The position numbers were made by a program, and so were the translations under genes. A stretch of DNA of 64,000 nucleotides, from assembly GCF_001729485.1 (NCBI RefSeq), contig NZ_CP017157.1, positions 868,001-932,000 on the forward strand. The letters run 5' to 3'. Source of the stretch: Streptomyces lydicus. Lineage in GTDB: Bacteria > Actinomycetota > Actinomycetes > Streptomycetales > Streptomycetaceae. This document shows, in pieces, positions 1 through 64,000 of the stretch (position 1 is its first letter; each line of letters opens with the position of its first letter). The notes under the pieces are model-generated. The model saw only the letters and a program-made list of their open reading frames with translations, was not told the origin of the DNA and did no database searches.

Positions 1-37
1 CGGCCAGCAGCTCGATCTCGGGCACGACGCAGGCTAG
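1..37 (+). CDS. C-terminal end of a LysM-domain protein, probably a second Rpf-like protein (partial)
   Basis: The frame starting at base 2 reads GQQLDLGHDAG and stops at TAG (35-37). GQ-L-L is the usual end of a LysM repeat, as in the GQKLEV ending of the rpfA product just downstream. A 12-bp perfect hairpin follows at 93-133, fitting a gene end. From memory, S. coelicolor carries two Rpf-like genes side by side here. Only eleven residues are visible, so the family assignment is inference. Confidence 0.45.
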   Translation, partial: GQQLDLGHDAG

Positions 38-92
38 TTCGCCGTCTTTGCCCCGGTGCGGGGAAAGTGAGACAAGCGTCTCTTTGCGCCGC

Positions 93-133
93 GTGGGACC
101 CGGTCCGTCCGTACTCGGGGTACCGGGTCCCAC
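93..133 (+). terminator. Hairpin, likely terminator of the LysM gene
   Basis: A perfect 12-bp inverted repeat (GTGGGACCCGGT at 93-104, ACCGGGTCCCAC at 122-133) has a 17-nt loop. No U-tract follows, which is common for Streptomyces terminators. It lies between the LysM gene end and the rpfA leader. Confidence 0.5.
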
Positions 134-224
134 CTGCGGAGATGTGACCTCTCCGTGATCAAAAGCGGTCAACTGGGTCCAGATGCGGGGGTTTGAACAT
201 CAACGGGCTTCTGCTTACGGTCAT

Positions 225-446
225 GACCGCTCGCCAAAGCGGGCCCCTTCGATCACACGCCGAATCCTGCCGGTGGTCGGAGGCAGTTGACGCGCAAGCG
301 CCGAAGGCAGGAGCGGGGGAACCAAGGTAGGCGCCGGCCCGGCCCGTGAAAGCGGGTCAGCCGGCTTGGGGTGAAGCCCGGTGCCCACGGCACCGGCCGG
401 GCGACTCATCAGTCCGAACCCGACAGCTCACCTCGTAGGCGTCGGT
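225..446 (+). ncRNA. ydaO/yuaA-type c-di-AMP riboswitch in the rpfA leader
   Basis: The leader carries the conserved blocks of the ydaO class in order: GCCGAATCCTGCC (~261-273), GGGGGAACCAA (~314-325), TTGGGGTGAA (~365-375), GGGCGACTCATC (~399-410), and CCGAACCCGACAGCT with CTCGTAGGCGT (~414-442). This class binds cyclic di-AMP, and in S. coelicolor it is known to control rpfA. The 3' end includes CTCACC (427-432), which can pair with GGTGAG (444-449). That pairing would cover the purine-rich ribosome binding site of rpfA, so control could be translational, transcriptional or both. Boundaries are approximate. Confidence 0.9.
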
Positions 447-448
447 GA

Positions 449-1129
<681 letters not shown>

Positions 1130-1177
1130 GCCGTCCCCGCACCGGGACTCCTCCCGGGCCCGGGCGGCGGGCCCTGA

Positions 1178-2776
<1,599 letters not shown>

Positions 2777-2857
2777 GCACAGCGCTCCGCCGACCGGTCA
2801 GCACGAAACGGCGTTCCCCGGGAACGGCTGATCGGCTGACGTTACGGCCGAGCACCT

Positions 2858-2902
2858 CGTACGTCCCCGGCGACGGTCCCGTACCGTTGCCGGGGACGTA
2901 CG
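2858..2902 (+). repeat. Long hairpin between eno and the FtsB-like gene
   Basis: A perfect 14-bp inverted repeat (CGTACGTCCCCGGC at 2858-2871, GCCGGGGACGTACG at 2889-2902) with a 17-nt loop lies 42 nt before the next start. A shorter palindrome, CGTTCCCCGGGAACG, lies at 2812-2826. They may terminate eno or attenuate the next gene. No U-tract is present. Confidence 0.5.
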
Positions 2903-2943
2903 TGCTTGATGCAGACCGGCGTCAGCCGGCGAGGGGAGACGAC

Positions 2944-3396
2944 GTGCCCGCGGACCGGTTCTCGACCGCGACCCGACTCAAGGCGCTCGGTGAGCAGGCC
3001 GCCGCCCGCGTCTACCGCGCCCGTCCGGCCCGCCGCAACCGCCTCACCGGCCGTGCCGCGCTGCTGGCGCTGGTGATGTGCTCCCTGGTCGTGGCGCTCG
3101 CGTACCCGATAAGGCAGTACGTCTCCCAGCGCTCCGACATCGCCGACCAGCGCCGCAAGGCCCAGGACGCCGGCGCCGCACTGGAACGGCTGCGCGAGCA
3201 GAAGGCCCGGTGGCAGGATCCGGCGTACGTCCGCCAGCAGGCCCGGCGGCATCTGCACTACGTCATGCCGGGCGAGACCGGCTACCTCGTCCGGGACGGC
3301 TCGGGCACGAGCGCCGCCCCCAAGGGCTCGCAGGCCGCGCAGCGCCCCTGGTACGAGAACCTGTGGAGCGCGGTCGACGCGGCCGACAAGCGGTAG
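2944..3396 (+). CDS. FtsB/DivIC-family septum formation initiator
   Basis: This 150-aa bitopic cell-division protein probably joins the FtsQ-FtsL-FtsB type complex at the septum. It has a basic cytoplasmic N-terminus (about 1-38), one membrane segment (about 39-58, AALLALVMCSLVVALAYPI), then a coiled coil (about 60-95, with QRRKAQDAGAALERLREQ). A short extracytoplasmic region contains the DPAYVRQQARRHLHYVMPGE motif typical of the actinobacterial DivIC family. The GTG start follows GAGGGGAGACGAC. Its position downstream of eno and upstream of the DUF501 gene and ppx is the standard actinobacterial order. Confidence 0.88.
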   Translation: MPADRFSTATRLKALGEQAAARVYRARPARRNRLTGRAALLALVMCSLVVALAYPIRQYVSQRSDIADQRRKAQDAGAALERLREQKARWQDPAYVRQQARRHLHYVMPGETGYLVRDGSGTSAAPKGSQAAQRPWYENLWSAVDAADKR

Positions 3397-3509
3397 CGGC
3401 CGCACCGCCGGGGTGCCCCGGCCCGTACCGCAGGCCCGCGCGGGGCCGTACTGTCGACAGGGACGGCGGCCCGTACCGCCGCCCCACCACCCACTCACCG
3501 AAAGCGCAC

Positions 3510-4052
3510 ATGGAAACCCCTCCGCCCCAGACCGAGCCCACCGAGCCCACCGCCGCGGACATCGCCGCCTTCAAGCAGCAGCTCGGCCGCCCGCCGCGCG
3601 GCCTGCGCGCCATCGCGCACCGCTGCCCCTGCGGGCAGCCGGACGTCGTCGAGACGGCGCCGCGCCTCGATGACGGCACGCCCTTCCCCACGCTCTACTA
3701 CCTCACCTGCCCGCGCGCGGCCTCCGCGATCGGCACGCTGGAGGCCAACGGCGTGATGAAGGAGATGAGCGAACGGCTGGCGACCGACCCGGAGCTGGCC
3801 GCCGCCTACCGCGCGGCCCACGAGGACTACATCCGGCGCCGCGACGCCATCGAGGTGCTCCAGGGCTTCCCGAGCGCGGGCGGCATGCCCGACCGGGTCA
3901 AGTGCCTGCACGTGCTCGTCGGCCACTCGCTGGCGGCCGGGCCGGGCGTCAACCCGCTCGGCGACGAGGCGCTCGCGATGCTGCCGGAGTGGTGGAAGAA
4001 GGGGCCGTGCGTGAACCCGTGCGGCGGGAGCGACGAGGGAGAGTCCGAGTGA
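3510..4052 (+). CDS. DUF501 family protein
   Basis: This 180-aa conserved actinobacterial protein of unknown function belongs to the DUF501 family, known for its fixed place between an FtsB/DivIC gene and ppx. Visible features are an acidic N-terminus, a CPCGQPDVVET segment and CPRA (possible metal-binding cysteines). Further features are the charged EDYIRRRDAI helix, DRVKCLHVLVGHSLAAG, and a C-terminal CVNPCGG. No signal peptide or membrane segment is visible. The stop overlaps the ppx start by four bases (GTGA), so the two are probably translationally coupled. Confidence 0.85.
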   Translation: METPPPQTEPTEPTAADIAAFKQQLGRPPRGLRAIAHRCPCGQPDVVETAPRLDDGTPFPTLYYLTCPRAASAIGTLEANGVMKEMSERLATDPELAAAYRAAHEDYIRRRDAIEVLQGFPSAGGMPDRVKCLHVLVGHSLAAGPGVNPLGDEALAMLPEWWKKGPCVNPCGGSDEGESE

Positions 4053-5002
4053 AGCGCGTCGCGGCCGTCGACTGCGGTACGAACTCCATCCGGCTGCTGG
4101 TCGCGGACGTCTCCCCGGAGACCGGCGAGCTGAAGGAACTCGACCGCCGGATGCAGATCGTCCGGCTCGGCCAGGGAGTGGACCGCACCGGCCGGCTGGC
4201 GCCCGAGGCGCTGGAGCGCACCTTCGCGGCCTGCCGGGAGTACGCCGCGGTGATCAAGAGCCTGGGCGCCGAGCAGGTCCGCTTCGTGGCGACCTCCGCC
4301 TCCCGTGACGCGGAGAACCGCGAGGACTTCGTCCGCGGCGTGGTGGACATCCTGGGCGTGCGGCCTGAGGTGATCACGGGGGACCAGGAGGCGGAGTTCT
4401 CCTTCAACGGCGCCACCAAGGAACTGCTCGGCCGGGCCGACCTGGCCAGGCCCTTCCTGGTGGTGGACATCGGCGGCGGCTCCACCGAGTTCGTCCTCGG
4501 CGACGAGGCGGTACGCGCCGCCCGCTCGGTCGACGTCGGCTGCGTCCGGATGACCGAGCGGCATCTGGTGCACGGCGACGAATTCACCGATCCGCCGACC
4601 GCGGGTCAGGTCGAGGCGATGAAGGCCGACATCGCCGCGGCGCTGGACCGGGCCGAGGAGACCGTCCCGCTGCGCGAGGCCGCCACCCTGGTGGGCCTGG
4701 CCGGCTCGGTCACCACCGTCGCCGGCATCGCGCTGGGCCTGGACCACTACGACTCCGACGCCATCCACCACGCCCGGATCCCGCTGGCCAAGGTCCGCGA
4801 GATCACCGAGCACCTGCTGTCCTCCACCCACGCCGAGCGCGCGGCCATCCCCGTCCTCCACCCCGGCCGGGTCGACGTGATCGCCGCGGGCACGCTCGTA
4901 CTGCTGTCGATCATGGAGCGCACGGGCGCCGAGGAGGTCGTCGTCAGCGAGCACGACATCCTGGACGGCATCGCCTGGCACGCGGCACTCGACGACGCGT
5001 GA
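4049..5002 (+). CDS. ppx: Exopolyphosphatase / guanosine pentaphosphate phosphohydrolase (Ppx/GppA)
   Basis: This enzyme hydrolyses polyphosphate, and possibly pppGpp, in the cytoplasm. The 317-aa product is the short actinobacterial Ppx form. It shows the ASKHA-fold phosphate loops: DCGTNSIRLLVADV (about 7-20) and DIGGGSTEFVLG (about 140-151). It also has FVATSASRDAENREDF and the GLAGSVTTVAGI segment. The GTG start overlaps the DUF501 stop. A strong hairpin follows the stop at 5016-5049. Confidence 0.92.
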   Translation: MKRVAAVDCGTNSIRLLVADVSPETGELKELDRRMQIVRLGQGVDRTGRLAPEALERTFAACREYAAVIKSLGAEQVRFVATSASRDAENREDFVRGVVDILGVRPEVITGDQEAEFSFNGATKELLGRADLARPFLVVDIGGGSTEFVLGDEAVRAARSVDVGCVRMTERHLVHGDEFTDPPTAGQVEAMKADIAAALDRAEETVPLREAATLVGLAGSVTTVAGIALGLDHYDSDAIHHARIPLAKVREITEHLLSSTHAERAAIPVLHPGRVDVIAAGTLVLLSIMERTGAEEVVVSEHDILDGIAWHAALDDA

Positions 5003-5015
5003 CCCTCTGGCTGTG

Positions 5016-5049
5016 AGGCGACCCGGAGTCTCAGGGCTCCGGGTCGCCT
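5016..5049. terminator. Bidirectional terminator between ppx and the toxin gene
   Basis: A perfect 13-bp stem (AGGCGACCCGGAG at 5016-5028, CTCCGGGTCGCCT at 5037-5049) with an 8-nt loop lies between the convergent ppx and RelE-like genes. Confidence 0.75.
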
Positions 5050-5053
5050 GCTC

Positions 5054-5323
5054 TCAGGTGGTGCGGTAGACGTCGCGCCGGTCGCCGATCTTGACGACGA
5101 GGATGATGAGTTCGCCGTCTTCGACCTGATAGGCGACCCGGTAGCTGCCGACCCGGAGCCGATAAAGGCCCGACGGGCCGGTGAGCTTCTTGATGTCGGC
5201 GTCCTCACGGTACGGATCGTCGCCGAGCGCGGTCAGCGCGGCCAGGATGCGCATGGCGGCAGGCCGGTCGATGGCTCGAAGTTGCCGCTGTGCCGCTGTG
5301 GTGAACCGGAACGCGTACTTCAC
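5054..5323 (-). CDS. RelE/ParE-family toxin of a type II toxin-antitoxin module
   Basis: This 89-aa protein has the RelE/ParE superfamily pattern. An N-terminal F-FT--A-RQLRAID block is followed by a helix (AMRILAALTALGDDP), then KKLTGPSGLYRLRVGSYRVAYQV, and a terminal hydrophobic strand ending in VKIGDRRDVYR. RelE members cleave mRNA on the ribosome; ParE members poison gyrase. The R-R-G-YRV-Y core with the terminal YR favours RelE. The GTG start overlaps the antitoxin stop by four bases, so the pair is coupled with the antitoxin first. Confidence 0.9.
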   Translation of the reverse strand: MKYAFRFTTAAQRQLRAIDRPAAMRILAALTALGDDPYREDADIKKLTGPSGLYRLRVGSYRVAYQVEDGELIILVVKIGDRRDVYRTT

Positions 5324-5592
5324 GTCGCGCCTTCGGAGGGCTCGGTGAACAGGTCTGCCAGCAGCTCGGCCATGGTTACGGTCGGGCCGCCCTCGGCCAG
5401 CACCGCTTCCGCCTCCCGGGCCAGCAACACATCGGCTGCCTCCTCAAGCGCGTCGAAGTCCGCGATCGGCACCACGGCCGCCACCGGTATGCCATTGCGG
5501 GTGATCACTGTGGGTGAGCCCTCCTCGGCACGATTGATGTGGTCCGCCAGGTGTGCACGGGCTTCCCGTACGGTCACAGTGCTCTCAGCCAT
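5320..5592 (-). CDS. Phd/YefM-family antitoxin
   Basis: This 90-aa protein neutralises the RelE-like toxin and should autorepress the operon. The first ~55 residues are the Phd/YefM DNA-binding fold (TVTVREARAHLADHINRA, then PTVITRNGIPVAAVVPI). The acidic C-terminal tail (EEAADVLLAREAEAVLAEGG and on) is the toxin-binding part. The start ATG at 5592 lies 6 nt after a TACACT -10 box on the same strand, so the mRNA is probably leaderless. A GTGTAC repeat sits over this promoter. Confidence 0.9.
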   Translation of the reverse strand: MAESTVTVREARAHLADHINRAEEGSPTVITRNGIPVAAVVPIADFDALEEAADVLLAREAEAVLAEGGPTVTMAELLADLFTEPSEGAT

Positions 5593-5598
5593 AAGGGA

Positions 5599-5621
5599 AG
5601 TGTACGCACCCCTGTGTACAC
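5599..5621 (-). promoter_or_regulatory. Leaderless promoter and GTGTAC operator of the toxin-antitoxin operon
   Basis: On the minus strand, TACACT (5604-5599) is a -10 element six bases before the antitoxin ATG. GTGTAC occurs at 5600-5605 and within GTGTACAC at 5614-5621. These self-pairing repeats overlap the promoter, as expected for autorepression by the antitoxin-toxin complex. Confidence 0.5.
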
Positions 5622-6100
5622 GCGCTGCTCGGAGTGGATGACGCTTTGGGGATGATGATCGACGTCGTCGCCGGGCAACGGCCTCTGCCGGCCGGGCTTT
5701 TGAGCGGGGCGGACGCCCTTCTGAGCGGCTTCCGGGGGGTCTCACGGGGCTTCGCGGGGGAGTCCGGGAAGAAAGTTCGTGAAATCCTTCACATGAAAAA
5801 GCCTCCTGTTGGGCGAACAATCTGATCGTCCGACCGTCATTCGAAGGTTCCGGGGCCTCTCGACCCCGGGATTGCGCGGGTTCCGATAGTCCGGGGGAGT
5901 GGCCGCGGGAGGCCCGATCGCCCCGTCGCGGGGCCGACAAGCCCTGATCAACGGGGGTCTCCAACGCCTCGCGTACTACGGTGGTTCCGTTTCCCGCTAT
6001 GGCGTCGGTCACGAAGCCGGCGGAGTGTAGCAGATACCCCCTCGGTCCTTGTGAAGGGGCTCACGAGCGACCCCCCATGTGGGGGTGGATACTCGATTGC
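5622..6100. other. Intergenic region upstream of the NADH dehydrogenase
   Basis: I find no convincing gene here. A 63-codon open frame at 5634-5825 has no ribosome binding site or recognisable similarity. Just before the ndh start lies an inverted repeat, ACCCCC (6070-6075) and GGGGGT (6081-6086). Upstream is a weaker pair of C and G runs (about 6037-6060). They may form an operator or leader hairpin. Confidence 0.4.
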
Positions 6101-7483
6101 ATGAGCACCACGGAGCGTCCCAGGATCCTCGTAGTAGGCGGTGGGTACGTAGGCCTGTACGCAGCTCGGCGCATCCTCAAGAAGATGCGCTACGGCGAGG
6201 CGACCGTCACGGTCGTCGACCCGCGGTCGTACATGACCTATCAGCCCTTCCTCCCCGAAGCCGCCGCCGGCAGCATCTCCCCCCGGCACGTCGTCGTCCC
6301 GCTGCGACGCGTGCTGCCGAAGGCGGAGGTCCTCACCGGCCGGGTCACCACCATCGACCAGGACCGCAAGGTCGCCACGATCGCCCCGCTGGTGGGCGAG
6401 GCGTACGAGCTGCCCTTCGACTACCTCGTGATCGCCCTCGGCGCCGTCTCCCGGACCTTCCCGATCCCCGGCCTCGCCGAGCAGGGCATCGGCATGAAGG
6501 GCGTGGAGGAGGCCATCGGCCTGCGCAACCACGTCCTGGAGCAGCTGGACAAGGCTGACTCCACGACCGACGAGGACGTCCGCCGCAAGGCGCTGACCTT
6601 CGTGTTCGTCGGTGGCGGCTTCGCCGGCGCGGAGACCGTCGGTGAGGTCGAGGACATGGCCCGCGACGCCGCGAAGTACTACAACAACGTGAAGCGCGAG
6701 GACATGCGCTTCCTGCTGGTCGACGTCGCCGACAAGATCCTCCCCGAGGTCGGTCCCAAGCTCGGCGCCTACGGCAAGGAGCACCTCGAGGCCCGTGGCG
6801 TCGAGGTCTACCTCAAGACCGGCATGGACTCCTGCGTCGACGGCCACGTGAAGCTCAACAACGGCCTCGAGGTCGACTCCAACACCATCGTGTGGACCGC
6901 GGGCGTCAAGCCCAACCCGGCGCTGGCCCGCTTCGGCCTGCCGCTCGGCCCGCGCGGTCACGTCGACACCGCCCCCACCCTCCAGGTGCAGGGCACCGAC
7001 TACATCTGGGCCGCGGGCGACAACGCCCAGGTCCCGGACCTGGTCGGCCGCAAGAACGGCAACGAGAACGCCTGGTGCCCGCCGAACGCGCAGCACGCGC
7101 TGCGGCAGGCCAAGATCCTCGGCGACAACGTGGTCTCCGGCATGCGGGGCTTCCCGCAGAAGGACTACAGCCACGCCAACAAGGGTGCGGTCGCCGGTCT
7201 CGGCCTGCACAAGGGCGTCGCGATGATCGTCATGGGCAAGGTGAAGATCAAGCTCAAGGGCCGTCTCGCCTGGTACATGCACCGCGCGTACCACGGCATG
7301 GCGATGCCGACGTTCAACCGCAAGATCCGGGTCTTCGCCGACTGGACGCTGGCCATGTTCCTGAAGCGCGAGGTCGTCTCGCTCGGCGCCATGGAGAACC
7401 CCCGCGAGGAGTTCTACGAGGCGGCCAAGCCGGCCCCCGCGCCGGCCGCCGCCGGCGACAAGCCGAAGGCCAAGGCTTCCTGA
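6101..7483 (+). CDS. ndh: Type II NADH:quinone dehydrogenase (NDH-2), FAD-dependent
   Basis: NDH-2 passes electrons from NADH to menaquinone at the inner face of the membrane without pumping protons. The 460-aa product has an N-terminal FAD Rossmann motif (VVGGGYVGLYAAR, about 11-23). A second dinucleotide motif for NADH follows (FVFVGGGFAGAETVGE, about 167-182), then the FAD-binding YIWAAGDNAQVP block (about 302-313). The amphipathic C-terminus (FNRKIRVFADWTLAMFLKREV) is the usual membrane anchor region. The ATG was chosen because homology begins there; GGGGGTGGA lies 11 nt upstream. Confidence 0.9.
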   Translation: MSTTERPRILVVGGGYVGLYAARRILKKMRYGEATVTVVDPRSYMTYQPFLPEAAAGSISPRHVVVPLRRVLPKAEVLTGRVTTIDQDRKVATIAPLVGEAYELPFDYLVIALGAVSRTFPIPGLAEQGIGMKGVEEAIGLRNHVLEQLDKADSTTDEDVRRKALTFVFVGGGFAGAETVGEVEDMARDAAKYYNNVKREDMRFLLVDVADKILPEVGPKLGAYGKEHLEARGVEVYLKTGMDSCVDGHVKLNNGLEVDSNTIVWTAGVKPNPALARFGLPLGPRGHVDTAPTLQVQGTDYIWAAGDNAQVPDLVGRKNGNENAWCPPNAQHALRQAKILGDNVVSGMRGFPQKDYSHANKGAVAGLGLHKGVAMIVMGKVKIKLKGRLAWYMHRAYHGMAMPTFNRKIRVFADWTLAMFLKREVVSLGAMENPREEFYEAAKPAPAPAAAGDKPKAKAS

Positions 7484-7510
7484 ACCACCGGTCGGGTACT
7501 CCGACCAGCC

Positions 7511-7548
7511 CGAAGGGCGTCCGCCATCCGTGGGGCGGGCGCCCTTCG
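7511..7548 (+). terminator. Terminator after ndh
   Basis: A 15-bp stem (CGAAGGGCGTCCGCC at 7511-7525, GGCGGGCGCCCTTCG at 7534-7548) has one G-U pair and an 8-nt loop, 27 nt after the ndh stop. Confidence 0.7.
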
Positions 7549-7683
7549 GCGTGTGCGCCGTGGCGAAATGCGGGCGGTTTGCGGTTCCCTTGCGTGTGAA
7601 CGGGACTATCCGGGCGCCTTCTTGGCGTTTTAGGTGGTGGGTGAATCTTCTTCGCCCGACTCGTCAACACGGAGGTGTGCGAC

Positions 7684-8997
7684 ATGGCCGACGCCGCTGG
7701 ACGGCTCACCAAGCTCGCCGAGGAGGTACTGGGAAAGCCGCTCCCGGTGCGCATCCGCGCCTGGGACCGCAGCGAGTCCGGCCCGCCGGGGGCACCCGTG
7801 CTCGTCATCCGCCATCGCCGCGCGCTGCGCCGGCTGCTGTTCAAGCCCGGCGAACTGGGCCTGGCCCGCGGCTGGGTGGCCGGTGACCTGGACATCGAGG
7901 GCGACCTCTACGAGGCGCTCGATCTGCTTGCCGGGCTGCTCTGGGAGCGCGACGCGGCCACCGCATCGCCGCGGGCCGCCGCGCTGCGCGCCCTGGCCCG
8001 CCCGGAGCTGCGCGCCGCCGCCCGGGAACTGCTGGCCCTGGCCGGCGCCCCCGTACCGCCCACCCCGCCCGCCGAAGAGGTCAGACGCCGCCGGGGACCG
8101 CTGCACACCCTGCTGCGTGACAAGGAAGCCATCAGCCACCACTACGACGTCGGCAACGACTTCTACGCGCTGGTCCTCGGCCCGTCCATGGTCTACTCCT
8201 GCGCGTACTGGGGGACCGACGAGGACCCCGCCGCGAGCCTGGAGGACGCCCAGCGCGACAAGCTCGACCTGATCTGCCGCAAGCTCGGCCTCAAGGAGGG
8301 CCAGCGGCTGCTGGACGTGGGCTGTGGCTGGGGCTCGATGGTGCTGCACGCCGCCCGCGAGTACGGCGTACGGGCCGTCGGCATCACCCTCTCCGAGGAA
8401 CAGGCCACCTTCGCCCGCAAGCGGATCGCCGAGGCCGGGCTCGCCGACCGGATCGAGATCCGGGTGCAGGACTACCGCGAGATCAAGGACGAGCCGTTCG
8501 ACGCCATCTCCTCGATCGGGATGGCCGAGCACGTGGGCCGGGCCCGGTACGCCGAGTACGCGAGCGCGCTGTACGCGCTGCTGAGGCCCGGCGGACGGCT
8601 GCTCAACCACCAGATCGCGCGGCGGCCGGTGGTCGACGAGGCGTCGTACCGCGTCGACGATTTCATCGACCGCTACGTCTTCCCCGACGGCGAGCTGGCA
8701 CCGCTCGGGCGGACGGTGGCCCAGCTGGAGGACGCCGGGTTCGAGGTACGGGACGTGGAGGGAATCCGGGAGCACTACGCCCTGACGCTGCGGCAGTGGG
8801 TCGCCAACCTGGAGCAGCACTGGGACGCGGCGGTGCGCCTGACGTCCCCGGGACGGGCGCGGGTCTGGCGGCTCTACATGGCGGCGTCGGCCCTGTCCTT
8901 CGAGCGGAACCGCATAGGAGTCAACCAGGTCCTGGCAGTCCGCACCCCGGACTCGGGAACGTCGGGCCTACGCCTTCGCGAACGTAGCTGGGGCTGA
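7684..8997 (+). CDS. Cyclopropane-fatty-acyl-phospholipid synthase family methyltransferase
   Basis: This 437-aa SAM-dependent enzyme is related to CFA synthase and mycolic acid cyclopropane synthases. Its likely role is methylene or methyl transfer to unsaturated acyl chains of membrane lipids. The N-terminal ~140 residues are the lipid-binding CFA domain. Next come the HHYDVGNDFY block, the SAM motif LLDVGCGWGSMVLHAA (about 208-223), SIGMAEHVG and the C-terminal FIDRYVFPDGEL. These are all CFA-family signatures. GGAGG lies 8 nt before the ATG; a GTG inside that site is not used. The exact substrate cannot be read from sequence. Confidence 0.87.
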   Translation: MADAAGRLTKLAEEVLGKPLPVRIRAWDRSESGPPGAPVLVIRHRRALRRLLFKPGELGLARGWVAGDLDIEGDLYEALDLLAGLLWERDAATASPRAAALRALARPELRAAARELLALAGAPVPPTPPAEEVRRRRGPLHTLLRDKEAISHHYDVGNDFYALVLGPSMVYSCAYWGTDEDPAASLEDAQRDKLDLICRKLGLKEGQRLLDVGCGWGSMVLHAAREYGVRAVGITLSEEQATFARKRIAEAGLADRIEIRVQDYREIKDEPFDAISSIGMAEHVGRARYAEYASALYALLRPGGRLLNHQIARRPVVDEASYRVDDFIDRYVFPDGELAPLGRTVAQLEDAGFEVRDVEGIREHYALTLRQWVANLEQHWDAAVRLTSPGRARVWRLYMAASALSFERNRIGVNQVLAVRTPDSGTSGLRLRERSWG

Positions 8998-9346
8998 TCC
9001 CACGTTGTTGTCCGTCCTGCCGTGGGTGTTGCTCGCCGTTGCTCCCCCACTGCCTGAAGGGCGTGGGAGGTACCCCCAGCGGCGGGCGTGGGTGGTCGGG
9101 TGCGGTGCCGCTCCTCCGGACTTCGTCCTGCGGCGCGGCCCCTCCCGTAGTGGGAGAAGTAAAGGCCGGTGGGGGCGAGCGTGATCATTCACGCTCGCCC
9201 TTACCGGCCTTCAAGATTCCCTCCCATGGGAGGGGACGGACCGCAGGACGAAGTCCGGAGGGCCGGCACCGCACCCGACAACAACCCGGCCCGCCGCAGG
9301 CGCCACGGAGAGAAACCACCACGGCGGGACGGAAAACAACGTGGGA
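8998..9346. repeat. ~350-bp imperfect fold-back (inverted repeat) filling the gap between convergent genes
   Basis: The left arm (8998-9184) and right arm (9189-9346) are inverted copies around the loop TCAT. Shared blocks from the outside in are TCCCACGTTGTT-TCCGTCC, GGTCGGGTGCGGTGCCG, CTCCGGACTTCGTCCTGCGG, CCCCTCCC, AAGGCCGGT and GGGCGAGCGTGA. The left arm has ~30 extra bases (about 9042-9072). These form a small hairpin with CCCCCAC and GTGGGAGG, a motif that, from memory, recurs in Streptomyces intergenic DNA. It starts directly after one stop codon and ends two bases before the other. It could act as a strong bidirectional terminator or be a fold-back mobile remnant. Confidence 0.8.
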
Positions 9347-9347
9347 A

Positions 9348-11882
9348 CTACTCGGCCTTAATGGCCGCCAGCATGTTCAGCCGCGCCGCCCGGCGGGCCG
9401 GCCAGAGGGCGGCCAGGACGCCGACCAGGGCGGCCAGGCCGAGGAAGACGCCCATCCGGCCCCACGGCAGGACCAGTTCGTACGTCGGCATGGAGCTGCC
9501 GATCAGTTCACCGGCCGCCCAGCCGAAGAACACCCCGAGGCCGATGCCGAGGACCCCGCCGAAGAGGGAGATGACCAGGGACTCCAGGCGCACCATGCGC
9601 TTGATGCCGCGGCGGTCCAGGCCGATGGCGCGCAGCATGCCGATCTCCTGCGAGCGTTCGAAGACCGACATCGCCAGCGTGTTGATGACGCCGAGCACCG
9701 CGACGATCACGGCCATGGCCAGCAGCCCGTAGAGCATGTTCAGCAGCAGATTGATCATCTTCGCGATGCCGTCGGTGACGTCCTTCTTGTCGGAGACGGA
9801 GATCGCCGGGTTCTTGCCGAGTGCCTTGACCAGCGTGTCCTTGGTGGCGTCGGTGGCGCCGTGCTTCGTCTTGACCATCACCTGCAGGTCGGTGAGCTGC
9901 TTCTGGTGCGGCGCCAGCGTTGCGTTGTCCAGGAGGATGCCGTGGATCATCTGGTTGCCCCGGTAGACACCGGAGACGGTCAGCGTGCCCTTCTTGCCGT
10001 CCTCGAACGTGACCGGGAGGCGGGAGCCGGGGTGCCAGCCCTGCTTCGCGGCGGTGATGTCGTCCACGACCGTCCGGCCGCCGCGCAGGTCGCCCAGCGC
10101 GCCCTTGGTGAAGTCGAGCCGGGTGAGCTTCCCGAAGTCCTTGCCGTTGACGCCGGTCAGGTACTGGGGGGCGGTGCCGATGCGGGACGGGGAGTTGCGC
10201 AGCGGGCTGACGGCGGTGACCTCGTCGAGGCTGCCGAGCTTCTTTGCCACGTCCGGGGAGAGCGGCGTGTGGGTGGCCATGGAGACGACGTAGTCGGCCT
10301 TGAGTGAGGCGGTGGCCATCTTGTCGATGCCCTGCTGCACGCTGCCGGCGATCACCGTCAGGCCGGTGATCAGCGTCAGCCCGACCATCAGCGCGGAGGC
10401 CGTGGCGGCCGTACGGCGCGGGTTGCGGACCGCGTTCTGCCGGGCGAGGGTGCCGGAGATCCCGAAGGCGCGCAGCACGGGCGCGGCCAGCGCGATCAGC
10501 GGGCGGGACAGCAGCGGCGTCAGGACGAACACGCCGATCAGCAGCAGCACCGCGCCGCCGCCCATCACGGCCTTGCCGTCGGACATCCCGGTGGCGACCA
10601 GGACCCCGGCGACACCGGCGCCCGCGAACAGCGCGCCGACGGTGTTGCGCACGACCAGCGACTTGGTGGTGGCGGCGGCGTGCACGCTGCTCATCGCGGC
10701 GACCGGCGGGATCTTCGCGGCGCGCCGGCCGGGCAGCCAGGCAGCCAGGACGGTGACGACGATGCCGACCAGCAGTGCCGCCAGTACGGTCGAGGGCGAG
10801 ACCACCAGGGGGCCGTCGGGGACGGTCGCGCCGGTGCTGCTCATCAGGGCGCGCAGACCGGCGCCGATGCCGATGCCGGCGGCCAGGCCGGTGACCGCGG
10901 CGACCGCGCCGACGAGGAACGCCTCCAGCAGCACCGAGCGGGTCACCTGCCGGCGGCTCGCGCCGACCGCGCGGAGCAGGGCCAGTTCCTTGGTGCGCTG
11001 GGCGACCAGCATGGTGAAGGTGTTGGCGATGATGAAGATGCCGACGAAGAGCGCGATACCGGCGAAGGCGAGCAGGGCGGTCCGCATGCCGTTCGTGCTC
11101 TCGGCGATGTTCTCGGCCTGGTCGGCGGCGAGCTTCTTGCCGGTGGTGGCCTCGGCGCCGTCCTTGGGCAGCACCTTTTCGACGGCGGACTTCAGCGCGG
11201 TCTGGGAGGTGCCCGCCGTGGCGCGGACGTCGATCTCGCTGAACGTGCCGGGCGCCGCGAACAGCTTCTGCGCGGTCGGGGTGTCGAACAGCGCGAGGCT
11301 GCCGCCGGCCGCGACGGTGCCGTCGTCGGTGGTGAAGACGCCGGTCAGCTTCTGCTCGCGGACCGGCCCGTCGACGGAGATCCGCACGGTGTCGCCGACC
11401 TTGTAGCCGGCCTTGGCCGCGGTGTGCGCGTCCAGCGCGAACTCGTGCGGGCCCTCGGGGGCGGCGCCGCTGCGCATCGGGTAGCGGGCGTCCTTGCCGT
11501 CCTTGCCGGCGAAGTAGTTGCCGCCGCGGGTGGAGAAGCCGTTGCCGATCAGCTGCCCCTTCTTGTCGGCAATGGCGGTGAAGCCGGAGACGGAGCCGGT
11601 GGCGGAGGCCGCGCCGGGCACGTGGGCGGCCTTGTCCAGCAGCTTCTGGTCGAGTGCCGGGGCCGCGCCGGGCGCGCCGGTGCGGCTGTCGGAGGACCGC
11701 GGCTGGATGGCGACGTCGACGTTGTCGTAGCCCTTTTGGGAGCTGGCCCGGAACGCGTCGGAGACGGTCGAGGTGAAGACCAGGGTGCCGGAGACGAAGG
11801 CCACGCCGAGCATGACGGCGAGGACGGTCATCAGCAGCCGGGCCTTGTGCGCGAGCACATTGCGCAAGGCGGTACGGAACAT
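9348..11882 (-). CDS. ABC transporter permease, MacB/FtsX type
   Basis: This 844-aa permease has the double FtsX layout. There is an N-terminal membrane segment (about 15-40, LLMTVLAVMLGVAFVSGTLVF) and a large extracytoplasmic MacB-like domain. Three membrane segments follow, with the LLRAVGASRRQVTRSV motif typical of FtsX loops. A second such half ends with LRAIGLDRRGIKRMVRLES and the final membrane helices. Such permeases extrude lipids, peptides or drugs, or act as mechanotransmission complexes; the substrate is unknown. The ATPase gene lies 50 nt upstream on the same strand. Confidence 0.9.
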   Translation of the reverse strand: MFRTALRNVLAHKARLLMTVLAVMLGVAFVSGTLVFTSTVSDAFRASSQKGYDNVDVAIQPRSSDSRTGAPGAAPALDQKLLDKAAHVPGAASATGSVSGFTAIADKKGQLIGNGFSTRGGNYFAGKDGKDARYPMRSGAAPEGPHEFALDAHTAAKAGYKVGDTVRISVDGPVREQKLTGVFTTDDGTVAAGGSLALFDTPTAQKLFAAPGTFSEIDVRATAGTSQTALKSAVEKVLPKDGAEATTGKKLAADQAENIAESTNGMRTALLAFAGIALFVGIFIIANTFTMLVAQRTKELALLRAVGASRRQVTRSVLLEAFLVGAVAAVTGLAAGIGIGAGLRALMSSTGATVPDGPLVVSPSTVLAALLVGIVVTVLAAWLPGRRAAKIPPVAAMSSVHAAATTKSLVVRNTVGALFAGAGVAGVLVATGMSDGKAVMGGGAVLLLIGVFVLTPLLSRPLIALAAPVLRAFGISGTLARQNAVRNPRRTAATASALMVGLTLITGLTVIAGSVQQGIDKMATASLKADYVVSMATHTPLSPDVAKKLGSLDEVTAVSPLRNSPSRIGTAPQYLTGVNGKDFGKLTRLDFTKGALGDLRGGRTVVDDITAAKQGWHPGSRLPVTFEDGKKGTLTVSGVYRGNQMIHGILLDNATLAPHQKQLTDLQVMVKTKHGATDATKDTLVKALGKNPAISVSDKKDVTDGIAKMINLLLNMLYGLLAMAVIVAVLGVINTLAMSVFERSQEIGMLRAIGLDRRGIKRMVRLESLVISLFGGVLGIGLGVFFGWAAGELIGSSMPTYELVLPWGRMGVFLGLAALVGVLAALWPARRAARLNMLAAIKAE

Positions 11883-11932
11883 GAGTGGGTCCTGGAGGAG
11901 AGGTCCGGAGGTCGGGTGGCGGCTGCCGCGGG

Positions 11933-12715
11933 TCAGCTCGTACGGCCCTTGGCGTCGAAGCCCTTCATCCGTTCGAGGACCATGTCGGCGGTGGGGTCGG
12001 GCATGTCGTCGACGATCCGGCCGTCGGCGAGGAAGACCACGCGGTCCGCGTAGGCGGCGGCGACCGGGTCGTGGGTGACCATCACCACGGTCTGGCCCAG
12101 TTCGCGTACGGAGTTGCGCAGGAAGCCCAGCACCTCGGCGCCGGAGCGGGAGTCGAGGTTGCCGGTGGGCTCGTCGGCGAAGATGATCTCGGGCCGGGAG
12201 GCGAGCGCCCGGGCCACCGCGACGCGCTGCTGCTGGCCGCCGGAGAGCTGGCTGGGGCGGTGCTTGAGGCGGCCGCTGAGCCCGACGGTCTCCACCACGC
12301 GGTCCAGCCAGGCGCGGTCCGGCTTCCGGCCGGCGATGTCCATGGGGAGGGTGATGTTCTCCAGGGCGGTGAGCGTCGGCAGCAGGTTGAACGCCTGGAA
12401 GATGAAGCCGATCTTGTCGCGCCGCAGCTGGGTGAGCTTCTTGTCCTTGAGGCCGGTCAGCTCGATGTCGCCGATGCGGGCGGAGCCCCCGGAGATCGCG
12501 TCCAGGCCGGCCATGCAGTGCATCAGGGTCGACTTGCCGGACCCGGAGGGACCCATGATCGCGGTGAACTGGGCCTGCCGGAAGTCGACGGAGACCGCGT
12601 CCAGGGCGACCACCTGGGTCTCGCCCTGTCCGTAGACCTTGGTGAGATCCGTGGCGCGGGCGGCCACCGCGGTGGTGCGGCTGGCGGTGGAGACGCCGGA
12701 GTGGGTGGTGGTCAC
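11933..12715 (-). CDS. ABC transporter ATP-binding protein, LolD/MacB type
   Basis: This 260-aa ATPase partners the permease directly downstream. Visible motifs are Walker A GPSGSGKSTL, the FQAFNLLPTLTALENI Q-loop region, signature LSGGQQQRVAVARAL, Walker B IIFADEPTGNLD and the H-loop VTHD. This set is typical of the LolD/MacB exporter subfamily. The GTG start is chosen because CAGGAG lies upstream on the minus strand; an in-frame extension to 12799 has no homology. Confidence 0.92.
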   Translation of the reverse strand: MTTTHSGVSTASRTTAVAARATDLTKVYGQGETQVVALDAVSVDFRQAQFTAIMGPSGSGKSTLMHCMAGLDAISGGSARIGDIELTGLKDKKLTQLRRDKIGFIFQAFNLLPTLTALENITLPMDIAGRKPDRAWLDRVVETVGLSGRLKHRPSQLSGGQQQRVAVARALASRPEIIFADEPTGNLDSRSGAEVLGFLRNSVRELGQTVVMVTHDPVAAAYADRVVFLADGRIVDDMPDPTADMVLERMKGFDAKGRTS

Positions 12716-13188
12716 GGGAAGGAGCTCCTGTCGCAACGAGGGTGATCGGAGCCGCGGGCGGCCGGGGCGGTGCCACGGACGACGGGCGGACCTTTCCATC
12801 GTGGGCCAGGAAAGGGGGCGGGGACGTCAACCCCTGTGACCGTCCTCGGCGACACCTGGGAAGTAGCCGGGGGGTGCTCGGTCATCCCTGGGGAGGAGAC
12901 GAACCCCGATGCCGCGGCTGGCTCCGCGGCGGCCTCGGGGCGCCACCCGGAGGGGTGACGGGGCCACGGAGGGAGGCATCGAGTTTCCGTCAATTCGGGC
13001 ACGAATTTGCGCCGCGGCGGGTCCTGGCGGAGCGGGGCATCAGGCATGTGCCTACGGCCTGTACCCAGCGCTGATGCTCCCTCAGTTGCCAATAAAATAA
13101 GACAACCTCGGGATGAGCGGCCGAACTGCGTCGTGCGCTGCGGGCTACGCTCGTGCTGCCCTCTTTGAGGTGGCATGGGGGATCCCAG
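12716..13188. other. Intergenic region upstream of bldA and of the ABC exporter operon
   Basis: I see no credible gene. The region should contain divergent promoters. An AT-rich patch (AATAAAATAAGACAACC, 13091-13107) stands out. TACGCT at 13146-13151 is a possible -10 for the tRNA gene, about 40 nt upstream of its 5' end. Imperfect repeats GCATCAG and CTGATGC near 13037-13078 could form a hairpin. Confidence 0.35.
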
Positions 13189-13270
13189 GCCCGGATGGTG
13201 GAATGCAGACACGGCGAGCTTAAACCTCGCTGGCCTACGGGCCGTGCCGGTTCAAGTCCGGCTCCGGGCA
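13189..13270 (+). tRNA. bldA: tRNA-Leu(UAA), the bldA tRNA
   Basis: An 82-nt class II tRNA. Acceptor arms are GCCCGGA (13189-13195) and TCCGGGC (13263-13269). The anticodon stem GCGAG/CTCGC encloses loop CTTAAAC with anticodon TAA at 13221-13223. A variable arm and the T-arm GCCGGTTCAAGTCCGGC follow, and CCA is not encoded. It reads UUA, the rarest leucine codon in Streptomyces, and in that genus this tRNA (bldA) controls morphological development and antibiotic synthesis. A strong terminator follows at 13318. I found no in-frame TTA codon in the protein genes annotated in this window. Confidence 0.97.
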
Positions 13271-13317
13271 CTCCCGCGAACGGCGGGTCAAAGACAGGCG
13301 ATTGACTGAATATTCAA

Positions 13318-13370
13318 CGAGGAGGGCCGCCGGTGAATGCCGGCGGCCCTCCTCGCTTTGTTGTGTTGTC
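13318..13370. terminator. Strong terminator after bldA, shared with the convergent glycosyltransferase gene
   Basis: A perfect 16-bp stem (CGAGGAGGGCCGCCGG at 13318-13333, CCGGCGGCCCTCCTCG at 13340-13355) with a 6-nt loop is followed by CTTTGTTGTGTTG. It fits termination of the tRNA transcript, and in reverse of the minus-strand gene. Confidence 0.85.
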
Positions 13371-13387
13371 GGCGGGTGAGTGTTGCC

Positions 13388-14557
13388 CTAGCGCTCGACG
13401 AGCGCGAACAGGCTCTCCCAGCGGGCCACAATCTCGTCCGTGGAGAACCGCTGGATGTTCTCCCGCGCGGCCTCGCCCATCGCGTCCCGGAGGTCCTTGT
13501 CGGACATCAACGTGTCGAGATGCCGGGCGAATTCGGTGATATTGCCCGGGGGAGCGAGGAACCCGTCCTCGCCGTCCGTGATGATCTCGTGCACTCCCGG
13601 TGCGACGTCGAAGGCCACACAGGGCACGGCGGTCGCCATCGCCTCCATCGGGGCCAGCGGGAAGCCCTCACCGCGCGAACTCAGCGCGAACACCGCGCTC
13701 TCCCGCAGCGCCCCGGGGACGTCGGCGGTCCGCCCCATCCACTCCACCGACGAGGTCACCCCGAGCTCGGCCGCGAGCTTCCGCAGCGCCTCGGCCTCCT
13801 CGCCGGAGCCGTAGATCCGCAGCGTCCAGTCCGGGTGCTGCTGCGCGACCTTCGCCCACGCCTCCAGCAGCAGGTCGACGCCCTTCTCCTCGTGCAGCCG
13901 GCCGATGCTGACCACGCACTTGCGGGACCGGTCCGAGGGGACGTCGGGGAAGAACGGCAGCGGGTTCGGCATGAAGCCGACGTTGTCCATCCGCTGCCGG
14001 ATCCAGCGGTCGGCGTCCTCGCGGGTGAGCGTCAGCATCCGGTCGACGTCCGCGTAAAACCGCTTGACCCGGCCGAAGCGGGAGGACTTACGGCAGGTTT
14101 CGAACGATTCGTGGCTCATTCCGATCACGGTCAGGCCGGCGGTGTCGGCCAGCGCGACCCACTCCATCGCCCACACCTGGGTGACGATCACGATCCCGCC
14201 CGGCTTCGCCGCCCGGAACAGCGCGCTCATCTTGGCCGCCTGCTGCTGCATCCCCGCCTCACGGGCGGCCCGGCGGCGCTGCTCGGCGACGTTGAGCCGG
14301 TCCTTGAGGCCGCGTACGGGGCGCACCGATGGCGGGTGCTCGGAGTAGAGGGTGGTGGTCCGGAAGGGCAGGTCGTCGGCCAGCTCGTGGACCCGCCCCT
14401 CGGGCGGCGGCACGATGCCGACGATGTGCACCCGGTGGCCCCGCTCGCTGAACAGGCGCGCCATCTGGTGCGACCAACTGGTGATGCCGCCCATCTCGTT
14501 GACGCTGTTGGAGACGAAGAAGATGTCCCGCGGCTCGGCTGCGTACGGCTTGGTCAT
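13388..14557 (-). CDS. Glycosyltransferase family 4 protein
   Basis: This 389-aa GT-B fold retaining glycosyltransferase is probably cytoplasmic and transfers an NDP-sugar onto a lipid- or polymer-linked acceptor. The N-terminal acceptor half contains NSVNEMGGITSWSHQMARLF. The C-terminal donor half has SIGRLHEEKGVDLLLEAW and the family signature SSRGEGFPLAPMEAMATAVPCVAFD (E-x7-E pattern). The ATG shares one base with the stop of the upstream GT2-TagF gene (TGATG), which indicates coupling. The partner suggests a role in teichoic-acid-like wall polymer decoration. Confidence 0.88.
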   Translation of the reverse strand: MTKPYAAEPRDIFFVSNSVNEMGGITSWSHQMARLFSERGHRVHIVGIVPPPEGRVHELADDLPFRTTTLYSEHPPSVRPVRGLKDRLNVAEQRRRAAREAGMQQQAAKMSALFRAAKPGGIVIVTQVWAMEWVALADTAGLTVIGMSHESFETCRKSSRFGRVKRFYADVDRMLTLTREDADRWIRQRMDNVGFMPNPLPFFPDVPSDRSRKCVVSIGRLHEEKGVDLLLEAWAKVAQQHPDWTLRIYGSGEEAEALRKLAAELGVTSSVEWMGRTADVPGALRESAVFALSSRGEGFPLAPMEAMATAVPCVAFDVAPGVHEIITDGEDGFLAPPGNITEFARHLDTLMSDKDLRDAMGEAARENIQRFSTDEIVARWESLFALVER

Positions 14558-17403
14558 CAACGGCTCCACTGCGCAAAGAACTGGTCGACGATGCTCCGGG
14601 CGGCGTCGCCCCGGTCGTATTCTCCGAACTTGGCGACGAATTCCTTACGGCTCTTGGCGTAATCGAGCGGCTGGGACTCGAACGACTTGATCGCCTCGTG
14701 GAATTCGTCCTCGGTGCGGACCACCGGGCCCGGCGCGTGCTCCAGCAGATCGAAGTACGTGCCGCGGCCCTCGTGGACGTATTCGTCGTAGTCGTAGGTG
14801 AAGAAGACCAGCGGCCGGTCGAGCAGCGCATAGTCGAACATCACCGACGAATAGTCCGTGATCAGCCCGTCGGCCAGCGCCAGGATCGGCGTCACGTCGT
14901 GCCGCGCGGAGACGTCGATGACCCGGCCCTGCACGGTCGGCGGCAGCACCACGTGATTGAGGTAGTGCGAGCGCACCAGGAGGACATAGCGGTCGCCGAA
15001 CCGGTCCGCGAAACGCTCCACGTCGAAGGGCAATTCGAAGCGCCCGTGCCGGCCGCCCGCCTTGCGGAACGTCGGCGCGTAAAGCAGCACGGTCTTGTCC
15101 TCGGGAATGCCCAACTCCGCGGCCAGCGGCCCGCGTTCGCGTCGGCCGAGCTCCTCCTCCCGCTCCCGGGCGCGCACCAGTGCGTCGTTGCGCGGGTAGC
15201 CCACCCGCAGCAGCGTCCGCTCCTTGAGCCGGAACGCCTTGGCGAGGGTGTGCACGTCGTGCTCGGAGCGGACCAGGAAGCGGTCGAAGCGGTCCAGGGA
15301 ACGCTGCTGCTCGGCCTGCTGCTGCCGGGTCTGCGCCTTCAGCGACGGCTGGTCGAAGCCCATGTTCTTCAGCGCCGAGCCGTGCCAGGTCTGGAGGTAG
15401 GTGGTCTCCGGGCGCTTGGTGAGCTTGAGCGGGTAGCTCTGGTTGTCCACCCAGAACTCGGCCTGCGCCAGCGCCTTGAGGTACGGCAGCGACCAGCGCT
15501 TGACGAGGGTGACGTCCTTCGGGAAGTCCTTCGAGGACCCGGCGTACGACCAGATCGCCTCGAAGTCCAGGCCCTGGCGGCGCATCTCCTCGTAGATGGC
15601 GCGGGGGCTGTCGCTGTACTGCTTGCCCAGGTGGCTCTCGAAGACGACCGTGCGCTTCTTGATCGGGAGCCGGCTGAACACCTCGTGGTAGGCGCGCAGC
15701 TTGTTGTCGCCCGACGTGACCTTCTTGCGCAGCGCCTTCGCCTTGCGGTAGCCGGTCTTGGCCAGCGTCCCCGGCGTGCCGCGCACCCCGCGGGTGATCA
15801 GCTCCTGGACGCGCTCGGCGTTGCGGCTCTCACTGACCAGGCGGAACGCCAGGTGCCCCTTCGACGAGGCGTGCGGCTCCAGGTGATCCGCGACCATCCG
15901 CGTCAGCCGCGGGCGGACCGGGGGCCCGCCGGCCAGCGGGGTGTCGGCGACGGTCAGCCGGGTCGTGGTGGGCGCCCCGTCCACGTCCAGCCGCAGCCGT
16001 ACGTCCCAGATGGTGTCGACGATGCCCAGCGGGCGCAGCCGGGCGGTGAGGTCCGCCGCGGCCTCCCAGTGGACGGTGTCACCCTCGTGGCGCAGCGTCC
16101 GGACCGGGAACTGGAAGGACTGCAGGCTGCGCCGCCGGGCGCTGAACTCCAGCACGCCCTTCAGGCCGGCGCCCGGCGGGATGACGCCGAGCGGGTTGGT
16201 GATCCGTCCGGCCAGCGTGACGGACCCGCCGGACTCGCGGTAGGAGGTCAGCTGGTTGCGCAGGAACAGCTGGTTGACCGGCTTCTCGTGGTAGCCGATG
16301 TCGGTGACGTCCAGCACCTCGCGGCCGAACGCGTCGTCGAAGTGCCCGCCGCACCAGTAGATCCGCCCGTCGTGCTCGGCGAGCGGGGAGGAGACCTTGT
16401 CGCGGTTGATGAGCGTGTCCACCGCGGGGATCAGGTTGTCCCAGTCACCCTGCTGGAGCAGATACGCGCAGATGGCCTGTATCGGCTGGACGCGCTCGTA
16501 CGCCTCGGGGGCGATCCCGGCGAGGTAGTCCCGGGAGAGCTCGGCGAACTCGCGACGGTAGGACTCGTCGCGGAACGGCAGGTCCCGCAGGTGCAGCACC
16601 AGGTCGTGCTTGAGGAATTTGACGTCCTTGGCGAGCTTCATCTCGCTCAGCCCGCGCTCGGCCAGCAGCGCGTCGATACGCCGGTGGATCTCCAGCCGGT
16701 GCGCGTAGTTCGTCATTTCGTGTCGCCGGTTCGTCACCGACTTCACGGCGGCCCGCTCGAATACGTGCCAGAAATAGACCTGATTGGGGATCAGGGTGAT
16801 GCGCTTCGCCGCCAGATAGGCATCGGCGATAAACATCAGGTCCTCGTAGAACATGCCCTTGGGAAAGCGGAGGTCATGTTCGATGAGGAATTCGCGCCGA
16901 TAGCACTTGTTCGTGGAGAGGGTGTCCCACACGAACAGGTCCGGCAATTCCGTGACGGATTCGATGGTGCGGGTCGTGGCATACAGCCAGGAATACCACT
17001 CGTCCCGCTTCTGGTTTCGGGTGTCCTTGTGCAGTCGCACGCACAGGCCGGAAACGATGTCGGAGTCGGTTTCCTCGGCGGCCTCCAGCATATTCCGGCA
17101 CGCATTGACCTCCAGGACGTCGTCACTGTCCAGGAACATGACGTAGCGGCCCTCGGTGTGCTGGATACCGGCGTTGCGCGGCTCGCCGCCGGCGCCGCTG
17201 TTCTCCGGCAGCTGGAAGGCCCGCACCCGCCCGGGGTGGGTGGCCGCGAGCTGCTGGGCGACTTCGAAAGAACGGTCGGTGCTGCAATCGTCGACGATCA
17301 CCACCTCGACGTCCCGGAGCGTTTGGTCCAGTACGGACTGGACCGCGGTCGGCAACCGGTCGGCGTCGTTGTAGACGATGACGACTACTGAGACGTCAGG
17401 CAC
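14557..17403 (-). CDS. Fusion of GT2 glycosyltransferase and TagF-like CDP-glycerol glycerophosphotransferase
   Basis: This 948-aa two-enzyme protein is likely to build a teichoic-acid-type wall polymer at the inner membrane face. Residues about 3-170 are a GT2 domain (SVVVIVYNDADRL, DSD at 92-94, NSGAGGEPRNAGI). A middle region (about 330-560) has no clear assignment. Residues about 580-945 are a CDP-glycerol glycerophosphotransferase domain, with FESHLGKQYSDSPRAI, WHGSALKNMGFD, LLYAPTFR and the catalytic-region LITDYSSVMFDYALLDRPLVFF. The order glycosyltransferase then polymerase in one chain fits alternating sugar and polyol-phosphate addition. Confidence 0.9.
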   Translation of the reverse strand: MPDVSVVVIVYNDADRLPTAVQSVLDQTLRDVEVVIVDDCSTDRSFEVAQQLAATHPGRVRAFQLPENSGAGGEPRNAGIQHTEGRYVMFLDSDDVLEVNACRNMLEAAEETDSDIVSGLCVRLHKDTRNQKRDEWYSWLYATTRTIESVTELPDLFVWDTLSTNKCYRREFLIEHDLRFPKGMFYEDLMFIADAYLAAKRITLIPNQVYFWHVFERAAVKSVTNRRHEMTNYAHRLEIHRRIDALLAERGLSEMKLAKDVKFLKHDLVLHLRDLPFRDESYRREFAELSRDYLAGIAPEAYERVQPIQAICAYLLQQGDWDNLIPAVDTLINRDKVSSPLAEHDGRIYWCGGHFDDAFGREVLDVTDIGYHEKPVNQLFLRNQLTSYRESGGSVTLAGRITNPLGVIPPGAGLKGVLEFSARRRSLQSFQFPVRTLRHEGDTVHWEAAADLTARLRPLGIVDTIWDVRLRLDVDGAPTTTRLTVADTPLAGGPPVRPRLTRMVADHLEPHASSKGHLAFRLVSESRNAERVQELITRGVRGTPGTLAKTGYRKAKALRKKVTSGDNKLRAYHEVFSRLPIKKRTVVFESHLGKQYSDSPRAIYEEMRRQGLDFEAIWSYAGSSKDFPKDVTLVKRWSLPYLKALAQAEFWVDNQSYPLKLTKRPETTYLQTWHGSALKNMGFDQPSLKAQTRQQQAEQQRSLDRFDRFLVRSEHDVHTLAKAFRLKERTLLRVGYPRNDALVRAREREEELGRRERGPLAAELGIPEDKTVLLYAPTFRKAGGRHGRFELPFDVERFADRFGDRYVLLVRSHYLNHVVLPPTVQGRVIDVSARHDVTPILALADGLITDYSSVMFDYALLDRPLVFFTYDYDEYVHEGRGTYFDLLEHAPGPVVRTEDEFHEAIKSFESQPLDYAKSRKEFVAKFGEYDRGDAARSIVDQFFAQWSR

Positions 17404-17931
17404 AGGGACCTCAACCCTCTTTCGCTGCTGTTTCCCGCCAGAATAGCCCTATGTGTACCCTCGGTTTAAACCGATCGCGCCCAAGGCGCTACGCACAGTG
17501 AGTAACCGGCGCATCGGGGAGGGCACTCCGGCGTTCGGACCATGACCACTCGTCATCCGGAGGTCCCCCGCCAGGGTCCCGGCCGGAGGAGAAGACGGCC
17601 GCTCCGGTGAATCGGTTGCCTGGGCCCGGTGTGACCTGCGTTGCGATCAGGTATTCATCGGACGCGGCGCGGGGCGGTGCGGGGAAGAGAGGGGATGTAG
17701 GGGGAAGCGGAGGGAAGAAGGCCGAAGTGGGGGGAAGCGACGGGAAATAGCGGTTCGTGTACGGCGGTGGTCGCACCGCCGGGCACCTCCGCGCCCTCCC
17801 GTACGTCCTCCTCTTGGCGGATGCGTCACCCCCGGATCGGGGAAAGATCCTGCTCAAGAACTAGCGACGTGTCTTTGCCAAGCCATTACGCTTGCCGTCA
17901 AGGCCGCGCAGGGCGGCCATGGAGGAGTGAG
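17404..17931. other. Intergenic region with a polypurine tract
   Basis: No gene is recognised. The stretch should hold divergent promoters; GGTTTAAACC at 17463-17472 is an AT-containing palindrome near the glycosyltransferase start. From about 17679 to 17754 the plus strand is almost all purine, with GGGGAAG-like repeats. A GGAGGAG ribosome binding site for the next gene is at 17921-17927. Confidence 0.4.
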
Positions 17932-18774
17932 ATGAGGAGCAGTAACCCGGTCTTCTCGCGACGGGGCTTCAGCCGCGACACCGGCTACGCGGGCTTCAAC
18001 GCACCGCCGCAGGCCGGGGGCCCCACCGCGAACCCGTACGCCGGCACGAACCCCTACGCCCAGGGCGCACAGCCCACCACCCAGGCACCGCCGCAGTACG
18101 TACCGCAGACCCGCCCGATGACGATGGACGACGTCGTCACGCGCACCGGGCTGACGCTCGGCACGGTCGTCGTCGGTGCCACGCTCGGCTGGCTGTTCCT
18201 GACCGAGAACCTCGGCTTCGCCGTCGGCGCCGGCCTGGTCGCGATGGTGCTGGGCCTCGTCCAGTCCTTCAAGCGCAAGCCGTCGCCCGCGCTGATCCTG
18301 TCGTACGCCGTCCTGGAGGGTGTCTTCCTCGGCGCGCTCAGCGGCTACCTCAACGGCCTGCCGAAGATGAACGGCGCCCCCATGCAGGCGGTGCTGGGCA
18401 CGATGGCGGTGTTCGTCGCGATGCTGGTCGCCTACAAGACGCGGATCGTGCGGGTCACCGCCCGCTTCACCCGCTTCGTGCTGATCGCGGCCCTGGGCTT
18501 CGTCCTGCTGTCGCTGGTCAACCTGGCGTTCATGGCCTTCGGCGGCGGGGACGGCCTCGGCTTCCGCAGCGGCGGCCTGGGCATCCTGTTCGGCGTCGTC
18601 GGCGTGGTGCTCGGCGCGCTGTTCCTGGCCCTGGACTTCAAGCAGGTCGAGGACGGCATCGCCTACGGCGCCCCGCGTGAGGAGTCCTGGCTCGCGGCGT
18701 TCGGCCTGACCCTCACCCTGGTGTGGATCTACATGGAGATGCTGCGGCTGATCTCGATCCTCCGGGGCGACTGA
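17932..18774 (+). CDS. Bax inhibitor-1/YccA family membrane protein
   Basis: This 280-aa integral membrane protein is of the actinobacterial BI-1/YccA branch; its biochemical role is not established. The N-terminal ~65 residues are hydrophilic and rich in Pro, Gly, Gln and Asn (NPYAGTNPYAQGAQPTT). Seven membrane segments follow from about residue 70. The conserved family stretch (ALFLALDFKQVEDGI and YGAPREESWLAAFGLTLTLVWIY) lies near the end. GGAGGAG precedes the ATG. A perfect 20-bp hairpin follows the stop. Confidence 0.88.
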   Translation: MRSSNPVFSRRGFSRDTGYAGFNAPPQAGGPTANPYAGTNPYAQGAQPTTQAPPQYVPQTRPMTMDDVVTRTGLTLGTVVVGATLGWLFLTENLGFAVGAGLVAMVLGLVQSFKRKPSPALILSYAVLEGVFLGALSGYLNGLPKMNGAPMQAVLGTMAVFVAMLVAYKTRIVRVTARFTRFVLIAALGFVLLSLVNLAFMAFGGGDGLGFRSGGLGILFGVVGVVLGALFLALDFKQVEDGIAYGAPREESWLAAFGLTLTLVWIYMEMLRLISILRGD

Positions 18775-18799
18775 CGCCGCACGGCGTCGCGGGACATCC

Positions 18800-18840
18800 G
18801 GGCGAAGGGCCCGCAGGCACTGCCTGCGGGCCCTTCGCCC
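18800..18840 (+). terminator. Terminator after the BI-1 family gene
   Basis: A perfect 20-bp inverted repeat (18800-18819 against 18821-18840, starting GGGCGAAGGGCCC) with a minimal loop lies 25 nt after the stop and before a convergent gene. Confidence 0.85.
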
Positions 18841-18890
18841 TGTCTGTCGCGTGTCCCGAACCGGACCCGGCCGAAGGCCGTCATCGCAGG

Positions 18891-19118
18891 TCAGAACTTC
18901 CGCGCAGCGCGCCTGAGGTCGTGTTCGTGGACGATCGCCTTGGCGTGCCCGTACGCGAGGTTGTGCTCGCCACGGAGCCAGCTGACCTTTTCGTCGAAGC
19001 GGAAGAGAGCGGGGCCTTCGTCAACGGTGCGGAGCCAGTCGGAGATTTCCCGGCCGGTGCAGTGCGGGATACGGGAGAGCATGTTCCGGTGGGTCTCTTC
19101 GGAGAAGAGCTGAGACAT
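18891..19118 (-). CDS. Small DUF4287-like protein
   Basis: This 75-aa cytoplasmic protein of unknown function resembles the DUF4287 family. It has an initial helix (NMLSRIPHCTGREISDWLR), then WLRGEHNLAYGHAKAIVHEHDLRR, matching the family W-L---H-L-YGHA pattern. No signal peptide is visible. GGAGGCGCCG precedes the ATG on the minus strand. It converges on the BI-1 gene and diverges from the small gene at 19217. Confidence 0.7.
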   Translation of the reverse strand: MSQLFSEETHRNMLSRIPHCTGREISDWLRTVDEGPALFRFDEKVSWLRGEHNLAYGHAKAIVHEHDLRRAARKF

Positions 19119-19204
19119 CGGCGCCTCCGGACGCGGTCGATGCTGGTTCTTCAGCACACCGTGCCTGAGCGTTCCGCCGTTGGCAACCACCCGGGAGTGG
19201 CGCA

Positions 19205-19210
19205 TAGGCT
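19205..19210 (+). promoter_or_regulatory. -10 element for a leaderless transcript
   Basis: TAGGCT lies six bases before the GTG at 19217, with TTGGCA (19180-19185) as a possible -35 box. There is no ribosome binding site, so the mRNA probably starts at the start codon. Confidence 0.45.
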
Positions 19211-19216
19211 CACGAC

Positions 19217-19564
19217 GTGCTTGACGTGACCCCTTTGCAGACCGCCGTGGACGCCCTCGCCGACCGGCTCCGGACCCTGCCGCAGAGCAGGCTCGACCAG
19301 GGCGCGGCGGCCGAAGCGCTGGCGCTGGCACGGCAGTTGGCGGCCCGGGCGCAGCTGATCGAGCGGCCCGGAGAGACGCCGTACGAGCTCCCGGACGCCG
19401 GGATGTTCGCGGCCGGCGACCAGCTGGCGGTGGCCGGCCACGACCTCGTCGAGGCGCTGCGGACCGCGGCCGGCCGCCCGGTGGACTCTGACGCGAAAGT
19501 GGCCCCCGCCGACGAGCTGGCGGAGGCCGTGCGATGCGTACGGGCGGCGGCGGAACGCTGCTAG
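19217..19564 (+). CDS. Conserved hypothetical protein
   Basis: I do not recognise this 115-aa soluble, helix-rich protein. It starts LDVTPLQTAVDALADRLRTL and has Ala/Leu-rich helices with LARQLAARAQLIERPGETPYELPDAGMFAAGDQLAVAGHDL. The TPYELPDAGMFAAGDQLAVAG block looks like the conserved core. The GTG start is supported by a TAGGCT box six bases upstream and by codon bias from that point. It converges on the membrane protein gene at 19584 with a 19-base gap. Confidence 0.65.
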   Translation: MLDVTPLQTAVDALADRLRTLPQSRLDQGAAAEALALARQLAARAQLIERPGETPYELPDAGMFAAGDQLAVAGHDLVEALRTAAGRPVDSDAKVAPADELAEAVRCVRAAAERC

Positions 19565-19583
19565 GGCCGCGCGCCGCCGCGGG

Positions 19584-20546
19584 TCAGAGTGAGGCGATGA
19601 CGCGGTCGGCGAGCAGGTAGACGCTCTCCTCGCGGCCCTCGCCCCAGGAGAAGGTCAGCGCGTACCCGCCGGAGACGCCGGAGCCGCCCAGCAGCACCGG
19701 GGTGAGCCCGGCGCGCAGCGCCTCGGCGACCTGCTCGGCGGCCTCGCGCTGCCCGGGCGTCAGGCAGAGCGTGGTGCCGTCGGCGAAGACGTAGACGTCC
19801 AGGGTGCCCAGCGGGCCGGGGCGGACATCGACGACCGCGGTGCGCTCCTGCGCCAGCTCCTCCAGGCGCGCGACCGTGCGCTCGTGGTCGCTGATCACCG
19901 GGGAGGGCGTGAAGTCGGGGTGCGAGGGGTGGCGCCGGCGGGCGGCGGCCAGCTCGGCGGACTCGGTCTCCTCGACGGGCTCCAGCTCCGGCGCGTCCAG
20001 GGAGTCCAGCGCCTCCACCGACTCCAGGGTCTCCATCGCCTCCAGGGCGTCCGGGCCCAGCAGCGGCTCGATGCCGGCGAAGTCCGCCTGGCGGGGCAGG
20101 AACGGCTGGGTGTCGAGCCGGTCGAACTCCGGCCGCTCGGGCAGGTCGCGCTGGTCGGCGCGGGCGTCCAGCGGGCCCTCGTCGCCGAGGCCGGCCAGAC
20201 CGCCCAGCAGGGAGGGGGCGTCGGCGGCGTCCCGGGCCTCCTGCGCGGCCCAGAAGGCGCGGGCCTCGGCCAGCTCGCGTTCCCGCTCCTCGGCCAGCGC
20301 GTCGGCGACCGCGGCACGTATGTCCGCGAGCGGGGTCTCGGCGGGCGAGGTGCGGGCGGCCGGAATCGCGGCGGTCGCCCCGTCCACCGCCTCGGCGCGT
20401 GCGGCGGTGTCCTGGCGTGCGGCGACGAGCTCGGCGTGCAGCTCGGCGAGCTGGCGGCGCAGCGCGCGTGCGGTGCGCAGCGCGGCGACGCCCAGCGCGA
20501 CGGCGGCGGTCGCGGCCAGCAGCAGGACGAGGGTGGTGACGCTCAT
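19584..20546 (-). CDS. Membrane-anchored hypothetical protein
   Basis: This 320-aa protein has one N-terminal membrane helix (about 3-25, TLVLLLAATAAVALGVAAL). A probable coiled coil follows (RALRRQLAELHAELVAAR), then a long acidic low-complexity region rich in Glu, Leu and Ala (about 70-215). A folded C-terminal part (about 225-320) has LGTLDVYVFADGTTLCLTPGQREAAEQVAEALRAG and GGYALTFSWGEGREESVYLLADRVI. The function is unknown. The ATG follows GCGAGG. Topology is inferred as single-pass with the bulk in the cytoplasm. Confidence 0.65.
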   Translation of the reverse strand: MSVTTLVLLLAATAAVALGVAALRTARALRRQLAELHAELVAARQDTAARAEAVDGATAAIPAARTSPAETPLADIRAAVADALAEERERELAEARAFWAAQEARDAADAPSLLGGLAGLGDEGPLDARADQRDLPERPEFDRLDTQPFLPRQADFAGIEPLLGPDALEAMETLESVEALDSLDAPELEPVEETESAELAAARRRHPSHPDFTPSPVISDHERTVARLEELAQERTAVVDVRPGPLGTLDVYVFADGTTLCLTPGQREAAEQVAEALRAGLTPVLLGGSGVSGGYALTFSWGEGREESVYLLADRVIASL

Positions 20547-21196
20547 GCGGAAACCTCGCTTCGTTCGGGCGCGCACGGACGAGGCGCGCACCCTCGGGTG
20601 ATCCGCTCGCTCATGCGTCCTCCCCACTTCGCTCGGCGGCCCACTTCCCACGGGCCGTGCATCGGTACATGGACTTCCCCCGCCACTTCGGTGGGGGCGA
20701 CCCCCTTGATGCACTCGCTCACGGAATGACTTCCGGTGGCGGCTCGCTCACCGGCGGACTCCCGTTAGCAGAATGTTCTCCGACTTCCTACATCAGCCTG
20801 CCGGGGGTCGGCGACCGCTCCCAGTGCACTATGTCCCGAAATGCAGGGGGCTTTGGGCCTCGCACGCCGGAGCGAACCCGTGTTGACCTGCAAGAACGCG
20901 GTGCCGCCGGGGCGTTGGTCACAATCCTGGGGGAGATTGGGTCGCGATCTTGTTAACGCGTGACACGGCTCACGCCGGGGTAGCCGCCCGTGTCCGCACA
21001 GGCACGAAGGGTGTGCGCGGGGCGGAAGTTGGTCCGTTTCGCGCACACCCTTGGCTCCGCGGAGGGCACACTCGCCGACCCTCCGCTGCGACTCGGCTCA
21101 GCCGCGCGTGCCCGTGGTCGCGCTGAGCTTCGCCTCCGCTGCGGGCAGGTGCCGGGCACTCGTTCCTCGCGCCCGGCCCCAACCCTCCGCTGCGAC
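20547..21196. other. Intergenic region with a duplicated fragment of the thiolase gene end
   Basis: No gene is recognised. A small hairpin, CCCCCGCCACTTCGGTGGGGGCG, sits at about 20678-20700. Bases 21078-21105 repeat 21182-21209 (27 of 28 identical), and the latter covers the thiolase stop codon. CCTCCGCTGCG also recurs near 21131. The divergent promoter of the membrane protein gene should lie near 20547-20620. Confidence 0.45.
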
Positions 21197-22417
21197 TCAG
21201 CTCAGCCGCTCGATGACCATCGCCATGCCCTGGCCGCCGCCGACGCACATCGTCTCCAGGCCGAACTGCTTGTCGTGCCACTGGAGGGAGTTGATCAGGG
21301 TGGTGGTGATGCGGGCGCCGGTCATGCCGAAGGGGTGGCCGACGGCGATCGCGCCGCCGTTGACGTTCAGCCGGTCCAGGTCGATGCCCAAGTCCCGGTA
21401 GGAGGGGATCACCTGGGCGGCGAACGCCTCGTTGATCTCGACCAGGTCGATGTCGGAGACCGAGAGCCCGGCGCGCTGCAGGGCCTGCTTGCTGGCCTCG
21501 ACCGGGCCGTAGCCCATGATCTCGGGGGACAGGCCGGAGACGCCGGTGGAGACGATCCGCGCCAGCGGCGTCAGGCCCAGCTCGCGCGCCTTGGTGTCGG
21601 ACATGATCACCAGCGCCGCCGCGCCGTCGTTCAGCGGGCAGCAGTTGCCGGCGGTCACCAGGCCGTCGGGGCGGAAGACCGGCTTGAGGCCGGAGACGCC
21701 CTCGACGGTGACGCCGGCGCGCGGGCCGTCGTCCTGCGAGACGACCGTGCCGTCGGGCAGCGTGACCGGGGTGATCTCCCGCGCCCAGAAACCGTCGTTG
21801 ATCGCCTTCTCGGCGAGGTTCTGGGAGCGGACGCCGAACTCGTCCATGTCCTGGCGGGTGACGCCCTTGAGGCGGGCGAGGTTCTCCGCGGTCTGGCCCA
21901 TCGCGATGTACGCGTCCGGGATCAGGCCGTCCTCGCGCGGGTCGTGCCAGTCCGCGCCCTCCTGCTCGGCGCGGGCCGCGGTACGGGCCTCGGCGTCGGC
22001 GAAGAGCGGGTTGTGGGTGTCCGGGAGGCCGTCGGAGCTGCCCTTGACGCTGCGCGAGACGGTCTCGACGCCGGCCGAGATGAACACGTCGCCCTCACCG
22101 GCCTTGATGGCGTGCAGCGCCATGCGGGTCGTCTGGAGCGAGGAGGAGCAGTAGCGGGTGACCGTACAGCCGGGGAGGTGGTCCATCCCCATCTGGACGG
22201 CCACGATGCGGCCGAGGTTGTGGCCCTGCTCGCCGCCGGGCAGGCCGCAGCCGAGCATCAGGTCGTCGATGTCCCTGGGGTCCAGCTCGGGGACCTTGGC
22301 GAGGGCGGCCTCGATGATCTTCGCGGTCAGGTCGTCCGGACGCAGGTCCTTGAGCGAGCCCTTGAAGGCGCGGCCGATCGGGGAGCGGGCGGCTGAGACG
22401 ATCACGGCTTCGGGCAT
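21197..22417 (-). CDS. Acetyl-CoA C-acyltransferase (thiolase)
   Basis: This 406-aa thiolase probably performs the last, thiolytic step of fatty acid beta-oxidation; a biosynthetic acetoacetyl-CoA role is less likely. Motifs are the nucleophile C90 in [10 protein letters not shown], then NEAFAAQV, the [10 protein letters not shown] histidine motif, and the second active-site cysteine in [12 protein letters not shown] TetR-type palindrome about 100 nt upstream fits fatty-acid-responsive control. GGAG lies ahead of both an ATG (22417) and a GTG (22420); I use the ATG. Confidence 0.92.
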
Positions 22418-22515
22418 CACGGCTCCAAAGGAGAGAGAACGCAGGACTGTGAGGGAAGTTACCTGCGCGTACTGCGGAGGTCACGGGGTGCGGCCTGTGA
22501 TGCGGGCCTCTTTTC

Positions 22516-22529
22516 TAAGCGGGCGCTTA
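22516..22529 (-). promoter_or_regulatory. TetR-type operator upstream of the thiolase gene
   Basis: TAAGCG-GG-CGCTTA is a perfect 6+6 inverted repeat. AAGC/GCTT-ended palindromes are typical operators of TetR-family regulators of acyl-CoA metabolism in actinobacteria. No tetR gene is adjacent, so the regulator would act from elsewhere. Confidence 0.45.
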
Positions 22530-22605
22530 TGGGAACGGGCGGGGGCCGCCGGGTATTCCCGACGGCCCGGGGCGCTCCCGTACGGCCCCGGGCCCGGCCG
22601 GGGCC

Positions 22606-23619
22606 TCAGCGGCCGATCGACGAGGGGTCGGTCGGCTCCCCGGACGGCAGCTGGCGGCGCCTGCGGTGCTTGAGCAGCGCCCAGGGCGCACGGGAGGCGG
22701 TGACCTCCGTACCGCCCTCGGACGCCGCCTCGGCGGCCGCCTGCTCGACCGGCAGCAGACCCTCGCCGCGGGCCGGCTCCGGCCGCTCCCCCTCCGGCCA
22801 CAGCCCCAGTGCCGCGCACAGCGTCGGCAGGACGGCCATCGCGGCGGTGGCGTAGCCCTCGGCCGACGGGTGGTAGTTGTCCGGCCCGAACAGCTCGCGG
22901 GGGCGCGCCTCGAACTCGGGGCCCAGCAGATCGCCCAGCGAGACCGTACGGCCGCCGCTCTCGATCACCCCGATGGTCTGGGCGGCCGCGAGCTGCCGGG
23001 ACAGCCGCCGGGCCACCCAGCGCAGCGGCTGGTAGACCGGCTCGATGGTGCCCAGATCGGGGCAGGTGCCCACCACCACCGCACAGCCCGCGGTGTGCAG
23101 CCGCCGCACCGCCTCGGCGAGGTGGCGTACGGACTGCGCGGGCGGCATCCGGTGGGTGACGTCGTTGGCGCCGATCATGATGACGCAGACGTCCGGGGTC
23201 CCGGAGCCGTCCGCCAGCATCAGCTCCACCTGGCGCGCCAGGTCGTCCGACTGCGCGCCGGGCAGCGCCACGTTGCGGAAGTCCACGGGCAGTTCGGAGA
23301 CCGCCGCCAGCCCCGAGGCGAGCAGCGCGCCCGGTGTCTGCGAGGCGCGGTGCACGCCCTGGCCCGCGGCGGTGGAGTCGCCGAGGAAGCCCAGCCGCAG
23401 CGGCGGACGGTCGGTGCGATGGCCGAGGGCCGCGCCGTAGCGGCCGTCGGCGCACGGCGGGATGTCGCTGGAGCCGCCGACCGTACGGCGCGCGAGCCGC
23501 ACCTCGGTCAGCAGCACGCCGACGGCGGCGACGCCGAGCAGCCCGATCCCGCCGCCGCCGAACGCGGCGGCGGTCGCGATCCGCCGGGCCACCCTCGCCC
23601 TGGACATCGTCATCGGCAT
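22606..23619 (-). CDS. SGNH/GDSL-family hydrolase, membrane-anchored or secreted
   Basis: This 337-aa esterase or lipase-like enzyme has an N-terminal basic region and hydrophobic segment (about 10-37), so it is likely exported or membrane-tethered. SGNH blocks are clear: block I GFLGDST with catalytic S82, block II glycine in NVALPGAQSDDL, block III IGANDVTH with Asn, and block V DNYHPSAEGY with the Asp/His pair. The C-terminal ~50 residues are charged and unconserved. The start at 23619 has GGGGAG 11 nt upstream; two further in-frame ATGs follow within 12 nt. The substrate is unknown. Confidence 0.88.
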   Translation of the reverse strand: MPMTMSRARVARRIATAAAFGGGGIGLLGVAAVGVLLTEVRLARRTVGGSSDIPPCADGRYGAALGHRTDRPPLRLGFLGDSTAAGQGVHRASQTPGALLASGLAAVSELPVDFRNVALPGAQSDDLARQVELMLADGSGTPDVCVIMIGANDVTHRMPPAQSVRHLAEAVRRLHTAGCAVVVGTCPDLGTIEPVYQPLRWVARRLSRQLAAAQTIGVIESGGRTVSLGDLLGPEFEARPRELFGPDNYHPSAEGYATAAMAVLPTLCAALGLWPEGERPEPARGEGLLPVEQAAAEAASEGGTEVTASRAPWALLKHRRRRQLPSGEPTDPSSIGR

Positions 23620-23813
23620 GGGCCGGGCACCTCCCCGTGCAGGGCGGCGCGCCACGGCCGGCGGCCGGGCGCGCTCTTGAATCAGCAAGAACTCCTACAA
23701 CAGGGTGTTGCCCGTTCCTGCACGGAACGCAACGCACCCTTCCTCCAACGGGCCCGGGCAATAGGCTGGCCGCACGGGCGCAGGAGAGCGTGCCCCCGAC
23801 CGCGGAGACCACC

Positions 23814-25202
23814 GTGCAGTTTTACGATTCGATGATTGAGCTCGTCGGCAACACCCCGCTGGTGCGGCTCAACAACGTCACTCGAGGGATCCAGGCCACC
23901 GTCCTGGCGAAGGTCGAGTACTTCAACCCCGGAGGTTCGGTCAAGGACCGGATCGCGCTGCGGATGATCGAGGCCGCCGAGCAGTCGGGTGAGCTGAAGC
24001 CGGGCGGCACCATCGTGGAGCCGACCTCCGGGAACACCGGTGTCGGCCTGGCGATCGTGGCCCAGCAAAAGGGTTACAAGTGCATCTTCGTCTGCCCGGA
24101 CAAGGTGTCCACGGACAAGATCAACGTGCTGCGGGCGTACGGCGCCGAGGTGGTGGTCTGCCCGACGGCGGTGGACCCCGAGCACCCGGACTCGTACTAC
24201 AACGTCTCGGACCGCCTGGTGCGCGAGACGCCCGGGGCCTGGAAGCCCGACCAGTACAGCAACCCCAACAACCCGCGGTCGCACTACGAGACCACCGGCC
24301 CGGAGCTGTGGGCGCAGACCGACGGGCGGATCACCCACTTCGTGGCGGGCGTCGGTACCGGCGGCACCATCAGCGGCACCGGCCGCTACCTCAAGGACGC
24401 CAGCGAGGGCCGGGTCAAGGTCATCGGCGCCGACCCGGAGGGCTCGGTCTACAGCGGCGGCTCCGGCCGCCCGTACCTGATCGAGGGCGTCGGTGAGGAC
24501 TTCTGGCCGACCGCCTACGACCGTACGGTCGCGGACGGCATCGTGGCGGTGTCGGACAAGGACGCCTTCCAGATGACCCGGCGGCTCGCCAAGGAGGAGG
24601 GCCTGCTGGTCGGCGGCTCCTGCGGGATGGCCGTGGTGGCCGCGCTGGAGGTCGCCGCGGAGCTCGGCCCGGACGACGTGGTGGTGGTGCTGCTGCCGGA
24701 CAGCGGCCGCGGCTACCTCTCCAAGATCTTCAACGACGAGTGGATGGCCGACTACGGCTTCCTGGAGGAGGGCGGCACCGCCGCCCGGGTCAGCGACGTG
24801 CTCCAGTACAAGGAGGGCGCGCTGCCCTCGCTGGTGCACATGCACCCCGAGGAGACCGTCGGCGAGGCGATCGACGTGCTGCGCGAGTACGGCGTCTCGC
24901 AGATGCCGATCGTCAAGCCGGGCGCCGGCCACCCGGACGTGATGGCCGCCGAGGTCGTCGGCTCCGTCGTCGAGCGCGAGCTGCTGGACGCGCTGTTCAC
25001 CCAGCGCGCCTCGCTCACCGACCCGCTGGAGAAGCACATGTGCCCGCCGCTGCCGCAGGTCGGCTCGGGCGAGTCGGTCTCGGACCTGATGGCGGTGCTG
25101 GAGGGCGCGGACGCCGCGATCGTCCTGGTCGAGGGCAAGCCCAAGGGCGTGGTGAGCCGGCAGGACCTGCTGGCCTTCCTGGCCCGCGAGGCCGGCAAGT
25201 AG
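23814..25202 (+). CDS. Cystathionine beta-synthase
   Basis: This 462-aa PLP enzyme condenses homocysteine and serine (or activated serine) to cystathionine in transsulfuration. The catalytic domain (about 5-310) has PLP lysine K44 in NPGGSVKDR, the EPTSGNTG loop and the GTGGTISGTGRYLK phosphate cup. Two CBS domains (about 335-460, VSDVLQYKEG and VSDLMAVLEG) complete the classic architecture. The GTG has GGAG 6 nt upstream; an earlier GTG at 23790 is too close to AGGAG. TAGGCT at 23763-23768 is a likely -10 box. Confidence 0.93.
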   Translation: MQFYDSMIELVGNTPLVRLNNVTRGIQATVLAKVEYFNPGGSVKDRIALRMIEAAEQSGELKPGGTIVEPTSGNTGVGLAIVAQQKGYKCIFVCPDKVSTDKINVLRAYGAEVVVCPTAVDPEHPDSYYNVSDRLVRETPGAWKPDQYSNPNNPRSHYETTGPELWAQTDGRITHFVAGVGTGGTISGTGRYLKDASEGRVKVIGADPEGSVYSGGSGRPYLIEGVGEDFWPTAYDRTVADGIVAVSDKDAFQMTRRLAKEEGLLVGGSCGMAVVAALEVAAELGPDDVVVVLLPDSGRGYLSKIFNDEWMADYGFLEEGGTAARVSDVLQYKEGALPSLVHMHPEETVGEAIDVLREYGVSQMPIVKPGAGHPDVMAAEVVGSVVERELLDALFTQRASLTDPLEKHMCPPLPQVGSGESVSDLMAVLEGADAAIVLVEGKPKGVVSRQDLLAFLAREAGK

Positions 25203-25210
25203 CGCCGGTC

Positions 25211-25239
25211 GCGGCGGCCGTCCCGGTGGCGGCCGCCGC
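25211..25239 (+). terminator. Possible terminator after cystathionine beta-synthase
   Basis: A 9-bp stem (GCGGCGGCC at 25211-25219, GGCCGCCGC at 25231-25239) lies 9 nt past the stop. The rest of the gap to 25521 shows no gene or clear element. Confidence 0.45.
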
Positions 25240-25521
25240 CCGCGCCTGCCGCGGCGTCAGGAAGCCGTCAGGAAACGGGCTGTCGCCGCAAGGTGTACGT
25301 ATGCGTCATGTGCTCGCAGCACGGGCTTAACACTCGTCGGGCACATTGATGTGCACGGCGATACGGACTTCCGGAGCGGCTCCCGGACCTCCCAGATCGC
25401 CGCCCGGATGCGACGACCGGCCCTGACCCGGTGCGCGTCCCTCGCGGGGACCGCCGTCGTCCCGCCCCCGGCTCCGGCCGGGGTGCGGCGGTCCCCGCCA
25501 CACCTTCCTCCCGCCGGGGCG

Positions 25522-25935
25522 TCAGTCCCACTCGCCGTCGCGGCGCTCGGTGCGCCGGTTCAGCAGGGTGCGCAGGCTCGCACTGTGCACGGCGTTGACG
25601 CCGACGATGCCGGCCCAGCACACCAGCAGTCCCGGCAGTCCCGCGTTGACCGCCGCCACCGCGGAGAGCGGGACGGCCAGCACCAGCGAGAGGGCGGCGA
25701 CCCCGAACCGCTGCCAGAAGTCGCTGCCGTCGCCGGCCGGGCGCGGCGGGCGGGCGCCGCGCGCCACCTGCACCTGCTGTTCGGCGAGCTGCCGCCGCAC
25801 CCGCCGGTCGACGGTCCCGGAAAGCTTCTCCAGGAAGGACTCCACCAGCTCCGACTCGTACTCCGGCCCCAGCTCCTTACGGGTCTGCAGGGTCGCGTCG
25901 AGTTCCTTGCGCAGCTCGGGGTCGTGTGTCGCCAT
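25522..25935 (-). CDS. Small integral membrane protein of unknown function
   Basis: This 137-aa protein has a charged N-terminal half (HDPELRKELDATLQTRKELGPEYESELVESFLEKL). A basic linker (about 45-75) is followed by two membrane segments (about 78-115, FGVAALSLVLAVPLSAVAAVNAGLPGLLVCWAGIVGVNAV). The tail SLRTLLNRRTERRDGEWD is polar. The N-terminal half resembles a common actinobacterial soluble segment found before paired helices, but I cannot assign a function. It lies 41 nt downstream of the NCS1 permease gene on the same strand, so co-transcription is possible. Confidence 0.7.
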   Translation of the reverse strand: MATHDPELRKELDATLQTRKELGPEYESELVESFLEKLSGTVDRRVRRQLAEQQVQVARGARPPRPAGDGSDFWQRFGVAALSLVLAVPLSAVAAVNAGLPGLLVCWAGIVGVNAVHSASLRTLLNRRTERRDGEWD

Positions 25936-25976
25936 ACCGGTGAGCCTACGGACCGGGGGCGCGGCGCGCGGTAGGG

Positions 25977-27398
25977 CTAACCCCCCGTTCCGGCGGGCGC
26001 GTTCGCCCCGTGCTCGTCGTCCGGCACCGCCGGCCGTGCCACGCGGGCGGTGTCGCGGCGGGCGGTGAGCCAGTACAGGACGGCCGGTACGACGAGGCCC
26101 ACGAGCCAGGAGACGTCCGCGCCGCCGAGCCGGTCCACCAGCGGCCCGGTGTAGAAGGCGGTGGCCAGGAACGGGAGTTGGGCGAGCACACCGAGGGCGT
26201 AGACGGCCAGCGCCGTGACGTTCCAGGCGCCGTAGCGGCCGGCCGGGTCGCTGAGCGCCGGCACGTCGTACCGCTCCTTGGAGATCAGGTAGTAGTCGAC
26301 GAGGTTGACCGCCGACCAGGGCGTGAAGAAGGTCAGCAGGAACAGCAGGAAGTCCTTGAAGGACGTCAGGAAGGAGTCCTTGCCCAGGAGGGCGACGGCC
26401 GTGCCGGCCAGCATGATGCCGGCGATGTACGCCGAGCGGCCGCGCGGCGAGAGGGTCCGCTGCCCGCGGAAGCCGCTGACGCTGGTGACCAGCGACATGA
26501 AGCCGCCGTAGGTGTTGAGGATGTTGATGGTGAGCTTGCCGAGCGCGATGACGAAGTAGAGGAGCGAGGCGATCAGCCCGGTGCCGCCCAGGCCGACGAG
26601 GTAGCCGACCTCGTGCCCGACGAACGCGGCCGGCGCGGCGGCGGCCGCCAGCACCCCGAAGGTCATCGACCACTGCGAGCCGAGCACCGAGCCGGACAGC
26701 GTCCACCAGAACGTGGCGCGCGCCGAGGTGTGCCGCGGCAGGTAGCGCGAGTAGTCGGCGACGTACGGGCCGAACGCCAGCTGCCAGGAGGCCGAGAGGG
26801 AGACGGCGAGCAGGAAGGCCGGCAGGGCGAACCGGTGGTCCGCCAGCAGCGTGCCGAGGTCGGCGCGCTGGAGCAGCCGGACGCCCAGATAGACGAAGGT
26901 CAGCGCGCAGACCAGGCCGGCGATCCTGCCGAGGGTGTGGATGAGGCGGTAGCCGACGGCCGCGGCGAGCGCGGTCACCGCGGCGAAGACGATGATGCCC
27001 GGGGTCTCGCCCAGGTGCGTCAGCTCACCGACCGCCTGGCCGGCGAGCACGCTGCCGCTGGCGAAGAACCCGATGTACATCACGATGACCAGCGCCAGCG
27101 GGATCACTGCCCCGCGCACCCCGAACTGCGCCCGGGAGGTGATCATCTGGGGCAGTCCGAGCCGCGGGCCCTGCGCGGAGTGCAGCGCCATCACCGCGCC
27201 GCCCGCGAGGTTGCCGAGCAGCAGCCCGATCAGCGACCAGAAGGCGTTCGCCCCGAAGACGACGGCCAGCGCGCCGGTGACCACGGCGGTGATCTGGAGG
27301 TTGGCGCCCAACCAGAGGGTGAACTGGCTGAATGCGCTGCCGTGCCGTTCGTCGTCGGGGACGACGTCGATCGAGCGCCGTTCGACCACACCTGCCAT
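25977..27398 (-). CDS. NCS1-family permease (nucleobase/cytosine-type transporter)
   Basis: This 473-aa polytopic membrane protein has about twelve hydrophobic segments and the NCS1 pattern. Features include SQFTLWLGANLQITAVVTGAL near the start, the GPRLGLPQMITSRAQFGVRGA loop, GPYVADYSRYLPR in the middle, and FFTPWSAVNLVDYYLISKERYD. NCS1 carriers import cytosine, purines, allantoin, hydantoins or thiamine by cation symport. The substrate here is unknown. Its promoter is nearly a duplicate of that of the quaternary-amine-type ABC operon at 34533, so the two transporters probably share a regulator. Confidence 0.88.
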   Translation of the reverse strand: MAGVVERRSIDVVPDDERHGSAFSQFTLWLGANLQITAVVTGALAVVFGANAFWSLIGLLLGNLAGGAVMALHSAQGPRLGLPQMITSRAQFGVRGAVIPLALVIVMYIGFFASGSVLAGQAVGELTHLGETPGIIVFAAVTALAAAVGYRLIHTLGRIAGLVCALTFVYLGVRLLQRADLGTLLADHRFALPAFLLAVSLSASWQLAFGPYVADYSRYLPRHTSARATFWWTLSGSVLGSQWSMTFGVLAAAAAPAAFVGHEVGYLVGLGGTGLIASLLYFVIALGKLTINILNTYGGFMSLVTSVSGFRGQRTLSPRGRSAYIAGIMLAGTAVALLGKDSFLTSFKDFLLFLLTFFTPWSAVNLVDYYLISKERYDVPALSDPAGRYGAWNVTALAVYALGVLAQLPFLATAFYTGPLVDRLGGADVSWLVGLVVPAVLYWLTARRDTARVARPAVPDDEHGANAPAGTGG

Positions 27399-27417
27399 GA
27401 ATCCGCCCCGGGTCGTT

Positions 27418-27472
27418 CCTGTATGGGTCCATGCAGGATCAAGCCCAGTGAATGGAAGGTCAATAGGTGGGA
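27418..27472 (-). promoter_or_regulatory. Promoter and palindromic operator of the NCS1 permease gene
   Basis: On the minus strand, CTATTGACC gives a TTGACC -35 box, followed by CCATTCAC. Next to the start is the palindrome CCTGTAT-N6-ATGCAGG (27418-27437). It lies 20 nt before the ATG. The whole block aligns with 34551-34605 at the other transporter operon, including the operator and the TGAATNGAAG(G)TCAATAGG part (plus-strand sense). Confidence 0.6.
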
Positions 27473-27557
27473 CCGGAAAGCGCTGGATTCGCGGTGACGG
27501 GGCGCGGCCGCGGCGGCCCGTGCGGGGCGCCGCGGCCCAGGTGGTGGACGGCGGTGC

Positions 27558-28130
27558 TCAGGCCGCCGGGGACGCGTCGCCCAGCGGTCGCAGTTCGTCC
27601 GCGTACGAGACCGAGACCCGCCGCATCAGGCCGTCCTCGGTGATGTCGTACTGGCCCAGCCGCCACAGCGGCGGCGAGTAGGCGTGCACCGACACCGCGT
27701 CGTCGGTCGCGCCGGTGAGGCGGTGGATGTGGTCCGGGCCGAAGCAGAAGGAGGCGCCGGCGCCGACGGCGGTGGCCAGGTGCTCCCCGCCGATCCGGGG
27801 GTTGGACTCGGTCAGCACGCCCTGGACGACACGGACCGCGCCGGAGGAGAGGTCGTGGTCGTGCCAGCCGGTGTCGTTCCGCCGCGTCCAGCACAGCAGC
27901 CAGACATCGACGAACTCGTCGCGGTACAGGGACGCGTAGTGCCGCTCGTCGTCGGAGAACGCGACCTGCTCGCGCCACAGGTCCGGGCGCGCGGCGAGCC
28001 CGTCGACCAGGGTCTTCAGCTCGCGCTTGTCGAGGTTGCGCGCGGGCAGCGCGGCGAACGGCCGCGCGCCGCCGGCGGCCTCCCGGGCGGTCTCGGTCCG
28101 GGACGCGGCGGGAGTGGCGGCGGGGGTCAT
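27558..28130 (-). CDS. Cysteine dioxygenase family protein
   Basis: This 190-aa cupin resembles bacterial cysteine dioxygenase type I, a non-haem iron enzyme oxidising cysteine (or a related thiol) to a sulfinate. The metal-ligand region is visible as TGWHDHDLSSGAVRVVQGVL, with a later histidine in FGPDHIHRLTG. The ending ISVHAYSPPL-type block appears as VSVHAYSPPLWRLGQY. The ATG overlaps the stop of the amidohydrolase gene (ATGA), and GGAG lies upstream. The pair is probably repressed by the LacI-type regulator encoded divergently. The true thiol substrate is not certain. Confidence 0.85.
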   Translation of the reverse strand: MTPAATPAASRTETAREAAGGARPFAALPARNLDKRELKTLVDGLAARPDLWREQVAFSDDERHYASLYRDEFVDVWLLCWTRRNDTGWHDHDLSSGAVRVVQGVLTESNPRIGGEHLATAVGAGASFCFGPDHIHRLTGATDDAVSVHAYSPPLWRLGQYDITEDGLMRRVSVSYADELRPLGDASPAA

Positions 28131-29044
28131 GGGCGGGCTCCTTTCGTCGGGCCCAGCAGGCGGGCCGGATTGGCGGTGCGCAGGGCGTGGACGGCGGCCT
28201 CCGCGCCGAGGTCGGGGATCACCGGCCGGGCGTACGGGCGGTCGCTGCCGCTGACGACCACGTCGATGCCGGCGGCCCGGACCAGGGCGTCCACCGCGCG
28301 GGTCCCGTACGAGGAGGTCTCGTAGAAGACGCGGTGGTCCACCCGGCCGCGGTCCGCTCCGCCGCCGCGGGCCACCAGCCGTTCGCCGTGCAGCGGCGCC
28401 AGGCCCGCCAGCGCCGCGAAGCAGACCCGCAGCCCGGGGTGGCGCGGCCGGCCGAAGGCGCGGAAGGCGAACCACGCGGCGTGCATCTGATGGACGTACG
28501 GGACCAGTGCCGGCCACCAGGCGGGCGCGCCGGGCGGTGCGGCCGGGGCGGCGCCGGGGTGCACGAACAGCGGCTTGTCCAGCTCGGTGAGGACGTCCAG
28601 CAGCGGGGCGCAGCGGTCCCACCCCGCGGCGTCGAGCAGTGCGGTGGCGGGCAGTTGCAGGCCCACGCAGCCGCGCCGCAGCACGTCCCGCAGCGCGCCG
28701 GTGTCCGGGCCGGGCGCGGACAGCCGGGCCGCGGCCCAGGCGCCGAAGGGGGCGGGCAGCTCCAGCGCGCCGTCGTGGAACGCGGCGAGCAGCGGGTCGG
28801 CCTCCTCGGGCGGCAGGTACTCGACGCCGAGCGGGCTGGAGAGCGACACCAGGGCCAGGTCGAGGCCGTCGGCGCGGGCGAGCGCGGTGCGGGACGCGAC
28901 GTCGTGGTCGGCGGGGGCGACGTCGTACGGCGGCTCGCCGGGCAGGTGCAGGGTCCAGCCGTCGAGCCGGGGCGGCGCCTCGCGGGCCCGCAGCAGGGCG
29001 AGGAACGCGGCCGGCCAGAGGTGCTGGTGGACATCGGTGGGCAC
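28127..29044 (-). CDS. Amidohydrolase family protein (TIM-barrel)
   Basis: This 305-aa protein starts with TDVHQHLWP, the metal-binding H-x-H motif of amidohydrolase-2 enzymes. It also has KPLFVHPGAAP, a histidine-bearing middle (PYVHQMHAAWFAFRAFGR), FYETSSYG and a late GSDRPYARP aspartate. Family members are hydrolases or decarboxylases; the substrate is unknown. The GTG at 29044 is preceded by GAGGAGG with 9-nt spacing, so the in-frame extension to 29071 is rejected. The stop overlaps the cysteine dioxygenase start, suggesting a shared thiol or sulfur pathway. Confidence 0.8.
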   Translation of the reverse strand: MPTDVHQHLWPAAFLALLRAREAPPRLDGWTLHLPGEPPYDVAPADHDVASRTALARADGLDLALVSLSSPLGVEYLPPEEADPLLAAFHDGALELPAPFGAWAAARLSAPGPDTGALRDVLRRGCVGLQLPATALLDAAGWDRCAPLLDVLTELDKPLFVHPGAAPAAPPGAPAWWPALVPYVHQMHAAWFAFRAFGRPRHPGLRVCFAALAGLAPLHGERLVARGGGADRGRVDHRVFYETSSYGTRAVDALVRAAGIDVVVSGSDRPYARPVIPDLGAEAAVHALRTANPARLLGPTKGARP

Positions 29045-29060
29045 GGACGCCGACCTCCTC

Positions 29061-29109
29061 AACCGCTTCACTTAACCGCTTCACTGATACGTTTAAGTGA
29101 AGCGGTTAA
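29061..29109. promoter_or_regulatory. Triple operator between the amidohydrolase operon and the LacI-type regulator
   Basis: AACCGCTTCACT occurs at 29061-29072 and 29074-29085 as a direct repeat, and inverted (AGTGAAGCGGTT) at 29096-29107. Copies two and three form a perfect 14-bp inverted repeat, TTAACCGCTTCACT-N10-AGTGAAGCGGTTAA. The patch is much richer in A and T than its surroundings and directly abuts the ribosome binding site of the amidohydrolase. The divergent LacI-family protein is the obvious binder. Confidence 0.75.
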
Positions 29110-29202
29110 CAAGGAGCGCTGTCAAGCCTGCGCCGGAGCCGCCGGGTGTCCGACCCGCCTCGTGCGCCGGGCCGGGGCGCCTCCTTGGGTAGGCTTCCTG
29201 GC

Positions 29203-30246
29203 ATGGCCAGGCCCAATAAGCGCACCACCCTCCGCGAGGTGGCCGAGGCCACCGGACTCTCCACCGCCGCCGTCTCCTACGCGCTGCGCGGCAAGCACGT
29301 CTCCAAGGAGACCGAGGAGCGGGTGCGCAAGGCCGCCGCCGAACTCGGCTACGAGGCCGACCCGATCGCCCGCGCCCTCGCCAGCGGCCGCACCAGCACC
29401 GTCGGTGTGCTCGCCGGTGACCTCCAGGACCTCTGGCAGCAGCAGCTGATGGCCGCCATAGGGCGCGAGCTGCTGGCCGGCGACCGCTATGCGCTGATCC
29501 TCGACGCGGGCGGCGACCCGGCCCGCGAGCTGACCCTCGCCAAGCAGCTGCGCGACCAGCGCGTCGACGGTCTGCTGGTCTCGCCCGTCGACCCGTCCGC
29601 CGAGGGCTGGGCGGTGATCGCCGACGCGGTGCCGGTGGTCTCCATCGGCGACGCGCTGAGCCGCGCCCGTACCGCGGGCGAGGTGCTCTTCGACAACCGC
29701 GCCGGCATCGACGCCGTGCTCGACTACCTGCGCGGCCTGGGCCACCGCCGGGTCACGGTGCTCACCCCCACCGGCCCCTCCACCCCCGACCGCCCCGCCG
29801 ACGTCTATGTCCGCGAGGCCGCCGACCGGCTCGGCCTCGGTGTCGAAGTGGTGCCCTGCGCGCAGGAGTTGAGCGAGGCGACCGCGGTCGCCCGCCGGGT
29901 GCTGACCAACAGCCCCGACGGCCGCCGGCCCGCCGGTCCCGGCCTCGCCCCGCCCACCGCCGTCTTCTGCTTCTCCGACTCCATCGCCTACGGCGTCTAC
30001 GCGGCCGCCGCCGAAGCGTCCCTCACCGTGGGCCGCGACCTGTCCGTCGTCGGCTTCGACGACCACCCGGTCTCCCGTGTGCTGACCCCGCCGCTGACCA
30101 CCGTCGACTGGGGCCTCGGGGACATCGCCAAGGAGGCCGCCCGGCTCGCGGTCGCCGCCATCGAGGGCCGGCGGGTCCGCCGCAAGCGCATCCTGTGCGC
30201 GCCCCGCCTGTCGGAGCGGGGGTCGGCGGTGCGGGTCACCGACTGA
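29203..30246 (+). CDS. LacI-family transcriptional regulator
   Basis: This 347-aa repressor has an N-terminal helix-turn-helix (TLREVAEATGLSTAAVSYALRG, about 9-30) and hinge (VRKAAAELGYEADPIARALASGRT). A periplasmic-binding-protein-like ligand domain follows (about 62-345, with VGVLAGDL, DGLLVSPVD, FCFSDSIAYGVYAAAAEA and VVGFDDHPVSRVLTPPLTTV). It probably controls the divergent amidohydrolase/cysteine dioxygenase operon through the triple operator at 29061-29109, and perhaps itself. A TAGGCT -10 box at 29190-29195 lies seven bases before the ATG, so translation is probably leaderless. The ligand is unknown. Confidence 0.92.
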   Translation: MARPNKRTTLREVAEATGLSTAAVSYALRGKHVSKETEERVRKAAAELGYEADPIARALASGRTSTVGVLAGDLQDLWQQQLMAAIGRELLAGDRYALILDAGGDPARELTLAKQLRDQRVDGLLVSPVDPSAEGWAVIADAVPVVSIGDALSRARTAGEVLFDNRAGIDAVLDYLRGLGHRRVTVLTPTGPSTPDRPADVYVREAADRLGLGVEVVPCAQELSEATAVARRVLTNSPDGRRPAGPGLAPPTAVFCFSDSIAYGVYAAAAEASLTVGRDLSVVGFDDHPVSRVLTPPLTTVDWGLGDIAKEAARLAVAAIEGRRVRRKRILCAPRLSERGSAVRVTD

Positions 30247-30270
30247 GGGGCGTTCGCCGGGTGGCCGCGG

Positions 30271-30873
30271 TCAGTGCCGTCGCCGGGCGTGCAGCATCAG
30301 CCAGTCGCGGTGGGTGGTCCACCGGGTGTCCCCGGTCACCTCGAAGCCCGCGTCGGCCAGCAGCCCGGTGAGCGGCGCGAGGCGGTGCCGCACGTACCAG
30401 CGCCGCAGCTCCGGGGCGTAGGGGACGGCCTCCCAGTCCTCGCCGTCGCCCTCGGCGAGGCTCAGCACGAGACGGCCGCCCGGCCGTACGACCCGGGCGA
30501 ACTCGGCCAGCACCCCGGGCACTTCGGGGCGCGGAATGTGCAGCAGGGCGGCCACGCACCACACCGCGTCGACGGCCGACGGGGCCAGCGGCAGGGCGCG
30601 CATGTCGGCCTGGACGAGGCCGGGGACGCCGCCGGCGGCGAGCATCTCGCGGGACAGGTCGAAGCCGGTGGCCCGGAAGCCGCGTTCGCGCAGCAGACGG
30701 GTGTGGTGGCCGGGCCCGCAGCCGATGTCCGCGAGCACCGCCCCGGCGGGGAGCAGCCCGGCGAGCCGGTCGGCCTCGGCGGTGACCGCTGCCGGGGTGG
30801 ACCGCCAGCGCCGGGCGTACGCGGCGGCGATGGCGTCGTACGTCTCGCGCGTGGTGGCGGCGAAGTCGGTCAT
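30271..30873 (-). CDS. Class I SAM-dependent methyltransferase
   Basis: This 200-aa protein has the Methyltransf_11 core: YDAIAAAYARRW at the N-terminus, the SAM-binding LADIGCGPGHHTRLL motif (about 47-61), FDLSREML (motif II), VQADMRALPL (motif III) and RPGGRLVLSLAEGDGE. The substrate is unknown. It is converging on the LacI gene with a 24-base gap and is not clearly in an operon with the transporter genes at 30966, which lie upstream on the same strand with a 92-nt gap. Confidence 0.85.
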   Translation of the reverse strand: MTDFAATTRETYDAIAAAYARRWRSTPAAVTAEADRLAGLLPAGAVLADIGCGPGHHTRLLRERGFRATGFDLSREMLAAGGVPGLVQADMRALPLAPSAVDAVWCVAALLHIPRPEVPGVLAEFARVVRPGGRLVLSLAEGDGEDWEAVPYAPELRRWYVRHRLAPLTGLLADAGFEVTGDTRWTTHRDWLMLHARRRH

Positions 30874-30965
30874 GGCCGCACCTTACGGCTCCCGGGCGGC
30901 CCGGCCGAGGGGCTGGACGGCGCCGGCCGCCCGCCACCGACCGCCGGGCGGTGGCGGGTGGCGCC

Positions 30966-31892
30966 TCACCCCAGCTTGTGCTTCTTGAGCCAGGCGTCCG
31001 CCACCCGGTCGGGGTCCTGCTTGTCCTTGTCGACGAGGCGGTTGAGCTGGGTGAGATCGTCGGTCGTCAGGGCGTTGCCCAGCCGGGCGAGCGCCTTGCG
31101 CACCTTGGAGTCGGCCTTGCGGGCGGCGATCAGCGGAACGATGTGCTGGGCGGGAATGAGGTGCTTGGGATCCGCCAGCAGCACCCAGCCGTTCTCCGCG
31201 GTGTCGACGTCGGTGGTGAAGACGTTGGCGACGTCGACATCGCCCTTCTTCAATGCGCCCTTGACCAGCGGGCCGGACGAATCCAGCGCCTTGAATTCCT
31301 TGAATTCCACCCCGTACTGCTCCTTGAGGCCGACGACCCCGACGACCCGCTTCTTCATTTCGGCGGCGGCACCGAAGGTCAGCTTCCCGTTGACCTTGCG
31401 CAGGTCGGCGAGCGTTCTGAGGCCGTAGCGGTCGGCGGTCTCCCGGGTGACGGCGAAGCTGTCGCGGTCCTCGGCGGCCGCGTAGGGGAGCACCTCCAGG
31501 CCGTCGGGGACCACCGTGGCCAGCGCGTTCTGCATCGCGCCCGCCTCGGTCTCGGTGGCCTTCTTGTCGAGGTAGAGCAGCAGGCTGCCCTGGTATTCGG
31601 GGAGCATGTCGATGTCGCCGGAGCGCAGCGCGGGCACCACGATCTCGCGGGAGCCGAGGTTGGGCTTGACGGTGGCCTTGACCCCGGCTGCGGCCAGCAC
31701 GCCCGCGTAGAGGTAGCCGAGGACCTGGTTCTCGGTGAAGTTGGCGGTGCCGATGACGAGTCCGCCGCTGCTGCTCCCGCTGTCGCCGCCGGCGCCGTCC
31801 CCCTTGAGGGAGGTGATGCCGGAGGAACAGGCGGCCAGCGCCGGGGCGGACGCCCCGGCGAGCAGCGCGGCGAGGACGGAACGACGGTTCAT
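30966..31892 (-). CDS. Quaternary-amine-type ABC transporter, substrate-binding lipoprotein
   Basis: This 308-aa lipoprotein has a signal peptide with lipobox LAAC (lipidated C22) and a Gly/Ser linker. The OpuAC/ProX-type binding domain follows (VIGTANFTENQVLGYLYAGVL, PEYQGSLLLYL, DPKHLIPAQHIVPLI, LNRLVDKDKQDP). The family binds glycine betaine, choline, carnitine, proline betaine or, in HutX, histidine. The aromatic-cage residues cannot be confirmed without an alignment. It is last in a four-gene minus-strand operon after two permeases and an ATPase. Confidence 0.88.
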   Translation of the reverse strand: MNRRSVLAALLAGASAPALAACSSGITSLKGDGAGGDSGSSSGGLVIGTANFTENQVLGYLYAGVLAAAGVKATVKPNLGSREIVVPALRSGDIDMLPEYQGSLLLYLDKKATETEAGAMQNALATVVPDGLEVLPYAAAEDRDSFAVTRETADRYGLRTLADLRKVNGKLTFGAAAEMKKRVVGVVGLKEQYGVEFKEFKALDSSGPLVKGALKKGDVDVANVFTTDVDTAENGWVLLADPKHLIPAQHIVPLIAARKADSKVRKALARLGNALTTDDLTQLNRLVDKDKQDPDRVADAWLKKHKLG

Positions 31893-31968
31893 GGGCGGGG
31901 CTCCTCGGGACGTACGGACGGGGGCGGGGCGGCGCTCCCCCGACGGGCCGCGGCGGGGGCGGCGGGCA

Positions 31969-32640
31969 TCAGCGGGCGGTGGCCGGGCGGCCGCGGAACA
32001 GCAGCCGGGTCAGGCCGCCCAGCGCCAGGTCGGCGACGACGGCGAGCACCGCGACCAGGGCCGCGCCGCCGAGCACCTGCACCAGATCGCGCTGCGCCAG
32101 GCCGTCGAAGACGTAGCGGCCCAGCCCGCCGAAGCTGACGTAGGCGGCGATGGTGGCGGTGGCGACGACCTGCACGGTCGCCAGCCGTACGCCGGTCATG
32201 ATCAGCGGCAGCGCCAGCGGGAGTTCGACCTGCCAGAGGATCTGCCGGCCGCGCAGCCCCACGCCCTTGGCGGCGTCCTTGACCTCCGGGTCGACCGCGG
32301 CCATCCCCGCGTAGGTGTTCGTGATGATCACCGGCACCGCGAGGGCGACCAGGGAGACGTACACCGGCCACACGCTCAGCCCGCCGGCCAGGAAGACGAG
32401 CGTCACCAGGCCGACGGTGGGCAGCGCGCGGCCGAAGGAGGAGAGGTTCACGGCGAGGAAGGCGCCGCGGCCGGTGTGCCCGATGAGCAGGCCGACGGGC
32501 AGCGCGATCACGGCCGCGGCGAGGGTGGCGAGCACCGAGTACTCCAGGTGCTCCAGGACGCGGGCGGCGATGCCCTCGGGGCCCGACCACTGGGCCGGGC
32601 TGGTCAGCCAGGACGCGAGGTTCTTCAACAGTTCGAGCAT
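31969..32640 (-). CDS. Quaternary-amine-type ABC transporter permease
   Basis: This 223-aa permease has five or six membrane segments and the BPD_transp_1 signature. The EAA-type loop is visible as DPEVKDAAKGVGLRGRQILWQVELPLALPLIMTGVRLATV, followed by AAYVSFGGLGRYVFDGLAQRD, which is characteristic of OpuCB/OpuCD and ProW subunits. It pairs with the second permease seven bases upstream. Together with the ATPase and lipoprotein it forms a complete importer. Confidence 0.9.
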   Translation of the reverse strand: MLELLKNLASWLTSPAQWSGPEGIAARVLEHLEYSVLATLAAAVIALPVGLLIGHTGRGAFLAVNLSSFGRALPTVGLVTLVFLAGGLSVWPVYVSLVALAVPVIITNTYAGMAAVDPEVKDAAKGVGLRGRQILWQVELPLALPLIMTGVRLATVQVVATATIAAYVSFGGLGRYVFDGLAQRDLVQVLGGAALVAVLAVVADLALGGLTRLLFRGRPATAR

Positions 32641-32647
32641 CGGTGCG

Positions 32648-33355
32648 TCACGCTCGCTTCCACAGCTTGAGGGCGGCCGGCAGCTTCCCGAACGGCGACG
32701 TCGCGGCGCGCGGCCGGGCGGTGCCGCGCCGCCAGGGGGTGCACAGCCACTGGACGGTCACCAGCAGCGCGTCGGCGACCAGGGCGAGCAGCAGGGTCAG
32801 GACCACACCGGCGACGACCGGGGTGGGGAAGTTGCGCTGGAAGCCGTCGGTGAAGAGCTGGCCGAGGCCGCCGTAGCCGATGTAACTCGCCACGCTGACC
32901 AGGGAGATGGACATGACGGTGGCGACCCGTACGCCCGCCATGATCACCGGAAGGGCGAGCGGCAGCTCGACGGTGAGCAGGGTGCGCAGCGGCTTCGTGC
33001 CCATCGCCCTGGACGCCTCGCGTGCCTTGACGGGCACCGCGTCCAGGCCCTCGACGGTGTTCCGTACGAGCACCACCAGGGTGTAGGCGGTCAGGCCGAC
33101 GATCGCGGTGGTGCGGGTCAGCCCGGTGACCGGCAGCAGCAGCACGAAGAAGGCGAGGGAGGGAATGGTGTAGAGGATGTTGGAGGCGCCGAGGACGAAG
33201 GCGCGCAACGGCCGTACGCGGTGCGCGAGGACCGCCAGCGGCAGCGCGATCAGCAGGCCGAGGAGGACGGCGGGCACGGCGGTGGCGAGGTGGTCCGCGG
33301 TCAGCCGGATCATCTCGTCGGCGTGGTCGGGGAACCAGCCCCATTCGATGGTCAT
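32648..33355 (-). CDS. Quaternary-amine-type ABC transporter permease
   Basis: This 235-aa permease is paralogous to the one at 31969. It has SNILYTIPSLAFFVLLLPV, the EAA loop in VKAREASRAMGTKPLRTLLTVELPLALPVIMAGVRVATV, and ASYIGYGGLGQLFTDGFQRN. The ATG overlaps the stop of the ATPase gene (ATGA), which implies coupled translation. Two different permeases with one ATPase is the OpuB/OpuC layout. Confidence 0.9.
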   Translation of the reverse strand: MTIEWGWFPDHADEMIRLTADHLATAVPAVLLGLLIALPLAVLAHRVRPLRAFVLGASNILYTIPSLAFFVLLLPVTGLTRTTAIVGLTAYTLVVLVRNTVEGLDAVPVKAREASRAMGTKPLRTLLTVELPLALPVIMAGVRVATVMSISLVSVASYIGYGGLGQLFTDGFQRNFPTPVVAGVVLTLLLALVADALLVTVQWLCTPWRRGTARPRAATSPFGKLPAALKLWKRA

Positions 33356-34533
33356 GCGGGACGCTCCGTGGCGGTGCCCGCGGGTGCGGTGGCGTCCGTG
33401 GCCGCGGCCCCGGCGGTGCCCGCGGGCGTCGGGGTGCCCGCGGCCTCCGCGTGGCTGCGGCCGGCCCGGTCGTGGATCGCCTCGCGCGAGGTGATCCCGG
33501 TCAGCACGCCGTCCGCGGAGACCCGGGCGACCGCGCCGGCCGGCGAGGAGACCGCCTCGTTGAGCGCCGACAGCAGGGAGTCGGTGTCGCGCAGCGGCCG
33601 TACGGGCGCCAGCGCGGCCTCGCCCGCGGTGCCGCCGGCGGGCAGCGCGTCGGTGTCGAGCCAGCCCAGCGGCTCCCCGCGCGCGGAGGTCACCAGGCGC
33701 CAGCGCCCGCCGTCGCGGGGCACCGCACCGGCCGGCTCGTCCGCGGGTATCGCCCGGCCGGGCGCGGAGGGCACATCGGCCAGGCTGGTGAGCGAGAGCA
33801 GCTTGAGCCCGCGCTCGGCGCCCAGGAAGTCGGCGACGAAGTCATCGGCGGGCCGGGCCAGCAGCTCGGCGGGTGCGGCGCACTGGACGAGCCGGCCGCC
33901 GGTGCGGAAGACCGCGATCCGGTCGCCGAGGCGGACCGCCTCGTCGATGTCGTGGGTGACGAACACGACGGTCTTGCGCAGCTCCTCCTGGAGCCGCAGC
34001 AGCTCGTTCTGCAACTGGGTGCGGACGACCGGGTCGACCGCGCCGAACGGCTCGTCCATCAGCAGCACCGGCGGGTCGGCGGCCAGCGCCCGGGCCACCC
34101 CGACGCGCTGCTGCTGGCCGCCGGAGAGCTGGTGCGGATAGCGCTTGCCGGCGTCCGCGGGCAGCCCCACCAGCTCCAGCAGCTCGGCGGCGCGGGCGCG
34201 GGCCTTGCGCCGGCCCCAGCCCAGCAGCAGCGGGACGGTCGCGATGTTGTCGAGGACCGTACGGTGAGGGAAGAGACCGGACTGCTGGATGACGTAGCCG
34301 ATGCCGCGGCGCAGCTCGGCGGCGTCCGCCTCCAGGATGTCGCGGCCGCCGACGCTGATCGTGCCGGAGGTCGGCTCGACCATGCGGTTCACCATCCGCA
34401 GGGTGGTCGTCTTGCCGCATCCGGACGAGCCGACGAGGACGGTGACGCCGCCCTCGGGGAGGTCCAGGGACAGCTCGTCCACGGCGGTGGTGCCATTCGG
34501 GTATCGCTTGCTGACTGCGTCGAACTTGATCAT
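33352..34533 (-). CDS. Quaternary-amine-type ABC transporter ATPase with C-terminal CBS region
   Basis: This 393-aa ATPase is of the OpuCA/ProV type. Motifs are Walker A GSSGCGKTTTLRMVNR, IGYVIQQSGLFPHRTVLDNIATVP, signature LSGGQQQRVGVARAL, Walker B VLLMDEPFGAVDP and FVTHDIDEAVRLGDRIAVF. The C-terminal ~140 residues contain a CBS-like part (RDTDSLLSALNEAVSS, RVSADGVLTGITSREAI). In the family these sense ionic strength or c-di-AMP. AAGGGG precedes the ATG. The promoter nearly duplicates that of the NCS1 permease, and the gene diverges from the lyase homologue at 34763. Confidence 0.92.
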   Translation of the reverse strand: MIKFDAVSKRYPNGTTAVDELSLDLPEGGVTVLVGSSGCGKTTTLRMVNRMVEPTSGTISVGGRDILEADAAELRRGIGYVIQQSGLFPHRTVLDNIATVPLLLGWGRRKARARAAELLELVGLPADAGKRYPHQLSGGQQQRVGVARALAADPPVLLMDEPFGAVDPVVRTQLQNELLRLQEELRKTVVFVTHDIDEAVRLGDRIAVFRTGGRLVQCAAPAELLARPADDFVADFLGAERGLKLLSLTSLADVPSAPGRAIPADEPAGAVPRDGGRWRLVTSARGEPLGWLDTDALPAGGTAGEAALAPVRPLRDTDSLLSALNEAVSSPAGAVARVSADGVLTGITSREAIHDRAGRSHAEAAGTPTPAGTAGAAATDATAPAGTATERPA

Positions 34534-34550
34534 CCGCTGCCCCTTGCCCG

Positions 34551-34605
34551 GCCTGCATAGTGTCATGCAGAGTCTTAGGCGTGTGAATAGAAGTCAATAG
34601 GCGGA
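34551..34605 (-). promoter_or_regulatory. Promoter and palindromic operator of the quaternary-amine-type transporter operon
   Basis: Reading the minus strand, CTATTGACT gives a TTGACT -35 box, followed by TCTATTCAC and TAAGACT (a possible -10). The palindrome CCTGCAT-N6-ATGCAG (34552-34570) ends 19 nt before the ATG. Spacing, palindrome and the TTGAC/ATTCAC block match the NCS1 permease promoter at 27418-27472. Confidence 0.6.
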
Positions 34606-34762
34606 AGTAAATCGTTCGTTACCTCGCGTGGTGACGGCGCGCGATACCCACGAGTTCTCTTCTGAATTCGCCTCGTACTTCGCTTCACCGTACGGAACGT
34701 GGTGTCGGACTTTCGTTCACAAAGCGCGTTATAAGAGGGAGTTGAGCGCCTTGGTTTCCCAC

Positions 34763-36247
34763 ATGCTGGACACCGGCCGACGGGCCGGCCGGCGCATCAC
34801 GCTCGACGGCACCGGTCTGCACACCGCGGACATCACGGCCCTCGCGGAGCGCACCGCCCGCCCCGCACCGCCCGACCCCAAGGCGTTCGCCCGCGCCGAG
34901 GAATCCTGGGAGACCGCCCGCCGCCTCGCCGCCACCGGCCGCGTCTACGGGCGCAGCACCGGCGTCGGCGCGAACCGCACGGAGGACGTCGGGGCCGCCG
35001 ACGCCGCCCACGGACTCCGCCTGCTGCGCAGCCACGCCGGCGCGATCGGCGACCCGCTGCCCGCCCGCGAGGTCCGCGCCATGCTCGTGGTGCGGGTCAA
35101 CCAGCTGCTGGCGGGCGGCGCCGGCCTCAACCCCGCCGTCATCACCGCGCTCCTCGCCGCGCTGGACTCGGGCGCGCACCCGGTCGTCAACGAGCACGGC
35201 GCGGTCGGCACCGGGGACCTCGCCGCCCTCGCCCAGACCGGACTCGCGCTGGCCGGCGAACACCCCTGGACGTGTGCGCCCGGCGCCCGGGCACCGGCAC
35301 CGCTCGCCCTCGACAACAACGACGCCCTGGCCCTGATCAGCAGCAACGCCCTCACCCTCGGCCAGTCCGCGCTCGCCCTGGACGAACTCCGCCGCCTGCT
35401 GGCCGCCTCGCTGCCGGTCGCCGCACTCTCCCTGCTCGCGGTCGGCGGCTCCCACGAACCCTTCGCCGAACCGGTGATGCTGGCCCGCCCGCACCGCGGC
35501 TCCGCGGCCGCCGCCACCCGTATGCGCACCCTCGCGGGCGTACCGCCGCGCCCCGCCCCGCCGCTGGGACGCATCCAGGACCCCTACGGCTTCCGCTGCC
35601 TCCCGCAGATCCACGGCCCCGCGCTCGACGCCGCCGACGCCCTCGACGAAATCCTCACCGTGGAGGTCAACGCCGCCGCCGAGAACCCCCTGATCAGCAT
35701 CGAGGACCAGGCCGCCTACCACCACGGCAACTTCTACGCCGCCCATGCGGCGCTCGCCCTCGACACCTTCCGCCTCGCCGTCCTGCAGACGGCCCGGCTG
35801 TCCACCGCCCGCCTGGCCGCGCTCTCCGAGCCGGACTTCACCCGGCTGCGGCCCTTCCTGGGCGACGCCGCCCCGGCCAGCTCCGGCGTGATGATCCTCG
35901 AATACGCGGCCGGCGCGGCCCTCGGGGAGATGCGCGCGGTCTCCCACCCGGCCTCCCTCGGCCACGCCGTGCTCTCCCGGGGCGTCGAGGAGCAGGCCAG
36001 CTTCGCCTCCCTGGCCGCCCGCCAGACCCTGCGTGCCTGCACGTACTACCGTCAGGTGCTCGCCTGCGAACTGGTCGCCGCCGTCCGCGCGCTGCGCATG
36101 CGCTCCCTCGAACCCGACCCGGGCCTCCCGCTGACCGACGCCTACCACCTCGCCGCCGACGCCCTCGACCCCCGCATGGAGGACCGCCCTCTGACCGCCG
36201 ACGTCGCGGTCGCGGTGGGGCTGCTCGACGAGCTGGCACGGATATGA
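34763..36247 (+). CDS. Aromatic amino acid lyase (HAL/PAL) homologue with an altered MIO triad
   Basis: This 494-aa protein has the fold signatures of histidine/phenylalanine ammonia-lyases. ITLDGTGL opens it, then VYGRSTGVGANR (the YGVNTGFG block), LVVRVNQLLAGGAGL, QDPYGFRCLPQIHGPALDA, NAAAENPLI and SSGVMILEYAAGAALGEM. The triad that normally cyclises to the MIO prosthetic group (Ala-Ser-Gly in GASGDLAPL) reads GTGDLAAL at residues 149-151, so serine is replaced. Classical ammonia elimination is therefore doubtful. Upstream codons from 34628 have low GC and no homology, so I start at ATG 34763. It diverges from the transporter operon. Confidence 0.85.
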   Translation: MLDTGRRAGRRITLDGTGLHTADITALAERTARPAPPDPKAFARAEESWETARRLAATGRVYGRSTGVGANRTEDVGAADAAHGLRLLRSHAGAIGDPLPAREVRAMLVVRVNQLLAGGAGLNPAVITALLAALDSGAHPVVNEHGAVGTGDLAALAQTGLALAGEHPWTCAPGARAPAPLALDNNDALALISSNALTLGQSALALDELRRLLAASLPVAALSLLAVGGSHEPFAEPVMLARPHRGSAAAATRMRTLAGVPPRPAPPLGRIQDPYGFRCLPQIHGPALDAADALDEILTVEVNAAAENPLISIEDQAAYHHGNFYAAHAALALDTFRLAVLQTARLSTARLAALSEPDFTRLRPFLGDAAPASSGVMILEYAAGAALGEMRAVSHPASLGHAVLSRGVEEQASFASLAARQTLRACTYYRQVLACELVAAVRALRMRSLEPDPGLPLTDAYHLAADALDPRMEDRPLTADVAVAVGLLDELARI

Positions 36248-36445
36248 GGGGGCGGCGATGACGGGCACGGTGGGGGTGACGGGCACGGTGGTGCTGCCCT
36301 CGGCCCGGGGCGCGGGCCCCGGGGCCGGGGCGACGGGCCCGTCCGGCGCGCTCATGATGCGTCGTGCGGGTCGGCGCGGGCCAGAAGTTCCGTACAGTCG
36401 GTCGACACAGGACAAGGCCCCCGAACGGGCCGGGAAGAAGAGGCG

Positions 36446-37402
36446 ATGAGCGGGGACGGGGACAACGGCGGCGGCGTCGCCGGCGCGGCCGGGGGCCGGC
36501 CGGCCACCACGGAGCAGGAGCGGGCCCGGGAGACGCGGGGCGCGGAGAACGGTGCGGCCGGCGGCGCGGACACCGGCACCGCCGCCCGCCTCCAGAAGCT
36601 CTTCGAGGGCCACCGGCTGACCCCCACGCAGCGCCGGATCGCGCACTGCATGGTGCGCCGGGCCGCCGACGCGCCCTTCCTCTCCAGCGTCGAACTGGCC
36701 GAACTGGCCGGCGTCAGCCAGCCCTCGGTCACCCGCTTCGCCGTCGCCCTCGGCTTCGACGGCTACCCCGCGCTCCGCCGCCACCTGCGCGACGTCGCCC
36801 CCGCCGAGAAGCCCGACGACACCGGCTCGTACAACGAGTACCAGCAGGCCGTACACGCGGAGATCGACAACCTCCGCCACCTGGCCGCGGCGCTCGCCGA
36901 CCCGGCGCCGGTGAGCGAGGCGGGCCGGCTGCTCGCCGCCTCCCGCCCGCTCCCCGTCCTCGGCCTGCGGGCCGCCACCGCCCAGGCCGCCGGCTTCGCC
37001 TACTTCGCCCGCAAGGTCCACCCCGACGTCCGCCTGCTGGACGAGGGCGGCACCATGCTCACCGACCGCATCGACGCCGCCGCCCGGGCCGGCGCCACCG
37101 CCCTCATCTGCTTCGCCCTGCCCCGGCACCCCCGCGAGGTCGTCGACGCCCTCGAATACGCCCGTACGGCGGGCCTGACCGTCATCACCGTCGCGGACAG
37201 CGCGTTCGCCCCCGTCGCCCACCACACCGACCTGCTCCTGCCGGCCCCGGTCGGCACCGGCCTGGCCTTCGACACGGCCTGCGCCCCGATGCTGCTGGGC
37301 CGCGTCCTGCTGGAGGCCATGTGCGACGCCCTCCCGGACGCCCAGGCCCGGCTGGAGGAGTTCGACACCAGGGCGGCGGCACGGGGCCTGTTCGTGGAGT
37401 GA
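36446..37402 (+). CDS. MurR/RpiR-family transcriptional regulator
   Basis: This 318-aa regulator has an extended Gly/Ala-rich N-terminus (about 1-45). An RpiR helix-turn-helix follows (LTPTQRRIAHCMVRRAADAPFLSS and LAELAGVSQPSVTRFAVALGFDGYPALRRHL, about 58-112). A SIS ligand domain (about 150-290, VLGLRAATAQAAGFAYFARKVHPDVRLLDEGG, ICFALPRHPREVVDALEYA, VITVADSAFAP) binds phosphosugars in most members, though several actinobacterial ones regulate nitrogen or amino acid catabolism. It lies 198 nt after the lyase homologue on the same strand and is a candidate regulator of it and the neighbouring transporter. Confidence 0.9.
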   Translation: MSGDGDNGGGVAGAAGGRPATTEQERARETRGAENGAAGGADTGTAARLQKLFEGHRLTPTQRRIAHCMVRRAADAPFLSSVELAELAGVSQPSVTRFAVALGFDGYPALRRHLRDVAPAEKPDDTGSYNEYQQAVHAEIDNLRHLAAALADPAPVSEAGRLLAASRPLPVLGLRAATAQAAGFAYFARKVHPDVRLLDEGGTMLTDRIDAAARAGATALICFALPRHPREVVDALEYARTAGLTVITVADSAFAPVAHHTDLLLPAPVGTGLAFDTACAPMLLGRVLLEAMCDALPDAQARLEEFDTRAAARGLFVE

Positions 37403-37489
37403 GGGCCGGCTGCCGCGCCGGGCGGGCCCGCCCGTGGGGTGCGGCCACGCCGGCGCGGCGCACGGCACGGGGCCGCGCCCGGCGGCCGC

Positions 37490-38872
37490 TCACCGCCCCC
37501 CGAGGCCGTCCAGCGCCTCCGTGTGGGCGGCGCCGCTCTCGGCGGTGAGTTCCTCCAGGGTCTGGGGCGTGCGGACGGTCGCGAAGCGGAGCGTGCCGTC
37601 GGGATCGGCCGCATAGCCGTAAATGCCGGGGCGGGGGAGGGAGTTGTAGGCGAAGTGGGTGGAGAAGTAGTACGCGCCGGTGTCCAGGAGAGCGGCGTGG
37701 TCGCCGGACTCCAGGCGCGGCAGCGGACGGTTCTCGGCGATCAGGTCGCCGGCGAAGCAGCAGGGCCCCGCGACGTCCTGGGCGACCGGCTCGCCTGTCT
37801 TGGGGCGGCCCTCGGCGTCGTAGGCGGCGACCCGCAGCGGCCACGCCTCGGGAACGAAGACCGTACGGGTGGCGACCTGGGCGCCGGCGTGGGTGACCGC
37901 GATGGGGCGGCCGCCCGCCGACTTCGCGTACTCCACGCGGGCGAGGATCGTGCCGTGCTTGGCCAGCAGTGACCGGCCGAACTCGGTGACCAGGCCGTAG
38001 CGGCCGGAGAACAGTCCGGGCACGGTGGAGTGCAGCAGCGCCACGTACGCGCGGTAGTCGGGGGTGACGGCGTCCGAGGAGAAGTTCACCGGCAGGCCGC
38101 CGCCGATGTCCAGGGTGTCGATCTGACGCCGGCCGGCCTTCGCGTTGATCTCCTCGGCCAGTTCGAACGTGGCCAGGACGCCGGCGGCCATCAGCTCCAG
38201 CGGCATGCCCTGGGAGCCCACGTGGGCGTGCAGCCGGGTCAGCCACGGCCGGGCCAGGAAGGCCCGTACGACCCACTCGCGGGCGCCCTCGTCGCGCAGC
38301 GCGATCCCGAACTTGGAGGTGTCGGTGGCGGTGCTCATCGCGCCGATGGTGCCGCCGCCGATCTGCGGATTGACCCGCAGGCCCAGCGGTGCGGCACTCG
38401 GCGCGGCGGCGGTCAGCGCGTCGAGACGTGCCAGTTCCTCGGGGTTGTCGGCGTTGACGGCGATCCCGAGGGCGAGCGCCTCGCGCAGTTCCGCGGTGGT
38501 CTTGGCCGGTGAGTCCAGCACGGTGCGGGTGGCGGGCACCCCGGCGGCGCGGGCCAGCGCCAGCTCACCGGGACTGGCCACCTCGCAGCCGAGGCCCTCC
38601 CGTGCGAGCAGCCGCAGCACGGGCACGAGCGAGGCGGCCTTCACCGCGAACGCGTGCAGCACCGGGGTGCCGGGCGCGACGAACTCCTCGAAGGCGGCGC
38701 GCAGTTCACCCGCCGACCGGCGCACCCCGTCGACGTCCAGCAGCCCGGCGACGGGCTCGTCCGGCCCGACCAGCCCCCGCGCCACGGCCGCGCGCACGGC
38801 GCGGTCCCGCTCGCGGGCCCGCTCGCGATCTCGGTCCGGTTCTCGTTCCGGTTCTCGGTCGGTGAGGCTCAT
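37490..38872 (-). CDS. Fold-type III PLP decarboxylase (diaminopimelate/ornithine decarboxylase family)
   Basis: This 460-aa alanine-racemase-fold decarboxylase has PLP lysine K78 in HAFAVKAASL, then the CEVASPGELALARAAGV block, VNPQIGGGTIGAMSTATDTSKFG, HAHVGSQGMPLELM, the phosphate-binding DIGGGLPVNF, EFGRSLLAKHG, and the substrate region PCCFAGDLIAENRPLP. The C-D motif and family length fit a LysA or related decarboxylase. It is not in a lysine gene context, so a specialised substrate is likely. The first ~30 residues are Arg/Glu/Asp-rich and unconserved. GGAG precedes the ATG. Confidence 0.87.
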   Translation of the reverse strand: MSLTDREPEREPDRDRERARERDRAVRAAVARGLVGPDEPVAGLLDVDGVRRSAGELRAAFEEFVAPGTPVLHAFAVKAASLVPVLRLLAREGLGCEVASPGELALARAAGVPATRTVLDSPAKTTAELREALALGIAVNADNPEELARLDALTAAAPSAAPLGLRVNPQIGGGTIGAMSTATDTSKFGIALRDEGAREWVVRAFLARPWLTRLHAHVGSQGMPLELMAAGVLATFELAEEINAKAGRRQIDTLDIGGGLPVNFSSDAVTPDYRAYVALLHSTVPGLFSGRYGLVTEFGRSLLAKHGTILARVEYAKSAGGRPIAVTHAGAQVATRTVFVPEAWPLRVAAYDAEGRPKTGEPVAQDVAGPCCFAGDLIAENRPLPRLESGDHAALLDTGAYYFSTHFAYNSLPRPGIYGYAADPDGTLRFATVRTPQTLEELTAESGAAHTEALDGLGGR

Positions 38873-39020
38873 GACTCAACTCCATCATTGAGGACGGGGG
38901 GCCCGCCAACGAGGACGGCCGCACGACCCGGCCGGGTTGCGCCGCGACCCGCTGGGCCGCCCCGGCCGGGTCGCGGTACGACCCGGCCCGTTCCGCTGCC
39001 CGGCCGGTCCGCCCCGGGCC

Positions 39021-39989
39021 TCAGGCGGTGCGGGCGTCGCCGCTCGACCGGCGGTGCCGCTGCGCGAGGCGGGAGCCGGATTCGCGGCGGGCGGCCCGCC
39101 GCAGCAGCGGTACGGCCAGCAGGAAGCCGAGCACGGCCCAGGCGGTCAGCACGAGGGCGACCGTCGGCAGCTCCCAGGAGCCGGCCGGTTCCGCGGCCCG
39201 GGCGGCGTCGGGCAGCAGGGCCGAGCGCAGTCCCTGGGCCATCCACCTCAGCGGGAAGACCGAGGCGATCTTCTGGACCAGCAGCGGCAGCGAGGAGAGC
39301 GGGAACATCGCCCCCGAGGTGATCAGCAGAGCCATCGTCGGCAGCATGATCAGCGCCAGTGCCTCCCGTGGGTTGGGCAGCACGGCACCTATCGCGGCGC
39401 CCAGCGGCACGACGGCGAGCAAGCCCAGCGCACTGACCCACAGCAGGGTCAGCCAGCCGCCGGCACCGTGCGGCAGCGGTCCGTCCACGAGGAGGGCCCC
39501 GGCGCCCAGGAGCAGGACCAGGGTGGCCAGCGCCATGACGACCACCAGCACCGACTTGGCGACGAGATAGGCCGGTATCCCGCCGGGGGTGGCGCGCAGC
39601 CGCAGCAGGGCGCCCTCCTCCCGCTCGGTCACCAGGATCTGCGGCAGGCTGACCAGGCCGATCTGGAACAGCAGGTAGGCGGCGAAGCCGGAGAGCGTCA
39701 GATGGGCCATGGGCACGTGGGTGCCGGGCACGTCGTCGCTGAGGTAGCTCGCGATGGTCAGGGCGACGACGATGTTGAGCAGGTTTCCGGTCAGCTCCTT
39801 GGGGTTGCGCAGGAGATGGCGCACCTCGATCACGCCGCGCCGGACCCCGGCCCGGCAGTGCCGCCGGGCCGCGGAGGGCCGCCGCCCGGCACGGGCGTCT
39901 AGGACCGCGCCTGCTGCCGTAGTCGTGCCTGCTGTGTCCGTCGTCCCTGCCGTCACCGCTGTTCCCCCGTCGTATCCGTCCGCGGTCAC
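39021..39989 (-). CDS. ABC-2 type transporter permease
   Basis: This 322-aa membrane subunit has six hydrophobic segments and the ABC-2 export pattern: GVIEVRHLLRNPKELTGNLL, TEREEGALLRLRATPGGIPAYLVAKSV, the ALALIMLPTMALLITSGAMFPLSSLP block before the fifth helix, and FPLRWMAQGLRSALLPD. The GTG start overlaps the ATPase stop (GTGA). The N-terminal 45 residues are Thr/Ala/Gly-rich with no assignment. It works with the DrrA-like ATPase encoded upstream; probable cargo is a drug or lipid. Confidence 0.88.
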   Translation of the reverse strand: MTADGYDGGTAVTAGTTDTAGTTTAAGAVLDARAGRRPSAARRHCRAGVRRGVIEVRHLLRNPKELTGNLLNIVVALTIASYLSDDVPGTHVPMAHLTLSGFAAYLLFQIGLVSLPQILVTEREEGALLRLRATPGGIPAYLVAKSVLVVVMALATLVLLLGAGALLVDGPLPHGAGGWLTLLWVSALGLLAVVPLGAAIGAVLPNPREALALIMLPTMALLITSGAMFPLSSLPLLVQKIASVFPLRWMAQGLRSALLPDAARAAEPAGSWELPTVALVLTAWAVLGFLLAVPLLRRAARRESGSRLAQRHRRSSGDARTA

Positions 39990-40930
39990 TTCGCTTCCCC
40001 CGCCCCGCCTGTCTCGTCCCCGGCCGTGTCGTCGCGGTGCACCATGTGCAGATAGGTGTCCTCCAGCGTCGGGCGGCGGACCTCCAGGTCGGCGATCGGG
40101 CCGTTCGCCTCGCGGTGCAGCTCCCAGACCAGGCCGGAGGGGTCGGCGGTGCGTTCGCGGCGGGCGGTGCCGTCGGGCGCCGTCCAGCGGACCTCGGCCC
40201 GGGCGGCGGCCCGCCGGGCCAGCTCCGCCGGGGTGCCGCAGGCCCGGATCCGGCCGTTGACCAGCATCGCTATGCGGTCGGCCAGCCGCTCGGCCTCCGC
40301 CAGGTCGTGGGTGGTGAGCAGGATCGTGACGCCCTCGTCGCGGGCGAGCCGGGCGATCAGCGCGTGGAAGTCGCGGCGCGCCTCCGGGTCGAAGCCGGTG
40401 GTCGGCTCGTCCAGGAAGAGCAGTTCGGGACGCCCGACGAGGGCGAGTGCCACGTCCAGCCGCCGCCGCTGCCCGCCGGACAGCCGGTCGACCCGCCGGC
40501 CCGCCTGCTCCGTGAGCCCCACCACGGACAGCAGCTCGGCGGGGTCGCGCGGATCCGGGTAGTACGTGGCGAAGTGCGTCAGCAGTTCGGCGACCTGCCA
40601 GCGCCGGTGGTCGCGCCAGGACTGGAGGACCAGGCCGATCCGGCCGCGCCAGGCGTCGTCGCCGCGCGCCGGGTCCGTACCCAGGACGCGGACCTCGCCG
40701 GCGGACCGCTGCCGGAAGCCCTCCAGGATCTCGACGGTGGTGGTCTTCCCGGCGCCGTTGGGGCCGAGCAGGGCGAAGATCTCGCCGCGGTGGATGTCGA
40801 GGTCGATGCCGTGCAGCACATCGACGCTGCCGTACGCCATCCGCAGGCCGCTGACACGGATGACGGGTGCGGCGGCCCCGGGGCTGCCCGGGGCCGGGGC
40901 CGCGGCCCGCTCGTACGCGGTCGTGGTCAT
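39986..40930 (-). CDS. ABC transporter ATP-binding protein, DrrA/CcmA type
   Basis: This 314-aa export ATPase has Walker A GPNGAGKTTTVEILEGF, LVLQSWRDHRRWQVAELL, signature LSGGQRRRLDVALALVG, Walker B LLFLDEPTTGFDP and LTTHDLAEAERLADRIAM. The DrrA-type C-terminal extension ends in the RRPTLEDTYLHMV block. It forms a unit with the ABC-2 permease. Its ATG overlaps the regulator stop (ATGA), so all four genes from 41810 to 39021 are translationally linked. Confidence 0.92.
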   Translation of the reverse strand: MTTTAYERAAAPAPGSPGAAAPVIRVSGLRMAYGSVDVLHGIDLDIHRGEIFALLGPNGAGKTTTVEILEGFRQRSAGEVRVLGTDPARGDDAWRGRIGLVLQSWRDHRRWQVAELLTHFATYYPDPRDPAELLSVVGLTEQAGRRVDRLSGGQRRRLDVALALVGRPELLFLDEPTTGFDPEARRDFHALIARLARDEGVTILLTTHDLAEAERLADRIAMLVNGRIRACGTPAELARRAAARAEVRWTAPDGTARRERTADPSGLVWELHREANGPIADLEVRRPTLEDTYLHMVHRDDTAGDETGGAGEAK

Positions 40931-41307
40931 CGGCCGGCCTCCGCGTGGTGCTGCGGCCGCTCCGGTGCCGTGCGTGCCGCGGTGGGCTCCGCGGCCGGAG
41001 TGCCCGCGGTGGCCCCCGCACCCTCGACGATCGCCCGGAGCGCGGCCACATGGCCCTCGAAGGCGGTCCGGCCGCGCTGTGTCAGCCGTACCTTCGTGCG
41101 CCGTTTGCGGCCGCCGCCCTCCTTGCGGATCTCCAGATATCCGGCCTCCTCCAGGGTGTGCAACTGCTTGGAGAGCGCGGAGTCGCTGAGCGAGAGGCTG
41201 TCGCGGATGAAGGGGAAATCGGCCCATTCCGTGGCGGCGAGCAGGGCCACGACCGACAGTCTCGTCGAGGGGTGGATCAGTTCGTCGAAGCCGCTCGGGG
41301 TACTCAT
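40927..41307 (-). CDS. Winged-helix transcriptional regulator (HTH_34/ArsR-MarR-like)
   Basis: This 126-aa regulator starts FDELIHPSTRLSVVALLAATEWADFPFIRDSLSLSD, followed by the recognition helix SALSKQLHTLEEAGYLEIRKEGGGRKRRTKVRLTQRG. This is the winged-helix family PF13601 pattern. The C-terminal 40 residues are Ala-rich and disordered. It sits inside the exporter operon and is likely an autoregulator acting at the ACTTTCC repeats upstream of the operon (41852-41885). It overlaps both neighbours by four bases. Confidence 0.88.
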   Translation of the reverse strand: MSTPSGFDELIHPSTRLSVVALLAATEWADFPFIRDSLSLSDSALSKQLHTLEEAGYLEIRKEGGGRKRRTKVRLTQRGRTAFEGHVAALRAIVEGAGATAGTPAAEPTAARTAPERPQHHAEAGR

Positions 41308-41810
41308 CGCCCCGCCCCCTCCGCGACGGCCCGCGCGCCTCGCGCGCGCAGGGTGCCGACCGCCCAGCGGTTCGCCGGCCCGACCAGGAGCACGAAGGCG
41401 CCGGCCGAGACGGTGGCCTGGATCAGGCTGCCGAACGGGAGCCCCAGCGACTCCACCAGCCGGCCGGTGAGCAGGATGGTCGCGGCGGTCACGACCATGC
41501 CCGCGAAGAACATGGCGAACTGCCGCCAGCTGTGCCGCGAGCGGTGCAGCCGCAGCCGGGACCGGCGGTTGAAGTGCACGCCCAGGGCGCCGAGCCCGAC
41601 GACGTAGGCGGCGAGCACCAGCCAGAACGCCCACTCCGGCAGGTCCAGGCCCCAGCTGGCGATGAAGACCCACATGATCGCGGCCGTGGTGTACGTCGGC
41701 CGCACGTCGCCGTGCGCGGAGCGTTCGATCTCGTCGTAGACCCGCTCCTCCGGTACCCGGATGCGCTGCAGGTCCAGCCATGCCTGTTCGGCATCCACCG
41801 ATGTGCTCAT
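41304..41810 (-). CDS. Integral membrane protein, first gene of the ABC-2 exporter operon
   Basis: This 168-aa protein has a soluble N-terminus (about 1-40, AEQAWLDLQRIRVPEERVYDEIERSAHG). Four membrane segments follow (about 42-58, 60-78, 98-117, 123-145), with a basic loop RRSRLRLHRSRHSW between the second and third. The function is unknown; such proteins often accompany PF13601-type regulators and ABC-2 exporters. It is translationally coupled to the regulator gene downstream (ATGA). Confidence 0.8.
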   Translation of the reverse strand: MSTSVDAEQAWLDLQRIRVPEERVYDEIERSAHGDVRPTYTTAAIMWVFIASWGLDLPEWAFWLVLAAYVVGLGALGVHFNRRSRLRLHRSRHSWRQFAMFFAGMVVTAATILLTGRLVESLGLPFGSLIQATVSAGAFVLLVGPANRWAVGTLRARGARAVAEGAGR

Positions 41811-41851
41811 GTCCTTCGCCTCCCCAAGACGTCACGGACGGTTCCCCGTTC

Positions 41852-41885
41852 ACTTTCCTACAAGGAAAGTTACTCCAGACTTTCC
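41852..41885 (-). promoter_or_regulatory. ACTTTCC/GGAAAGT operator of the ABC-2 exporter operon
   Basis: The perfect inverted repeat ACTTTCC-N5-GGAAAGT (41852-41870) is followed by another ACTTTCC (41879-41885). It lies 40 nt before the first gene of the exporter operon. The winged-helix protein in the operon is the likely binder. Confidence 0.65.
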
Positions 41886-41957
41886 CGGTGGGCAAGTCGA
41901 ATCCGCCCCGGGGGCGGCCGGTTTCCGTCGTACGGGCGAGCCGGTCGCCGGAAGCTG

Positions 41958-41996
41958 TTGACTAGCGCTATTCAGAGACGTCAGTATGTGAATAGC
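41958..41996 (+). promoter_or_regulatory. hutU operon promoter with inverted repeat
   Basis: TTGACT (41958-41963) is a good -35 box; CAGTAT (41982-41987) is a possible -10, 18 nt further. The inverted repeat GCTATTCA (41967-41974) and TGAATAGC (41989-41996) spans the -10 region, as an operator would. TTGACT with a nearby CTATTCA also occurs at the transporter promoter near 34590, more loosely. Confidence 0.5.
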
Positions 41997-42028
41997 TCAA
42001 TCCACTCACTGTCGAGGAGGCACGGCCC

Positions 42029-43699
42029 ATGTCGGGACCGCGACCCGTGCGGGCGCCGCGCGGTACGGAACTCACCGCTCGGGGATGGCAGCAGGAAGCC
42101 GCGCTGCGCATGCTGCAGAACAACCTCGATCCGGAGGTGGCCGAGCATCCGGACAAGCTCGTCGTCTACGGCGGCACGGGCAAGGCCGCCCGTGACTGGC
42201 GCTCCTTCGACGCGATGGTGCGCACGCTCACCACGCTCAAGCAGGACGAGACGATGCTCGTGCAGTCCGGCCGGCCGGTCGGCGTGATGCAGACGCACGA
42301 GTGGGCGCCGCGGGTGCTCATCGCCAACTCCAACCTCGTCGGCGACTGGGCCAACTGGGAGGAGTTCCGCCGCCTGGAGGCCCTGGGCCTGACCATGTAC
42401 GGGCAGATGACCGCCGGTTCGTGGATCTACATCGGCACGCAGGGCATCCTGCAGGGCACCTATGAGACCTTCGCGGCCGTCGCGGCGAAGAAGTTCAACG
42501 GGACCCTGGCCGGCACGATCACCCTCACCGCCGGGCTCGGCGGCATGGGCGGCGCCCAGCCGCTCGCCGTCACGATGAACGACGGCGTCGCGATCTGCAT
42601 CGAATGCGACCCGCGCGCCATCGAGCGGCGCATCGAGCACCGCTACCTGGACGTGAAGGCGGACAACCTCCAGCACGCCCTCCAGCTCGCCGTCGAGGCC
42701 CGCGACCAGCGCAAGCCGCTGTCCATCGGGCTCCTCGGCAACGCCGCCGAGCTGCTGCCGCAGATGCTCGCCGAGGGCGCGCCGATCGACATCGTCACCG
42801 ACCAGACCAGCGCCCACGACCCGCTCGCGTACCTGCCCGTCGGCATCGACTTCGCCGACATGGCCGCCTACGCCGCGGAGAAGCCCGCCGACTTCACCCA
42901 GCGGGCCCGCGAGTCGATGGCCCGGCACGTCGAGGCCATGGTCGGCTTCATGGACGCCGGCGCCGAGGTCTTCGACTACGGCAACTCCATCCGCGGCGAG
43001 GCCCAACTCGCCGGCTACGAGCGGGCGTTCGCCTTCCCCGGCTTCGTGCCGGCCTACATCCGCCCGCTGTTCGCCGAGGGCAAGGGCCCGTTCCGCTGGG
43101 CGGCGCTGTCCGGTGACGCCCGCGACATCGCGGCCACCGACAAGGCGATCCTGGACCTCTTCCCGGAGAACGAGTCGCTGGCCCGCTGGATCAAGATGGC
43201 GGGGGAGCGGGTCCACTTCCAGGGCCTGCCCGCGCGGATCTGCTGGCTCGGTTACGGCGAGCGGGACAAGGCCGGCGAGCGCTTCAACGAGATGGTCGCC
43301 GACGGGACGCTGCAGGCCCCGCTGGCCATCGGCCGCGACCACCTCGACTGCGGCTCCGTCGCCTCGCCCTACCGCGAGACCGAGGCCATGAAGGACGGCT
43401 CGGACGCGATCGCCGACTGGCCGCTGCTCAACGCCATGGTCAACGTCGCCTCCGGCGCCTCCTGGGTCTCGCTGCACCACGGCGGCGGCGTCGGCATGGG
43501 CCGCTCGATCCACGCCGGCCAGGTCACCGTCGCCGACGGCACCCCGCTGGCCGGGGAGAAGATCCGCCGGGTGCTGACGAACGACCCGGGCATGGGTGTC
43601 ATCCGGCACGTCGACGCGGGCTACGAGCGGGCCGACGAGGTCGCCACCGAGCGCGGTGTCCGCATCCCGATGCGCGAGGGCGAAGGCGAGGGCGCGTGA
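42029..43699 (+). CDS. hutU: Urocanate hydratase
   Basis: This is the second enzyme of histidine catabolism, converting urocanate to imidazolone propionate with tightly bound NAD. The 556-aa length is typical. Signatures are [86 protein letters not shown] and the active-site region [39 protein letters not shown] precedes the ATG. It is the first gene of the operon hutU, M20, hutF, hutI; no canonical hutH is present in the window. Confidence 0.97.
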
Positions 43700-44934
43700 C
43701 CGCCTCGTTCCACGAGATGTGGCAGGAGCTGCGGCCGCTCGGCCGCAGCTCCGCCTCCGGGGGCTACCGCCGCTACGCCTGGACCGGCGCCGACGCCGAC
43801 TGCCGCGCGTGGTTCAAGGCGCAGGCCGAGGCCCGCGGACTGACCTACGAGCTCGACCGCAACGGCAACCAGTGGGCCTGGCTCGGCGCCACCGGCTACC
43901 AGGACGTGGCCCCCGGCGAGGCCGTCGTCACCGGCTCCCACCTGGACTCCGTCCCGGACGGCGGCGCCTTCGACGGCCCGCTGGGCGTGGTCTCCTCCTT
44001 CGCCGCGCTCGACGAACTCCGCGGCAGGGGAGCGGAGTTCGGCAAGCCGCTGGCGATCGTCAACTTCGGCGACGAGGAGGGCGCCCGGTTCGGCCTGGCC
44101 TGCGTCGGCTCCCGGCTGGCCGCCGGCGCGCTGACCCCCGAGGCCGCGCACCAGCTGCGCGACGGCGAGGGCGCCACCCTGCCGCAGGCCATGGAGCGCG
44201 CCGGGTACGACCCCGAGGCCATCGGCCCGGACCCCGAACGGCTCGCCCGGATCGGCGCGTTCGTCGAACTCCACGTCGAGCAGGGCCGCGCCCTGGACCT
44301 GTCCGGCGACCCGGTCGGCATCGCCTCCGCCATCTGGCCGCACGGCCGCTGGCGGTTCGACTTCCACGGCGAGGCCAACCACGCCGGCACCACGCGCCTG
44401 GAGGACCGCCGCGACCCGATGCTCAGCTACGCGGCGACCGTGCTCGCCGCCCGCGAGCAGGCCCGGCTGGCCGGTGCCCTGGCCACCTTCGGGAAGATCA
44501 GCGTGGAGCCGAACGGCGTCAACGCCATCCCCTCGCTCGTCCGCGGCTGGCTGGACTCCCGCGCCCCCGACCAGGACACCCTGGACACCGTGATCGAGGG
44601 GATCGAGCGGGCGGCCGCCGAGCGGGCGGCGCGCGACGGGGTGGACCTGACCGTCGTCCGGGAATCCTTCACCCCCGTCGTGGAGTTCCAGCACGCCCTG
44701 CGGGACGAGCTGGGCGCGATCCTCGGCAAGTCGGGGGAGCGCCCGGTGCCCGTCCTGGGCACCGGCGCCGGCCACGACGCCGGTATTTTGTCCGGAACCG
44801 TCCCCACGGCCATGCTGTTCGTCCGCAACCCCACCGGCGTCTCGCACTCACCCGCCGAGGCGGCGGAGGAGAACGACTGCACCGCAGGGGTCCTCGCACT
44901 CGCCGACGTTCTGGAGGGGCTGGCGTGCCACTGA
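43696..44934 (+). CDS. M20-family amidohydrolase of the hut operon (annotated family: allantoate amidohydrolase)
   Basis: This 412-aa metallopeptidase-fold hydrolase resembles allantoate/N-carbamoyl-amino-acid amidohydrolases. Metal-binding and catalytic blocks are [38 protein letters not shown], the dimer-domain [13 protein letters not shown] and [11 protein letters not shown]. It sits between hutU and hutF with overlaps at both ends. HutF yields N-formyl-glutamate, which is normally cleaved by HutG, and no HutG-like gene is here. The inference is that this enzyme is the N-formylglutamate deformylase of this pathway. Confidence 0.88.
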
Positions 44935-46283
44935 CGCCGCAGGCAACACCGACGACGTACTGGCTCGAACACGCCTGGCTCGGCACGCACGTCGAGCCCG
45001 GCGTGACCGTGGACGTCGCCGACGGCCGCATCACCGCCGTCCACGAGGGCGCCGCCACCCCGCCGCCCGGCGCCGTCGTCCTGCGCGGTCTGACGATCCC
45101 CGGGCTCGCCAACGCCCACTCACACGCCTTCCACCGCGCCCTGCGCGGCACCGTGCAGGTCGGCTCCGGGACCTTCTGGACGTGGCGGGAGCTGATGTAC
45201 AGCACCGCCGACCGGCTCACCCCGGACAGCTATTACGCCCTCGCCCGCGCCGTCTACGCGGAAATGGCGCTGGCCGGCATCACCTGCGTCGGCGAATTCC
45301 ACTACCTCCACCACGCGCCCGGCGGCACCCGCTACGACGACCCCAACGCCATGGGGCAGGCGCTGATCGCGGCCGCCGCCGACGCCGGCATCCGCCTCAC
45401 CCTGCTCGACACCGCCTACCTCTCCGCGGGCTTCGGCGCCCCGCCCGACCAGCACCAGCTGCGCTTCTCCGACGGCACCGCCGAACGCTGGGCGCAGCGC
45501 GCCGACGGGCTGAAGGCGGACCGCGAGCACGTCCGGATCGGGGCCGCCGTCCACTCCGTGCGCGCCGTGCCCGCCGAGCAGTTGGGCACCGTCGCGGACT
45601 GGGCGCGCGAGCGGCGGGCGCCGCTGCACGTCCACCTCTCCGAGCAGACCGCCGAGAACGAGGCGTGCCTGGCGGCGCACGGCTGCACCCCCACCCAGCT
45701 GCTGTCCGACCACGGCGTGCTGGGCCGGCGCACCACGGCCGTGCACGCCACCCACCTCACCGACGAGGACGTCGCCCTGCTCGGCGACTCCACCACCGGT
45801 GTGTGCATGTGCCCCACCACCGAACGCGACCTCGCCGACGGCATCGGCCCGGCCGCCCGCGTCCAGGACCGCGGCAGCCCGCTCTCGCTCGGCAGCGACA
45901 GCCACGCCGTCATCGACCTGCTCGAAGAGGCCCGCGCCATGGAGCTCGACGAGCGGCTGCGCACCCGCACCCGCGGCCACTGGACGGCCGCGGCCCTGCT
46001 GCGCGCCGCCACCGCCGACGGCCATGCCGCCCTCGGCTGGGACGACGCCGGCACCCTCGAACCCGGCGCGCTCGCGGACTTCACCACGATCGCGCTGGAC
46101 TCCGTACGCACCGCCGGGCCGCTGCCCCGGCTGGCCGCCGAGACGGCCGTATTCGCCGCCTCCGCGGCGGATGTGCGGCACACCGTCGTCGGCGGGCGGC
46201 AGATCGTCCGCGACGGAGTGCACACCCTCGTCCCCGACGTCCCCACCGCCCTCGCAGAGTCCATCGCCGCGCTGCGCGGCTGA
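44925..46283 (+). CDS. hutF: Formimidoylglutamate deiminase
   Basis: This 452-aa amidohydrolase-superfamily enzyme deaminates N-formimino-L-glutamate to N-formyl-L-glutamate and ammonia. It has the [17 protein letters not shown] metal motif, the [19 protein letters not shown] histidine, [26 protein letters not shown] and the catalytic aspartate in [14 protein letters not shown]. These are HutF-specific features. The GTG start lies within the end of the M20 gene (10-base overlap), preceded by GGAGGGG. It places this organism on the five-step, formylglutamate route of histidine degradation. Confidence 0.93.
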
Positions 46284-46300
46284 AGGAGAACACCCCCGCG

Positions 46301-47467
46301 ATGACGACCACCGCCCTCACCCACATCGCCCAGCTCGTCACCAACGACCCCGCCCTCGGCGAAGGCCCCCTCGGTCTGGTCCGGGACGCGGCGGTCGTCA
46401 TCGACGGCGACCGCATCGCCTGGGTCGGTCCGTCCGGCAAGGCGCCCGCCACCGACAACGCCGTCGACGCCGGCGGCCGGGCGGTGATCCCCGGCTTCGT
46501 CGACTCCCATTCGCACCTGGTGTTCGCCGGCGACCGCACCGAGGAGTTCAACGCCCGGATGTCCGGGCGGCCCTACTCCGCCGGCGGCATCCGCACCACC
46601 GTCGCCGCGACCCGCGCCGCCGGCGACGACGTGCTGCGCGCCAACGTCGCCCGGTACCTCGCCGAGGGACTCCGCCAGGGCACCACCACCCAGGAGACCA
46701 AGTCCGGCTACGGGCTGACGGTCGAGGACGAGGCCCGCGCGCTGCGCATCGCCGCCGAGCAGACCGACGAGGTCACCTTCCTCGGCGCACACATCGTCGC
46801 GCCCGACTACGCCGACGACCCGGCCGGCTACGTCGACCTGGTCACCGGCCCGATGCTGGACGCCTGCGCCCCGTACGCCCGCTGGATCGACGTCTTCTGC
46901 GAGCGGGGCGCCTTCGACGGCGACCAGGCGCGGGCGATCCTCACCGCCGGCGCGGCCAAGGGCCTGGTGCCGCGGGTGCACGCCAACCAGCTCGGCCACG
47001 GCCCCGGCGTCCAGCTCGCCGTCGAGCTCGGCGCCGCCTCCGCCGACCACTGCACCCACCTCAGCTACGCCGACATCGACGCCCTCGCGCAGTCCGAGAC
47101 CGTCGCCACCCTCCTGCCGGGCGCCGAGTTCTCCACCCGCGCCAAGTGGCCCGACGCCCGCCCGCTGCTCGACGCCGGCGCCACCGTCGCGCTGTCCACC
47201 GACTGCAACCCCGGCTCGTCCTTCACCAGTTCCATGCCGTTCTGCATCGCCCTGGCCGTCCGGGACATGGGGATGACGCCCGACGAGGCCGTCTGGTCGG
47301 CCACTGCGGGCGGCGCCCGCGCCCTGCGCCGTACGGACGTCGGCCGGATCACCCCCGGCGCCCGCGCCGACCTCGCCCTGCTGGACGCGCCGTCACACGT
47401 GCACCTCGCCTACCGGCCGGGCGTGCCGCTCGTGTCGGCCGTGTGGCACAAGGGAGTTCTGGTCTGA
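46301..47467 (+). CDS. hutI: Imidazolonepropionase
   Basis: This 388-aa zinc or iron amidohydrolase opens the imidazolone ring to give N-formimino-glutamate. Motifs are [74 protein letters not shown] and [23 protein letters not shown] lies 12 nt before the ATG, 17 nt after the hutF stop. It is the last gene of the hut operon and is followed by a perfect 16-bp terminator. Confidence 0.96.
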
Positions 47468-47483
47468 GTTCCCCGCGCCCGAA

Positions 47484-47532
47484 CGCGGAGGAGGGCCCGT
47501 CCCGGTAACCCCGGGGCGGGCCCTCCTCCGCG
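47484..47532. terminator. Terminator of the hut operon
   Basis: A perfect 16-bp stem (CGCGGAGGAGGGCCCG at 47484-47499, CGGGCCCTCCTCCGCG at 47517-47532) lies between convergent hutI and the sigma factor gene, and probably serves both. Confidence 0.85.
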
Positions 47533-47577
47533 CGGGCGACTGCCGGCCGCACCGGGCCGGCAGGTACCGCGGGTGCC

Positions 47578-48516
47578 TCACTCGTCGATCATCAGGCCCT
47601 TGCGGAGCTTCACGAGCGTGCGGGAGAGCAGACGGGAGACGTGCATCTGGGAGATGCCCAGCTCCTCGCCGATCTCGGACTGCGTCATGTTGGCGACGAA
47701 GCGCAGCGAGAGGATCGTGCGGTCACGCGAGGGGAGTTCGGCGATCAGCGGCTTGAGGGACTCGACGTACTCGATGCCCTCCAGGCCGTGGTCCTCGTAG
47801 CCGATGCGGTCCGCCAGCGCGCCCTCGTTGTCGTCCTCCTCGGGCTGGGCGTCCAGCGAGCTCGCGGTGTAGGCGTTGCTCGCGGCCATCCCCTCGACGA
47901 CCTCGTCACGGGTGATGTCCAGGCGGTCGGCGAGTTCCTGCACCGTGGGGGCGCGGTCCAGCTTCTGGGCCAGTTCGTCGCCGGCCTTGGCGAGGTCCAG
48001 CCGCAGTTCCTGCAGCCGCCTGGGTACCCGCACCGACCAGCTGGTGTCGCGGAAGAAGCGCTTGATCTCGCCGACGATGGTCGGCATCGCGAACGTCGGG
48101 AACTCCACGCCACGGCTGAGTTCGAAGCGGTCGATCGCCTTGATCAGGCCGATCGTGCCGACCTGGACGATGTCCTCCATGGGCTCGCTGCGGGAGCGGA
48201 ACCGGGAGGCCGCGAACTTCACGAGGGCGAGATTGAGCTCGACCAGGGTGTTGCGGACGTACGCGTGTTCGTGGGTGCCTTCCTCCAGCGATTCGAGCCG
48301 CTCGAAGAGGGTCTTGGACAGAGCCCTCGCGTCCACCGGGCCCACCTCGTCGAACGGCGGGATCTCGGGCAGACCGTCGACCTCAGACATTCCTGCCGGG
48401 TCTGGTTCGGCAGGGCCGGACTGGGAAGGGATCTGACCGGTGAGGTCGGACAGGGGTGTCGACGATGCGGACTGCCGGTAATCGTCGGTACGCAGTTCGT
48501 CGAGCCGGGGTGACAT
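47578..48516 (-). CDS. SigB/SigF/SigG-family RNA polymerase sigma factor
   Basis: This 312-aa alternative sigma factor has an acidic N-terminal extension (about 1-70). Region 2 follows (LVKFAASRFRSRSEPMEDIVQVGTIGLIKAIDRFELSRGVEFPTFA), then VGEIKRFFRDTSWSVRVPRRLQEL, region 3 (APTVQELADRLDITRDEVVEGMA) and region 4 (LPSRDRTILSLRFVANMTQSEIGEELGISQMHVSRLLSRTLVKLR). Gene order with hutI and the divergent STAS and RsbW-like genes resembles sigI of S. coelicolor (from memory), linked to osmotic stress. The start at 48516 is preceded by GGAGGAG. Confidence 0.93.
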   Translation of the reverse strand: MSPRLDELRTDDYRQSASSTPLSDLTGQIPSQSGPAEPDPAGMSEVDGLPEIPPFDEVGPVDARALSKTLFERLESLEEGTHEHAYVRNTLVELNLALVKFAASRFRSRSEPMEDIVQVGTIGLIKAIDRFELSRGVEFPTFAMPTIVGEIKRFFRDTSWSVRVPRRLQELRLDLAKAGDELAQKLDRAPTVQELADRLDITRDEVVEGMAASNAYTASSLDAQPEEDDNEGALADRIGYEDHGLEGIEYVESLKPLIAELPSRDRTILSLRFVANMTQSEIGEELGISQMHVSRLLSRTLVKLRKGLMIDE

Positions 48517-48661
48517 GGTCTCCTCCATCGTTCTCGGCATATGGCTGCCGAAGCCTCTCCGTGAAGCTGCGGTGTGCGGCGCCTCCAAAGCCGGCCGTTT
48601 CGAATGTGTGCTTCTACGCCTACCTGGCTTTGCAGGAAGATGGCAAGTGCGTGTTGTCCGT

Positions 48662-48675
48662 ATATTGAGCAATAT
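48662..48675. promoter_or_regulatory. AT-rich palindrome between the sigma factor and STAS genes
   Basis: ATATTG-AG-CAATAT is a perfect 6+6 inverted repeat in a very GC-rich genome, midway between the divergent sigma factor and antagonist starts. It looks like an operator; the binder is unknown. Confidence 0.45.
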
Positions 48676-48777
48676 GCGGATTGTTCGGCTACCCGTGCGC
48701 GTCAGGAAGGCGTAGGGTTCGACGAGCGCAGTCGTAAGCAATTCAGTCGTCTAGACAGCAAGAGGGGTGCGCGTCGC

Positions 48778-49146
48778 ATGGACCGCGGGACGGTCGGCAG
48801 TGCAAGCCGGGGCCGGCTGCATGTCGAGATCCGCCATCACGGCGCGAGCGCGGTCGTGACGGTGACAGGTGAGCTCGATCACCACACCGCCGACCTGTTG
48901 CGTGAGTCACTCGAAGGCTGCCTGGACGACGGCTATGCGCGTCTGGTGGTGGACTGCTCACGCCTTGAGTTCATGGACTCCACCGGGCTCAATGTGCTGC
49001 TCGGCGCACGCCTGAGAGCGGAGGCCGAGGGGGGCGGGGTCCACCTGGCCGGAATGCAGCCGGTGGTGGCCCGGGTTTTCGAGATCACTGGCGCGGAGGC
49101 GGTTTTCACGGTGCATGACTCGGTCGATACCGCCCTGTCCGACTGA
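48778..49146 (+). CDS. STAS-domain anti-sigma factor antagonist
   Basis: This 122-aa RsbV/SpoIIAA-like protein frees a sigma factor by binding its anti-sigma factor when unphosphorylated. The STAS core runs from about 14 to 118: AVVTVTGELDHHTADLLRESL, then LVVDCSRLEFMDSTGLNVLLGARLRA with S68 as the probable phosphorylation site. It lies upstream of the RsbW-like gene and divergent from the sigma gene, so all three probably form one partner-switching module. GAGGGG precedes the ATG. Confidence 0.92.
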   Translation: MDRGTVGSASRGRLHVEIRHHGASAVVTVTGELDHHTADLLRESLEGCLDDGYARLVVDCSRLEFMDSTGLNVLLGARLRAEAEGGGVHLAGMQPVVARVFEITGAEAVFTVHDSVDTALSD

Positions 49147-49159
49147 CGTGACACGGAGT

Positions 49160-49182
49160 GCCCGGAACGTTGCGTTCCGGGC
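49160..49182 (+). terminator. Small hairpin after the STAS gene
   Basis: A perfect 10-bp stem (GCCCGGAACG at 49160-49169, CGTTCCGGGC at 49173-49182) with a 3-nt loop lies 13 nt past the stop. It may attenuate read-through into the anti-sigma gene, which starts 139 nt later. Confidence 0.5.
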
Positions 49183-49320
49183 GCGTAGTACGAGTCACAA
49201 CTTCCGTGCCCAAGAAGTGGGTGTTCTCACGGTCCGGTCGGGCAGGAGACATCTGAATCCGTTGCAAGCAGTCAGTTATCTGTTCTCCGTGAATAGGCGA
49301 ATCGGTGAGGTGAAGCGCTG

Positions 49321-49824
49321 ATGAGCACCACCCGGCCGTATCCGCCGGGCGATCTCGGCCCGGAGTCGGGCGGCGCCGGTGCCTCCGCCGCCGTGCCGGC
49401 TGCCGCCGTGCCCGCGGGCCAGATCCGCCGGCTGCGCCTGGCGGGCACCAGGGGTGCCGTGGCGCGGGCCCGTGACTTCGCCCGGGAGGCCCTGCACGAC
49501 TGGGGCTGGCTGCCGGCTGCCGGGGCCGACCAGCGGGCCGCAGCCGAGGATGCGCTGCTGGTCGTCTCGGAGCTGGTGACCAACGCCTGTCTGCACGCCG
49601 AGGGCCCCGAGGAGCTGCGGCTGCGCTGCGCCGGCAAGGTGCTGCGCCTGGAGGTCAGCGACCTGGGCGCGGGCTCACCGGCGCCCCGCAGCCCGCACCG
49701 CCCCGGCCGTCCCGGTGGTCACGGCATGTTCATCGTGCAGCGGCTGTGCCTGGACTGGGGTGTCGTACGTCACCCCGACGGCGCGGGCAAGACCGTGTGG
49801 GCGGAGCTCGCGGCGCCGGCCTGA
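49321..49824 (+). CDS. RsbW-like anti-sigma factor, GHKL ATPase/kinase
   Basis: This 167-aa protein has a disordered Pro/Ala-rich N-terminus (about 1-35) and a HATPase_c domain. The N-box is AAEDALLVVSELVTNACLHAEG, the G1-like part is LEVSDLGAGSPAP, and the G2 part is GRPGGHGMFIVQRLCLDWGV. Such proteins bind a SigB-type sigma factor and phosphorylate a STAS antagonist. The likely partners are the sigma factor at 47578 and the STAS protein at 48778. The ATG has only a weak GGTGA upstream. Confidence 0.9.
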   Translation: MSTTRPYPPGDLGPESGGAGASAAVPAAAVPAGQIRRLRLAGTRGAVARARDFAREALHDWGWLPAAGADQRAAAEDALLVVSELVTNACLHAEGPEELRLRCAGKVLRLEVSDLGAGSPAPRSPHRPGRPGGHGMFIVQRLCLDWGVVRHPDGAGKTVWAELAAPA

Positions 49825-50098
49825 AGACGGGGCGGGAAGCCGGGGAGGAAGCCGGGAAGGGTGAGCGCGGGTCTGCGGGCCCGCGCTTTGTCGTGTGCGG
49901 CCGACGCCCCCGCGCCCGCCGGACGCGGCCGCGCGCCCGGCGCCGGCAGGCCGGAATCCCACCGCCGCGGCGCGCCCGCGCCGATCGGGGCTGCGCTGTG
50001 CCTTCCCTCGGCACGGTCCCCGGCGTACCTTGAGCGGCCAATCTGATGTGCCGTCAGTAACGTCCGGCGGTACGCCCATCGGGGAAGGGGAACGGAAC

Positions 50099-50812
50099 GT
50101 GGCCCGCTTCTACGAACAGCACGGCAGGTGTCCGCGCCGGGCGGCCGGCCTCGCCGCTGCCGTGGCGATGGCGGCGGGGTCCGCGGTGATGCTCACCGCG
50201 CCGGCCGCCCACGCCGAGGTCGTCGACGTCAACTACCAGTGCAAAACGCCGATCGGGAACAAGGGCGCGGTCTCCCCCATCGACATCAAGGGCACCGCCG
50301 CGGGCGGCGGGTACAAGCTCGTGATGTCCTTTCAGAAGGGCGTCTCCTCCAGCCCCGTCGAGCTGGGCAAGGGCGCCATGAAGCCCAGCGCACTGATCAA
50401 GCTGGGCGGCGCGGAGTCCGGGACGGTGCCCGTCTCCGGACCGCCGAACGACCAGGCGATACCCGCCAACACCCCCATCAAGATCAGTGACTTGAGCGGG
50501 ACGTACACCCCCAAGGGCAGCGGCAAGGTCACCTTCACGGCCTCCACGCTCACCATCAAGGCCCTCGGTACGACCACCACCTGCACCCCCGCCAACAGCC
50601 CCAAGCCCTCGCTGACCCTCGACGTGAAGGGCTCCGGCGGCGGCACCTCGGGCGGCTCCGGAGGCACGTCCTCCGGTGGTTCCTCCGGAGGCGAGCTGCC
50701 GCAGACCGGGCCCGCGGACTCCGCGGTCGCGCTGGGCACCTTCGGCGGCACGGTGCTGCTGGCCGGCGCGGCCGGGGTGCTCTGGCTCACCCGGCGCCGG
50801 CAGCGCGCCTGA
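50099..50812 (+). CDS. Secreted sortase substrate (LPQTG) with a two-cysteine domain
   Basis: This 237-aa protein has a signal peptide (about 1-39, ending AHA) and one ~130-residue domain (about 42-175) bounded by C48 (YQCKTPIG) and C162 (LGTTTTCTP). A Gly/Ser linker follows, then a sorting signal LPQTG at 200-204 with a hydrophobic tail and RRRQRA. Sortase should attach it to the wall. The domain recurs in the product of 52904. I know no function; it faintly resembles DUF6801-type secreted actinobacterial proteins. AAGGGG precedes the GTG. Confidence 0.85.
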   Translation: MARFYEQHGRCPRRAAGLAAAVAMAAGSAVMLTAPAAHAEVVDVNYQCKTPIGNKGAVSPIDIKGTAAGGGYKLVMSFQKGVSSSPVELGKGAMKPSALIKLGGAESGTVPVSGPPNDQAIPANTPIKISDLSGTYTPKGSGKVTFTASTLTIKALGTTTTCTPANSPKPSLTLDVKGSGGGTSGGSGGTSSGGSSGGELPQTGPADSAVALGTFGGTVLLAGAAGVLWLTRRRQRA

Positions 50813-50871
50813 CCCACCGCGCACCGCCCCGCCTCCGCACCGTGTACGCGCACGAGCACCAGGAGCCGCCG

Positions 50872-51843
50872 ATGCCGTCCCGTCCTCGCACAGCGCTCCG
50901 CGGCGCGGCCCTCGCGGCAGCCGCCGGCCTGCTGTGCCCCGCCCCGGCCGCGGCCGCGCCGGCCGGCCCCGGCTGGTCCGCCGCGCCCGCGCCCGCCGCC
51001 GGGGCCGCCCCGGGCCCGCAGGACCGCACGTACTTCTACCTGGAGGGCGCGCCGGGCACCGTCATGACCGACCGGCTGTCCCTCGGCAACCCCACCGGAC
51101 GCGCCGTCACCGTCCGGCTGCGCGGCTCCGGGACCGGCTCGTGGCTCGCGCTCGCCGCACGGGAGGTGAGGGTCCCGGCGCGGACCCGCGCGAGCGTCCC
51201 GTTCACGGTCACGGTGCCGCGCGACGCCGCCCCCGGCGAGCACCCCGGCACGCTCGTCGCGTCCAGTGGCGGACCGGACGGCCGGCGGGCCGCCGTACCG
51301 GTCCATCTGCGGGTGACCGGGCCGCGGCTGGCGGCACTGACCGTCGAGAACGTGTCGGTGAGCGGCCGGGGGAGCGCCGCGGTCATCCGGTACACGCTGG
51401 TCAACCGCGGCAACACGGCGCTCGATCCGCGGCTCGCCGTGCGCGCCGACGGGGTGTTCGGGCCGGTGCTGCGGCGCCCCGCCCGCCCGCTGCCGTCCCG
51501 GCTGCTGCCCGGCCGGCGCGTCGAACGGACGGAGAACTGGCCGGATCCGCCCGCGCTGGACGCGGTCGCGGTGCGGCTCACGGTGACCGCGCAGGGCGGC
51601 GCGTACGGGTCCGCCACGGCCTCGTACGCGCCGGTCGCGTGGGGCGCCCCCGCCGGCGCGGCGCTCGTGCTGGCGGCGGGGGCGGGTGGCCTGGTGGCCG
51701 TACGGCGACGGCGCCGCGCCGCGAAGGGCGGTACGGCGCCGGGCGGTCGGGCCGCCGGCGGTCGGGACCCCGGCCGGGACGAGGCCGAAGAGGCCGGAGC
51801 AGCAGGGCAGTTGGCGGGGTCGGCGGCAGGAGGGCGGGCGTGA
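50872..51843 (+). CDS. Secreted membrane-anchored protein with a DUF916-like beta-sandwich
   Basis: This 323-aa protein has a signal peptide (about 1-30). An Ig-like region follows (about 48-240, YFYLEGAPGTVMTDRLSLGNPTG, PARTRASVPFTVTVPRDAAPGEHPGTLV, VIRYTLVNRGNTALDP). This pattern resembles DUF916/WxL-interacting and NEW3 domains. One membrane helix (about 258-278) and a basic cytoplasmic tail end it, so it is a type I protein facing the wall. AGGAG precedes the ATG. The stop overlaps the next start (GTGA). A role in presenting the neighbouring surface proteins is inference. Confidence 0.8.
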   Translation: MPSRPRTALRGAALAAAAGLLCPAPAAAAPAGPGWSAAPAPAAGAAPGPQDRTYFYLEGAPGTVMTDRLSLGNPTGRAVTVRLRGSGTGSWLALAAREVRVPARTRASVPFTVTVPRDAAPGEHPGTLVASSGGPDGRRAAVPVHLRVTGPRLAALTVENVSVSGRGSAAVIRYTLVNRGNTALDPRLAVRADGVFGPVLRRPARPLPSRLLPGRRVERTENWPDPPALDAVAVRLTVTAQGGAYGSATASYAPVAWGAPAGAALVLAAGAGGLVAVRRRRRAAKGGTAPGGRAAGGRDPGRDEAEEAGAAGQLAGSAAGGRA

Positions 51844-52904
51844 ACGGCGGGGCGGAGCGGCAGACGGGCACACCGGCCGGGGCCGGCCGGACCACGGCCC
51901 CCAGCGGGCGGCGGGCCACGGCCGTGCCGGCGCTGTGCGCCGCGCTGGCGCTGGCCCTGGCGCTGCTGCCGGCCGTCGCCGGGGCGGCCGACCGGGCCGA
52001 CGACGGCCCGCGCACGCTGCAGCTCTCCCGCAAGGAGGCCGGCAAGGGCGGCAGCATCACGGTGACCGGCCGCGGCTGGCGGCCCAAGGCCCTGCTCACC
52101 CTGCTGATCTGCGGGCAGAACATGATCGGCGGCACCAACTCCTGTGCGAACGGGGACGGACGGGCCGTCACCACCGACGCGCACGGTGCCTTCCGCCGGA
52201 GCCTGCCGGTCGCCGAGCCGCCCAAGCCCTGCCCCTGTGTGGTGCACGTGGCGACCGTGACGGGTGAACCGGACGCCGCGGACGCCGCGTTCAAGGTCGC
52301 GGGCCATCCGGTGGCACCGCTGCCCGACGAACGCACCGGCGGCCGGCTGACGGTGCTCGCCCCGCCCCGGCTGACGGGCAGCAGCGGCCTGCTGACGTGG
52401 TTCGGCGCCCCGCCGCAGCGGGAGCTGACCGTCACGGTCGGCAACGTCGGCTCGGTGCCGGCCAAGGACCCGGTCTTCGCGGTCGGCACCGCGCACGGCG
52501 TCCTCGCCCCCGAGTGGGAGGAGCAGCAGTGGCGGGGGACCGTACCCGCCGGGAAGAAGGCCGAGGTCAGGCTGCCGGTCGAGCTGGCGGCCGGCGCGCA
52601 CGGCGACTATCTGGTCTCTCTGAAGTACGGCGACAAGGTCCTGGTCGAGCAGCCCTGGGGTGTCGGCAGGCCCTGGGGCGTGACGCTCTTCTGGGTGCTG
52701 TTGTGCCTGGTGATCCCCACGGCGGTGTTCCGCATCGGCATGGCGATCGTGGACCGGGTACGGCCGCGCCGTACGGCACGCACTGCCACCGCACAGCGCA
52801 CCACGCCGGCCGGCGGATCCGCCGCGCTGCCGTGGTTCACCCCGGACACCGCACCGTCCACCACCACATCAACCGAACGACCGACGTCGAAAGGTTCTGC
52901 GTGA
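51840..52904 (+). CDS. Secreted membrane-anchored protein with a neocarzinostatin-like Ig domain
   Basis: This 354-aa protein has a long signal region (helix about 26-45). A first Ig-like domain follows (about 55-155, GGSITVTGRGWRPKALLTLLICGQ, CANGDGRAVTTDAHGAFRRSLPV), resembling the neocarzinostatin/ESAT Ig-like fold. A second CARDB-like domain (about 185-280, RELTVTVGNVGSVPAKDPVFAVG) precedes a C-terminal membrane helix (about 292-310, TLFWVLLCLVIPTAVFRIG) and a cytoplasmic tail. It is coupled on both sides to its neighbours. The function is unknown; the domains suggest binding at the cell surface. Confidence 0.78.
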   Translation: MNGGAERQTGTPAGAGRTTAPSGRRATAVPALCAALALALALLPAVAGAADRADDGPRTLQLSRKEAGKGGSITVTGRGWRPKALLTLLICGQNMIGGTNSCANGDGRAVTTDAHGAFRRSLPVAEPPKPCPCVVHVATVTGEPDAADAAFKVAGHPVAPLPDERTGGRLTVLAPPRLTGSSGLLTWFGAPPQRELTVTVGNVGSVPAKDPVFAVGTAHGVLAPEWEEQQWRGTVPAGKKAEVRLPVELAAGAHGDYLVSLKYGDKVLVEQPWGVGRPWGVTLFWVLLCLVIPTAVFRIGMAIVDRVRPRRTARTATAQRTTPAGGSAALPWFTPDTAPSTTTSTERPTSKGSA

Positions 52905-54334
52905 TGAGGCAACGGAGGAGAGCTGCGGTGGCCTCGGCGGCCGCGCTGGTGCTCGCGGGCGCGGGCGTGCTGACCGCGGCCGGCACCGCCCGGGCAGCGG
53001 AGGTGTCGTACAAGACGGAGTGTCTGCCGCCGCCGATATCGGGGCTGCCGCCGATCGAGGGCACCACGAAGGTGGACGTCAGCGCGCCCGCGACGGCGAA
53101 GGTGGGGGACGAGATCACGGTGGTCCTCAAGACGGTGGAGGGGGCGTCCAAGAACCCCGACATCCTCGACCTGGGCGAGAACACCGTGCAGCCCACCGGC
53201 ACGATCAAGGTGGCCGGGGCACAGACCGGCGATCTGCCGATGCAGGGACCGCGGCAGAACCCGCCGATCCCCAAGGGCAGTCCGATGAAGCTGTCCGACA
53301 TGACGGGCAAGCTGAAGCTGACCAAGCCCGGTGAGGTCACCCTGACGCCCGGCTTCTACAACATCAACGTCAACAAGCCGATCTCCACGGACACCAAGTG
53401 CTCGCCCAAGGAGACGGTGCGGCCCGCGGTCACCATCAAGGTCACCGACGGCGGGGGCACCACCACCGGCGGTACGACGGGCGGCACCGGCGGCGGCAGC
53501 ACGGGCGGTTCGACCAGCGGCACCACCGGCGGTTCGACGGCCGGCACCAGCGGCGGCACCAGCGGCGGCGCGGCGGGTGGCGGTACGGACGGCGGGACGA
53601 GCGGCGGCACCGCGGGCACGTCCGGCGGCAGCGGCGGAACGACCGGCGGCAGCGGCGGCGACCCCGACGGCACCGCGTACAAGGGCAAGGAAATCCAGGT
53701 CCCGTACGCCTGCAAGACCCCCATCGGGGACAAGAAGGCGACCTCGCCGGTCCAGATCAACGCGGTGAAGAAGGGCGGCGGTTACGACCTGACGGTGCAG
53801 TTCAAGAAGTCCGTCATGAACAGTCCCGCGGACATCCCCAAGGACTCGGTCAAGCCGTCCATGGACGTCAAGGTCGGCGGCGCGGACAAGGGTTCGGTCA
53901 AGGTGACCGGCCCGACCAACGCCCAGCCGATCAAGTCGGGCGACCCGATCACGGTCCCCGACCTGAAGGGCACCTACAAGCCGGGCGCCACCGGCAAGGC
54001 CACGCTGACCCCGGGCGTGCTCACCGTCAACGCCCTGGGGACGACCACCACCTGCACCCCGGAGAAGGACCCGGGCGTCTCGCTCGCCCTGGACACCTCG
54101 GCGCAGCAGGGCGGTACGTCCGGGGGCTCGGCGGGCGGCGCCGCGGCCTCCGGCGGCAGCGCGGCGGGGCCGGCCAGTGTCTCGGGCGGCAGCGGCAGCA
54201 GCGGCGGCCTCGCGGAGACCGGTGCCGGCGACCACGGCGCGCTGACCGCCCTCGGCCTCCTCGCCGGGACGGCCGTCCTGCTGGGCGGTGCGGTCTTCAC
54301 GTTCCTGCCGCGGCGCCGGACCCGGATCCGCTGA
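52904..54334 (+). CDS. Large sortase substrate (LAETG) with two copies of the two-cysteine domain
   Basis: This 476-aa protein has a signal peptide (about 1-31). The first domain (about 34-175, C40 and a cysteine in DTKCSPKE) is followed by a Gly/Thr/Ser repeat linker (about 184-256). A second domain (about 265-400, YACKTPIGDKKATSP to LGTTTTCTP) is closely similar to the one in the 50099 product. A second Gly/Ser stretch and the sorting signal LAETG (436-440) with hydrophobic tail and RRRTRIR end it. The ATG shares a base with the previous stop (TGATG); a GTG three bases upstream is possible. Confidence 0.83.
   Translation: MRQRRRAAVASAAALVLAGAGVLTAAGTARAAEVSYKTECLPPPISGLPPIEGTTKVDVSAPATAKVGDEITVVLKTVEGASKNPDILDLGENTVQPTGTIKVAGAQTGDLPMQGPRQNPPIPKGSPMKLSDMTGKLKLTKPGEVTLTPGFYNINVNKPISTDTKCSPKETVRPAVTIKVTDGGGTTTGGTTGGTGGGSTGGSTSGTTGGSTAGTSGGTSGGAAGGGTDGGTSGGTAGTSGGSGGTTGGSGGDPDGTAYKGKEIQVPYACKTPIGDKKATSPVQINAVKKGGGYDLTVQFKKSVMNSPADIPKDSVKPSMDVKVGGADKGSVKVTGPTNAQPIKSGDPITVPDLKGTYKPGATGKATLTPGVLTVNALGTTTTCTPEKDPGVSLALDTSAQQGGTSGGSAGGAAASGGSAAGPASVSGGSGSSGGLAETGAGDHGALTALGLLAGTAVLLGGAVFTFLPRRRTRIR
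53453..53670 (+). repeat. In-gene low-complexity GGT/GGS repeat region
   Basis: About 73 codons encode almost only Gly, Thr, Ser and Ala in GGTTGG/GGTSGG-like units. It links the two folded domains of the LAETG protein and is a likely site of slippage and length variation. Confidence 0.8.
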
Positions 54335-54360
54335 CGGGGCGGCACCTCGACGGCACCCGT

Positions 54361-54466
54361 GGGCCGTGCGGCCGCACCGCGCGTACGGCCGCACGGCCCG
54401 CACGGGCCGGACACCCCGCACGAGACGCACGAAGGGGGGCGTCGCACCGGCGGTGCGACGCCCCCC
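54361..54466. terminator. Two tandem perfect hairpins between the surface operon and the POT gene
   Basis: Hairpin one pairs GGGCCGTGCGGCCG (54361-54374) with CGGCCGCACGGCCC (54386-54399). Hairpin two pairs GGGGGGCGTCGCACCG (54434-54449) with CGGTGCGACGCCCCCC (54451-54466) and is followed by TCTC. They lie between convergent transcription units and probably stop both. Confidence 0.8.
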
Positions 54467-54493
54467 TCTCGCGCTGTCAGGGGCCGGCAGGCG

Positions 54494-55999
54494 TCAGTTG
54501 ACGCTGCCCATCATCTGCTTGACCCGCTTGCGGGACATCCAGATGCCGAGGCCGGCGACCACCGCGAGGGCGGCCTCGACGGCGACCGAGCCCGAGGTGT
54601 TCAGATCGACGTTCAGCTGCGGGGAGGTCAGCAGACCCGCCACCGAGTCTCCCGCGGTGACCGCGAGGAACCAGACACCCATCATCTGGGAGCTGTACTT
54701 GGCGGGCGCCATCTTCGTGGTGACCGACAGGCCGACCGGGGAGAGGCACAGCTCACCGACGGTCTGGATGAAGTAGATCGCCACCAGCCACATCGGGCTG
54801 ACCTTCCCGCCGTTGCCGGCGGTGTCGAACAGCGGGATCAGGAAGACGCCGAAGGAGATGCCGATCAGCGCGAGGCTGGACGCGAACTTGACCGCGGTGC
54901 TCGGCTCCTTGCCGCGCTTGTTCAGCCACAGCCACCCCGAGGCGACCAGCGGGGCGAGCGCCATGATGAAGATCGGGTTCAGCGACTGGTACCACGACGT
55001 CGGGAAGTGGAAGCCCAGCAGGTCGTTCGTCGTGGAGTTCTCACCGAAGATCGAGAGCGTCGAGCCGTTCTGGTCGTAGATCATCCAGAAGACGGCGGCG
55101 ACCACGAAGAACCAGATGTAGCCGGAGAGCTTGGACTGCTCCAGGTTGCTGAGCTCCTTGTCCCGCTTCATGCGGAACAGGACCGCGATCGGGATGACCA
55201 GACCGGCGATGGTGATCGGCATCAGCGCCCAGTCGGCGAAGTTACCGGTCACCGCGAGCACGGTGTAGAACACGGCCGCGACGATGAGCCAGATCAGGCC
55301 CTTGCGCAGCACGGAGGTCTTCTCCTCCGGCGTCGCGGGCTGGGCGACGACGCTGCTCTCCGCGCTCAGGTGGCGGGTGCCGAGCATGAACTGGGCGAGG
55401 CCGAGCGCCATGCCGACGGCGGCGAGCGTGAAGCCGAAGTGCCAGTTGACGTTCTCGCCGACGGTGCCGATGCTCAGCGGCGCCAGGAACGCGCCCAGGT
55501 TGATGCCGATGTAGAAGAGCGTGAAGCCACCGTCACGGCGCGGGTCCTCCGGGCCGTTGTAGAGGTGGCCGACCATCGTGGAGATGTTCGCCTTCAGCAG
55601 GCCGGAGCCGAGCGCGACCAGCACGAGGCCGGCGAAGAAGCTCGCCGAGGTGGGGAGCGCGAGCGTGATGTGGCCGGCGATGACGACACCGGCGCCGATG
55701 GCGACCGTCTTGCGCGGCCCCCAGAAGCGGTCCGCCATCCAACCGCCCGGCATCGCGAGCAGGTAGACCATCGCCATGTACACGGAGTAGATCGCCGTGG
55801 CCGTGGTGGCCTGCATGTGCATGCCGCCGGGCGCGATCAGGTACAGCGGGAGTAGGGCCTTCATGCCGTAGAAGCTGAAGCGCTCCCACATCTCGGTCAT
55901 GAAGAGAGTGGCCAGTCCGCGGGGGTGGCCGAAGAAGGTTTTGCCGCCGTCGACAGGGTTCCCCTGCTTGGCCGCGTCCTTCGTCAGGCTGGACGCCAT
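54494..55999 (-). CDS. POT-family proton-coupled oligopeptide transporter
   Basis: This 501-aa protein has the 12-14 helix major-facilitator fold and POT signatures. These are TEMWERFSFYGMKALLPLYL (the E-x-x-E-R-F-x-Y-Y/Y-G motif), GGWMADRFWGPRKTVAIGAGV, GSGLLKANISTMVGHLY, FTLFYIGINLGAFLAPL and FIQTVGELCLSPVGLSVTTKMAP. It should import di- and tripeptides with protons. The ATG has AAGGAA upstream on the minus strand. It is monocistronic and faces the surface-protein operon tail to tail. Confidence 0.94.
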   Translation of the reverse strand: MASSLTKDAAKQGNPVDGGKTFFGHPRGLATLFMTEMWERFSFYGMKALLPLYLIAPGGMHMQATTATAIYSVYMAMVYLLAMPGGWMADRFWGPRKTVAIGAGVVIAGHITLALPTSASFFAGLVLVALGSGLLKANISTMVGHLYNGPEDPRRDGGFTLFYIGINLGAFLAPLSIGTVGENVNWHFGFTLAAVGMALGLAQFMLGTRHLSAESSVVAQPATPEEKTSVLRKGLIWLIVAAVFYTVLAVTGNFADWALMPITIAGLVIPIAVLFRMKRDKELSNLEQSKLSGYIWFFVVAAVFWMIYDQNGSTLSIFGENSTTNDLLGFHFPTSWYQSLNPIFIMALAPLVASGWLWLNKRGKEPSTAVKFASSLALIGISFGVFLIPLFDTAGNGGKVSPMWLVAIYFIQTVGELCLSPVGLSVTTKMAPAKYSSQMMGVWFLAVTAGDSVAGLLTSPQLNVDLNTSGSVAVEAALAVVAGLGIWMSRKRVKQMMGSVN

Positions 56000-56511
56000 G
56001 GTGGTTCCTTGCTGCTCGGGACGCGTTCGAAGGCCGTTACGCGCCCGGTGGGGGTGACCGGCACCGGCGTGGACCTGCCCACCCTCACGTCCGGGAGGTG
56101 CGAAGCCGCTCGACATCGAGACAGCATCGGCAGAACGGTCCGACACCGGGATCCACGCCCCCCGTGCTGCTAGCGCGGTGGACCCGGTCGACAGGTCAAT
56201 CACTGTGTATCGGATCCGGTGGTTCCGGAACCGCACACAACGAGGGACCGGCGACGACTGGTGCGTCACGGCCCCACTGGTTGTGCATTGGACGTTCCGC
56301 CCACCATACGTCCGGTTCACCTTCTGTTGGCCGCCGTGAGACAACGGTCACACTGCCGCCGGGAACCATGTGCGCCCCCTCGTACGACCGCGCCCGCCCG
56401 CGTGCGCCGCACGCGTCGCAGCTCAGGACGGCTCCGGTGCAGGAACGGTCCGCCTCGGCCATCCGTGCAGGTCCGCCCCTCGGGCGTGACGCATCGGACT
56501 ACCATCGGCCC
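56000..56511. other. Intergenic region between the divergent POT and response regulator genes
   Basis: No gene is recognised. A perfect 12-bp palindrome GGTTCCGGAACC is at 56221-56232. TACCAT at 56500-56505, six bases before the response regulator ATG, is a likely -10 box for a leaderless transcript. Confidence 0.4.
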
Positions 56512-57192
56512 ATGACCCGTGTACTGCTCGCCGAGGATGACGCGTCCATCTCGGAGCCGCTCGCCCGCGCACTGCGCCGCGAGGGTTACGAAGTCGAGGT
56601 GCGCGAGGACGGCCCGACGGCGCTCGACGCCGGTCTCCAGGGCAACATCGACCTCGTCGTCCTGGACCTGGGGCTGCCCGGCATGGACGGCCTGGAGGTC
56701 GCCCGCCGGCTGCGCAACGAAGGCCATTCCTTCCCCATCCTGGTGCTGACCGCGCGCGCCGACGAGGTGGACACCGTCGTCGGCCTGGACGCCGGTGCCG
56801 ACGACTACGTCACCAAGCCCTTCCGGCTCGCCGAACTCCTCGCCCGGGTACGGGCCCTGCTGCGCCGCGGTTCCACCGCCGAGCCCCAGCAGCCCCCCGC
56901 CACCCACGGCGTGCGGATCGACGTCGAGTCGCACCGCGCCTGGATGGGCGAGGAGGAACTCCAGCTCACGGCGAAGGAGTTCGACCTGCTGCGGGTCCTG
57001 GTGCGGGACGCGGGCCGGGTCGTCACCCGCGACCAGCTGATGCGCGAGGTCTGGGACACCACCTGGTGGTCGTCCACGAAGACGCTCGACATGCACATCT
57101 CCTGGCTGCGCAAGAAGCTCGGGGACGACGCCGCCAACCCCCGCTACATCGCCACCGTCCGCGGAGTCGGCTTCCGCTTCGAGAAGAGCTAG
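56512..57192 (+). CDS. OmpR-family response regulator
   Basis: This 226-aa regulator has a receiver domain (about 2-115). It includes the acidic pair EDD, phosphoacceptor D52 in LVVLDLGLPGMDG, the LTARADE switch threonine and the DDYVTKPF lysine. A winged-helix output domain follows (about 132-225, LTAKEFDLLRVLVRDAGRVVTRDQLMREVWD, RYIATVRGVGFRFE). The cognate kinase begins six bases after its stop. The ATG sits six bases after TACCAT, so the transcript is probably leaderless. The signal and targets are unknown. Confidence 0.94.
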   Translation: MTRVLLAEDDASISEPLARALRREGYEVEVREDGPTALDAGLQGNIDLVVLDLGLPGMDGLEVARRLRNEGHSFPILVLTARADEVDTVVGLDAGADDYVTKPFRLAELLARVRALLRRGSTAEPQQPPATHGVRIDVESHRAWMGEEELQLTAKEFDLLRVLVRDAGRVVTRDQLMREVWDTTWWSSTKTLDMHISWLRKKLGDDAANPRYIATVRGVGFRFEKS

Positions 57193-57198
57193 GGGCCC

Positions 57199-58449
57199 GT
57201 GCGCCGCCGCCTGATCAACTCCACGCTCGCCGTGGTGCTCGTCGTGATCGCCGTCTTCGGTGTCTCGCTCGTCATCGTCGAGACCCGCACGATCCAGTCG
57301 GGGGCCCAGGAGAGCGTGGCCTCCGAGGCGGTCCGGCTCGTCGGAATAGTGGAGAGCCGGCTCGGCGGCGGCGAGAAGATCACCCCCGACGTCCTCTCCG
57401 AGCAGATCACCGCCAAGCGGCATGCCGAGATCAAGGTGCCCGGCAAGCCGCCGATCGAGATCGGGCAGCGGCCGGTGGGCGAGGTCATCCAGTCCACGGT
57501 GCGCGGCGACCGCGGCGAGTCCGTCACGGTCCAGGAGTCCCGCTCCACGATCAGCTCGGAGGTCGGCCGGACGCTGCTGGTCATCCTCGCCGTGGCGCTG
57601 CTGGCGATCCTCGCCGCCGTCGTGCTGGCCGTACGCCAGGCCCGCCGGCTGACCGCACCGCTGACCGACCTCGCCGAGACCGCCGAGCGCCTCGGCTCCG
57701 GCGACCCCCGCCCGCGCCACCGCCGCTACGGCGTCCAGGAGCTCGACCGGGTCGCCGACGTGCTGGACGCCAGCGCCGAGCGGATCGCGCGGATGCTCAC
57801 CGCCGAGCGGCGGCTGGCCGCCGACGCCTCCCATCAGCTGCGTACGCCGCTGACCGCGCTGTCCATGCGGCTGGAGGAGATCACCCTCACCGACGACCCG
57901 GACACCGTGAAGGAAGAGGCCACCATCGCGCTGGCGCAGGTGGAGCGGCTGACCGACGTCGTCCAGCGGCTGCTGACCAACTCCCGCGACCCGCGCACCG
58001 GCTCCGCGGTGGCCTTCGACCTCGACGAGGTGGTCAAGCAGCAGATCGAGGAGTGGCGGCCGGCCTACCGCAGCGCCGGGCGGGCCATCGTCCGCTCCGG
58101 CAAGAAGGGCCTGCGGGCCGTCGGCACCCCGGGCGCGGTCGCCCAGGTGCTCGCCACGCTGATCGAGAACTCGCTGATGCACGGCGACGGGACGGTCGCG
58201 CTGCGTACCCGCGTCACCGGCAACCAGGCGGTCGTCGAGGTGACCGACGCGGGGCCCGGGGTGCCGCCGGACCTCGGCTCACGGGTCTTCGAGCGGACGG
58301 TCTCCGGCCGCAACTCCACCGGGCTGGGGCTCGCCGTCGCCCGGGACCTGGCCGAGGCGGACGGCGGACGACTGGAGCTGCTCCAGCAGCACCCGCCGGT
58401 CTTCGCGCTGTTCCTGGCCCGCGAGGCGGAGCCGGTCGCCGAGGAGTGA
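57199..58449 (+). CDS. Sensor histidine kinase
   Basis: This 416-aa two-pass membrane kinase has TM1 (about 7-27), an extracytoplasmic sensor loop (about 30-122), and TM2 (about 125-145). A HAMP domain (about 146-200) and dimerisation/phosphoacceptor H212 in ADASHQLRTPLTALSMRLEE follow. The HATPase_c domain has the N-box LATLIENSLMHGDG, G1 DAGPGVP and G2 NSTGLGLAVARDLAEADGGRL. The GTG start is in the expected place; AGGGGCCC precedes it. It is the partner of the response regulator directly upstream. Confidence 0.94.
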   Translation: MRRRLINSTLAVVLVVIAVFGVSLVIVETRTIQSGAQESVASEAVRLVGIVESRLGGGEKITPDVLSEQITAKRHAEIKVPGKPPIEIGQRPVGEVIQSTVRGDRGESVTVQESRSTISSEVGRTLLVILAVALLAILAAVVLAVRQARRLTAPLTDLAETAERLGSGDPRPRHRRYGVQELDRVADVLDASAERIARMLTAERRLAADASHQLRTPLTALSMRLEEITLTDDPDTVKEEATIALAQVERLTDVVQRLLTNSRDPRTGSAVAFDLDEVVKQQIEEWRPAYRSAGRAIVRSGKKGLRAVGTPGAVAQVLATLIENSLMHGDGTVALRTRVTGNQAVVEVTDAGPGVPPDLGSRVFERTVSGRNSTGLGLAVARDLAEADGGRLELLQQHPPVFALFLAREAEPVAEE

Positions 58450-58476
58450 CCCGGCCCGGGTCGCCCGGGGGCGCCG

Positions 58477-58986
58477 CTACTTCCGCGAGGCGCTGCGCGG
58501 CCGGTGCGCGCCGTCGGCGAGGAAGGACTCCGCCGTCTCGATCGCCTCGCGGGCGGGCAGCGTGCGGAAGACCCAGGTGCGGTAGGACCAGAAGCGGAAG
58601 AGCGTGGCCAGGGCGATGCCCAGGAACTTGAAGACGTTGCTCTGCAGCGGGCTGTCCCAGTGGAACGCGTACGTCGCGACGTAGAGCAGGCCGTTCTCGA
58701 TGACCAGGCCGATGGCGCTGAACAGCAGGAAGAGCGTGAGTTCCTTGGTGCGGCCCTGCTTGTCGCGGTCGCGGTAGGTGAAGTAGCGGTAACCGAGGTA
58801 GTTGGTGCCGGTCGCCACGACGGTGGCGATGATGCTGGCCCGCACGACGGGCACCTCGGTCCAGTGCCGGACGAGGTTGAACACCGCGAAGTTGACCACG
58901 ACGCCGGCGCCGCCGACCGCACCGAACTTCATCAGCTCGCGACAGAGCGCCGCCAACCGCACGCGCAGTGCGCTCCGTTCACTCAT
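58477..58986 (-). CDS. GtrA-family membrane protein
   Basis: This 169-aa protein has four membrane segments (about 18-38, 48-66, 82-104, 116-138) and the GtrA pattern KFGAVGGAGVVVNFAVFNLV, TGTNYLGYRYFTYRDR and NVFKFLGIALATLFRFWSYRTWVF. Family members flip or help transfer undecaprenyl-linked sugars in surface polysaccharide or wall polymer assembly. It converges on the kinase gene with a 27-base gap. Confidence 0.9.
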   Translation of the reverse strand: MSERSALRVRLAALCRELMKFGAVGGAGVVVNFAVFNLVRHWTEVPVVRASIIATVVATGTNYLGYRYFTYRDRDKQGRTKELTLFLLFSAIGLVIENGLLYVATYAFHWDSPLQSNVFKFLGIALATLFRFWSYRTWVFRTLPAREAIETAESFLADGAHRPRSASRK

Positions 58987-59121
58987 GGTGATCGTTCAGC
59001 TCCCTGACGTGGACGGTGTTCGCGGGCCGTCAACCCTGCCCCGCACCCTCATGCTAACCACGCCCGGATGGCGGTGCCCGCCGCCTTGCGGTTGCGCGCC
59101 ACCGCCCGCCGGGGCGGGCGG

Positions 59122-59547
59122 TCAGCCGACCCTGACACGGAAGTTGAGGGTGCGGGCGCCCGGCTCGTCGGCGGCGCCGGCGGCACAGGCCCGGCAGCGC
59201 AGCAGCCGTAAGTCCGTCCGGCCGGGGCGGACCGCCTCGAAGTCGAGGTGGCGCGTGGTGCCGGCCGCGGGCGGGCCGCCGGGGACCTCGCGGCGGCCCG
59301 TCGTCCTGAGGACGGCCGGGTCGGGGCGGGGCTCGGCGATGATCCAGCGGTAGCCGCCGGCCGGCTCGTCGGGGACCCGCACGCTGAAGTGGTCGCCCGC
59401 GGAAACCGCGATCTCGGTGTCGTCCGCGTCGAAGACCTCCGGCGCGGAAAGCTGGCTGAAAACGGAGTACAGGGCGATCAGCAGCCCGGCGACCGCGACC
59501 ACGGTCACCAGGGTCCTGCCACCCCGCGATATGCCGCTGTTCTCCAT
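59122..59547 (-). CDS. Membrane-anchored chagasin-like (I42) protease inhibitor domain protein
   Basis: This 141-aa protein has a short basic N-terminus and one membrane helix (about 13-32), so the rest is outside the cell. The exposed domain (about 42-141) has the inhibitor I42 layout: an IAVSAGDHFSVRVPDEPAGGYRW block (matching the loop ending GY-W), then RRRVPGG-like and GTTRHLDFEAVRPGRTDLRLLRCR strands. Chagasin-type proteins inhibit papain-like cysteine proteases. The canonical NPTTGY loop is degenerate (EPAGGY), so inhibition is uncertain. GGGGAGG precedes the ATG. Confidence 0.7.
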   Translation of the reverse strand: MENSGISRGGRTLVTVVAVAGLLIALYSVFSQLSAPEVFDADDTEIAVSAGDHFSVRVPDEPAGGYRWIIAEPRPDPAVLRTTGRREVPGGPPAAGTTRHLDFEAVRPGRTDLRLLRCRACAAGAADEPGARTLNFRVRVG

Positions 59548-59712
59548 CCGGCCTCCCCTTGACCGGGCCCGCGCCCGGCACCCCTCGCACACCCGTGCCC
59601 GATCGGTAATGCGCTGAGTCGATCTTCCCTTGCCGCTCTTCGAACGTGCGAACTCGGAGGATCATCCAAGCCGGGGTCGGGGCAGCGGCGCCGTGCGGAT
59701 ACCCTGGGGAGC

Positions 59713-60897
59713 GTGACGTTCCCGGTAGTCGGCATGGTGGGCGGCGGTCAGCTCGCCCGTATGACCCACGAGGCGGGTATCCCCCTCGGCATCAAGTTCA
59801 AGCTCCTCAGTGACACTCCGCAGGATTCAGCGGCCCAGGTGGTCAGCGAGGTCGTCGTCGGCGACTACCGCGACCTGGACACGCTGCGCGCCTTCGCGCG
59901 CGGCTGCGACGTGCTCACCTTCGACCACGAGCACGTGCCCACCGAGCACCTGCGGGCCCTGGAGGCGGACGGCGTGCCCGTCCGGCCCGGGCCCGAGGCG
60001 CTGGTGCACGCCCAGGACAAGGGGGTGATGCGGGCGAAGCTGGACGCGATCGGCGTCCCCTGTCCGCGTCACCGCATCGTCTCCGACCCCGAGGACGTGG
60101 CCCGTTTCGCGGCCGAGGTCAGCGGGCGCGGCGCCGATGAGGGGAGGTGGCCGGACGACGGTTCGGGCGGCTTCCCCGTGGTCCTCAAGACCGTCCGCGG
60201 CGGCTATGACGGCAAGGGCGTATGGGTCGTGCGATCCTCCAAGGAGGCCGAGGAACCCTTCCGCGCCGGAGTGCCGGTCCTTGCGGAGGAAAAGGTCGAT
60301 TTCGCCCGCGAACTGGCGGCCAACATCGTCCGCTCCCCGCACGGCCAGGCCGTCGCCTACCCCGTGGTGGAGTCCATCCAGGTCAACGGGGTCTGCGACA
60401 CCGTGATCGCGCCGGCGCCCGGCCTCGACCCCGAGCAGGCCGCCCACGCCCAGGAGCTGGCGCTTCGGATCGGCCAGGAGCTGGGCGTCGTCGGCCACCT
60501 GGCCGTCGAGCTCTTCGAAACCACCGACGGCCGCATCCTGGTCAACGAACTCGCCATGCGTCCGCACAACTCCGGCCACTGGACCCAGGACGGCGCGATC
60601 ACCTCGCAGTTCGCCAACCACGTCCGTGCCGTGCTCGACCTCCCGCTCGGCGACCCGCGCCCGCGCGCCCGCTGGACGGTGATGGCCAACGTCCTCGGCG
60701 GCGACTATCCCGACATGTACTCCGCGTACCTGCATTGCATGGCACGGGACCCGCAGCTGAAGATCCATATGTACGGCAAGGACGTGAAGCCCGGTCGTAA
60801 GGTCGGGCACGTCAACACCTACGGCGACGACCTGGCGGAGGTGCGCGAGCGCGCCGCACACGCCGCCGGCTACCTGCGAGGAACGATCACCGAATGA
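59713..60897 (+). CDS. purK: N5-carboxyaminoimidazole ribonucleotide synthase
   Basis: PurK uses ATP and bicarbonate to carboxylate AIR at N5 in purine synthesis. The 394-aa ATP-grasp protein has an N-terminal Rossmann-like start ([22 protein letters not shown]), ATP-grasp parts [20 protein letters not shown] and [28 protein letters not shown], and [20 protein letters not shown] [18 protein letters not shown]. The GTG is seven bases after TACCCT (59700-59705), suggesting a leaderless or nearly leaderless mRNA, though GGGGAG is also present. It is coupled to purE. Confidence 0.96.
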
Positions 60898-61433
60898 CAT
60901 CTCCCGCGTCCCCCCTCGTCGGCATCGTCATGGGTTCCGACTCCGACTGGCCCGTCATGGAGGCCGCCGCCCAGGCCCTCGCCGAGTTCGAGATCCCCTA
61001 CGAGGTCGACGTCGTCTCGGCGCACCGGATGCCGCGCGAGATGATCGCGTACGGCGAGGACGCCGCCGACCGCGGCCTGAAGGCGATCATCGCGGGGGCC
61101 GGCGGCGCGGCCCACCTCCCCGGCATGCTCGCGTCCGTCACCCCGCTGCCGGTCATCGGCGTCCCGGTCCCGCTCAAGTACCTCGACGGGATGGACTCGC
61201 TGCTGTCCATCGTGCAGATGCCGGCCGGTGTGCCGGTCGCCACCGTCTCGGTCGGCGGGGCCCGCAACGCCGGACTGCTCGCCGCCCGGATGCTCGCCGT
61301 GCACGACACCGAACTCCTCGGCCGGATGCGGGACTTCCAGCAGGAGCTGAACGAGCAGGCCACCGAGAAGGGCAAGCGGCTGCGCAACAAGGTCGCCAGC
61401 CCCGGCGGTTTCGGCTTCGGCGGCGGCAAGTGA
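60894..61433 (+). CDS. purE: N5-carboxyaminoimidazole ribonucleotide mutase
   Basis: PurE moves the carboxylate of N5-CAIR to C4, giving CAIR, and follows PurK in the pathway. The 179-aa product has the class I signature: [85 protein letters not shown] and [13 protein letters not shown]. The ATG overlaps the purK stop (ATGA), and its own stop overlaps the next start (GTGA). Confidence 0.97.
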
Positions 61434-62632
61434 GCTCCGCGGGGGACGCCGCGCGGGACCTGCTCGCGCGCTGGCCGGTCGTGGACGGCCACAACGACCT
61501 GCCCTGGGCGCTGCGCGAGCAGGTCCGCTACGACCTGGACCGGCGCGACATCGCCGCCGACCAGTCCGCCCACCTGCACACGGACCTGCCGAGGCTGCGG
61601 GCGGGCGGCGTCGGCGCGCAGTTCTGGTCGGTCTACGTCCGCGCCGACTACGCGGGCGACACGGCGGTCAGCGCCACCCTCGAACAGATCGACGTGGTCC
61701 GGCAGTTGGTCGACCGCTACCCGGACGAGCTGCGTCTGGTGCTCGACGCCGACGGCATGGAGGCGGCCCGCGCAGACGGCCGGATCGCCTCCCTCATGGG
61801 CGCCGAGGGCGGCCACTCCATCAACAACTCGCTGGCCACGCTGCGCGCGCTGCACAGGCTGGGCGTGCGCTACCTGACCCTCACCCACAACGACACCATC
61901 GACTGGGCGGACTCCGCGACCGACGAACCCCGCCACGGGGGCCTGAGCGCCTTCGGTGAAGAGGTCGTCCGCGAGATGAACCGCTGCGGGATGCTGGTCG
62001 ACCTCTCGCACGTCTCCGCCGACACCATGCGCGACGCCCTGCGGGTCAGCACCGCGCCGGTGATCTTCTCGCACTCCTCCTCGCGGGCGGTGTGCGACCA
62101 CCCCCGCAACATCCCCGACGACGTGCTCGCCCAGCTGCCCGCCAACGGCGGCGTCGCGATGGTCACGTTCGTCCCGAAGTTCGTGCTGCCCGCCGCCGTC
62201 GAGTGGACGCTGCGGGCGGACGAGAACATGCGCGCCCACGGCCTGCACCACCTCGACACCACCGAGGCCGGGATGGCCGTCCAGCGGGCCTTCGAGGCCG
62301 CCGACCCGCGGCCGAGGGCCACCGTGGCGACCGTCGCCGACCACCTCGACCACATGCGCGAGGTCGCCGGCGTCGATCACCTGGGGATCGGCGGGGACTT
62401 CGACGGCACCGCCTTCACCCCGGACGGCCTGGCCGATGTGGCCGGCTACCCGAACCTGATCGCCGAACTGCAGGACCGCAAGTGGTCCGAGGGCGATCTG
62501 GCCAAGCTGACCTGGCAGAACGCGGTCCGTACGCTGCGCGCGGCGGAGGACGTGGCGCGCGCCGAGCAGCGCCGGCGCGGCCCGTCCCACGCCACGATCG
62601 AGCAGCTGGACGGCGTGCCCGCCGCTCCTTGA
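61430..62632 (+). CDS. Membrane dipeptidase (M19 family), third gene of the purKE operon
   Basis: This 400-aa zinc dipeptidase of the renal-dipeptidase family has [17 protein letters not shown] (H-x-D metal ligands), [63 protein letters not shown] and [12 protein letters not shown]. No signal peptide is visible, so it may be cytoplasmic. The substrate is probably a dipeptide. Translational coupling to purE is seen by the GTGA overlap; a functional link to purine synthesis is unclear. Confidence 0.93.
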
Positions 62633-62644
62633 GCGGGCCCGCCG

Positions 62645-63022
62645 TTACGTGAAGCAGAGACAGAAGGGGTGCCCGACCGGGTCGAGATAGACCCGGAAGT
62701 TGCGCACCCCTTCGTCGTGCTGGACGAGCTTCGCGCCGAGCTCGGTGACCTTGCGCTCGGCCTCGTCGATGCGGTCCCGCGGTACGTCGAAGTCCAGGTG
62801 CAGCTGCTGCGGTACGTCCTGGCCGGGCCACTGCGGCGGCCGGTAGCCCTCGTCCACCCGTTGGAAGGCCAGGGTCCGGCCGTCCGGCCCGGCGACCTCG
62901 ACCCACTCGCCGTCCCCGCCGTCGTCCGTCACGCGCCAGTCGAGCGCCGCGGCGTAGAACGCGGCCAGCTCCCGGGGGGCGGGACAGTCCAGTGCGACGA
63001 CGCCGAGAGTGATCAGACTCAT
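62645..63022 (-). CDS. VOC-superfamily (glyoxalase/bleomycin-resistance-like) protein
   Basis: This 125-aa protein has the paired beta-alpha-beta-beta-beta modules of the vicinal-oxygen-chelate fold: VVALDCPAPRELAAFYAAALDWRV, WVEVAGPDGRTLAFQRV, PQQLHLDFDVPRDRIDEAERKVTELGAKLV and FRVYLDPVGHPFCLCF. The last block is the conserved GHPFCL ending of this subfamily. The substrate is unknown. AAGGAGGTAACGCC precedes the ATG. It diverges from the CGNR regulator and may be controlled by it. Confidence 0.9.
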   Translation of the reverse strand: MSLITLGVVALDCPAPRELAAFYAAALDWRVTDDGGDGEWVEVAGPDGRTLAFQRVDEGYRPPQWPGQDVPQQLHLDFDVPRDRIDEAERKVTELGAKLVQHDEGVRNFRVYLDPVGHPFCLCFT

Positions 63023-63049
63023 GGCGTTACCTCCTTATCTCTCCAACCG

Positions 63050-63064
63050 GTAACCTCTCGTTAC
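63050..63064. promoter_or_regulatory. GTAAC-N5-GTTAC operator between the VOC and CGNR genes
   Basis: GTAAC (63050-63054) and GTTAC (63060-63064) form a perfect 5-bp inverted repeat. GTAAC also occurs nearby in the CGNR gene start (about 63083-63087) and, as GTTAC, at the VOC ribosome binding site (63026-63030). The CGNR protein is the likely binder. Confidence 0.5.
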
Positions 63065-63067
63065 TGC

Positions 63068-63664
63068 ATGATGGCAGCAATCGGTAACATCGCAAGGGTG
63101 GCATCCCGAAAAGCCCCGGATTCCCTGCTGCTGGTGCAGGACCTGGTGAACACGCTCGACGTGGAGACCGGCGAAGACGCGCTGGCGGCACCCGACGGCC
63201 CGGCCGTCTTCCTGCGCGACCACGACGCGCCCGGACTCCCGCCCGACGAGCCGGAGCCGGGAGCCGTCGCGGCACTCCAGGAGCTGCGCGAGGCGCTCCG
63301 GGAGGTCTGTCTGGCGCACACCGCGGGCACCCCCGTACCCGCGCCGGCGGCCCGCGCGCTGAACCGGCTGCTGGCCGCCGCGCCGCTGGTCCTGGACGTG
63401 GCTCCGGACGGCGGCGCCGCGCTGTGCCCGGCCGCCGGGCTGCGGGGCACCGCCCGCCTCACCGCCCGTATCGCCGCCGGCATCGCGACCGCGGTCGCCG
63501 ACGGCAGCTGGCAGCGGCTCAAGGCGTGCGAGGCGCACGACTGCCGCTGGGTCTTCTACGACCGGAGCCCGGCCGGCCGCAGCCGCTGGTGCACCATGGC
63601 GGTCTGCGGCAGCCGGGCGAAGATGCGGAGCTACCGCGCCCGCCGCGCGGAGTCCGACACGTAG
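63068..63664 (+). CDS. CGNR zinc-finger (ABATE domain) putative regulator
   Basis: This 198-aa protein has an N-terminal ABATE domain (LLLVQDLVNTLDVETGEDAL, AALQELREALREVCLAHT, LTARIAAGIATAVADGSWQRLKAC). A C-terminal CGNR zinc finger follows: C-E-x-H-D-C-RWVFYDRSPAGRSRWC-x3-VCGSRAKMRSYRARR, with four ligand cysteines; the usual CGNR reads CGSR. These proteins are presumed DNA-binding stress regulators. The start is uncertain: ATG at 63068 or 63071, or GTG at 63098. None has a good ribosome binding site, and a TAACCT box at 63051-63056 suggests a nearly leaderless ATG. Confidence 0.87.
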   Translation: MMAAIGNIARVASRKAPDSLLLVQDLVNTLDVETGEDALAAPDGPAVFLRDHDAPGLPPDEPEPGAVAALQELREALREVCLAHTAGTPVPAPAARALNRLLAAAPLVLDVAPDGGAALCPAAGLRGTARLTARIAAGIATAVADGSWQRLKACEAHDCRWVFYDRSPAGRSRWCTMAVCGSRAKMRSYRARRAESDT

Positions 63665-63668
63665 GGGG

Positions 63669-64000
63669 TCAGGCGCGCGGGCGGCCCAGGGCGCGGTACG
63701 TCCAGCCGGCCTTCCGCCACAGCTGCGGGTCCAGGGCGTTGCGGCCGTCCAGGATGCGGCGCTCGGCGACCACCTCGCCCAGGACCGCCGGGTCCAGCTC
63801 GCGGAACTCGCGCCACTCGGTCAGGTGCAGCACCACGTCGGCGCCGCGCACCGCCTCCAGCGCGCTGTCCGCGTACGCCAGCGTCGGGAAGAGCCGCCGG
63901 GCGTTCTCCATGCCCTTCGGGTCGTACACGGTGACCTGGCCGCCCTGGAGGTGGATCTGGCCGGCCACGTTGAGCGCGGGGGAGTCGCGGACGTCGTCCG
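63669..64000 (-). CDS. UDP-glucose/GDP-mannose dehydrogenase, C-terminal part (cut by window end)
   Basis: The last ~110 residues of a UDP-sugar dehydrogenase are visible. They include DVRDSPALNVAGQI, the QVTVYDP-MENARRLFP block, VRGADVVLHLTEWREFRELDP and ILDGRNALDPQLWRKAGWTYRALGR, typical of the C-terminal UDP-binding domain. The enzyme oxidises a UDP-hexose to the uronic acid with two NAD. The start lies beyond the window. It converges on the CGNR gene with a 4-base gap. Confidence 0.88.
   Translation of the reverse strand, partial: DDVRDSPALNVAGQIHLQGGQVTVYDPKGMENARRLFPTLAYADSALEAVRGADVVLHLTEWREFRELDPAVLGEVVAERRILDGRNALDPQLWRKAGWTYRALGRPRA

Follow-up and report, generated by a model that had tools for sequence, protein, structure and literature searches.

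A surface-protein operon of Streptomyces lydicus with a proposed operator in common with a steroid thiolase gene

What might four exported proteins, encoded side by side in Streptomyces lydicus, do together at the cell surface? Their genes (here A to D) lie within a 64,000-nucleotide stretch of the genome, referred to below as the window, and among the open-licence PMC papers searched we found no description of the operon. An earlier note, made from the sequence alone, took the four products for a possible surface display complex. It missed a shared operator and co-inheritance with steroid catabolism, which together are the first handle on the function of the operon.

A to D are four same-strand open reading frames (Table 1), each coding according to a simple codon model. 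This model places the start of D 24 bases later and that of B at an upstream GTG; for B we took the ATG at 50872, where its relatives begin. The N-termini of all four proteins look like signal peptides when judged by eye, and the genes are closely packed, with a gap of 59 bases between A and B and overlaps of 4 bases (B/C) and 1 base (C/D), so that both the claim of four exported proteins in one operon and that of overlaps of 1–4 bases among the last three genes hold. The order A-B-C-D recurs across Streptomyces, which argues that the operon is not a chance arrangement. Genes for stress-type sigma, STAS and kinase proteins adjoin it.

Table 1 Positions of the four genes and the proposed operator in the window.
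Feature	Position	Strand	Description
Gene A	50099..50812	+	GTG start, 237 aa; exported two-cysteine-domain protein, LPQTG sorting signal
Gene B	50872..51843	+	ATG start, 323 aa; exported type I membrane protein of WxLIP-like build, with two Ig-like domains plus a membrane helix
Gene C	51840..52904	+	GTG start, 354 aa; exported membrane protein, neocarzinostatin-like first domain
Gene D	52904..54334	+	ATG start, 476 aa; exported protein, two two-cysteine domains, Gly/Ser/Thr-rich linker, LAETG sorting signal
Proposed operator	50043..50057	.	15-bp inverted repeat CTGATGTGCCGTCAG, 41 bp before gene A

The two outer proteins appear to be sortase substrates, as had been proposed: A and D both end in an LPXTG-type motif, a hydrophobic stretch and a basic tail, a pattern recognised in D by eye alone. 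A passes TIGR01167 (23.1 bits, cut-off 15.9) and falls under the PF00746 cut-off (18.7 vs 20); for D, neither Pfam nor NCBIfam gave a match at E ≤ 1. Sortase-domain matches over cut-off number seven in the S. lydicus genome, and a sortase gene (105.6 bits) lies directly upstream of A in one locus (L166) of another family of the same order (f3). The repeated two-cysteine domain ascribed to both proteins is confirmed by alignment: A is 51% identical to the second domain of D over 134 aa (E 3e-45) and 29% identical to the more distant first one, with C10 and C124 invariant among 48 aligned domains. Structure prediction, suggested in the earlier note, returned an all-beta fold for the domain of A (pLDDT 92.5).

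The same approach applied to B yielded two Ig domains and a membrane helix, and the top three PDB matches of this model were WxLIP chains of Enterococcus faecium. The predicted fold of B is therefore that of WxLIP (two Ig-like domains and a C-terminal membrane helix), and the note's description of B as DUF916-like was right in fold, with a weak match of the window protein to PF06030, the DUF916 peptidoglycan-binding domain (17.8 bits, cut-off 27.3). PF06030 matched at E ≤ 1 in 25 of 27 aligned B members, window B included, and three of four distant relatives passed its cut-off (L142, 28.2; L134, 30.3; L163, 29.7), the fourth (L164) scoring below it at 24.5. PF11797 (DUF3324) had no match at E ≤ 1 in B or the 27 aligned members, nor had PF13731 (the WxL domain) in A, C or D; lacking a WxL domain, the window operon is WxLIP-like and no member of the WxL cluster. 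Of 11 proteins scanned next to related B genes, 6 matched WxL weakly (E between 2.3e-4 and 0.043, all of them below cut-off), and in some loci such weak WxL-like ends adjoin the B relatives that pass PF06030.

For C, the proposed likeness to neocarzinostatin stands as a weak one: matches to PF00960 (21.8 bits) and NF040680 (30.8) both fall under the curated cut-offs (25 and 86). The first domain of C contains four cysteines in two close pairs. The neocarzinostatin family is known for binding small hydrophobic ligands.

We then surveyed whether the four genes co-occur. A and C always occur together: of 73 same-genus genomes, 54 carry both, with strong matches for A, and the other 19 carry neither; by sequence, A was found in this genus only (1 of 36 genera). 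B and D are optional: among the 54 genomes with A and C, B is absent from at least five (G009, G014, G026, G061 and G068) and D from at least five (G009, G014, G026, G018 and G035), both counts being minima from a reading of ten unusual cases. Where at least 3.5 kb follow B in the named loci, D is present in 66 of 73 and absent from 7. In G012, A lies ~2 Mb away from B-C-D (L160, L161), and contig ends leave this linkage ambiguous in G046 (L167, L168). Judged by the refuting condition that the note itself had set, co-occurrence thus breaks down in part, and an obligatory four-part complex is not supported; what stands of the proposed analogy with low-GC Gram-positive display complexes is a conserved surface operon with a partner that is WxLIP-like by fold. 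On an rpoB tree, operon presence takes 17 changes, and randomly shuffled labels take as few (a mean of 16.9), which may mean that the tree is poorly resolved or that transfer is frequent.

Upstream of A, the pattern CTGAT-4 bases-CGTCAG is found in 80 of 82 loci, namely 78 of the 80 from named Streptomyces species, the window locus and L090; the two named loci that lack it (L048 and L084) both start inside the operon. G009 (L152) has no operator before A, though A and C are present. The 80 named loci, 1.25 Mb in all, contain 77 CTGAYGNNNCRTCAG sites, 76 of them before A, and the reversed control has none. Genome-wide, S. lydicus carries 39 sites of the operator pattern, compared with 1 for the reversed control. 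Of these, 37 were examined: ~20 precede genes read as catabolic from their N-termini, 6 lie inside genes, 10 beside other genes and 1 before A. Forward matches of CTGAYGNNNCGTCAG range from 2 to 42 per genome across 31 genomes, and many sites persist in three of the seven operon-less genomes of this count (G003, G028 and G030). Related X2-B operons have the operator in front of them as well, in five of seven Streptomyces loci and two of three f3 loci of this type. Among operon sites the CTGAT and CGTCAG columns are invariant and the flanks vary more; every left half reads CTGAT, and most spacers read TGY. Sites at other genes are more variable, and the operon could therefore answer to another regulator that recognises a similar site.

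One site-preceded gene encodes a steroid 3-ketoacyl-CoA thiolase (NF005889, 686 bits, cut-off 515). The site lies ~130–245 bp before the thiolase gene in all five genomes with site positions (G000, G009, G013, G018 and G022) and before A in four of them; the proposed operator is thus common to the operon and the thiolase gene, with G009 as the exception. Most other catabolic genes tested near sites fell below curated cut-offs (a cholesterol-oxidase-like protein, for instance, scored 114 vs 850, and a P450, a synthetase, a dehydrogenase and one thiolase were likewise below), and two further proteins had no match, so that the word 'steroid' rests mainly on one thiolase.

This thiolase is also co-inherited with the operon. 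Among same-genus genomes, it scores over cut-off in all 54 that carry A and C and in 3 of the 19 that do not (Fisher p = 1.8e-13). The rpoB tree gave 11 supported independent pairs; the thiolase followed the operon in a mean of 8.5 of these and ran against it in none (median p = 0.004). Neither control was linked to the A and C pair (p = 1.0 for gas vesicle and 0.28 for Mce). In family f3, all 10 genomes that have B and C contain the thiolase, and none of the 4 without them does. The three same-genus genomes with thiolase and no operon are G003, G030 and G031 (the last matching in two pieces, 596 bits together), and four more distant thiolase-bearing genomes (G090, G098, G100 and G117) have no match to A, B or C; conversely, G091 and G118 have B and C and no thiolase over cut-off. 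PF02470 (MCE/MlaD) matched none of A to D at E ≤ 1 and nothing in the S. lydicus genome, and 34 of the 54 operon- and thiolase-bearing same-genus genomes have no MCE protein.

These observations suggest that A to D help to capture or handle sterols at the cell surface. Our preferred reading, which we hold to be probable by a modest measure, is a surface set induced within a steroid (sterol) catabolism regulon and serving sterol acquisition. In it, the regulator, the direction of its control, the assembly of a complex, sterol binding and uptake are all inferred. A repressor-type regulator at the 15-bp inverted repeat would free the operon when steroid is sensed, and acyl-CoA, thiolase, P450 and other catabolic genes would be released with it. 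Sortase would fix A and D, with their two-cysteine beta domains, covalently to peptidoglycan, and the membrane-anchored Ig protein B and its neighbour C would hold them, or make contact with them, in the space between wall and membrane. The set may then capture hydrophobic sterol, or present the cell to sterol-bearing material, for entry into the cell; C or the two-cysteine domains would probably bind the sterol in a hydrophobic pocket.

The same regulon evidence would serve an adhesive role, in which hyphae stick to sterol-containing fungal, plant or insect remains and the genes are co-induced since both functions are useful there. The long Gly/Ser/Thr-rich linker of D fits adhesion, and excerpts of PMC10599100 describe the WxLIP/WxL clusters of low-GC Gram-positives as host-contacting surface platforms. 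Searches of the four proteins against Pfam and NCBIfam, however, recognised no adhesion-type domain. Capture also fits better with the invariant part C, which resembles binders of small hydrophobic ligands, and we regard adhesion as rather unlikely. Chromoproteins of the neocarzinostatin family shield a toxic ligand, and the first domain of C could hint at protection, the surface proteins sequestering toxic steroids, detergents or polyene-like compounds that the cell encounters or produces as it degrades sterols; since C stays under both curated cut-offs and the operator-sharing genes, as read, are catabolic rather than biosynthetic, this seems improbable.

The operon could also encode an ordinary envelope structure, its operator being another regulator's similar site and its co-occurrence with thiolase a matter of shared strain ecology. 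The fixed CTGAT half and near-fixed spacer, the stress-type neighbours, the dispensability of B and D and the three genomes with thiolase and no operon all speak for this. Against it stand the same operator before related X2-B operons elsewhere and the co-variation in the independent pairs, never opposite and not followed by the two controls, and we consider it very improbable.

Within the preferred reading of sterol acquisition, a more specific version can be put forward tentatively: a Mce-independent machine in which A/D and C, mounted on the WxLIP-like scaffold, trap sterols at the wall and hand them on to the membrane. If true, it would explain substrate supply in Streptomyces that have steroid catabolism genes and no Mce. 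Conserved, operator-linked and deletable, the surface operon is a candidate for the missing steroid uptake step, extends to actinobacteria the WxLIP scaffold idea described from Firmicutes, and comes with a 15-bp probe with which the regulon's regulator could be fished.

Mce4 systems, the sterol importers of mycolic-acid actinobacteria, are the best-known route of actinobacterial steroid uptake. The operon would share with them the task of sterol acquisition and the tie to steroid catabolism, but it has no MCE domain and sits in a genome free of PF02470 matches. C resembles the neocarzinostatin-type enediyne apoproteins in its first domain with paired cysteines, and differs in being membrane-anchored and below the curated scores; no enediyne biosynthesis gene was seen among the window genes read (45–58 kb). 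With the WxL/WxLIP (DUF916-DUF3324) clusters of Lactobacillales/Bacillales, including Csc, the operon shares exported proteins and the two-Ig, C-terminal-helix architecture of B. According to excerpts of PMC9772566, such clusters often include LPXTG proteins and >91% of 938 WxL sequences are from Firmicutes. Unlike them, the window operon lacks a WxL domain (only related loci encode WxL-like ends, and each of these scores below cut-off), its B lacks a PF11797 match, and it has a neocarzinostatin-like fourth partner and an operator common to catabolic genes. In the available portion of PMC12537917, DUF916 genes neighbour Ang-2 together with metallophosphatases; this neighbourhood likewise has a DUF916-like partner, and its layout resembles that of L144, L146 and L147, in which B-type genes come after metallophosphoesterase proteins. 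Its head proteins are different, and that portion describes no two-cysteine sortase substrates, C-type protein or sterol link. Sortase-anchored proteins of Streptomyces such as the long chaplins, as presented in excerpts of PMC13251363, are attached to the wall through a sortase signal, as A and D would be; A and D have different domains and are linked genetically to catabolic genes rather than to aerial development.

The four-gene surface-protein operon proposed in the earlier note is real and conserved, comprising four open reading frames on the same strand, with overlaps of 4 bases between B and C and of 1 base between C and D. Genes A and D encode sortase-type two-cysteine proteins, and B and C membrane-anchored ones: a WxLIP-like (DUF916-like) protein with two Ig domains and a protein with a neocarzinostatin-like first domain. 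A passed the TIGR01167 cut-off; D passed no Pfam or NCBIfam model. Upstream, an RsbW-like kinase gene adjoins A in nine loci (L152–L159), barring contig ends or rearrangement.

Features of the operon and its upstream neighbours (window coordinates)
Feature	Position	Strand	Description
Upstream neighbours	47578-49824		SigB-type sigma factor (by eye), STAS protein, RsbW-like kinase
Operon	50099-54334	+	Four same-strand ORFs
Gene A	50099-50812	+	Signal-peptide-like N-terminus; C-terminal LPQTG, hydrophobic stretch, basic tail
Gene B	50872-51843	+	Signal-peptide-like N-terminus; C-terminal membrane segment (by eye and structure model)
Gene C	51840-52904	+	Signal-peptide-like N-terminus; C-terminal membrane segment (by eye)
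Gene D	52904-54334	+	Signal-peptide-like N-terminus; C-terminal LAETG, hydrophobic stretch, basic tail

A profile search of the genome collection with B gave 336 confirmed stretches. The analysis used the best 80, which are all from Streptomyces and skewed towards close relatives (closest, 97% identity, in a record named Streptomyces lydicus). A lay upstream of B in 78 of these best 80 of 336 loci, the remaining 2 starting inside the operon; where at least 3.5 kb followed B, C was present after it in 73/73 loci (69 scripted, 4 by reading) and D in 66/73. A 120-genome set picked by kinship included 73 same-genus genomes; A and C were both present in 54 of these and both missing from the other 19, among them G031, with a single weak A match (E 6e − 4). 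Among unusual cases that were read, G009, G014 and G026 lacked both B and D, G061 and G068 lacked B, and G018 and G035 lacked D. The expected co-occurrence of all four genes thus held for A and C, which were always paired, and failed for B and D. Because A and C share the same 54 genomes, while B or D is missing in some, A and C are the operon core. In G012, ~2 Mb separate A and its operator, neighboured by what we take to be a hutI-like gene, from B-C-D, which sit beside a peptide transporter and have no operator (L160, L161); in G046, contig ends interrupt the arrangement of A relative to B-C-D. Of 36 genera, 6 had sequence matches to B, 3 to C and 1, the own genus, to A.

The proposed operator is a 15-bp inverted repeat 41 bp upstream of A, mostly CTGATGTG[C/T]CGTCAG. 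Of 82 loci examined, 80 have CTGAT-4 bases-CGTCAG ahead of A: the own locus, L090 and those of 78 of the 80 named species. Both exceptions start inside the operon, and the CTGAT and CGTCAG columns are invariant wherever the site is present. The 80 named loci total 1.25 Mb, in which 76 of 77 sites for the pattern CTGAYGNNNCRTCAG fell at this position, with 0 for the reversed pattern. The own genome holds 39 such sites, versus 1 for the reversed control. Judging by the N-termini of the encoded proteins, ~20 of the 37 examined precede catabolic genes (acyl-CoA synthetases, acyl-CoA dehydrogenase, flavin reductase, thiolases, P450, aldehyde and alcohol dehydrogenases, luciferase-type monooxygenases, amidohydrolases, SDR, nitronate monooxygenase); 6 lie within genes, 1 before A, and 10 adjoin other genes. 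Twelve sites cluster at 562–636 kb (C1:562802-635499; L103, L104, L112–L114), an island of acyl-CoA synthetases, dehydrogenases, thiolases and DUF35-like proteins. At one site, a P450 gene diverges from a gene for a steroid 3-ketoacyl-CoA thiolase (NF005889, 686 bits, cut-off 515). This thiolase and an island lipid-transfer protein (578.7 vs 469), not immediately behind a site, were the only 2 of 10 scanned proteins to pass specific cut-offs; in G013, a site has a cholesterol-oxidase-like gene 24 bp away that did not pass (114, cut-off 850).

Sites were present in all 31 same-genus genomes counted (reversed control 0–2). The fewest were in G010, G017, G027 and G029, all lacking the operon, and G003, G028 and G030 had many although they also lack it. 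In 14 picked stretches (G009, G013, G018, G022), sites mostly preceded the same catabolic gene types. The island and operator probably represent a steroid/lipid catabolism regulon of Streptomyces. As the CTGAT half is fixed and the spacer nearly fixed at the operon, there may be room for a second regulator.

The thiolase itself exceeded its cut-off in 71 of the 120 genomes, including G031 by a two-piece match. Within the genus, it was present in 54/54 genomes with A and C vs 3/19 without (G003, G030, G031; Fisher p = 1.8e − 13). On an rpoB tree of 72 same-genus genomes (G001, with partial rpoB, left out), the operon changed 17 times and the thiolase 14; the operon changes equalled those of shuffled labels (mean 16.9), indicating that operon presence is scattered on this tree. 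Among 11 well-supported independent pairs, the thiolase varied with the operon in a mean of 8.5 and against it in 0 (median p = 0.004). Two controls did not track the operon, with p = 1.0 for gas-vesicle genes (2.8 pairs same, 1.1 opposite) and p = 0.28 for MCE (PF02470) genes (1.1 same, 2.1 opposite). Family f3, which belongs to the same order, had the thiolase in 10/10 genomes with B and C and 0/4 without, and MCE in 0/14. Against a universal rule stand G091 and G118, with B and C and no thiolase over the cut-off, and the more distant thiolase genomes G090, G098, G100 and G117, with MCE and no match to A, B or C.

The operon is best explained by a role in steroid use, given the operator held in common with catabolic genes and the repeated co-variation with the thiolase. 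Since the products of A–D look exported and anchored, their task would most likely be to capture or present sterol or to contact sterol-bearing matter; the proteins would bind sterol and form a complex, and a regulator would act at the operator. No MCE protein was found in the own genome or in 34 of the genus's 54 operon-and-thiolase genomes, so another sterol entry route is needed, for which the operon is a candidate. This well-motivated hypothesis is testable with a deletion strain. The portions of the open-licence PMC literature consulted on DUF916 and WxL in Streptomyces, sortase in Streptomyces, neocarzinostatin and LPXTG, steroid and TetR in Streptomyces, and Mce4 and sortase do not describe the operon. 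It represents a new actinobacterial form of WxLIP-type surface sets, whose tie to steroid catabolism is strong and unexpected.

Distant B genes are preceded by exported proteins in most loci read, a count that excludes L139–L141, which gave no gene calls with the codon model. PF06030 was passed by 3/4 distant B proteins scanned, and PF13731 (WxL) matched 6/11 scanned neighbours (E 2.3e − 4 to 0.043), 0 over the cut-off. A further set of Streptomyces loci and f3 have, upstream of B, a protein that resembles A in sequence (hhalign of the A profile with the L142 protein: probability 95.6%, E 1.2e − 8) and has a C-terminal end giving weak WxL matches. One f3 locus has a sortase gene (L166:8808-9493; PF04203, 105.6 bits) directly upstream of the A homologue. 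A second operon type (L132–L134, L137, L148), mostly near era, has a two-cysteine protein followed by a B-type gene, with a weak WxL-like match in the L134 protein and the operator upstream in 5/7 loci.

Elsewhere, HtaA-domain proteins (L143, L145) or metallophosphoesterases (L144, L146, L147; weak WxL match in L147) precede B-type genes, which suggests a more general actinobacterial anchoring scheme. The latter three loci resemble the metallophosphatase-DUF916 layout already in print, as far as the portion of that article consulted describes it (PMC12537917). Actinobacteria thus seem to use a display scheme of WxL/WxLIP-like kind with varied heads, and we infer that the present operon is a version with sortase signals in place of the WxL-like end.
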